A stretch of 25,839 nucleotides of DNA from a virus, in the IMG/VR virus record IMGVR_UViG_3300040960_000542, positions 1 through 25,839 of that record; one strand, written 5' to 3'. The position numbers and the translations under genes are program-made. The notes below the pieces were generated by a model. That model did not search any database. It was given only the letters and a program-made list of their open reading frames with translations, and had not been told where the DNA came from. Of this stretch, positions 1-25,839 are shown in pieces. Each line of letters opens with the position of its first letter. Positions within the stretch are counted from its first letter, which is position 1.

Positions 1-1
1 C

Positions 2-1717
2 ATTGAGGACATGACCGAAGAGTTCATCGACGCTGGCAACGCAGCGAAGAGAGCAGCCGAGGCGACCGAGGAAATCGGAGACGCGGCCAAAGACACAGGC
101 GACGGACTAAAGACAGCGACAAGTGGAGGGGTGACAGGGTTCAAGGCGCTGGGTGACGCAATTAAGGCGACGGGTTTGTTTGCCCTCGTCCTCCGGGTGC
201 TGAACCCCATCATCGAGGCGTTCTTGGAAAACAAGCAGGTCGCAGACGCCTTTGGGGTGGCCCTGTCTGCCATCGGTGTTGTCATCAACGGCATCGTCGA
301 CTTTGCGGTCAGCTTGGGGCAAACCCTCTTTGAGGCGTTGAACAATCCACAAAAAGCAATTGACAGCTTCAAGCAAAGGTTAGAAGGCGTTGGAAACTAC
401 ATCAAATTGTTGGGCTCCACAATTTTTGGCGGGTTTAGGCTAAAACTTCTGGAAATCAAAGAGGGTCTTATCGAGGGCGCAATTGCGGCCAAAGAGTTTT
501 TGGGAGGCGACGCAACCGAACTCCGAGAGAGCCTAAAACAGGTGCAAGAGGAACAAGAGAAAATTAGGCAAGCACAAGAAGAGAACAAAAGAGCACTTGC
601 AGAACCTTTTGTGAATGCTGCTGAAGCGGTCAAAGAATACGTTACACAAACGGCAACGGCAGTCAAGCAAGCAACCGCCCTTGAGAGGCAGTTGCAAAAG
701 TTGAGCGATGCCGAGAGGAACTTGGCCGTGACTACGGCACAAAGCCGCGCCGAGGTAGAGGAACTCAAGAGGCAACGTGACGACGCCCGCTTGTCCATTG
801 AGGAACGAATCGCGGCAGCGGAGAAGGCGGCGGCCATTGACAAGCAAATCGCCGACGAAAACGTCCGTATCTCCGAACAACGAGCCGAGCTTCTGCGTCG
901 TGAAATTGAATTGCAGGGTGAGACGGAGGAAAGGTTACAAGCGGTAGCCGATGCAGAGATAGCGGCGGCCGATGCACGGACGGCAAGTTTGACCCTCCAA
1001 ACGGAACTCCAAAACTCCCTCTTTGCCCTTAACGAAGAGGCAAGGGCGCAGCAAGAAGAACAAGCGGCCCTCGAAGCCGAGGAAGCACAGGCCGCGCTCG
1101 ATGCTTTTCTTGATCGCTTGCAAAAGGAGAAGGAAGCAAAAGACAAGGCGGCAGCAGAGGACAAAGCACGCAGAGACCAAGAGATCGCCAACGAGCTGGC
1201 AGCGGCTCAACAACGTGTGGCCATCGCGCAAGGCACGTTGGGAGCATTGCAGGGCTTGACAAGTGCGTTTGCCAAAGACACCGAGAAGTCACAAAAAAAA
1301 GCGTTCAAAATTAACAAGGCGCTACAAATCGCACAGGCAACCATTCAAACGTACCAAAGTGCGACGGCGGCCTACGCAAGTCAACTGACCATCCCCACCC
1401 CAGATGCACCGATTCGCGCAAGCATCGCGGCAGGTGCGGCCATTGCGTCGGGCTTGGCTCAAATTGCCGTCATCTCCAAGACCAAATTTCAAGGTGGAGG
1501 AGGCACCCCCTCCGCGCCCTCGGCATCGACGGGTGGACTTGGTGGTGTCAGCACACCGACCGGAGCGGGAGGCGGAACACAACCCCCACAACTCGACCTC
1601 GGATTCTTGGGCGAAGGCGCAGGACAAGAGGGGCCGATACAAGCGTATGTCGTCTCCGAGAACGTCAGCAACGCACAACAAGCAAATCAGAAAATCAAAG
1701 AACAAGCCGCATTATGA
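2..1717 (+). CDS. Tape measure protein, 3' part (5' end outside the window)
   Basis: The frame is open from base 2, and the first ATG in the window (11) is only an internal methionine, so the start is missing. The protein sets tail length as an extended helical molecule inside the tail tube. The visible part has a hydrophobic segment (about residues 40-110), a long charged coiled coil rich in Glu, Ala, Gln and Lys (about 150-410), an Ala-rich hydrophobic stretch that includes AIASGLAQIAVISKTKFQGG, and a Gly/Pro/Thr-rich tail. This is the usual architecture of short Bacteroidetes phage tape measures. The end overlaps the protease start by ATGA at 1714. The 5' copy at 25151-25839 joins this gene in frame at the 125-bp repeat. 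That gives a full protein of 592 residues, which at about 1.5 angstrom per residue suggests a tail of roughly 90 nm. Confidence 0.88.
   Translation: MEDMTEEFIDAGNAAKRAAEATEEIGDAAKDTGDGLKTATSGGVTGFKALGDAIKATGLFALVLRVLNPIIEAFLENKQVADAFGVALSAIGVVINGIVDFAVSLGQTLFEALNNPQKAIDSFKQRLEGVGNYIKLLGSTIFGGFRLKLLEIKEGLIEGAIAAKEFLGGDATELRESLKQVQEEQEKIRQAQEENKRALAEPFVNAAEAVKEYVTQTATAVKQATALERQLQKLSDAERNLAVTTAQSRAEVEELKRQRDDARLSIEERIAAAEKAAAIDKQIADENVRISEQRAELLRREIELQGETEERLQAVADAEIAAADARTASLTLQTELQNSLFALNEEARAQQEEQAALEAEEAQAALDAFLDRLQKEKEAKDKAAAEDKARRDQEIANELAAAQQRVAIAQGTLGALQGLTSAFAKDTEKSQKKAFKINKALQIAQATIQTYQSATAAYASQLTIPTPDAPIRASIAAGAAIASGLAQIAVISKTKFQGGGGTPSAPSASTGGLGGVSTPTGAGGGTQPPQLDLGFLGEGAGQEGPIQAYVVSENVSNAQQANQKIKEQAAL
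503..627 (+). repeat. 125-bp exact direct repeat, copy 1 (circular-map overlap)
   Basis: Bases 503-627 are identical to 25715-25839, the last bases of the window. The offset is 25212 and is a multiple of three relative to the tape-measure frame, so both copies encode the same 41 residues from GGDATELRES onward. Base 502 (g) differs from 25714 (c), and similarity falls progressively further upstream. This is the overlap expected when a circular or permuted genome is assembled past its own start. Confidence 0.9.
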
Positions 1718-2655
1718 GAATCGTAGAACTGATAATTGACGAAGACGCAGAGTTGTATGGAATCGACGCCATCTCCCTCGTCGACCGTCCGGCCATCGAA
1801 CTCGACTTCATCGCCCTAAAAGAGGCGCGGGTCGACTTTGCCGAAGCCCACACCGACAAGAGAATCTTGATCGGCCCGGCCCTCGTGCCCGACAAACCCA
1901 TCTATCGGAAGAACGGCGAAGAAGAATTCTACGTCTACTTCTCCAAGAGCACCGTTCGCAAGGCAGCCGAACTCTACCTCAAGCACGGCAACCAATCCAA
2001 CCACACCCTCGAACACGAACACACCATCAACGGCCTCACGGTCGTAGAGTCGTGGATGGTCGAGGACAAGGAGAAGGACAAGAGCCGCGTGTATGGTTTG
2101 GACGTGCCCGTAGGTACTTGGATGGTGGCGGTCAAAGTAGACAACGAGGCCATTTGGCAAGAGTGGGTCAAAGAGGGCAAGGTCAAAGGATTCTCCATTG
2201 AGGGCTACTTCGTCGACAAGATGAAGAAGAACTCCGAGGACGAGATGCTTGCCGAGCTTGCAAGGGCCATCGTCAAAGGCGACGGACGCACCAAGTCAGG
2301 CACGCGGGTTGTCATGGAGTCGTTCACCGACTACCCCGACGCGGTGAAGAACAACGCCAAGCGAGGCATTGAACTCAACGAGAAGCACGGCAACAAGTGT
2401 GCCACGCAAACAGGCAAGGTCCGGGCGCAGCAACTGGCCAACGGCGAACCCGTGTCTTTGGAGACTGTCAAGCGTATGGCCTCGTACTTGGCACGGGCGG
2501 AGGAATACTACGACGAGGGCGACACGTCCGCGTGTGGAACCATCTCTTACCTCTTGTGGGGTGGCAAGGCGGCCCGTCGCTGGGCCGAGGCCAAGCTCAA
2601 CGAAGAGCTCCTCAAGGCCATCGAGAAAGAATTTTCCAACCAACTTGAGGAATAA
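1714..2655 (+). CDS. XkdF-type prohead protease with C-terminal accessory domain
   Basis: Probable capsid maturation protease that cleaves scaffold and capsid precursors inside the prohead. Residues 1-170 resemble the XkdF family of phage PBSX. They include the opening IDEDAELYGIDAISLVDRPA, a His-rich strand (NHTLEHEH, 97-103) and GFSIEGYF (159-166). In analogy with other prohead proteases, one of these His and Ser161 are the likely catalytic pair; that is inference. Residues 204-298 form a separate domain (FTDYPDAVKNNAKRGIELN, then RAQQLANGEPVS, then RMASYLAR, ending in WGGKAARRWAEAKLNE) that I recognise from other phage head proteins but cannot assign a function. The start ATG overlaps the tape-measure stop by ATGA. 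The scaffold and capsid genes follow directly, which fits the role. Confidence 0.8.
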   Translation: MRIVELIIDEDAELYGIDAISLVDRPAIELDFIALKEARVDFAEAHTDKRILIGPALVPDKPIYRKNGEEEFYVYFSKSTVRKAAELYLKHGNQSNHTLEHEHTINGLTVVESWMVEDKEKDKSRVYGLDVPVGTWMVAVKVDNEAIWQEWVKEGKVKGFSIEGYFVDKMKKNSEDEMLAELARAIVKGDGRTKSGTRVVMESFTDYPDAVKNNAKRGIELNEKHGNKCATQTGKVRAQQLANGEPVSLETVKRMASYLARAEEYYDEGDTSACGTISYLLWGGKAARRWAEAKLNEELLKAIEKEFSNQLEE

Positions 2656-2688
2656 CCCCTCCAAATACTTATACCAAAAAAGGACCTC

Positions 2689-3465
2689 ATGACCATTTCA
2701 GAACGAGTGCAAGAAGTCTTCCAGCGTTTCAACGTCAACCTCACGGTGACGGAGGAGCCCCGGACCGAACTTGCAGAAGCCGTACTCGAAAACGGCACCG
2801 TCATCTACACCGACGCCGACGACTTCTCCGAAGGTGCCGAAGCGTACATCATCAACGACGAGGGTGAGCGCATCCCGCTCCCTCAAGGTGACTACACCTT
2901 GCAAGATGGAAGCGTGCTCAAAATTGCCGACGGCGGCAAGGTAGCCGGCATCGAAGGCAAGGGCGAAGGCAAAGAAGGCAAGGCCGACAGCAACGCGCCC
3001 AAGACCAAAGAGCCCGTCGCAGAAGCACCCGCAAAGGAAGCACCTACGAAGGACGCTCCCGACCAGAAGTTGTCCGAAGAAGACGAAGAGATGGAAGAAG
3101 TGACTATCAACTACGTCACCCGCGAAGAGGTCGAGGCATTGATCGCCGAGGCCATCGCTGCCCTCGCTCCCGCTGAGGAACCATCCGAGGAGGTCGTGGA
3201 AGAGGAAGTCGAAGCGGAAGACAAAGAAGAGATGTCCTCACAAGAGCCCGAAGTGGAAGACGTTGCCGAAGCAACCGAAGAACCACAAGACGACCCCGTA
3301 GCGGTCGAGCTGGCCTCCGTGAAAGCGGAACTCGAAGCAATGAAGAAGCAAGCCGCCGAAGGTGGTTTGAAGCACGCGGCACCCACGGCCAACGTGGAGC
3401 CCGTCAACCTCAAGAATCTATCAACCTCGGAGCGCGTCTCTGCCCTCCTCAATCAATTTTCCTAA
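2689..3465 (+). CDS. Scaffold-like head protein
   Basis: Small, strongly acidic protein of 258 residues between the protease and the major capsid protein, the usual place for a scaffold. Residues 1-90 form a beta-rich domain with VIYTDADDFSEGAEAYIIND and GERIPLPQGDYTLQDGSVL. Then follow a Lys/Gly/Glu and Pro/Ala linker, an acidic stretch (about 125-205, mostly Glu, Ala and Val) and a short coiled coil (ELASVKAELEAMKKQA). The C-terminal NLKNLSTSERVSALLNQFS could be a capsid-binding helix. The N-terminal domain recurs in Bacteroidetes phages next to the capsid gene. The start ATG at 2689 has a purine-rich AAAAAAGGA 10-15 bases upstream. The stop is followed after three bases by the capsid start. 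The scaffold role is inferred from position and composition. Confidence 0.65.
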   Translation: MTISERVQEVFQRFNVNLTVTEEPRTELAEAVLENGTVIYTDADDFSEGAEAYIINDEGERIPLPQGDYTLQDGSVLKIADGGKVAGIEGKGEGKEGKADSNAPKTKEPVAEAPAKEAPTKDAPDQKLSEEDEEMEEVTINYVTREEVEALIAEAIAALAPAEEPSEEVVEEEVEAEDKEEMSSQEPEVEDVAEATEEPQDDPVAVELASVKAELEAMKKQAAEGGLKHAAPTANVEPVNLKNLSTSERVSALLNQFS

Positions 3466-3468
3466 AAC

Positions 3469-4407
3469 ATGGCTAACGCATCAGTTGCCGTCGGAACCTA
3501 CGCAGGAGTTGCAGCGCGTCCATACGTGTCTGCCGCTATCCTCGCAGCCGACACCATCGCAAACGGTTACGTCTCAGTAATCGAAAACGTCCACTCAAAA
3601 GCAGTTCTCCGGAAGTTCTCCGGCGCGGCTATCCAAGCCAACGACGACTGCGGTTTCTCAACCCCTGCCTCTGGTCAATTGACCGTGGGTGAAGCCGTCC
3701 TCGAAGCGGCTGCCCTCAAAGTCAACGAGCAGGTGTGCAACGCCGACCTCCGCGCCACGTGGGAGTCTGCCTTGATTCGTTCTCAGAACGACGGAGCACC
3801 CGCCGACTTCGTGACTTACACGGCTCAATACGTCGCCGCTAAGGTGGCCGAGTCTGTGGAGCGCAACTTGTGGGCAGGAAACTTCAACAGCGCAGACGGA
3901 ACCGACTCCGGAGCAACGTACACCTCTTTCGACGGCTTGTGTCGTCACTTGGTGGACGGCTACAACGCCGGCACCATGCAGCAGTTGACAGGTGCAACTA
4001 CGAACGCAAACATCTTGACGCGTTTGGCTGACTTGACCGCCGAAGCTCCAACGGCTATCGCGGGCGACCCCAACACCAAGTTGTTCATGTCTCGTGCCTC
4101 TGCACAACTCTACTACCAAGCCCTCGCCGCAACGTACTCTCTGCCGTTCTTGAACGACGGATTGGCTACGCGCTACGCTGGGTATGAGATCATCACGCCC
4201 GCAGGTATGCCAAACGACGCATTCTTGTTGTCTCGTGCTGACAACTTGTACTTCGGTACGAACCTCTTGACTGACCACATCCAAGCGTCTATCCTGGACT
4301 TGACAGGTGTCACAGGCGACGACGTGACCCGCGTCATCATGCAGTTCTCTGCAGGTACGCAAATTGTGGATGCTCCTTCTGCTGGTTTCGCTTACCGCAC
4401 TAGCTAA
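3469..4407 (+). CDS. Major capsid protein
   Basis: A 312-residue protein that forms the icosahedral shell. It lies directly after the protease and scaffold genes and has the Ala/Asn/Thr-rich, evenly mixed composition of phage capsid proteins. It recalls Bacteroidetes phage capsid proteins of the HK97-like class, with segments such as AVLRKFSGAAIQANDDCGFS, QYVAAKVAESVERNLWAGNF and NTKLFMSRASAQLYYQALAA. Codon use is strongly biased to C or G at third positions, as expected for a very highly expressed gene. The start ATGGCT is preceded by CCTAAAAC with no Shine-Dalgarno sequence. The gene ends in tandem stops TAATAA and is followed by a very stable hairpin. Assignment is from position and recall; the fold was not tested. 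Confidence 0.85.
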   Translation: MANASVAVGTYAGVAARPYVSAAILAADTIANGYVSVIENVHSKAVLRKFSGAAIQANDDCGFSTPASGQLTVGEAVLEAAALKVNEQVCNADLRATWESALIRSQNDGAPADFVTYTAQYVAAKVAESVERNLWAGNFNSADGTDSGATYTSFDGLCRHLVDGYNAGTMQQLTGATTNANILTRLADLTAEAPTAIAGDPNTKLFMSRASAQLYYQALAATYSLPFLNDGLATRYAGYEIITPAGMPNDAFLLSRADNLYFGTNLLTDHIQASILDLTGVTGDDVTRVIMQFSAGTQIVDAPSAGFAYRTS

Positions 4408-4424
4408 TAACTAACCGAGACAAC

Positions 4425-4444
4425 GGGGGGCCTTCGGGCTCCCC
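4425..4444 (+). promoter_or_regulatory. Very stable cUUCGg hairpin 3' of the capsid gene
   Basis: An 8-bp stem (4425-4432 with 4437-4444, one G-U pair) closes on the extra-stable loop C-UUCG-G, 18 bases after the capsid stop. No T run follows, so it is not a classical terminator. It may protect or mark the 3' end of the capsid message, or separate translation of the two genes. Confidence 0.6.
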
Positions 4445-4467
4445 CGCCTCTCCCTAAACCTTAAAAC

Positions 4468-5001
4468 ATGGCTTGTTCACTTACTTTGGCCGGACGGGGC
4501 GTAGGGTGTAAGGATGCCCTCGGTGGAATCAAACGCATCTACGTTTCCGAATGGACTGACGGATTTTGGGACGACGAAGCGAGCGGCGAAGTGGCCGACG
4601 CCACTGCAGCTGAAACCTTCTACACCTACGACATGACCCGTGGGTCTGGTTCCTTGAATCAAACTATCACCTCCGACCTCGCCGCAGGTACGGTCTACTT
4701 TGACCAAGTTTGCTCGGTGACGTTCAACAAGGTTGCCGCTGCGGACATCGCAGAAATTAGCAACCTCGTAAAAGGTCGCATGGCGGTGTTGGTTCAAGAC
4801 AACAACGACAACTGGTTCGTCATGGGACACAAAAACGGCGTCGAAGTGACGGGCGGAACCGCCCAGACCGGAACCGCTGCCGGAGACCAAAACGGATTCA
4901 CGATTGAGTTCTCTGCCCAAGAGGTGGCCCCAGCTCCATTCTTGGCGTTGACCGCAGGCGCACCAAGTGGTGTAAACATCACGATCACGGCTGCACCTTA
5001 A
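4468..5001 (+). CDS. Tail-tube-like structural protein
   Basis: A 177-residue, beta-rich protein rich in Gly, Ala and Thr. It begins MACSLTLAGRGVGCKDALGG and continues IKRIYVSEWTDGFW. Central strands include SGSLNQTITSDLAAGTVYFD, and the C-terminal part reads AVLVQDNNDNWFVMGHKNGV then EVTGGTAQTGTAAGDQNGFT. This pattern recurs in Bacteroidetes phages and fits a major tail-tube or similar abundant virion subunit; a head decoration protein is the alternative. The start shares TAAAACATGGCT with the capsid gene, and a strong terminator follows at 5049-5077, so capsid and this protein look like a highly expressed pair. Tail-tube function is inferred, not shown by a motif. Confidence 0.6.
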   Translation: MACSLTLAGRGVGCKDALGGIKRIYVSEWTDGFWDDEASGEVADATAAETFYTYDMTRGSGSLNQTITSDLAAGTVYFDQVCSVTFNKVAAADIAEISNLVKGRMAVLVQDNNDNWFVMGHKNGVEVTGGTAQTGTAAGDQNGFTIEFSAQEVAPAPFLALTAGAPSGVNITITAAP

Positions 5002-5048
5002 GACTGCGAAAATACCGGGCCACCTTAGGCCGTTATTGTTACAAGGAG

Positions 5049-5077
5049 GGGGAGGGCGTTGGCCTTCCCCTTTTTTA
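5049..5077 (+). terminator. Rho-independent terminator after the capsid/tail-tube pair
   Basis: A 9-bp stem (5049-5057 with 5062-5070, one G-U pair), a GTTG loop and a run of six T. Only ten bases separate it from the next start at 5087, with no promoter-like sequence between, so the portal genes probably depend on read-through. Confidence 0.85.
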
Positions 5078-5086
5078 TTTAGACCT

Positions 5087-5488
5087 ATGATTCACCTTGT
5101 CCCAAATTCTGCCACCAACGTCGTCTATACCACGCCGTTTGAAGCGCGCAAGTTCCTTGCCGCGTTTACGGACTACCTTTTGGTCTTGACAAATCAGGCC
5201 ACCGAGGAGCAGTTTGCTTGCATCTTCAACTTTCAATACGACAACGAGAGATATACCCAAGCGGACCTCCCGACAAACAACGACGACCCGGTGAACGGGG
5301 AAATCCTTTTGACCGAATCGGGCCTCTACACCTACACCATCTATGGCCAAAACTCCGACTTTAACCTCGACCCTACCGACGCGGTGGTGGTGGGGGTGTG
5401 TGAGGTGGGCACTTGCAAGGTGAGCGACGAACCCGCGTGGACCATCCCAACCGTGACAATCCCTGACAACGTCATATATTACGAATGA
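5087..5488 (+). CDS. Hypothetical virion-associated beta-rich protein
   Basis: A 133-residue protein of unknown function. It starts MIHLVPNSATNVVYTTPFEA and has a pattern of strands with FACIFNFQYDNERYTQ, NGEILLTESGLYTYTIYGQN and VVVGVCEVGTCKV, ending VTIPDNVIYYE. Similar short beta-sandwich proteins occur beside capsid and tail genes in Bacteroidetes phages. I chose ATG 5087 because the longer upstream frame runs back through the terminator stem. It lies between the tail-tube-like gene and the portal, one base before the portal start codon, so a minor structural or head-tail role is likely. No catalytic motif is visible. Confidence 0.6.
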   Translation: MIHLVPNSATNVVYTTPFEARKFLAAFTDYLLVLTNQATEEQFACIFNFQYDNERYTQADLPTNNDDPVNGEILLTESGLYTYTIYGQNSDFNLDPTDAVVVGVCEVGTCKVSDEPAWTIPTVTIPDNVIYYE

Positions 5489-5489
5489 C

Positions 5490-7163
5490 ATGGAATTACT
5501 GAAGCTCAAAGAATACCAAGAGCGTTCGTACGCCGAGAAGCCCTCGAATCAAGGGTTCGTAAACTACGGCGACGACAACCTCTTCCCTCAATACCTCATC
5601 GACCTCTACAAGTCGAGCGCCACGCATAACGCCCTGTGTACGTCTATTGCCTACATGATATTCGGCGACGGCGTACAGGCCGATACGTTGGAGGCGCGTT
5701 TGAAGATTGAGGAGTGGGGTTTGCAAGACGAGGTCCGCAAGGCGTGTCTCGACCTGAAGATTCAAGGCGGGTTCGCGTTGGAGGTGGTGTACTCCATCGA
5801 CCGGAGCACCATCGCCAAGGTGCGCCACTGCCCCTTCGAGAACATCCGAAGCGCGGAAGTGGACGAGAACGAAGACGTGAACTTCTACTACTACTCGAAG
5901 GACTGGGCCGACAAGACGTGCGAGCCGGAGGTGGTGCGTGCATTTGACCCGTCCGACTCGGTGGACTACCCCGTGCAAATCTTGTACGTCAAGCCGTTCT
6001 CTCCCGGTTCATACTACTATCCCAAGCCCGACTACATCGGCTCGATTGACTACATCGAGCTCGACAAGGAAATCGGTAAATACCACATCAACAACATCAA
6101 GAACGGGTTGGCCCCTTCGTTCACGATTCACTTTAAGAACGGAGTCCCAGCGCAGGAGGAGCGATTGAGAATCAGAAACGACATCGAACGTCAATTGGCC
6201 GGGGCTACGAATGCCGGAAAGTTCATTGTCACCTACTCCGACTCTCCCGACCGCAAACCCGACTTCGAGCCGTTCCCGCTTTCCGATGCCGACAAACAAT
6301 ACCAGTTCCTTTCCACCGAGGTGTCCGACAAAATCATGGTTGGTCACCGCGTGGTGTCTTCGGCTATGTTCGGAGTTAAGACGGCGGGACAACTCGGCAA
6401 CACCCAAGAGTTGCAAGTCGCCTCGGAGTTGTTCGACCGCCAAGTCATCAAGCCCTACCAACGAATCGTAAAAAGCGCCCTAGAATCCATCTTCATCGCG
6501 GCGGGAGCACCTACCATTGTCTCGGTCGAAGAAGTGCCGCCTATGGAGCCCGTAGAGGCCGAGAAGTTGTCGGAAACCGTTGAACTCGACCTCGCTTGTG
6601 ACTACCTCATCGAAATGGGCGAAGAAGTCGACGACGAATGGGAGTTGATTGACGCCCGCCGGGTGGACGTAGAAACCGAGGCCACACAAGATGCCCTTTG
6701 GAACTTCGCCCGCGTGCCCTCAGGCAAGCCCCAAGCCAAGTCGGAACAAGACAACGAGCTCGTGAAAGTTCGATATGCTTATATGCCCAAAGTCACAGGA
6801 AAGAACGGGAACGAATCGAGGGACTTTTGCAAGCGCATGGTGGCCGCTGGCAACCGCGTATGGAGAAAGGAGGACATCGACGCCGCCTCAAATCGTGCTG
6901 TGAACCCCGGATGGGGACCAAACGGCTCCGATACCTACGACCTCTTTTTGTACCACGGGGGCGGATCGTGCCAACATTTTTGGGAGCGCCGTACCTACCT
7001 CCGCAAGAACAACAAGAAAATCAGCGTCAACCGCGCCCGCAAGATTTTGCGTGAGGCAGGGTTGGAACCGCTGCCACAAAATGACCCGCGCGTTGCCAAG
7101 CCCACACGAGAGCAAGTCAACCGTGGTTTCCTCGAACCCAAGAACTGGACAACACCCGTATAA
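5490..7163 (+). CDS. Portal protein with C-terminal accessory domain
   Basis: The portal forms the ring at one capsid vertex through which DNA is packaged and released. Residues 1-400 match the portal plan: FVNYGDDNLFPQYLIDLYKS near the start, SATHNALCTSIAYMIFGDG, then LEVVYSIDRSTIAKVRHCPF, a stem-like helical region (LRIRNDIERQLAGATNAGKF) and the clip-to-crown part ELFDRQVIKPYQRIVKSALE. Residues about 425-555 are an added domain: YMPKVTGKNGNESRDFCKRM, RVWRKEDIDAASNRAVNPGW and SCQHFWERRTYLRK. I recognise this C-terminal block from Bacteroidetes phage portals, but its role is unknown; the Cys, His and Trp residues could bind metal. The gene follows the capsid genes and precedes the connector, an unusual order. 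Confidence 0.82.
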   Translation: MELLKLKEYQERSYAEKPSNQGFVNYGDDNLFPQYLIDLYKSSATHNALCTSIAYMIFGDGVQADTLEARLKIEEWGLQDEVRKACLDLKIQGGFALEVVYSIDRSTIAKVRHCPFENIRSAEVDENEDVNFYYYSKDWADKTCEPEVVRAFDPSDSVDYPVQILYVKPFSPGSYYYPKPDYIGSIDYIELDKEIGKYHINNIKNGLAPSFTIHFKNGVPAQEERLRIRNDIERQLAGATNAGKFIVTYSDSPDRKPDFEPFPLSDADKQYQFLSTEVSDKIMVGHRVVSSAMFGVKTAGQLGNTQELQVASELFDRQVIKPYQRIVKSALESIFIAAGAPTIVSVEEVPPMEPVEAEKLSETVELDLACDYLIEMGEEVDDEWELIDARRVDVETEATQDALWNFARVPSGKPQAKSEQDNELVKVRYAYMPKVTGKNGNESRDFCKRMVAAGNRVWRKEDIDAASNRAVNPGWGPNGSDTYDLFLYHGGGSCQHFWERRTYLRKNNKKISVNRARKILREAGLEPLPQNDPRVAKPTREQVNRGFLEPKNWTTPV

Positions 7164-7727
7164 ATGGCACTCACCGCAGAAGTTCTCTTTGTCAACCCGG
7201 ACTACATGAAGCGTATGACCCAGCTCAACGGCGGGGTGGAAGACGCGGTCATGGTTCCGGCCATCATCTTGGCACAAGACAAACACATCCAACAATACCT
7301 CGGCACAGACCTTCTGAACAAGTTGAAGGCCGACATCCAAGCCGACACCCTGACGGGCAACTACGAGGCCCTCGTAGACGGCTACGTGAGGAAGGCGACG
7401 GTGTGGTGGTCGATGGTTGAACTCCTCCCGAACTTGTACGTCAAGCTCGACAACGGCGGGTTGGTTATCCGGACGGCGGAGAATACCTCGGCCATCTCCG
7501 AGGCGGACCTACACCGCGAAATTGAGAACGCAAGGCAGAACGCGCAATTCTACACCACTCGCCTTGTGGAGTACCTCTGCGCAAACATGACCCTCTTCCC
7601 TGAGTACACGTCCAACTCAGGTGCCGATATGTTCCCTGACTCAGCGGTGTACTTTCAGAACGGCATGACCATCTCCGGGGGCCACGATCAAATCGACCCG
7701 GACCTCGCTCGTAAACTCCTCCGATGA
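7164..7727 (+). CDS. Head-tail connector-like protein
   Basis: A 187-residue, mainly helical protein directly after the portal stop (7161-7163). It begins MALTAEVLFVNPDYMKRMTQ, then LNGGVEDAVMVPAIILAQDK and HIQQYLGTDLLNKLKADIQA, followed by VWWSMVELLPNLYVKLDNGG. This is the pattern of adaptor proteins (gp6/gp15-like) that bind below the portal ring, found in Bacteroidetes phages as a family of unknown structure. The position next to the portal supports an adaptor role. The stop overlaps the next start as ATGA at 7724. Confidence 0.65.
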   Translation: MALTAEVLFVNPDYMKRMTQLNGGVEDAVMVPAIILAQDKHIQQYLGTDLLNKLKADIQADTLTGNYEALVDGYVRKATVWWSMVELLPNLYVKLDNGGLVIRTAENTSAISEADLHREIENARQNAQFYTTRLVEYLCANMTLFPEYTSNSGADMFPDSAVYFQNGMTISGGHDQIDPDLARKLLR

Positions 7728-7810
7728 CCCGCAAAGAGAACATCGTGGCATTGAAGAAGTGGATGGAGAAGAACAAAGACAAGCCCAAACCGAAAGAAAA
7801 AAAGAAATGA
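7724..7810 (+). CDS. Small Lys-rich protein (28 residues)
   Basis: A tiny open frame coupled on both sides by ATGA overlaps (7724-7727 and 7807-7810). It encodes MTRKENIVALKKWMEKN and a Lys/Pro-rich end (KDKPKPKEKKK). It may be a real micro-protein, or may serve to couple translation of the connector and the membrane protein. No function can be named. The double ATGA junction is the main evidence. Confidence 0.5.
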   Translation: MTRKENIVALKKWMEKNKDKPKPKEKKK

Positions 7811-8010
7811 GCATCGAAACTCTCTTGAATTTGTTACCTTCCTTGCTGGCGGCAGTAGGGGTGTGGGTGTCTTTGAATAGCGAGGTGGCCAAACTCAAGG
7901 GACGAGTATATCGTTTGGAGTCTGACCAAGGAAAGATTGAGGCCATGCTGAAGGAGTGCGTCGAAGGCATCCAAGAGCTCAAGATATTGTTGGCCAAAAA
8001 GGGACTCTAA
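7807..8010 (+). CDS. Membrane-anchored coiled-coil protein of the lysis group
   Basis: A 67-residue protein with one N-terminal membrane segment (residues 5-20, TLLNLLPSLLAAVGVW) followed by a coiled coil (SEVAKLKGRVYRLESDQGKI to ELKILLAKKGL). This topology is common in small phage proteins beside the endolysin and fits an inner-membrane spanin-like or holin-accessory protein. I chose ATG 7807 because it overlaps the preceding stop (ATGA) and removes a charged leader present in the longer frame from 7759. The stop TAA shares its last base with the endolysin ATG (TAATG). Confidence 0.6.
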   Translation: MSIETLLNLLPSLLAAVGVWVSLNSEVAKLKGRVYRLESDQGKIEAMLKECVEGIQELKILLAKKGL

Positions 8011-8366
8011 TGTACAAATGGTTCAAGTTATCCGAGTTTGATTCGCCCGACCAACCGGGGTCAGGTGAACTCATGGAGCCCGCCGTGGTCCAAGCGTTGG
8101 ACATCGCCCGCGACATCTACGGGTTTCCGATGAAAGTGACGTCGGGGTTTCGCAGTGTCCCTCACAATAAGTCCGTCGGAGGTAGTCCCAAGTCTTCCCA
8201 CCTTCTCGGCTGGGCCGTAGACATCGCGGTCCCAAACTCCGAGCGCAGGTTCTTGATGCTTGAAGCGTTGTTGGATGCCGGGTTCCACAGAATAGGGATA
8301 GGAGACACATTCATCCACTGCGACCTTGATCCGAACAAGACGCCGAATTGTCTTTGGGTTTACTGA
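8010..8366 (+). CDS. Endolysin, M15-family peptidase
   Basis: A 118-residue zinc peptidase that should cut peptide cross-links of the host cell wall at lysis. The peptidase M15A metal motif is complete: SSHLLGWAVDIA gives His64 and Asp71, and FIHCDLD supplies His103. The substrate-binding stretch VTSGFRSVPHNKSVGGSP (43-60) is also typical. There is no signal peptide, so release needs a holin, and membrane candidates lie at 7807, 9216 and 20780. I chose ATG 8010, which overlaps the upstream stop as TAATG; the longer frame from 7956 is out of register with the upstream gene and looks spurious. The length suits single-domain phage M15 endolysins. Confidence 0.9.
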   Translation: MYKWFKLSEFDSPDQPGSGELMEPAVVQALDIARDIYGFPMKVTSGFRSVPHNKSVGGSPKSSHLLGWAVDIAVPNSERRFLMLEALLDAGFHRIGIGDTFIHCDLDPNKTPNCLWVY

Positions 8367-8373
8367 TTAGCCA

Positions 8374-9219
8374 ATGCACCTTACCCGTAAACACCGCACC
8401 GTCCACGCCGTCGACTGCAACGTAGAGCAGCGCAAAGGACAACAACACTTCCTCTTTATCTCGGACATCCACTACGACGCCATGAAGTGCGATCGTGAGC
8501 GGCTACACCGACACCTCGAAGAAGCACGAGAACTGGGAGCGGGTGTCTTCATCTTCGGAGACTTGTTCGACCTCATGCAAGGCAAGTACGACCCTCGTGG
8601 CAACTACTCCGAACTCCGACCCGAATACAAGTCCTGCATCTACGTGGACGAGGTTATCCAAGACGTAGGAGAGAAGCTGGCCAAATACGCCGATGTCATC
8701 AAGTTCATCTCCAAGGGCAACCACGAAACGAACATCGAGAAACGAATGATGGTGTCACCCATCGACCGCGTGGCACAAATCTTGAACGCAGCAGGTGGCC
8801 ACGTCGAGGTGGGAGGTTATGCGGGTTGGTTGGTTGTTCAGGCACACCGAAGCGGAGCGGCGAAGCGTCGTTTTAATATCCACTATCATCACGGCTACGG
8901 AGGGGGCGCCAAACGCTCCAAAGGAATCCTCGGAGCGGACATCGACCAAAAGGACTTCCCCGACGCGGACATCATCGTACGTGGCCACGATCACCAGAAG
9001 TGGCACCTACCTATCACCGTCGACCGCATCACCCACTCCATGAAGCTCGAACAACGCACGGTCCACCATCTCCGGTTGGGTTCATATAAGAAGCTCGGAG
9101 ACAGGTACGCGGGGTGGGCTACGGAAAAGAACTTCTCGACGCCACGTCTTGGAGGTTGGTGGGGTTGCTTGGAAGAGCGCCGGGATGATTACGTCTGGAC
9201 GATCAGAGAGGCGACATGA
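8374..9219 (+). CDS. Calcineurin-like metallophosphoesterase
   Basis: A 281-residue protein with all motifs of the metallophosphoesterase family: SDIHYD (30-35, Asp31 and His33), GDLFD (62-66), GNHE (115-118), the HYHHGYG stretch (170-176) and GHDH (204-207). These residues bind two metal ions. Family members act on nucleic acids, nucleotides or phosphoproteins, and the substrate cannot be told here. The gene lies between the endolysin and a membrane protein, at the end of the late block and just before the terminator at 9461. A role in nucleotide salvage, host DNA breakdown or defence evasion is possible. Its stop overlaps the next ATG (9216). Confidence 0.85.
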   Translation: MHLTRKHRTVHAVDCNVEQRKGQQHFLFISDIHYDAMKCDRERLHRHLEEARELGAGVFIFGDLFDLMQGKYDPRGNYSELRPEYKSCIYVDEVIQDVGEKLAKYADVIKFISKGNHETNIEKRMMVSPIDRVAQILNAAGGHVEVGGYAGWLVVQAHRSGAAKRRFNIHYHHGYGGGAKRSKGILGADIDQKDFPDADIIVRGHDHQKWHLPITVDRITHSMKLEQRTVHHLRLGSYKKLGDRYAGWATEKNFSTPRLGGWWGCLEERRDDYVWTIREAT

Positions 9220-9437
9220 AGCCGGCATTTGAGATACTGAAGAACTTGGACGTCACAGAGATGTTCAAGACCAAAGGCGACCTCAAGAGGTGGAGCGCCA
9301 AACGAACCATCGGGGGTGCAATTGTTACGGAAGCCCTTTGGCAAATACACGCGCACGGCTTATCTTGGGAGGGCATCGTCCTAGCGGGGGTTGGCATAGT
9401 CCCGCTTTGCCTCTCGTTTTTTGAGAGGAAGGAATAG
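9216..9437 (+). CDS. Small membrane protein, holin candidate
   Basis: A 73-residue protein with a charged N-terminus (MKPAFEILKNLDVTEMFKTK) and two hydrophobic stretches (about residues 31-44 and 50-68: GIVLAGVGIVPLCLSFF), ending FERKE. Size and topology fit a class II-type holin, and it sits at the end of the lysis-type group right before a terminator. The first hydrophobic stretch is short and contains Glu, His and Trp, so a single-span protein is possible. It starts at ATG 9216, overlapping the phosphoesterase stop. A holin role is inferred from position only. Confidence 0.5.
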   Translation: MKPAFEILKNLDVTEMFKTKGDLKRWSAKRTIGGAIVTEALWQIHAHGLSWEGIVLAGVGIVPLCLSFFERKE

Positions 9438-9460
9438 TGTGTTTCATTCATCACAGGTTG

Positions 9461-9497
9461 AAGGGTCGCCCGAAACGTCGGGGGCCCTTTTTCTTTT
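9461..9497 (+). terminator. Strong Rho-independent terminator closing the late block
   Basis: The stem runs 9461-9473 with 9478-9489 (one bulged G at 9468, one U-G pair), the loop is AACG and the following stretch is TTTTTCTTTT. It lies 24 bases after the stop of the membrane protein and just upstream of the only clear promoter, so it separates late from early transcription. Confidence 0.9.
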
Positions 9498-9521
9498 GAT
9501 GTAAAAAAAGTTCTCTTTTTG

Positions 9522-9552
9522 TTTGGTAGATGGAAACTTTGTTCTATCTTTG
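9522..9552 (+). promoter_or_regulatory. Bacteroidetes-type promoter of the early block
   Basis: TTTG at 9522-9525, 19 bases of spacer and TATCTTTG at 9545-9552 match the known Bacteroidetes -33 TTTG / -7 TAnnTTTG consensus. It lies in an AT-rich stretch (AAAAAAAGTTCTCTTTTT just upstream) in the longest non-coding gap of the window. Transcription should start close to 9557-9562, so an ATG at 9557 would be leaderless or nearly so, while ATG 9584 would have a leader of about 25 bases. Confidence 0.8.
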
Positions 9553-9556
9553 GGTC

Positions 9557-9733
9557 ATGAACGAAACACAAACCCCCAACACGATGCCAGAAAAAAGCAC
9601 CAAAGGCCGCGACCTCGCCTATAAGATCGCAACCCGCCTACGCGGAAACGAATTCAAAGACATGACGCTCGGAGAGATTGACGAGTTCCGAGCAGAGATG
9701 GCCTTGTTCCTTGACCTCAAAAAAGAATGGTGA
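9557..9733 (+). CDS. First early protein, small hypothetical
   Basis: Encodes up to 58 residues: MNETQTPNTMPEKSTKGRDL, then AYKIATRLRGNEFKDMTLGE and IDEFRAEMALFLDLKKEW. It is mostly helical and charged, and I recognise no family. Two starts are possible: ATG 9557, almost at the expected transcription start, or ATG 9584 (MPEKSTKGRDL, 49 residues). The second gives a normal leader and begins where the sequence becomes protein-like. A still longer frame from 9530 would begin inside the promoter and is rejected. The stop overlaps the next ATG at 9733 (TGATG). Confidence 0.6.
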   Translation: MNETQTPNTMPEKSTKGRDLAYKIATRLRGNEFKDMTLGEIDEFRAEMALFLDLKKEW

Positions 9734-9906
9734 TGCCACTTAAGCCAAACGGAATCTCCCACACCGTCTACCCTGAGCAACCAGCGGAAGACTTCAACGA
9801 ATGGACGGCCAACTTCACACGACAAGAGGTTGCCCGCGACGCGGACGAGTTCAAACGTAAGTTTGACTCCCTGTGGTCTGACTTCAAGAAACAAATTGCC
9901 GGATGA
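9733..9906 (+). CDS. Small acidic hypothetical protein
   Basis: A 57-residue protein: MPLKPNGISHTVYPEQ near the start (ATG 9733 reads M-P-L; an in-frame ATG at 9727 is an alternative), then FNEWTANFTRQEVARDADEF and KRKFDSLWSDFKKQIAG. It is probably helical in its second half. No family is recognised. The coupled junctions on both sides (TGATG at 9731-9735 and ATGA at 9903-9906) are the main evidence that it is expressed. Confidence 0.55.
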   Translation: MPLKPNGISHTVYPEQPAEDFNEWTANFTRQEVARDADEFKRKFDSLWSDFKKQIAG

Positions 9907-10133
9907 AACACACACACAAAACACGCCTCCTCGAATACCTCGAAGAGTTCGGGAGCATCACAACCCTCGAAGCCATACGCGACCTTGGCAACACGCGCCT
10001 CGCATCACGCATCCATGAGCTACGGAGTGAGGGCTACGACATCACAAGCCAACCTTTGAAAGTCCCGACGCGGTGGGGGACGGAAACCACCGTGACCAAA
10101 TACATCTATTCACCATGCCTCGATTCGAAGTAA
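9903..10133 (+). CDS. Small helix-turn-helix protein
   Basis: A 76-residue protein with a winged helix-turn-helix: KTRLLEYLEEFGSITTLEAI then RDLGNTRLASRIHELRSEGY, followed by the wing VPTRWGTETTVTKYIYSP. This is the small phage and plasmid family with the signature GSITTLEAI-LGxxRLxxRIxxLR-GY, annotated in general as a helix-turn-helix domain. It probably binds DNA and may regulate the early block, but it is widespread in lytic phages too and need not be a repressor. It starts at ATG 9903 (ATGA overlap). The end overlaps the next gene by 19 bases. Confidence 0.75.
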   Translation: MKHTHKTRLLEYLEEFGSITTLEAIRDLGNTRLASRIHELRSEGYDITSQPLKVPTRWGTETTVTKYIYSPCLDSK

Positions 10134-10687
10134 CCTACTTCCGGGGGCACGATCACGACGACTGGGACAAGGCGCAGTTCAACGCGGTCGATGCAGACGA
10201 AGCCAAACACAAAGCCCTTGACGTTATCCCACCCGGCCACCGGGTGAAAAAAATCAAACCAATCCAAAACACAATGGAACAAACCAAAACAATCCAAAGT
10301 TGTACCCCTCAAGGGTCATACGACAGCAACGGAAAAACCTACTACAAATTTGACGTCATCCTTGAAAGTGGAGAGGTCGGAGAAGTGAGCGCCTTGACCC
10401 AAGACAGGTGGAGTGTGGGCGACCAGTGTATTTTGAAAGAACAAACTTCGACCAAGTGGGGACCGCGCCTCAAGCTCGACAAGCCCGGCTTCAATGGTGG
10501 CGGTTCATCAAGCCCCAAAGCACCTGCCAACAACGACGTCAAAGGCATCGTCGCAAGCTGGGCCGTTGCTTGTGCCATGCAAGCGGCAGGAGACCCCTTC
10601 CAAAAGGACTATGACTCAATCGTGCTTCAACTTGCACGTGTGGCCCTGAGTGCTCGAAAGGTCATCAAAGACGAAGTCGAGGTGTGA
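10115..10687 (+). CDS. SSB-like OB-fold protein with N-terminal extension
   Basis: Probably binds single-stranded DNA during replication. Residues 54-125 look like a small OB-fold phage family: TIQSCTPQGSYDSNGKTYYK, then FDVILESGEVGEVSALTQD, RWSVGDQCILKEQTSTKWG and PRLKLDKPGF, followed by a Gly/Ser linker and a helical C-terminus (GIVASWAVACAMQAAGDPF). Residues 1-53 (MPRFEVTYFRGHDHDDWDKA onward) precede it in the same frame; homologues that I recall begin near MEQTKTIQ, here ATG 10274. So either two domains are fused, or two proteins are made from alternative starts. The frame from 10073 is too long and enters the upstream gene. The role is inferred from resemblance. Confidence 0.65.
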   Translation: MPRFEVTYFRGHDHDDWDKAQFNAVDADEAKHKALDVIPPGHRVKKIKPIQNTMEQTKTIQSCTPQGSYDSNGKTYYKFDVILESGEVGEVSALTQDRWSVGDQCILKEQTSTKWGPRLKLDKPGFNGGGSSSPKAPANNDVKGIVASWAVACAMQAAGDPFQKDYDSIVLQLARVALSARKVIKDEVEV

Positions 10688-10884
10688 TGTGGCAGACAGG
10701 AACACCAAAGAAGGTGGGTTGGTATCTATGCGCTTGGAAGATGGGAGACGGCTACCTATACTCCGTCGTCAAGTGGAACGGGGACGAGTGGATCAGCCGC
10801 ATGGGTGAACCACACACCTACCAAGAAATCCAAAGCCCAGCCGAACAGGACAAAATGCTCGACGAATTACACGAGAACCAATGA
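10687..10884 (+). CDS. Small Trp-rich hypothetical protein
   Basis: A 65-residue protein: MWQTGTPKKVGWYLCAWKMG, then YLYSVVKWNGDEWISRMGEP and HTYQEIQSPAEQDKMLDELH. The spacing of Trp, Gly and Pro recalls short phage proteins of the DUF551 type (W-x-P-x-G-x-Y-L), but the match is loose. ATG 10687 is preferred as it overlaps the upstream stop by one base (TGATG); GTG 10684 is a less likely start. The stop overlaps the next ATG (10881). Function unknown. Confidence 0.6.
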   Translation: MWQTGTPKKVGWYLCAWKMGDGYLYSVVKWNGDEWISRMGEPHTYQEIQSPAEQDKMLDELHENQ

Positions 10885-11108
10885 GAGACTACATCAAAAA
10901 ACACTTCGGCTCCCAAAAGCAATGCGCCGAAGAGCTGGGAGTGAGTGAGAAGACCGTGGGCAACTGGATGAAGCACAACCCAAGCGGCATTCTGAAGCAC
11001 GCCCGGCAAATCGTGGAGACCAAGAACACGACCTATCTCCAACTTCACGGCGAGGTCGAGTACCGGGAACACGAGTTGAAAGTGCTTGAACCAACAAAGG
11101 AGACGTGA
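10881..11108 (+). CDS. Cro/XRE-like helix-turn-helix protein
   Basis: A 75-residue protein with a helix-turn-helix in residues 10-35: FGSQKQCAEELGVSEKTVGN then WMKHNPSGILKHA. The pattern Q-x-x-A-x-x-L-G-V-S-x-x-T-V-x-x-W is typical of Cro and XRE domains. The remaining part (YLQLHGEVEYREHELKVLE) may form a dimerisation helix. It likely regulates early transcription, perhaps of the methyltransferase it is coupled to (GTGA junction at 11105-11108). With no integrase present, a lysogeny switch is not indicated. Confidence 0.75.
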   Translation: MRDYIKKHFGSQKQCAEELGVSEKTVGNWMKHNPSGILKHARQIVETKNTTYLQLHGEVEYREHELKVLEPTKET

Positions 11109-11998
11109 ACCACGCGTCTCTCTTTTCCGGCATCGGGGGTTTTGACTTGGCCGCCGAGTGGATGGGGTGGAAAAACGTCTTCAACTGCGAGTGGGAGGAG
11201 TTCCCGCGACAAGTCTTGAAACATCACTTTCCAAACGCCATACAACATGGAGACATCAAAGAACTCGACGCGACAACTTACGCTGGACGAATTGATATCC
11301 TCACAGGAGGGTTCCCCTGCCAACCCTACTCCCTCGCCGGAAAGCGAAAGGGAAAGGAGGACGAGCGCCACTTGTGGCCGGAGATGCTGCGCGTTATTCG
11401 AGAATGCTCCCCGCGCTACGTCGTGGGCGAAAACGTTCGCGGCCTTGTTGGTTGGAATGGAGGGTTGGTCTTCGAAGAGGTGTGCGCTGACCTGGAAGCT
11501 CAAGGGTACGCCGTACAACCGTTTGTACTTCCAGCTGCAGGTGTCGGCTCATGCCCACACCGAAGGGATCGAGTCTGGTTTGTTGCCAACTCCGGTAGCA
11601 CAAATGGGAAACCGATTATTGGACGAGAATGGAGAGAACAGAGCAACCAACGGAATGAGGTACGGAGTAACCTTGAACCAATTAGCGAAGAGCGGACTAC
11701 TTCCAACTCCGACGGCATACGATTGGAACACCGCACGCAGCCCGGAAGCATTGCAGAAGGCAAAAGAGAAATATGGAAGCGCATTGCAGGACAGTCTACG
11801 CCAACGAGCTGGACAGGGTTCCCAACTGTCCCCCCTGTTTGTGGAGGAGATGATGGGCTTCCCAAAGAACTGGACGGCATCACCTTTTCAAAGTGGAGAC
11901 GAGAAAGCATAAAAGCGTATGGCAACGCCATTGTCCCTCAAGTCGCCTTGCAGATATTTAAGGCCATAAACCTGTACGAGAATGGAGCGAAACTTTAA
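11105..11998 (+). CDS. DNA (cytosine-5-)-methyltransferase
   Basis: A 297-residue C5-cytosine methyltransferase that transfers a methyl group from S-adenosylmethionine to DNA, probably to protect phage DNA from restriction. All core motifs are in place: I SLFSGIGGFDLAA (5-17), IV GGFPCQPYS with catalytic Cys72, VI VGENV (107-111), VIII HRRDRVWFVA (152-161) and X AYGNAIVPQVALQIF (271-285). The recognition region (162-250) is short. The start is GTG 11105, which overlaps the upstream stop (GTGA) and places motif I at the usual distance. A second long frame, 11247-11912, overlaps it fully. From about 11570 the methyltransferase frame uses codons unlike its neighbours (CGA, AGG, AGA, ATT, AAT). 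No partner nuclease is seen, so it looks like an orphan phage enzyme. Confidence 0.92.
   Translation: MNHASLFSGIGGFDLAAEWMGWKNVFNCEWEEFPRQVLKHHFPNAIQHGDIKELDATTYAGRIDILTGGFPCQPYSLAGKRKGKEDERHLWPEMLRVIRECSPRYVVGENVRGLVGWNGGLVFEEVCADLEAQGYAVQPFVLPAAGVGSCPHRRDRVWFVANSGSTNGKPIIGREWREQSNQRNEVRSNLEPISEERTTSNSDGIRLEHRTQPGSIAEGKREIWKRIAGQSTPTSWTGFPTVPPVCGGDDGLPKELDGITFSKWRRESIKAYGNAIVPQVALQIFKAINLYENGAKL
11247..11912 (+). CDS. Overprinted protein inside the methyltransferase gene (+1 frame)
   Basis: A 221-residue frame lying wholly inside the methyltransferase gene, one base ahead of its frame. It has protein-like features of its own: WSSKRCALTWKLKGTPYN then RLYFQLQVS (about 93-120), two copies of SGLLPTP (codons at 11577-11594 and 11694-11711), KAKEKYGSALQDSLRQRAGQ and a C-terminal block LSPLFVEEMMGFPKNWTASP. 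I recognise these blocks from phage and prophage proteins of unknown function annotated near or as cytosine methyltransferases. The two GLLPTP copies differ at synonymous positions in this frame (GGT TTG TTG against GGA CTA CTT) but code for unrelated residues in the methyltransferase frame. That supports selection on this frame. Start ATG 11247 is the first in the frame; expression is unproven. Confidence 0.6.
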   Translation: METSKNSTRQLTLDELISSQEGSPANPTPSPESERERRTSATCGRRCCALFENAPRATSWAKTFAALLVGMEGWSSKRCALTWKLKGTPYNRLYFQLQVSAHAHTEGIESGLLPTPVAQMGNRLLDENGENRATNGMRYGVTLNQLAKSGLLPTPTAYDWNTARSPEALQKAKEKYGSALQDSLRQRAGQGSQLSPLFVEEMMGFPKNWTASPFQSGDEKA

Positions 11999-12656
11999 AG
12001 GCGTCTGGATACCTTCCGAGATATGGTTGGACGCAAGATTGACCCTCGTGGAGAAGGCGCTGTATGCCGAGATAGATTCATTCTCCGGCAATGACCGAAC
12101 CTTCCACAAATCAAACGATACTATCCAATCGGAGTACGGCGTAAGCCGTCCCACCATCTCCAAAGCGATCAAGAATTTGGAGTCTTTGGGATTCATCGAG
12201 GCAACCTTCGACGGGCGTGTACGACACCTAACCGTGCAGGCAGACCGTAAAATTTTTACGGGCAGCCGGAAAGAATCTTTCGGGCAGCAGGAAAAAAATT
12301 TACGGGCAGAAGGAAAGAATAGTACCTCTACTAATACAATAGAGAGAACAGATAAAAACACATCTAAAAAGAGAGGGGCACGCCCGAGGGATTTGGATGA
12401 AGTTTTGGAATCTTTCAAGGAGGTTGGTGCGGAAGAGTCGGAGGCCCTCGCCTTCTTCGACTACTACGAAGCCAACGGATGGACACAAGGACGAAACAAA
12501 CCAATCAAAGATTGGAAGGCCGCCGCGCGCGGTTGGATAAGACGATCAACCCAATTTAAAAAGAATGACAACAAAAGACTTGGCCCTTCGGACGGCTCGC
12601 TCATTGCAGAGCATCTCCGACGCCTCGCGAATGAGTCCGGAGAGGGCATGGCGTGA
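11982..12656 (+). CDS. Replication initiator-like protein with internal origin
   Basis: A 224-residue protein. Residues 1-90 form a winged helix: GVWIPSEIWLDARLTLVEKA, FHKSNDTIQSEYGVSRPTIS then KAIKNLESLGFI. This is the HTH_36-type domain found in phage replication initiators. A variable, charged linker (about 95-135) follows, then a C-terminal domain with FFDYYEANGWTQGRNKPI and KDWKAAARGWIRR, as in phage replisome organisers that recruit helicase. The linker is encoded by 22-bp DNA repeats followed by an AT-rich stretch, as in the lambda O gene, where the initiator binds iterons in its own gene. It starts at ATG 11982, overlapping the methyltransferase end by 17 bases. Confidence 0.75.
   Translation: MERNFKGVWIPSEIWLDARLTLVEKALYAEIDSFSGNDRTFHKSNDTIQSEYGVSRPTISKAIKNLESLGFIEATFDGRVRHLTVQADRKIFTGSRKESFGQQEKNLRAEGKNSTSTNTIERTDKNTSKKRGARPRDLDEVLESFKEVGAEESEALAFFDYYEANGWTQGRNKPIKDWKAAARGWIRRSTQFKKNDNKRLGPSDGSLIAEHLRRLANESGEGMA
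12237..12370. other. Putative replication origin (iterons plus AT-rich stretch)
   Basis: Three good iterons and one degenerate iteron are followed by 12321-12370, which is 28% GC by hand count, against about 60% in ordinary genes here. Iterons next to an AT-rich unwinding region inside the initiator gene is the plan of the lambda origin in gene O. The function is inferred from this layout. Confidence 0.6.
12255..12320 (+). repeat. Three 22-bp tandem iterons in the initiator gene
   Basis: CGGGCAG recurs at 12259, 12281 and 12303, exactly 22 bases apart. The units are 12255-12276, 12277-12298 and 12299-12320. Copies 1 and 3 share TTTACGGGCAG, two variable bases and GGAAAGAAT; copy 2 has CTTTCGGGCAG and GGAAAAAAA. 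A degenerate fourth copy (CAGGCAG at 12237) keeps the same spacing. As 22 is not a multiple of three, the repeats cannot be selected as protein repeats. Confidence 0.8.
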
Positions 12657-13212
12657 AGGCACCAACGTACTCGTTGCATACCGAGAGGCCCCAGCAAAGA
12701 CCGAAGCCACCCTCATCATCTTGTTGAAGGAGACCCTCCAGTACCTCGACTACAACAAAGGCATCACCGCCGACCGCGACATCTTGGATGCGGTCCACCA
12801 TCTACGGGACACGTTCCCGGCCATGAAGCTCGAAGAATGGGCGGTCATCATGCACCGCCTCAAGACGGGAGAATACAGGCCCGGATATGAGCGTTTGAAA
12901 CTTCCCGAATTGGTTGATATATTCAGGCAGTACGAAGGCGAACGAGCCGCCGTCCGTGAGGGCAATTGGAACGAGCTGAAGAAGCACGCACCCGATCGCC
13001 TCAGCGACGACCAACTGGACGCCTTGTATAAGAACTACAAGAAACGTCGTGAAGCGGAAAGCAAAGAACTCCAAAAGAGCGCAAACATCAAGCGAGTCCC
13101 GGTCAAAAACGGGCGGTGGGAGCACATCCCGTACCCGAACGACAAACCGGAGCGCGATGGTGAAGAAGGTGGACACGGTGTTCAGCCAATACATCCGCCT
13201 GAGGGCGAGTGA
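12565..13212 (+). CDS. Hypothetical replication-region protein
   Basis: A mostly helical, 215-residue protein after the initiator. Recognisable stretches are NVLVAYREAPAKTEATLIIL, LRDTFPAMKLEEWAVIMHRL and LKLPELVDIFRQYEGERAAV. The block FPAMKLEEWxxxMxxxKxGxY followed by RLKLxExxxxFxxYExER recurs in Bacteroidetes phages beside replication genes. A helicase-loader-like role (as lambda P follows O) is possible but not shown, and no Walker motif is visible. The start is uncertain: ATG 12565 overlaps the upstream gene by 92 bases, ATG 12631 by 26. The C-terminal part after about residue 175 is charged and low in complexity, and overlaps the NinG start. Confidence 0.6.
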   Translation: MTTKDLALRTARSLQSISDASRMSPERAWREGTNVLVAYREAPAKTEATLIILLKETLQYLDYNKGITADRDILDAVHHLRDTFPAMKLEEWAVIMHRLKTGEYRPGYERLKLPELVDIFRQYEGERAAVREGNWNELKKHAPDRLSDDQLDALYKNYKKRREAESKELQKSANIKRVPVKNGRWEHIPYPNDKPERDGEEGGHGVQPIHPPEGE

Positions 13213-13540
13213 CCACCGAGGTATGGGAGAGTGCTATACGTGCGGAGCAGTCCGACATTGGACCGAGGTTGATGCGGGGCACTTCATGAGCCGGGCGTGC
13301 ATGAGCACACGATGGGACGAGAAGAACGTCCAGTTCCAATGCAAGCGGTGCAACGGCTTCCGAAGTGGGGAGCAGTTCCTTTTCTCCCAACACCTCGACA
13401 GGCAGCACGGAGAGGGCACCGCCGAGGCACTCTTGATTGAATCGAAGAAGACGCGCAAGTTTTCCCGCGACGAACTCGAAGCCCTATACCATCACTACAA
13501 GCGCAAAGTCGATGAACTCAAAAGCACGAAGGGACTTTGA
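13157..13540 (+). CDS. ninG: NinG/Rap-type recombination nuclease
   Basis: A 127-residue zinc protein of the NinG family, whose lambda member (Rap) cuts branched recombination intermediates. The family pattern is clear: VDTVFSQYIRLRASDHRGMG, CYTCG (Cys26, Cys29), VDAGHFMSRACMSTRWDEKN with His42, and QFQCKRCNGFRSGEQ (Cys62, Cys65), a CxxC-His-CxxC metal site of HNH-like type. I chose ATG 13157 because the family begins about here; the longer frame from 13049 adds a Lys/Arg/Ser-rich shadow of the upstream gene. It probably resolves joints formed in replication or recombination before packaging. Confidence 0.85.
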   Translation: MVKKVDTVFSQYIRLRASDHRGMGECYTCGAVRHWTEVDAGHFMSRACMSTRWDEKNVQFQCKRCNGFRSGEQFLFSQHLDRQHGEGTAEALLIESKKTRKFSRDELEALYHHYKRKVDELKSTKGL

Positions 13541-13991
13541 CGCATGGTTCACGGAGCACTACGACGAGCTCGTAGAAGTCTCCCGTCGGTTGCATCGTGA
13601 CAACCTCGACCTCTTGCACCATACCTACCTCTCGTGCGTGCTGGCCCTACGCAAGAACAAGAACATCTTGGACAACCTTCCGGGATATGTCCACACCGCA
13701 ATGTGGAATCTTTCCACGGGGACCTTCCGGAAGCTCTACAAAATCACCGACGCACCCGACTACACCCACGTTTCAAACTACGACATCCAAGAGGCCATCA
13801 GAAAGGAAGAGGCGTTGATCATGGCCAACCATCTCTCGTGGTTTGACAGAACCGTTTTAGAGTTATATCTTGACGGGTGGAGCATGGCCGAACTTGCCCG
13901 GCAATCTGGAATAGGTGTGTCGGTCCTTTACGAATCCATCTCACAAAGCAAAAAGAAACTCCGCCGTGTTATTCGTAGACGTGAAAACTAG
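13512..13991 (+). CDS. RNA polymerase sigma factor-like protein
   Basis: A 159-residue protein with the two-domain plan of a small sigma-70 (ECF-like) factor. Region 2-like: FDAWFTEHYDELVEVSRRLH, then NLDLLHHTYLSCVLALRKN and NLPGYVHTAMWNLSTGTFRK. Region 4-like helix-turn-helix: LSWFDRTVLELYLDGWSMAE, LARQSGIGVSVLYESISQSK and KKLRRVIRR. Region 2 is degenerate, so it may act as a sigma-like regulator and not as a full sigma factor. ATG 13512 is chosen because the family-like sequence begins there and it overlaps the NinG end. It is a good candidate for turning on late genes, whose promoters do not show the host consensus. Confidence 0.7.
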   Translation: MNSKARRDFDAWFTEHYDELVEVSRRLHRDNLDLLHHTYLSCVLALRKNKNILDNLPGYVHTAMWNLSTGTFRKLYKITDAPDYTHVSNYDIQEAIRKEEALIMANHLSWFDRTVLELYLDGWSMAELARQSGIGVSVLYESISQSKKKLRRVIRRREN

Positions 13992-14355
13992 GACCGAGAG
14001 GTACGACATCTGCCTTGGATGCGAGCACTTCGTGACCACGACCAAGAGTTGCGGTCCCCTCGTGACAGAGGCGTTCACGGACTCTCCCTTGTGCGGGTGC
14101 TATATGCCCGCCAAAACCAAACTCAAGGTCGCCTCGTGCCCGCTTGATAAGTGGCACGCCACCATCCAGCCGGAAGAGGTAGAACAAATCAGAGAATACC
14201 TTGATCGCCCCAACCAAGACAAAACAATCGAAGAGCTCAACGACCTCTCCCGGCGGTTCCTGACTGGACAAAAGGCGAGCGGGTGTTCTTCATGCAACCG
14301 GAAACTTTTACAACAACTCAAAGACCTCGTACACAATGCCGATACCCAAACCTGA
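13981..14355 (+). CDS. Cys-rich zinc-binding phage protein
   Basis: A 124-residue protein with a conserved Cys pattern: YDICLGCEHFVTTTKSCG, then LCGCYMPAKTKLKVASCPLD and KW, and a second site CSSCNRK near the C-terminus. The first block (C-x2-C-x-n-T-T-x-x-C ... C-G-C-x-M-P-x-K-T-x-x-K-x-A-x-C-P-x-x-K-W) is shared by many phage proteins of unknown function and probably binds zinc. The start is GTG 13981, overlapping the sigma gene by 11 bases; GTG 13966 is an alternative. The longer frame from 13915 shows a shadow of the sigma gene. Confidence 0.7.
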   Translation: MKTRTERYDICLGCEHFVTTTKSCGPLVTEAFTDSPLCGCYMPAKTKLKVASCPLDKWHATIQPEEVEQIREYLDRPNQDKTIEELNDLSRRFLTGQKASGCSSCNRKLLQQLKDLVHNADTQT

Positions 14356-14476
14356 CCAAGACGAAAAGATGACCGAGTTCCTCAACCGATGCATGAGCGA
14401 CGAGGTCATGAAGACCGAGTTTCCCAACGAACGCCAACGTATGGCAATATGCGCGAAAGAATGGAGCAAAAAATGA
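14336..14476 (+). CDS. Small conserved phage protein (46 residues)
   Basis: Encodes MPIPKPDQDEKMTEFLNRCM then SDEVMKTEFPNERQRMAICA and KEWSKK. The pattern MPIPKP-x-F-x-x-R-C-M-S-D-x-x-M-x-x-E-F-P-x-x-x-Q-R-x-A-x-C is a recurrent small phage protein near head, protease or early genes; its function is unknown. The ATG overlaps the end of the zinc protein by 20 bases, and the stop overlaps the next ATG (ATGA at 14473). Confidence 0.75.
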   Translation: MPIPKPDQDEKMTEFLNRCMSDEVMKTEFPNERQRMAICAKEWSKK

Positions 14477-14802
14477 CCGACAACCTCTACCTCAACGTCG
14501 GACAACTCCACGACTACTCCCACGACAAAACCCTCGTCCTTGAACGGGCGCGTCGTGGGGTGACTGCGCTGGGCCTTGAGTGGAGCGACATCATCGCCCA
14601 AAACCGAAGGGGCCACGTAGCCGACACCCGGCACATCGTTTCGAAGTATCTTCGGGACAACGGTTTTCGGTTTCAAGAAATCGCCAAGACCCTCCAACGA
14701 ACGAACCACACGACCTCGTGTTATAGCGTCCGGAGGGCTCACGAACTCCTTGAGATTGACCGCCGCTTCCGGGCCGACTACAAGAAATTTTTGAACGCAT
14801 GA
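14473..14802 (+). CDS. DnaA domain IV-like DNA-binding protein
   Basis: A 109-residue protein whose second half resembles the C-terminal DNA-binding domain of DnaA: RRGHVADTRHIVSKYLRDNG, FRFQEIAKTLQR and TNHTTSCYSVRRAHELLE. The pattern of an Arg-rich helix, a helix-turn-helix and the (T/R)-N/D-H-T-T signature is that used by DnaA to read DnaA boxes. The ATPase domain is absent, so it cannot assemble as an initiator by itself. It may mark the origin, recruit or block host DnaA, or regulate transcription. ATG 14473 has an ATGA overlap; the longer frame from 14389 is a shadow of the preceding small gene. Confidence 0.7.
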   Translation: MTDNLYLNVGQLHDYSHDKTLVLERARRGVTALGLEWSDIIAQNRRGHVADTRHIVSKYLRDNGFRFQEIAKTLQRTNHTTSCYSVRRAHELLEIDRRFRADYKKFLNA

Positions 14803-15035
14803 CCCTCCGCAAAGTCAAAAGAATGCTCAACGAGAGCGACGACTTCCTCGTGTTTACACGCAAGGACACCGGGGCCGACGTCGCCAACTTTGGAGTGTTC
14901 CACAAAGACACCGACTCGTGGGAGATTCTTTTGAACCTCGCCGTCTCCGACTATCACATACGAGAAACCCTCCGGAATGTTCTTAACGCCGCCGATACTT
15001 ATCGAGACCAGCAAGCTGAGGACTCACCCGAATAA
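14799..15035 (+). CDS. Hypothetical protein
   Basis: A 78-residue protein: MTLRKVKRMLNESDDFLVFT, then RKDTGADVANFGVFHKDTDS and WEILLNLAVSDYHIRETLRN. It looks like an alpha/beta fold, but I recognise no family and no motif. It starts by an ATGA overlap at 14799 and shares its last 59 bases with the ParB-like gene, whose N-terminus is clearly conserved there. That long overlap is unusual for this genome. Confidence 0.6.
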   Translation: MTLRKVKRMLNESDDFLVFTRKDTGADVANFGVFHKDTDSWEILLNLAVSDYHIRETLRNVLNAADTYRDQQAEDSPE

Positions 15036-15420
15036 CCCTCGGTTTATCCGAAAGGAGAAGATGGAGTACCTCAAGCGGTCCATCTCCCAAGACCCGAAGA
15101 TGATGACCGTTCGACCTCTCTTGGTCAACCCTGACATGGTGGTGTTTGCAGGGAACCAAAGACTCCGTGCCTGCATCGAGCTTGGATGGGAGGCGGTGCC
15201 GTGCAGCGTGTGCGACTGGACCGAAGAGGAGCAAGAGCGGGCCATGATCAAAGACAACGCCCATCACGGAGAGTTCGATATGGACATCTTGGCAAACGGC
15301 CCACACGAGCCAGAACAACTCCAAGAGTGGGGGGTGCCCATCGACTGGGACAAACCCGAACCCGAAGACAAACCAAAAGAACTGAAGCAATGCAAGCACT
15401 GCGAGAAGATGATACCTTGA
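14977..15420 (+). CDS. ParB/Srx-like nuclease-domain protein
   Basis: A 147-residue protein with the ParB N-terminal domain: LRTHPNNPRFIRKEKMEYLK, SISQDPKMMTVRPLLVNPD and VVFAGNQRLRACIELGWEAV, then EEQERAMIKDNAHHGEFDMD. The NPR and GNxRLxA motifs are the family's nucleotide-binding signatures. A short Cys pair (CKHCEK) ends the protein. Phage members often lie beside the terminase or a methyltransferase; they may nick DNA or act as CTP-type switches, but the role here is unknown. ATG 14977 is needed to include the NPR motif, although it overlaps the upstream gene by 59 bases. Confidence 0.8.
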   Translation: MFLTPPILIETSKLRTHPNNPRFIRKEKMEYLKRSISQDPKMMTVRPLLVNPDMVVFAGNQRLRACIELGWEAVPCSVCDWTEEEQERAMIKDNAHHGEFDMDILANGPHEPEQLQEWGVPIDWDKPEPEDKPKELKQCKHCEKMIP

Positions 15421-15773
15421 CAGGGTTGGACACTTTAGAACCAAAAAAGGCAAACATGGTCGAGGCCCTCACGAAGGCGTTGGGCATCGTCAAACTTGCT
15501 TGTGAGTCGTGCGGCATCTCAAGGCAGACGCACTACAACTGGCTCAAAGAAGACCCAGCATATAAGGCAGCGTGTGACAACCTGCCCGAGGTAGTGTTGG
15601 ACTTTGCAGAACACCACCTCCACAAACTCATCTCACAAGGCAACCCAGCGGCGACCATCTTCTATATGAAGACCAAAGGCAAGGGGCGTGGCTACGTCGA
15701 GAGACAAGAGATTGAGGTGGCCGAGAAGAAGCCGCTTTCATGGTTCGTGTCTGACGATTCGACCGTGAGTTGA
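15390..15773 (+). CDS. Terminase small subunit
   Basis: A 127-residue DNA-recognition subunit of the packaging motor, directly upstream of the large subunit. Residues 23-55 hold a helix-turn-helix: ALTKALGIVKLACESCGISR then QTHYNWLKEDPAYKAACDN. A helical oligomerisation part follows (FAEHHLHKLISQGNPAATIF), then a basic segment, KTKGKGRGYVERQ. It fits small terminases of Bacteroidetes phages. The start is uncertain: ATG 15390 overlaps the ParB-like gene by 31 bases, ATG 15456 lies after it. The stop overlaps the TTG start of the large subunit (TTGA). Confidence 0.78.
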   Translation: MQALREDDTLTGLDTLEPKKANMVEALTKALGIVKLACESCGISRQTHYNWLKEDPAYKAACDNLPEVVLDFAEHHLHKLISQGNPAATIFYMKTKGKGRGYVERQEIEVAEKKPLSWFVSDDSTVS

Positions 15774-16924
15774 GGCAACCCAAGACATATTACCACGTCA
15801 AGAACTCGCCCGCCAAGATTCAAGTTCACCAAGGCGGGACGCGATCGGGCAAGACGTACTCCATCCTCACGGCCCTCATTGAACTCTGCCACCGCAACGA
15901 GAACTCCGGGGCGGTTATCACCATTGCCCGCAAGACCTTTCCAGCCATCCGCGCCTCGGTCATGCGCGACTTTTTCGAGATACTTGAACGGGAGGAAATC
16001 TACGACGTCAACCTGCACAACAAGAGCGAAGCCACGTACATCCTCTTTGGAAACATGGTCGAGTTCATCTCCGTTGACCAGCCGCAAAAGGTCAGGGGCC
16101 GCAAGCGTGACATCTTGTTTGTGAACGAGGCCAACGAGCTCACCCTCGAAGACTGGCGTCAACTCATGCTGCGAACCACCGGGAGGGCCATCATCGACTA
16201 CAACCCCTCCGACGAGTTCCACTGGATATACGACCACGTCCTCACCCGGCCCGACCACGAGTTCTTTCAGACCACATACAAAGACAACCCCTTTCTACCG
16301 GAGTCCACGGTTGCAGAGATTGAACGACTCAAGGAAGCCGACCACGACTACTGGAGGGTGTACGGCTTGGGTGAGCGTGGCGTCTCTCGTGCGACCATTC
16401 TTACCCATTGGAAGGCGGTGCCACAAGTGCCGGAGGGTTGGCGCCTCTTGTCCCTTGGTTTGGACTTTGGATATACCAACGACCCCACGGCCATCGTCAA
16501 GGTGTACACCGACGGCCACGGCTTTTGTCTCGATGAGGTTTGCTACGCCACGGGCCTCACCAATGCAGCCATCGCCCAAACCTTACGAGACGCAGAGATA
16601 GGCAAGGCCATGATCGTGGCCGACTCAGCCGAGCCCAAGAGCATCGACGAAATACACGGGCACGGGTTCAACGTACACCCAGCCCGCAAAGGCCCGGACT
16701 CCGTGCGTTCAGGAATCGACTTCCTCCGGTCGCGTCCGCTCCTCATCACCGAGCGCAGCGTGAACGGCATCAAGGAACTCCGGAACTACAAATGGAAAGT
16801 AGATAAAAATGAAAGGCAACTGAATGAACCCGTGGACGCCTTCAACCACTTCATCGACGCATCACGCTATGCCATCACATGGAACCAAACCAACCCGAAC
16901 TTTGGGCGATATGCCCTCGGATAA
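15770..16924 (+). CDS. terL: Terminase large subunit
   Basis: The 384-residue packaging motor with an ATPase and a nuclease. Walker A GGTRSGKT is at 22-29, the Walker B and catalytic Glu DILFVNE at 114-120. The nuclease part has LGLDFGYTNDPTAIV (Asp232), MIVADSAEPKS (Asp285) and HFIDASRYA (Asp363) as the RNase H-like metal site. The length is at the short end for the family, but all motifs are present. The start is TTG 15770: an in-frame stop lies at 15752 and no ATG or GTG occurs before the Walker A, so TTG is the only reasonable choice, and it forms a TTGA junction with the small subunit. Which ends it makes (cos or headful) cannot be told. Confidence 0.95.
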   Translation: MRQPKTYYHVKNSPAKIQVHQGGTRSGKTYSILTALIELCHRNENSGAVITIARKTFPAIRASVMRDFFEILEREEIYDVNLHNKSEATYILFGNMVEFISVDQPQKVRGRKRDILFVNEANELTLEDWRQLMLRTTGRAIIDYNPSDEFHWIYDHVLTRPDHEFFQTTYKDNPFLPESTVAEIERLKEADHDYWRVYGLGERGVSRATILTHWKAVPQVPEGWRLLSLGLDFGYTNDPTAIVKVYTDGHGFCLDEVCYATGLTNAAIAQTLRDAEIGKAMIVADSAEPKSIDEIHGHGFNVHPARKGPDSVRSGIDFLRSRPLLITERSVNGIKELRNYKWKVDKNERQLNEPVDAFNHFIDASRYAITWNQTNPNFGRYALG

Positions 16925-16958
16925 CTTGAGGAATCTAACCTTTTGAACTTGTAACAAT

Positions 16959-17621
16959 ATGAAGCTGCGCCTCCCCGCCTCTTTTCAAGACCTAACCCTC
17001 CGGCATCTCATGACGTTGGAGACCGAAACCGACCCCGTTAAGCGCGTCCAAGCCGTCACGGGTCACTCGTTCGCGGAAGTCCGCAAGATGCCCCACAAAC
17101 TCATCGTGGAAGCCAACGCACACCTTGACGCCTTGCAAGCCAACGAGGTCGCCCAGCACAAAGAAATCATTGAACTAAACGGCGTCGAATACGGGTTTGT
17201 TCCGGACTGGGACGAGTTCAGCGCGGGAGAGTGGATTGATATGGAAACGTACACGGCGGACTTTTGGAAGACGCCACACAAGGCCATGAGCATCTTGTAC
17301 CGACCACTCGACAGGAAGTGGGGGGACCGCTACTCCATCAAACCCTACACGGCCAAAGAGGACGCCGAGGTGTTCCTCGATATGCCCGCCCCTCTCGTCG
17401 CAGGTGCGTTGCTTTTTTTTTGGAGTACCGAAAGGAAACTACTGAACGCTTTGCAGTCCTCTTTAATTCAGAAAACGCAGGAGGTGACGAGTTTGCTGCA
17501 AAGTGGGGTTGGTACCCCGTCCTCTACACCTTGGCTGGTGAGGACATTCTTAAGATGGATGCGGTCACGAAACTACCCGTTGGCCACGCCTTCACCCACC
17601 TCGCCTACCTCAAGGACTTGA
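16959..17621 (+). CDS. Tail assembly chaperone, 0-frame product
   Basis: A 220-residue product of the tail assembly chaperone locus, the counterpart of lambda gpG. Residues 1-154 look like a Bacteroidetes phage family: MKLRLPASFQDLTLRHLMTL, ELNGVEYGFVPDWDEFSAGE, ILYRPLDRKWGDRYSIKPYT and the conserved end VAGALLFFW. After the T9 run at 17413-17421 the 0-frame continues for 66 residues: a plausible helix (RKLLNALQSSLIQKTQEVTS), then a Ser/Thr/Pro/Arg-rich stretch that looks less like real coding. The locus lies before the tail genes, as expected. A short gap of 34 bases after the large terminase holds no clear promoter. Confidence 0.7.
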   Translation: MKLRLPASFQDLTLRHLMTLETETDPVKRVQAVTGHSFAEVRKMPHKLIVEANAHLDALQANEVAQHKEIIELNGVEYGFVPDWDEFSAGEWIDMETYTADFWKTPHKAMSILYRPLDRKWGDRYSIKPYTAKEDAEVFLDMPAPLVAGALLFFWSTERKLLNALQSSLIQKTQEVTSLLQSGVGTPSSTPWLVRTFLRWMRSRNYPLATPSPTSPTSRT

Positions 17622-17662
17622 ACTTCAAAAGAGAGCAAGCAAGCAAGAACCGCATCGCATGA
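16959..17662 (+). CDS. Tail assembly chaperone, -1 frameshift product
   Basis: Reading 16959-17420 and then slipping back one base at the T9 run gives 234 residues, the counterpart of lambda gpGT. The second frame continues FFLEYRKETTERFAVLF, then GDEFAAKWGWYPVLYTLAGE, DILKMDAVTKLPVGHAFTHL and AYLKDLNFKRE. The block KWGWYxxxYxLAGxDxxKxDxVxxLxxxxxxxxLxYxKDxN is a conserved feature of these Bacteroidetes phage loci. The next gene starts at 17659 with an ATGA overlap to the stop of this product and not to the 0-frame stop at 17621, which supports translation through the second frame. The fused protein should bring the tape measure and tube subunits together during tail assembly. Confidence 0.75.
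17414..17420 (+). promoter_or_regulatory. Slippery heptamer for -1 frameshifting
   Basis: T TTT TTT inside a run of nine T (17413-17421), in the 0-frame register CTT TTT TTT TGG. It obeys the X XXY YYZ rule, and the slip leads to TTG GAG TAC in the -1 frame. Confidence 0.75.
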
Positions 17663-20031
17663 TCACATTTAACAATATCGTCTCCAAGTTTCAGGAGTTC
17701 TGCGACGACCACTTCTTCATCAAGACGTTCTCGTATGGCTCGCCCTCGGACGTGGACTTGGAGAAGTTCGAGCAGTACCCGCTCCTTCACTTGGTGTACA
17801 CGGGTGGGGACTACAACTCACCGAAGGCCAAGACCTACAACCTCGAAGTCTACATCTTGTCCCTGCCACCATCAAAGGCGGACAAGGTAGAATATCAAAA
17901 GGAGAACATCTCGAACGCGGAACAGGTGGCCGAGGACATCTTGGCCGACATCCAGAACGGAGGCAACATCTTCCAATTCGGATTCCACTACGACCTCGTT
18001 AACGCCTCGGTGACACCGCTTGAAGAGACCCAGAGCAACGCCCTTGCCGGGTGCCTCTTGGACATTGCTATCTCGGTTCCCTACACCTACGACTCGTGCA
18101 ACGCTCCCTTGACAGGCGTTGAACCCGAAGGCAGCACGACGCCCGCATTCAAGGCGCGTGGTCTTCTGCGGGTGCGTGAACTTGACGGAGACCCCGACGT
18201 CTTGAGCGTGGCCACCATCAACGTGCCGGATGGGAGCTTGACCGACGACGGCGACGGAGAAATCACGTTGACGTTTGGGGCAGGCGGAGCAGTGGACAGC
18301 GTTTCCGGTGGGACGGGACTTACCGCAACACCAACAACGGGAGACGTAGTCGTAAATCTCGACGACACGGCAGTGACGCCCGGAAGCTATACTACCGCAG
18401 ACATTACTGTAGACGCTCAAGGACGCATCACAGCCGCATCAAGCGGAACGGCCACAACCGCCACTCGTCTCACCCAGACGGTCAAGAACGTGTCCGGCGG
18501 AGAGCTCGCCAAAGGAACTCCCGTCCACGCGGTGCTCGATGGAGCAAGCGGGAACCTTGCCTACGTCATCGCGGCACGAGCGGACACGCCCTCAGCCATG
18601 CCCGCCACCTTTATCCTAAACGAGACCCTAGCAGACGAAGCCGAAGGCGAAGCCATCATCACCGGACTCATTCAAGGCGTGGACACCTCCGCCTTCACAC
18701 CGGGAGATGTGGTCTACGTCGGAGAAACGGGCGGATATACAAACGTCAAGCCCACGGGAACGAACCTCATCCAGAACTTGGGTATCGTACTCAAGAGCCA
18801 CGCCTCGAATGGTTCGGGCATCGTGTATGGTGCTGGGCGTTCAAACGACGTGCCCAACATCCCTGAAGGTTATGGGTGGCTCGGCAATGCCTCCGGGGTG
18901 GCTACACCTACCCTCTTCAACTTCTACCTTAACAGGTTCGACGACACCGCCTCGACGATGGCCTCAACCCTCGACGCAGGGACGGCGACGATTGAGCGCA
19001 TCGACACGGCACGCTGGACAGGTACGGGGGTCTACCTGAACCAACAGAGCGACACGCCAAGCTCGGGAAACGCGATCAAGAGAAAGGTGTACTACAAAGA
19101 CGAGTTTGGAAGTACGGACGCCTTTGGGACGTGGACGCTCATTCACGAGTTCGCAGACGACACAAGCTACGCTGACGCGCTTACGTACATCAATGACACC
19201 ATCATCGCAGGACAAACCAACGGCACGGCTCCGGCCTCTTTGGTTATGACGTGGGAAGACGCTTCTGGGTTTTCCGGATTGCTAGAGGACTACCCCGGAG
19301 CATCGGCGGCGTACTCGCTACGATTGCTTGATTCGACCTACACGGGTTCAGCCATCCGCGTCCGTAGGGCATCAGACAACGCAGAACAGGACATCGGGTT
19401 CGACAACAACGAATTGGACACTTCTGCTCTTGCTACGTTCTGTTCAGGCACAAACGGATTTGTGAAGACGTGGTATGACCAAGCAGGGTCAAATGACGCG
19501 ACACAGACAACGACGGGAAGTCAGCCAAAGATTTACGACAGCTCGACGGGTGTGGTGACGGAAAACGGAAAGGCGGCATTGGATTTTGACGGGGGAAATG
19601 ATTATATGCAGAGTTCGTTATTTACGGCAATTTCACAACCCGACACGACATTTGTAGTTCTCAAGCTCGACGCGATTGAGCCAGTATTTATCACGGACGG
19701 AGGCACACAAAGCCAGACGCTAAATACAGGAAGCAATCAGTGGACAACTGAAGCAGGGGCCAATTTGAGAAACACAAGCATAGATACGGATCAGCACCTT
19801 ATTATGTCTTTATACAACGGCAGTAGCTCTGAACAATGGGTAGATGGCACAAACACAATTTCAGGTAACGCAGGAACGGACGGAATAAACGGAGTAACAC
19901 TTGGGGCCAGTTATGCTGCCCTGCTCCCCATGAATGGCAAGATTCAAGAGTATTTGCTATATCCGTCCAACCAGTCGACCAACCGCACAGGCATCGAAAC
20001 CAACATCAACGACTTCTACTCCATCTTCTAA
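17659..20031 (+). CDS. Tail terminator-like domain fused to a tail fibre / receptor-binding protein
   Basis: A 790-residue modular protein. Residues 1-150 look like the tail terminator (tail completion) family of Bacteroidetes phages: ITFNNIVSKFQEFCDDHFFI, KTFSYGSPSDVDLEKFEQYP and ISVPYTYDSCNAPL. A linker with VLSVATINVPDGSLTDDGDG follows, then a fibre repeat ITVDAQGRITAASSG (about 246-260) and a virion-surface domain TVKNVSGGELAKGTPVHAVL (about 274-293). Residues 545-645 resemble the alpha-L-arabinofuranosidase B catalytic-like domain of LamG fold: AYSLRLLDSTYTGSAIRVRR, ASDNAEQDIGFDNNELDTSA, GFVKTWYDQAGSNDATQ and ALDFDGGNDYM. It probably binds host surface glycans. The last part (about 19560-19860) is only 45% GC, which suggests exchange of the tip. 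Confidence 0.75.
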   Translation: MITFNNIVSKFQEFCDDHFFIKTFSYGSPSDVDLEKFEQYPLLHLVYTGGDYNSPKAKTYNLEVYILSLPPSKADKVEYQKENISNAEQVAEDILADIQNGGNIFQFGFHYDLVNASVTPLEETQSNALAGCLLDIAISVPYTYDSCNAPLTGVEPEGSTTPAFKARGLLRVRELDGDPDVLSVATINVPDGSLTDDGDGEITLTFGAGGAVDSVSGGTGLTATPTTGDVVVNLDDTAVTPGSYTTADITVDAQGRITAASSGTATTATRLTQTVKNVSGGELAKGTPVHAVLDGASGNLAYVIAARADTPSAMPATFILNETLADEAEGEAIITGLIQGVDTSAFTPGDVVYVGETGGYTNVKPTGTNLIQNLGIVLKSHASNGSGIVYGAGRSNDVPNIPEGYGWLGNASGVATPTLFNFYLNRFDDTASTMASTLDAGTATIERIDTARWTGTGVYLNQQSDTPSSGNAIKRKVYYKDEFGSTDAFGTWTLIHEFADDTSYADALTYINDTIIAGQTNGTAPASLVMTWEDASGFSGLLEDYPGASAAYSLRLLDSTYTGSAIRVRRASDNAEQDIGFDNNELDTSALATFCSGTNGFVKTWYDQAGSNDATQTTTGSQPKIYDSSTGVVTENGKAALDFDGGNDYMQSSLFTAISQPDTTFVVLKLDAIEPVFITDGGTQSQTLNTGSNQWTTEAGANLRNTSIDTDQHLIMSLYNGSSSEQWVDGTNTISGNAGTDGINGVTLGASYAALLPMNGKIQEYLLYPSNQSTNRTGIETNINDFYSIF

Positions 20032-20426
20032 TGAGCTATATCATCGTTCTCCCCGAAGGTTTCTTGACGAGTGAGGTCAGAGCCAAGAGCATCACACGAG
20101 AGCTCTACAATATCACCGTGCCCGTCGCTATTCAAGAGGAATACCAAAAGGACGCCACCGTCTTCGGAGTCATCACACACCCCGACGGCATCCAGCACGC
20201 CCTGCAAGTAGACCTCGACTACGTGATCCCGGTGAGCCCACAGGCAACCATCGAGAAGCTCGTCTCTCTCTTCCCGGAACTCAACGAACAGGAGCGATTC
20301 AACCTCGCCTCGTACGTCCTCAACAACCACGAGTTCCCGTTCGGCAATATCGTCCCCTCCACCACCACCGTCCGCGACTATGACTATATGGTCGAGAATG
20401 GATGGTTCCCAGAAGAGCCCGTATGA
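20031..20426 (+). CDS. Hypothetical protein after the fibre
   Basis: A 131-residue protein: MSYIIVLPEGFLTSEVRAKS, ITRELYNITVPVAIQEEYQK, VFGVITHPDGIQHALQVDLD and LVSLFPELNEQERFNLASYV. The central part carries regular strands; the C-terminal part is helical. It starts by a TAATG junction with the fibre gene. Proteins in this place in other phages may be fibre chaperones or minor tail parts, but nothing in the sequence proves it. I recognise no family. Confidence 0.55.
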   Translation: MSYIIVLPEGFLTSEVRAKSITRELYNITVPVAIQEEYQKDATVFGVITHPDGIQHALQVDLDYVIPVSPQATIEKLVSLFPELNEQERFNLASYVLNNHEFPFGNIVPSTTTVRDYDYMVENGWFPEEPV

Positions 20427-20776
20427 AGTACCTCCTCGTCCTCCCTCTCGTAGCCGCTGGCCTCTGTCTGTTCCTCCTCGGTCCCTTCTTTGGGTTCTTC
20501 CTCCGTGTAGGTACAGACCCTCGCCCGTGGCCGTGGGTGTACGACATCTTCCGCGACCTCTCCGCGATGGCTTCTATCATGGCGTCTTCCTTCTTGGACT
20601 TCGCCTTGACCAAAGCCAACGGCTATCCCTTCGGTCATCAAACAATCTCGGCGGTGTTGGGCGTCAATGCAGCACGTGGCACGCTCTCCCCTTTGGGTAA
20701 GAAGCTGCGCAACCTGCTCGACTACATCGACCCCGATCACTGCCAAAAGGCATACGACAAAATCAAAACACCATAA
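20423..20776 (+). CDS. Membrane-anchored hypothetical protein
   Basis: A 117-residue protein with one N-terminal membrane segment (residues 3-27: LLVLPLVAAGLCLFLLGPFF) and a soluble remainder (WVYDIFRDLSAMASIMASSF, LDFALTKANGYPFGHQTISA and KLRNLLDYIDPDHCQKAYDK). I prefer ATG 20423, an ATGA overlap with the upstream stop; the frame from 20402 adds an unlikely Arg-rich leader. The segment could be a signal anchor. Proteins of this plan occur in Bacteroidetes phage late regions; the function is unknown, and a role at lysis or in superinfection exclusion is possible. Confidence 0.6.
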   Translation: MKYLLVLPLVAAGLCLFLLGPFFGFFLRVGTDPRPWPWVYDIFRDLSAMASIMASSFLDFALTKANGYPFGHQTISAVLGVNAARGTLSPLGKKLRNLLDYIDPDHCQKAYDKIKTP

Positions 20777-20779
20777 GAC

Positions 20780-20935
20780 ATGGAATTTTTCACAGAACAC
20801 TGGGCAGAAATCGCCCTCGCCGTAATCGCCCTCGCTGGCACTATCACCGGACTCACGGAGTCGACTGAAGACGACAAGATTGTGGACGTCCTCCGCCGCA
20901 TCGTGAATGCCATCGTATTCGGCAAGGCGAAGTGA
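20780..20935 (+). CDS. Small one-span membrane protein, holin-like
   Basis: A 51-residue protein: MEFFTEHWAEIALAVIALAG, TITGLTESTEDDKIVDVLRR and IVNAIVFGKAK. It has a single hydrophobic segment (about 8-24) followed by TESTEDDKIVD. The pattern of an N-terminal span, a T-x-T/S-x-x-D-D-K-I-V-D motif and a short amphipathic helix recurs in Bacteroidetes phages among tail and lysis genes and is often annotated as holin-like. It starts three bases after the preceding stop, and its stop overlaps the GTG of the next gene (GTGA). Holin function is inferred. Confidence 0.65.
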   Translation: MEFFTEHWAEIALAVIALAGTITGLTESTEDDKIVDVLRRIVNAIVFGKAK

Positions 20936-21492
20936 AGACGGACGACTTCGATAAGGTACTCAAGGAGTTTGCCGAAGAGGTAAACCTTGCAGCCAAGCGC
21001 ACCCTCGGCTCCCGTAAGATTGGCAAGAACCGGTCCTATGGCGTCGCGTCGCGTTCCTTGCAGAAGTCGCTCGAATACAAAATAGGAGACGGCAAGGTGG
21101 AGTTTGGTTCGCCACTCCCCTACGCCGCCTTCATCCATTGGGGCGTCAACGGAACCAGACGGAACCGCAACGCCCCCTTTTCTTTTGGCAGCAAGCAACC
21201 GCCTCTCGAACCTATCATGGAGTGGATGAAGGTGAAGCCCTTGAGACCAAGAGACAAAGACGGCAAGTTCGTCAAACGCATTGGACCGCGTGGAGGTGAC
21301 CGCCTCAAGAGCGCGGCCTTCATGATCGCGCGAAGCATCAAGAGAAACGGAATCCACGGCCTCAAATACTACTCCGTGGCCCTTGAGAGCATCGTGCCAC
21401 AATTCACCGACAAGATGGGCGACGCCCTTGTCAAAGACCTCCTCTCCTCCCTCTCCTTCAAGACGGGAAACATCACCGTGAAACTCAAATAA
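20932..21492 (+). CDS. HK97 gp10-like neck / tail completion protein
   Basis: A 186-residue protein with the layout of HK97 gp10-like head-tail joining proteins: an N-terminal helix (FDKVLKEFAEEVNLAAKRTL), SLQKSLEYKIGDGKVEFGSP, then LPYAAFIHWGVNGTRR with the family's Y-A-x-x-x-H-W-G-x-x-G motif (about 62-73) and a Lys/Arg-rich loop. The C-terminal half (GDRLKSAAFMIARSIKRNGI) is helical. The start is GTG 20932, overlapping the upstream stop (GTGA), and MKTDDFDK is the only reasonable N-terminus. It probably joins the head to the tail. Confidence 0.7.
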   Translation: MKTDDFDKVLKEFAEEVNLAAKRTLGSRKIGKNRSYGVASRSLQKSLEYKIGDGKVEFGSPLPYAAFIHWGVNGTRRNRNAPFSFGSKQPPLEPIMEWMKVKPLRPRDKDGKFVKRIGPRGGDRLKSAAFMIARSIKRNGIHGLKYYSVALESIVPQFTDKMGDALVKDLLSSLSFKTGNITVKLK

Positions 21493-21493
21493 A

Positions 21494-22747
21494 ATGGCCG
21501 CAAGAATCTTTGACGACCCCGGCTTTGACGTTCGCCCCGCAGGGCAACCGCTCATCTTCTCAATCGACGACACGAGCACCACGCCTGACAGGTACGTGGT
21601 CATCGTGAAACGTTCCAACGTGTACACGGGTGGGACGCCCGTTCAGGTGGCCAAATTCTACCTCACACCCAACACGGAAGGGGTGGCCTTCTTTGACCTC
21701 TCACCCATTGCCGAGAGTATCTTGGAGTTTCCTTTGAAGGCGGGCAGCACGGTCGTCCACAAGACGGCGGTGGTTGCCGATGCAATGGATGGCCTCACCA
21801 TGCAGCGGTTTCAAGTGCAGGTCGCCGAATACAACTCCGGCACCGAAGGCAGCGTGGACGACACCGAGGAAGTAATTGTGACCAACGGCACGGAGCAAAT
21901 AGCCGACGGACTCCATCCAAGTTTCAACGACTACCTTTGGGGCAACGACGTCGGGTTCTTGACTGAACGGCCCGTCGTCAACAACGTCATCACACACCGC
22001 GCCCGACGTGACGAGGAGCTGGTGGTGAGCTTCATCGACGGCGACGACATCGGAGAGGCAAGAGCGGGGACGTATATTTTGCGGGCAACCTATGTGCCTT
22101 ATACCGGTTCTTCTTACACTGGGCCAGTAGGGGCGGCCTACACCGGAACGGACGTTACCGAGATGCTCCTACAAATCCCAATCGGCGGCCCGAATTTGGT
22201 GGCCAATTACGCCTCCGTTCCTTTCACCTTGGAAGAGACCGACTACATCGACTTTTACTTGTACCGCACCGACGCCGGAAACGAAGGACAAATCGGCAAC
22301 GCCTACCGCGTGGTCTTTGACGACAGCAGAGGGTGCCGGAATACGGCGACGCAGGTCGCATGGATCAACACCAAGGGCGGGTGGGAGTACCTCCGCTTCG
22401 ATTCACGAGCGCCTAAACAAATCAGCGTCGAGGGCAAGACCTTCCGCAAGACCATTGGCACCTACGGCGACGCCACGTTCTCCTTTGACGCGGCAGGCAG
22501 TCAATACGACACCTTCGCTAAAACAGGGAAGGAACAATACACCCTCCAAGAGAACTTCTTTGACGCGGGCGAACGCGCCCTTTTGGACTCTCTGATGAAG
22601 TCCCGCATGGTGCAAATCAGACGCATGGACGAGGACGTATGGAAGCCCGTCACCGTCAAGACCAACTCCCTCACCATCCAGCCCGCCGGGTCGCAATTCT
22701 ACAACGTGTCCCTCACGGTTGAAATCGCCCAAGACATCCGATGTTAA
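21494..22747 (+). CDS. Tail protein (Bacteroidetes phage family)
   Basis: A 417-residue, beta-rich tail protein. Segments are DVRPAGQPLIFSIDDTSTTP, DRYVVIVKRSNVYTGGTPVQ, YRVVFDDSRGCRNTATQVAW, INTKGGWEYLRFDSRAPKQI, KTFRKTIGTYGDATFSFDAA and QYTLQENFFDAGERALLDSL. The second half, with VAWINTKGGWEYLRF and a repeat-like beta structure, recurs in Bacteroidetes phage tail genes before the large baseplate-type protein. A distal-tail or baseplate role is likely. It starts at ATG 21494 after the A-rich AAATAAA, and its end overlaps the next gene by seven bases. Confidence 0.65.
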   Translation: MAARIFDDPGFDVRPAGQPLIFSIDDTSTTPDRYVVIVKRSNVYTGGTPVQVAKFYLTPNTEGVAFFDLSPIAESILEFPLKAGSTVVHKTAVVADAMDGLTMQRFQVQVAEYNSGTEGSVDDTEEVIVTNGTEQIADGLHPSFNDYLWGNDVGFLTERPVVNNVITHRARRDEELVVSFIDGDDIGEARAGTYILRATYVPYTGSSYTGPVGAAYTGTDVTEMLLQIPIGGPNLVANYASVPFTLEETDYIDFYLYRTDAGNEGQIGNAYRVVFDDSRGCRNTATQVAWINTKGGWEYLRFDSRAPKQISVEGKTFRKTIGTYGDATFSFDAAGSQYDTFAKTGKEQYTLQENFFDAGERALLDSLMKSRMVQIRRMDEDVWKPVTVKTNSLTIQPAGSQFYNVSLTVEIAQDIRC

Positions 22748-24987
22748 GACTCGTCATAAACAACAAGGACGTCGAACTCTACGAGAACGCACCCGTCAAT
22801 CTCAAGTTCCAGTTCTCCGACGTCGAGAAAATCAACAACCCGCTGGCGAGTTATTCGCAGTCCTTCCGGGTTCCGTTGACTCAAAACAACGTCGACATCT
22901 TTGGCCACCTCGATCAGGTGACGGAGGTGGGAGGGTTGGACTTGAGGCAGGGTTTGTCGGCTCAACTCTTGTCCGATACATACCCCATCATGGACGGGTT
23001 TGTGCAAATCAAGGCGGTGTACCTCACCAAAGAAATCTACCCCGAAGTCGAGTTGGTTTTCTTTAGTGGCGCGGTGGACTTCAAAAGCGAGCTCGAAGGG
23101 TTGTATCTATCCGACCTGAACTTGAGTTCCTACGACCACGACTTGACCTACGGCAACCTTCAACTCTCGTGGGTGGGTGTCAAGGACTATCGATACGGCA
23201 TCGTCGACACAGGTCAGAACTGGACGGTGGACACCTTCGGCACCGAAGACAACCCTATCCTCTTGCCTCAAATGACGTTGTTCTTTTCCGCAAAGACTTT
23301 GCTCGACAAGATTTTCAGCGAGGCCGGGTTGACCTACGAAAGCACATACCTCGAAGGCACCGACTTTGAGCAACAGTACGTCATGTTCGCCAACGGGCAA
23401 ACCGTGGTGGAATCAAACGACGACTTTCTCGAAAGCGCCCGGACGACCCTCGCAAGTGACCAAACCATCGCCGCAAGTACCACGGCGATTGTGGACCTCG
23501 TAGACAACGGGGTGAATTGCTACGACCAAGGCAGCAACTGGAACAACTCGACTCACAAATACACAGTACCGGAAAACGGCCTGTACAACGTGTACGCACT
23601 TGTCGACGTAGACCACAACGGAACTCCCGGCAATAGAGATTGGACGGCTCGCGTGGTTGTAGACCCAGCGTCAGGAGCAGCAAATTACAACCTTTGGGAG
23701 CAAGACTTCTCGAATTCCATTCGATGGGACTGGCGGACAGAATACAGCCCGGCGGATGGTGGATATAGCGGCCCGGTCGTTTTGCTTGCCAACGACGTCG
23801 TGTACCTCGAAATCGAAAACAGGGAGGCAGGGGCAACCTTGACCGCCGAAGCGAACAACAACTTTTCGTCAGGACGCCGGACATCTTTCGAGGTGGCAGC
23901 GGTTTCTCCTTTGGGAGGTTATGAGGTCAACGTAGCGGCAAGCGCTCCGAAGATGCTGCAATTCGACTACATCACCTCGCTACAAAAACTCTACAACCTC
24001 GTCTTCATCCCTGACGAGCTCAAGCCCGGACACTTTCACATTGAGACGTTCGAGGACTATATCGCAGGGGGAGAGACGAAAGACTGGACCTCGAAGGTGG
24101 ACTACGGCAAAGACGTTGTCATCAAACCGACCACGGACCTACAAGCGGCTCAATATCGGTGGACGTATTCACCCGGAAAGGACTTTGTGACAAAGGCGGT
24201 GGAGGACTCTTTGGACCGCGTCTATGGTGAATATGAGGTGACGGACACGGGCAACGAGTTTGCCACGGGAGTCAACGAGGTAAAGACCAAGTTCGCCCCC
24301 TACCTCATGAGCTTGGTGCCCAACTCTCCTGCGCCTATCCTTCGCCTTATCACACAGGACGGGCAAGCGGTTAAAGACCCAGCGCCCCGCATTGCATATT
24401 GGTGCGGCATCAACGGCGAGTTTGGCGGCTTCAATCTTAAAAGGGAAAACGGAACGGACGTCAACGTTGCGGGCATCCCCGTTATGAGCAATTACAACGT
24501 CGCCCAACCCGACCCGGGAGACAACGACCTCAACTACGGGATGGAACAAGCGATGTACCCAATTTCGGCCCAACCCGCTCACACCTTGTACTTCCGATTT
24601 TGGGCCACCTACGTCTTGGAGTTGTATTCGACCGAGGCCCGCGTTTTGTCGTGCAACATGAACCTCACCGAGGCCGACTTGCAGGGGTGGTCGTTCAACG
24701 ACAAGATCTATATCAAAGACACCTACTACCGCATTCTCTCGATCAGCTACGACGCGAACGCACCGGGCACGGCACAGGTGGAACTCATCCGAAAGTTGGA
24801 CGACATCGAGGTGTGCGCCGATACGCCCACGGGCCTCTTGGCAAACTCCGACATCGTGACGTTCAACAACTCGTCCACGGACTACGGCTCGGAAGCGTGC
24901 TGTGTCTTGTACGGCTACGACTGGCGAATCAATCGAGTCACCTTGGACCAACGTTGCCACACCAACAACCAACAACTGAACATCTGA
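22741..24987 (+). CDS. Large tail tip / baseplate protein
   Basis: A 748-residue protein. Its N-terminus MLRLVINNKDVELYENAPVN, LKFQFSDVEKINNPLASYSQ and SFRVPLTQNNVDIFGHLDQV is a signature of a Bacteroidetes phage tail family. A middle part (about 250-400) looks like a jelly-roll carbohydrate-binding or C1q/TNF-like module: NWNNSTHKYTVPENGLYNVY then ALVDVDHNGTPGNRDWTARV. The C-terminal part contains LQFDYITSLQKLYNLVFIPD, KDWTSKVDYGKDVVIKPTTD and TYYRILSISYDANAPGTAQV. It probably forms the tail tip (hub/Tal-like). The inserted middle module may bind the host surface. The stop overlaps the next ATG (TGATG). Confidence 0.72.
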   Translation: MLRLVINNKDVELYENAPVNLKFQFSDVEKINNPLASYSQSFRVPLTQNNVDIFGHLDQVTEVGGLDLRQGLSAQLLSDTYPIMDGFVQIKAVYLTKEIYPEVELVFFSGAVDFKSELEGLYLSDLNLSSYDHDLTYGNLQLSWVGVKDYRYGIVDTGQNWTVDTFGTEDNPILLPQMTLFFSAKTLLDKIFSEAGLTYESTYLEGTDFEQQYVMFANGQTVVESNDDFLESARTTLASDQTIAASTTAIVDLVDNGVNCYDQGSNWNNSTHKYTVPENGLYNVYALVDVDHNGTPGNRDWTARVVVDPASGAANYNLWEQDFSNSIRWDWRTEYSPADGGYSGPVVLLANDVVYLEIENREAGATLTAEANNNFSSGRRTSFEVAAVSPLGGYEVNVAASAPKMLQFDYITSLQKLYNLVFIPDELKPGHFHIETFEDYIAGGETKDWTSKVDYGKDVVIKPTTDLQAAQYRWTYSPGKDFVTKAVEDSLDRVYGEYEVTDTGNEFATGVNEVKTKFAPYLMSLVPNSPAPILRLITQDGQAVKDPAPRIAYWCGINGEFGGFNLKRENGTDVNVAGIPVMSNYNVAQPDPGDNDLNYGMEQAMYPISAQPAHTLYFRFWATYVLELYSTEARVLSCNMNLTEADLQGWSFNDKIYIKDTYYRILSISYDANAPGTAQVELIRKLDDIEVCADTPTGLLANSDIVTFNNSSTDYGSEACCVLYGYDWRINRVTLDQRCHTNNQQLNI

Positions 24988-25160
24988 TGAAAGACCCCCA
25001 GCATATCACCTCGGCCATCATGCTCCTACAAATGGAGAAGGTGAGGAAGCCCCTTCCGTGGTGGCTCGTCCCTCTTGACTACTTCCTCGCTGGCGCGTAC
25101 TTGATCGCGTTTGCGGCGGCTTGTGTTGCACTCCTTTACCTCGTGGTGTCATGGCTATAA
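24987..25160 (+). CDS. Small membrane protein before the tape measure
   Basis: A 57-residue protein: MKDPQHITSAIMLLQMEKVR, KPLPWWLVPLDYFLAGAYLI then AFAAACVALLYLVVSWL. It has a charged N-terminal helix and one long hydrophobic segment (about 34-56) ending at the stop. It is coupled to the tip protein by TGATG and overlaps the tape-measure start by ten bases. The real protein begins at ATG 24987; the longer frame from 24600 is a shadow of the tail gene. It may be a membrane component for DNA entry or lysis; no family is recognised. Confidence 0.65.
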   Translation: MKDPQHITSAIMLLQMEKVRKPLPWWLVPLDYFLAGAYLIAFAAACVALLYLVVSWL

Positions 25161-25839
25161 GCAAACAACAAATCATTCTCGAAATTGACGCGGACACTGG
25201 CGAGGTACTGAAGGCAACGAGCGACCTTCAGAAGAACATGGAGGGTGTGGCCGAAGCTGCGAACGATGCAGCCGAGGCGACGGAGAGCATCGGCACGGCG
25301 GGAGCCGACGCCGGAAGCAAACTCAAGAAGGCGGGTCAAACTGGCACCTCAGCATTTAAGGGCTTGGGTGCCGCGATCAAGGCAACCGGAATTGGGTTGC
25401 TTGTGGCATTGTTGGCCAAGCTAGTCGTAGCGTTCACCGAAAATAAAAAGGTCGCCGATGCGCTGGGTGTGGCAACGGCTGCGCTCGGTGTCATCTTCAA
25501 CGGGATTGTCGATGCGGGAAGTAAGATTGCTTCAAACCTGATTGAGGCGTTTAACAATCCACAACAAGCGATCGACGGATTTAAGCAAAGATTAGAAGGC
25601 GTTGGTAATTACATCAAATTGTTGGGCTCCACAATTTTTGGCGGGTTCAAATTGCAACTCTTATCAATTAAAGAGGGCCTAATTGAGGGCGCGATTGCGG
25701 CAAAAGAATTTCTCGGAGGCGACGCAACCGAACTCCGAGAGAGCCTAAAACAGGTGCAAGAGGAACAAGAGAAAATTAGGCAAGCACAAGAAGAGAACAA
25801 AAGAGCACTTGCAGAACCTTTTGTGAATGCTGCTGAAGC
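25151..25839 (+). CDS. Tape measure protein, 5' part (runs off the window end)
   Basis: The true start of the tape measure: ATG 25151, MAISKQQIILEIDADTGEVL, then KATSDLQKNMEGVAEAANDA, a Gly/Lys-rich turn, and the hydrophobic segment FKGLGAAIKATGIGLLVALL continuing to VADALGVATAALGVIF. The last 41 residues in the window (GGDATELRESLKQVQEEQEK onward) are identical to those at 503-627, so the gene continues at 628 in a circular map, to 592 residues in all. Upstream of the repeat it is clearly related to but distinct from the other version at the left end (for example FKGLGAAIKATGIGLL against FKALGDAIKATGLFAL). The start overlaps the small membrane gene by ten bases. Confidence 0.88.
   Translation, partial: MAISKQQIILEIDADTGEVLKATSDLQKNMEGVAEAANDAAEATESIGTAGADAGSKLKKAGQTGTSAFKGLGAAIKATGIGLLVALLAKLVVAFTENKKVADALGVATAALGVIFNGIVDAGSKIASNLIEAFNNPQQAIDGFKQRLEGVGNYIKLLGSTIFGGFKLQLLSIKEGLIEGAIAAKEFLGGDATELRESLKQVQEEQEKIRQAQEENKRALAEPFVNAAE
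25715..25839 (+). repeat. 125-bp exact direct repeat, copy 2 (circular-map overlap)
   Basis: Identical to 503-627. The window ends exactly where the match ends, so the true match may be longer beyond the window. This copy belongs to the tape-measure allele that has a complete start. Confidence 0.9.

Follow-up and report, generated by a model that had tools for sequence, protein, structure and literature searches.

Two Nested Reading Frames at the Locus

The window, by which we mean the whole stretch of 25,839 nucleotides that was analysed, carries at 11105..11998 a gene, alpha, whose product of 297 residues begins at a GTG codon and has the C5-methyltransferase (C5-MTase) motifs I–VIII and X. 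Wholly nested within it in the +1 register, and on the same plus strand as the other parts of the locus, is a second open frame, beta, which begins at an ATG codon, runs from 11247 to 11912 (stop included), encodes 221 residues and occupies alpha codons 48–269. A sequence-only reading of this DNA had proposed that a second protein is overprinted here; both frames lie where it placed them and the comparative data uphold the proposal. We treat alpha as the candidate catalytic subunit and beta as the candidate +1-frame subunit.

Motif I (FSGIGGF, 11123..11143), motif IV with the catalytic cysteine (GGFPCQP, 11306..11326), motif VI (GENV, 11426..11437) and motif X (GNAIVPQ, 11921..11941) of alpha are invariant in alignment A2, in which motif VIII (HRRDRVW, 11558..11578) is conserved. 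The variable alpha linker, codons 163–235 (11591..11809), shares its DNA with the putative recognition region of beta, read in the other frame. Beta itself consists of an N-terminal part (residues 1–105, 11247..11561) overprinted on alpha motifs III–VIII, a variable centre (residues 106–190, 11562..11816) that contains LLPTP modules and is the putative target-recognition region, and motif IX (LSPLFVEEMMGFPKNW, 11826..11873), identified by a PSSM test in both directions; the GFP of beta lies 65 nt upstream of alpha motif X. The first SGLLPTP module (11574..11594) contains Thr-115, invariant in alignment A3, and the second (11691..11711) contains Pro-153, Thr-154 and Pro-155, which are nearly invariant there. 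The earlier claim that the two GLLPTP copies use different synonymous codons holds for S, G, L and L but fails for P-T-P, which is identical in both (CCA ACT CCG), and the residues that alpha reads at the two copies, said to be unrelated, include 'NS' in both. Atypical alpha codons across 11570–11800 had also been noted; codon adaptation is indeed low there (0.58, against 0.62–0.82 in other ORFs) but is as low (0.555) just after beta, which weakens the point.

In this register the third codon position of alpha is the second codon position of beta, so that changes silent in alpha nearly always alter beta. When the synonymous codons were shuffled with the alpha protein held fixed, 93 of 20,000 trials left the beta frame open, and the mean number of stops was 4.7; at a chance of ∼0.5% the open frame alone is suggestive, and it is the comparative data that decide.

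The adjacent genes examined, which encode HTH proteins, NinG, terminase and portal, mark this as a phage genome, and no restriction enzyme was found among the genes examined around the locus, which makes self-protection a likely use of the methyltransferase. Within the same window, a NinG homologue at 13049–13540 (PF05766, E = 1.5e-15) overlaps both adjoining ORFs (12565–13212 and 13437–13991), and an ORF at 1714–2655 matches head maturation protease families as well as phrog_1530 (E = 4.5e-12), which is labelled DNA methyltransferase, a label that probably comes from a fused or misnamed family.

Parts of a Methyltransferase Missing from Alpha

Alpha matches PF00145 over residues 1–213 only (E = 5.9e-47) and phrog_363 over its full length (E = 7.6e-75). 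Motifs I, IV, VI, VIII and X are present, and the motif residues are invariant in 52 alphas. The AlphaFold (AF2) model of alpha shows a largely confident core (residues 1–165) and a C-terminal helix pair, with residues 173–248 predicted to be disordered (pLDDT < 50). Its best structural matches are M.HhaI and M.HaeIII over ∼170 columns, corresponding to the large domain of M.HhaI; the small domain is absent from the model, and the alpha chain is predicted to be disordered where a recognition domain would be expected after motif VIII, ahead of motif IX.

The sequence-only reading had credited the methyltransferase frame with every C5 motif, and in this it was mistaken, as motif IX was not found in the alpha frame in a scan with a profile of motif IX from monomeric enzymes (0.7 versus 6.6 bits for beta). 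For the window itself the best score in alpha was about 0 bits versus 6.3 in beta; the monomers score 41–54 bits, although the profile was built from them. Judged by its sequence, alpha is an incomplete C5-MTase that is without motif IX in its own frame.

Beta Is under Selection as a Protein

Divergence at fourfold sites of alpha (62 sequences) is 0.65 in codons 1–24 and 0.56 in codons 25–47, 0.05–0.42 inside beta (codons 48–269), and 0.645 in codons 270–297. At a finer scale it falls at alpha codon 48 and rises at codon 270, which are the start and stop of beta, and the median per codon is 0.17 inside beta versus 0.64 outside (p = 2e-13, with codons that are not independent of one another). 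An overlap-aware count over 51 nearest-neighbour pairs gave a dN/dS for beta of 0.41 (0.37–0.47), while the same ratio for a fictitious frame in non-overlapped alpha, as a control, was 0.67 and 1.14. The ratio for beta is 0.37 across alpha codons 48–150 (approximately the first 100 beta residues) and 0.22 across motif IX and the tail; in the middle region it is 0.47 in beta versus 0.67 in alpha, so that beta is the more constrained of the two there. Beta is thus under purifying selection at the protein level, and the selection on the +1 frame that had been suspected from codon usage is confirmed both by the drop in fourfold divergence over beta and by a comparison of synonymous and nonsynonymous rates for each frame. 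Across alpha codons 236–255 (11810–11869) both frames are strongly conserved, with a fourfold divergence of 0.05, and the FPTxPPVCGGDDGLP stretch of alpha within this region looks conserved in its own right.

A profile search with the +1 product, which had been proposed alongside the original observation, was productive in part: residues 12–180 of beta match phrog_1008 (E = 9e-24, profile positions 34–191 of 329), but no Pfam or NCBIfam family was matched. The beta profile had no match among the sequences of solved structures, and the AlphaFold model of beta is poor (pLDDT 57, pTM 0.26), the fold giving no confirmation of a small domain. ATG stands at the start of 86 of 87 betas and GTG at none, although both were allowed. 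Initiation through a Shine-Dalgarno sequence was considered and is unsupported; none was clearly present upstream of the beta ATG, and such sequences precede 8% of betas, below the 33% seen for internal ATGs at large.

Pairs of betas that are more than 75% identical in residues 1–105 are on average 27% identical in the centre and 79% identical in the C-terminal part, and the betas contain between one and six LPTP-like modules as counted with a loose pattern. Fixed flanks around a variable centre would be expected of a recognition domain, and we place recognition tentatively in beta because its centre is variable and alpha is without an ordered domain for this role.

Motif IX and Motif X in the Two Frames

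A profile of the C-terminal beta motif, run over the ∼300–450 windows of each of 11 monomeric C5-MTases, picked the true motif IX first in seven and second in two, and in the reverse test the motif IX profile of the monomers gave the beta motif the top rank in 149 of the 171 betas. The distance from the GFP of beta to motif X of alpha is 21.7 codons in most of 148 pairs, as compared with 19–24 in monomers, which puts motif IX at the expected place in the gene but in the other frame. The beta motif IX is without the R-E pair (TPRE) usual in monomers.

Motif X can itself belong to either frame in relatives. In three distinct loci (L279, L289 and L165/L194/L377, L165 being from Brevibacillus borstelensis) alpha stops after motif VIII, and the beta frame runs through motif IX into a motif X of its own, KACGNAVVP or KACGNAVNP. 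The alpha frame of L279 and L289 has 21–22 stops after motif VIII, and beta persists. Variants of this type show that a single chain can hold both beta and motif X, that the alpha linker serves chiefly to connect to motif X, and that beta can be kept when the overlap has been lost. Some 1 kb downstream of the split gene, L289 has a second C5-MTase-like gene (4459–5583) with an in-frame stretch resembling motif IX, LTERECWRLLGF.

No true fusion of all motifs in one frame was found among the loci examined. L366 (2001–2707), which appeared to join alpha motifs I–VIII to the end of beta in one ORF, was rejected as a natural fusion since one G is missing from a G-run relative to its sister loci L362–L364, the four being copies in one IMG genome. 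The missing G sits just after motif VIII and swaps the alpha and beta frames downstream; its loss may stem from misassembly or from phase variation at the homopolymer. A similar frame break is seen in L236.

Distribution of the Frame Pair

When 330 related loci were classified by profile, nearly all proved to have the two frames in the same +1 register. Beta, searched against viral contigs, returned 80 loci (beta identity 41–69%, both frames open), each with an alpha match that overlaps it in an unchanged relative frame, and a search of genomes with the beta profile added 80 further loci, mainly from Bacteroidota with some from Bacillota. In this first set beta overlaps alpha in +1 in 171 of 171 loci, a result that is partly built in because the searches used beta as the query; broken frames are also present in four of them (L094, L153, L163 and L164). 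A search with an alpha profile alone gave 80 loci, 79 of them new, and beta was present in all 79, in +1 in 78, with L231 a frame-broken or tandem copy; the test is a fair one but not fully independent, since the profile came from alphas accompanied by beta. A search with a second beta profile gave 80 of 80 loci in +1, bringing the second set overall to the same register in 158 of 159 loci. Eleven ordinary monomeric C5-MTases from the same genomes have 15–31 stops in the +1 frame, and none of them has a beta match.

Among annotated phages, the frame pair is found in those of Paenibacillus, Lacticaseibacillus, Bacteroides, Porphyromonas and Synechococcus and in marine phages, as well as in Salmonella phage SEN4, Escherichia phage ESSI2_ev129, Pseudomonas phage PMG1, Burkholderia phage BcepC6B, Xanthomonas phage PhiXhv-18, Cronobacter phage JC01, phages N15 and K1ind1, and Mycobacterium phage Nitzel. 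Some phage records annotate both frames and many annotate one. Beta appears to be rare in bacterial genomes, since a sample of 395 Bacteroidota genomes had it in two, one of which was the sample's own centre.

In the well-studied phage N15 an unannotated beta frame, ending in GQLNPHHSRWLMGLPVEW, lies inside gene 58 (L392, 697–1422), and another lies in the methylase gene of Mycobacterium phage Nitzel (L393, 2348–3007). A hidden out-of-frame HNH endonuclease has been reported in phage methylase genes, including that of one cluster F1 phage (PMC11855218).

Comparison with Known Two-polypeptide Enzymes

The small ORF of M.EcoHK31I also lies inside the large one, in a different frame. That enzyme, which methylates YGGCCR, and M.AquI, specific for CYCGRG, are known C5-MTases made of two polypeptides (PMC3404938). 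In M.EcoHK31I the large chain has motifs I–VIII and X together with the predicted recognition domain, and the small chain has motif IX (PMC3404938). Alpha and beta divide the motifs in the same way, and by this analogy of partition M.EcoHK31I is the closest known kind; unlike in that enzyme, however, the corresponding region of alpha is predicted to be disordered and evolves fast, and the variable region is in beta. M.AquI has motifs I–VIII in one chain; its other chain holds motif IX and the distal recognition region, and motif X is in the small subunit (PMC3404938). The window resembles it in having the catalytic motifs I–VIII in one chain and motif IX in the other, and differs in that motif X (11921–11941) is in alpha and not in the small chain. 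L279, L289 and L377 show the motif partition of M.AquI, but nested in the +1 frame.

A Probable Two-polypeptide Methyltransferase and Its Alternatives

We consider it very probable that alpha and beta form an obligate two-polypeptide C5-MTase in which alpha catalyses and beta recognizes the target and completes the fold. Alpha would bind AdoMet and carry out catalysis through motifs I–VIII, its disordered linker leading to a C-terminal helix with motif X. Beta would start at an internal ATG of its own, in the +1 frame, and its variable, module-built target-recognition region would, together with motif IX, make up the small domain of an ordinary C5-MTase, binding the major groove and setting specificity while motif IX packs against motif X. 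The two chains would have to assemble for DNA to be methylated, and methylation would probably shield the phage genome from host restriction. Most likely, then, the hidden beta supplies the DNA-recognition half that alpha lacks. The sequence-only reading had pictured an enzyme with a companion of uncertain role, which does not fit an alpha lacking motif IX and an ordered recognition domain and a beta that has motif IX; its guess of a specificity factor fits, and the two products look like parts of one enzyme, whereas its guess of an anti-restriction factor finds no support given motif IX in beta and motif X in the beta frame of L279, L289 and L165/L194/L377.

It is unlikely, though worth weighing, that the division is that of M.EcoHK31I throughout, beta contributing only motif IX and a docking surface and recognition remaining in alpha between motifs VIII and X. 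Such a partition has been published for that enzyme (PMC3404938), and the FPTxPPVCGGDDGLP stretch is itself conserved in alpha; against it, alpha residues 173–248 are predicted to be disordered, the middle region evolves faster in alpha than in beta (0.67 versus 0.47), and in L279 and L289, where nothing of alpha follows motif VIII, only the beta frame retains the region. That beta is an independent companion, an anti-restriction factor or a regulator, overlapping a complete methyltransferase by chance, is hard to reconcile with a motif IX missing from alpha and present in beta, with the fusion of motif X to beta in three distinct loci, and with the presence of beta in 79 of 79 loci selected through alpha, which would be unexpected of an optional partner; we regard it as quite improbable, even granting that a complex of alpha and beta is something we infer and that the beta family is without a Pfam or NCBIfam entry.

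Programmed frameshifting out of alpha, to give a fused protein with motifs I–VIII, the recognition region and motif IX and no separate beta, would agree with the position of the +1 segment, which coincides exactly with that of recognition and motif IX in one-frame enzymes, and with the lack of a Shine-Dalgarno sequence at the beta ATG. Selection on the +1 frame begins, however, at alpha codon 48, the beta ATG, well ahead of the recognition segment, dN/dS over the first 100 beta residues is 0.37, and 86 of 87 betas start with ATG and none with GTG where both were allowed, so that we hold frameshifting to be highly improbable. It is scarcely credible that the conservation of the +1 frame is a shadow of alpha conservation, codon bias or RNA structure and that no protein is made: alpha is highly conserved over motifs IV–VIII, which can make any frame look conserved, and chance alone would leave the frame open in ∼0.5% of cases, but the silent sites of alpha are suppressed over beta only, dNN/dNS differs from that of control regions, L279 and L289 keep beta where the alpha frame is gone, and ordinary C5-MTases have no such frame.

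Origin and Implications

The geometry of the gene suggests a frame swap in a one-frame ancestor. By a small balance of probability, we favour the view that a widespread class of C5-MTases, in phages of Bacteroidota, Bacillota, Pseudomonadota, Actinomycetota and cyanobacteria, derives from one ancestral enzyme whose segment with recognition region and motif IX moved to the +1 frame, after which the alpha linker and the N-terminal part of beta were overprinted, one on each side of the swap; its members would mostly carry the annotation of a single gene and, when cloned, would need beta to be active. A one-frame ancestor was not found, and the swap is hence put forward as a hypothesis.

Should the two-polypeptide reading hold, a large group of DNA methyltransferases in phages, for the most part annotated as single genes, would be half-enzymes; recognition predicted from the annotated frame would be based on a disordered linker, and single frames, once cloned, may be inactive. 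Few complete gene overlaps in phages would be conserved as widely as this one. Its origin by a frame swap inside one enzyme, with products that stayed partners, would be testable, and the overlap would offer a simple route to new specificities, since beta modules differ between close relatives.

The Arrangement in Existing Annotation

The families matched by beta (phrog_1008), by alpha (phrog_363) and by the proteobacterial betas (phrog_31772, 'DNA methyltransferase') are listed as separate methyltransferases, and the phrog entries shown contain nothing that links them as two frames of one gene. In Paenibacillus phage Bloom and Escherichia phage K1ind1, which have the same arrangement as the window, both frames are annotated as DNA methyltransferase and a two-subunit relation is not stated. 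We found no paper that describes the arrangement as a split enzyme, in a literature search that reached few subscription papers and is therefore weak evidence of novelty.

The total overlap of C5-MTase ORFs in different frames was called striking in 2017 for the streptococcal phages 5093 and MM1 (PMC5601072, citing Tn5252). As in the window, the inner ORF of these phages is in +1, and it matches the N-terminal part of beta weakly (E about 5e-6); unlike in the window, the outer frame encodes a complete monomeric enzyme whose motif IX is in frame, so that there is no split. The ORF pairs lie at 6055–7023 and 6212–6640 (L389) and at 7477–8634 and 7571–8053 (L390), and the match of the inner ORF to beta may be a by-product of alpha similarity, or else a remnant.
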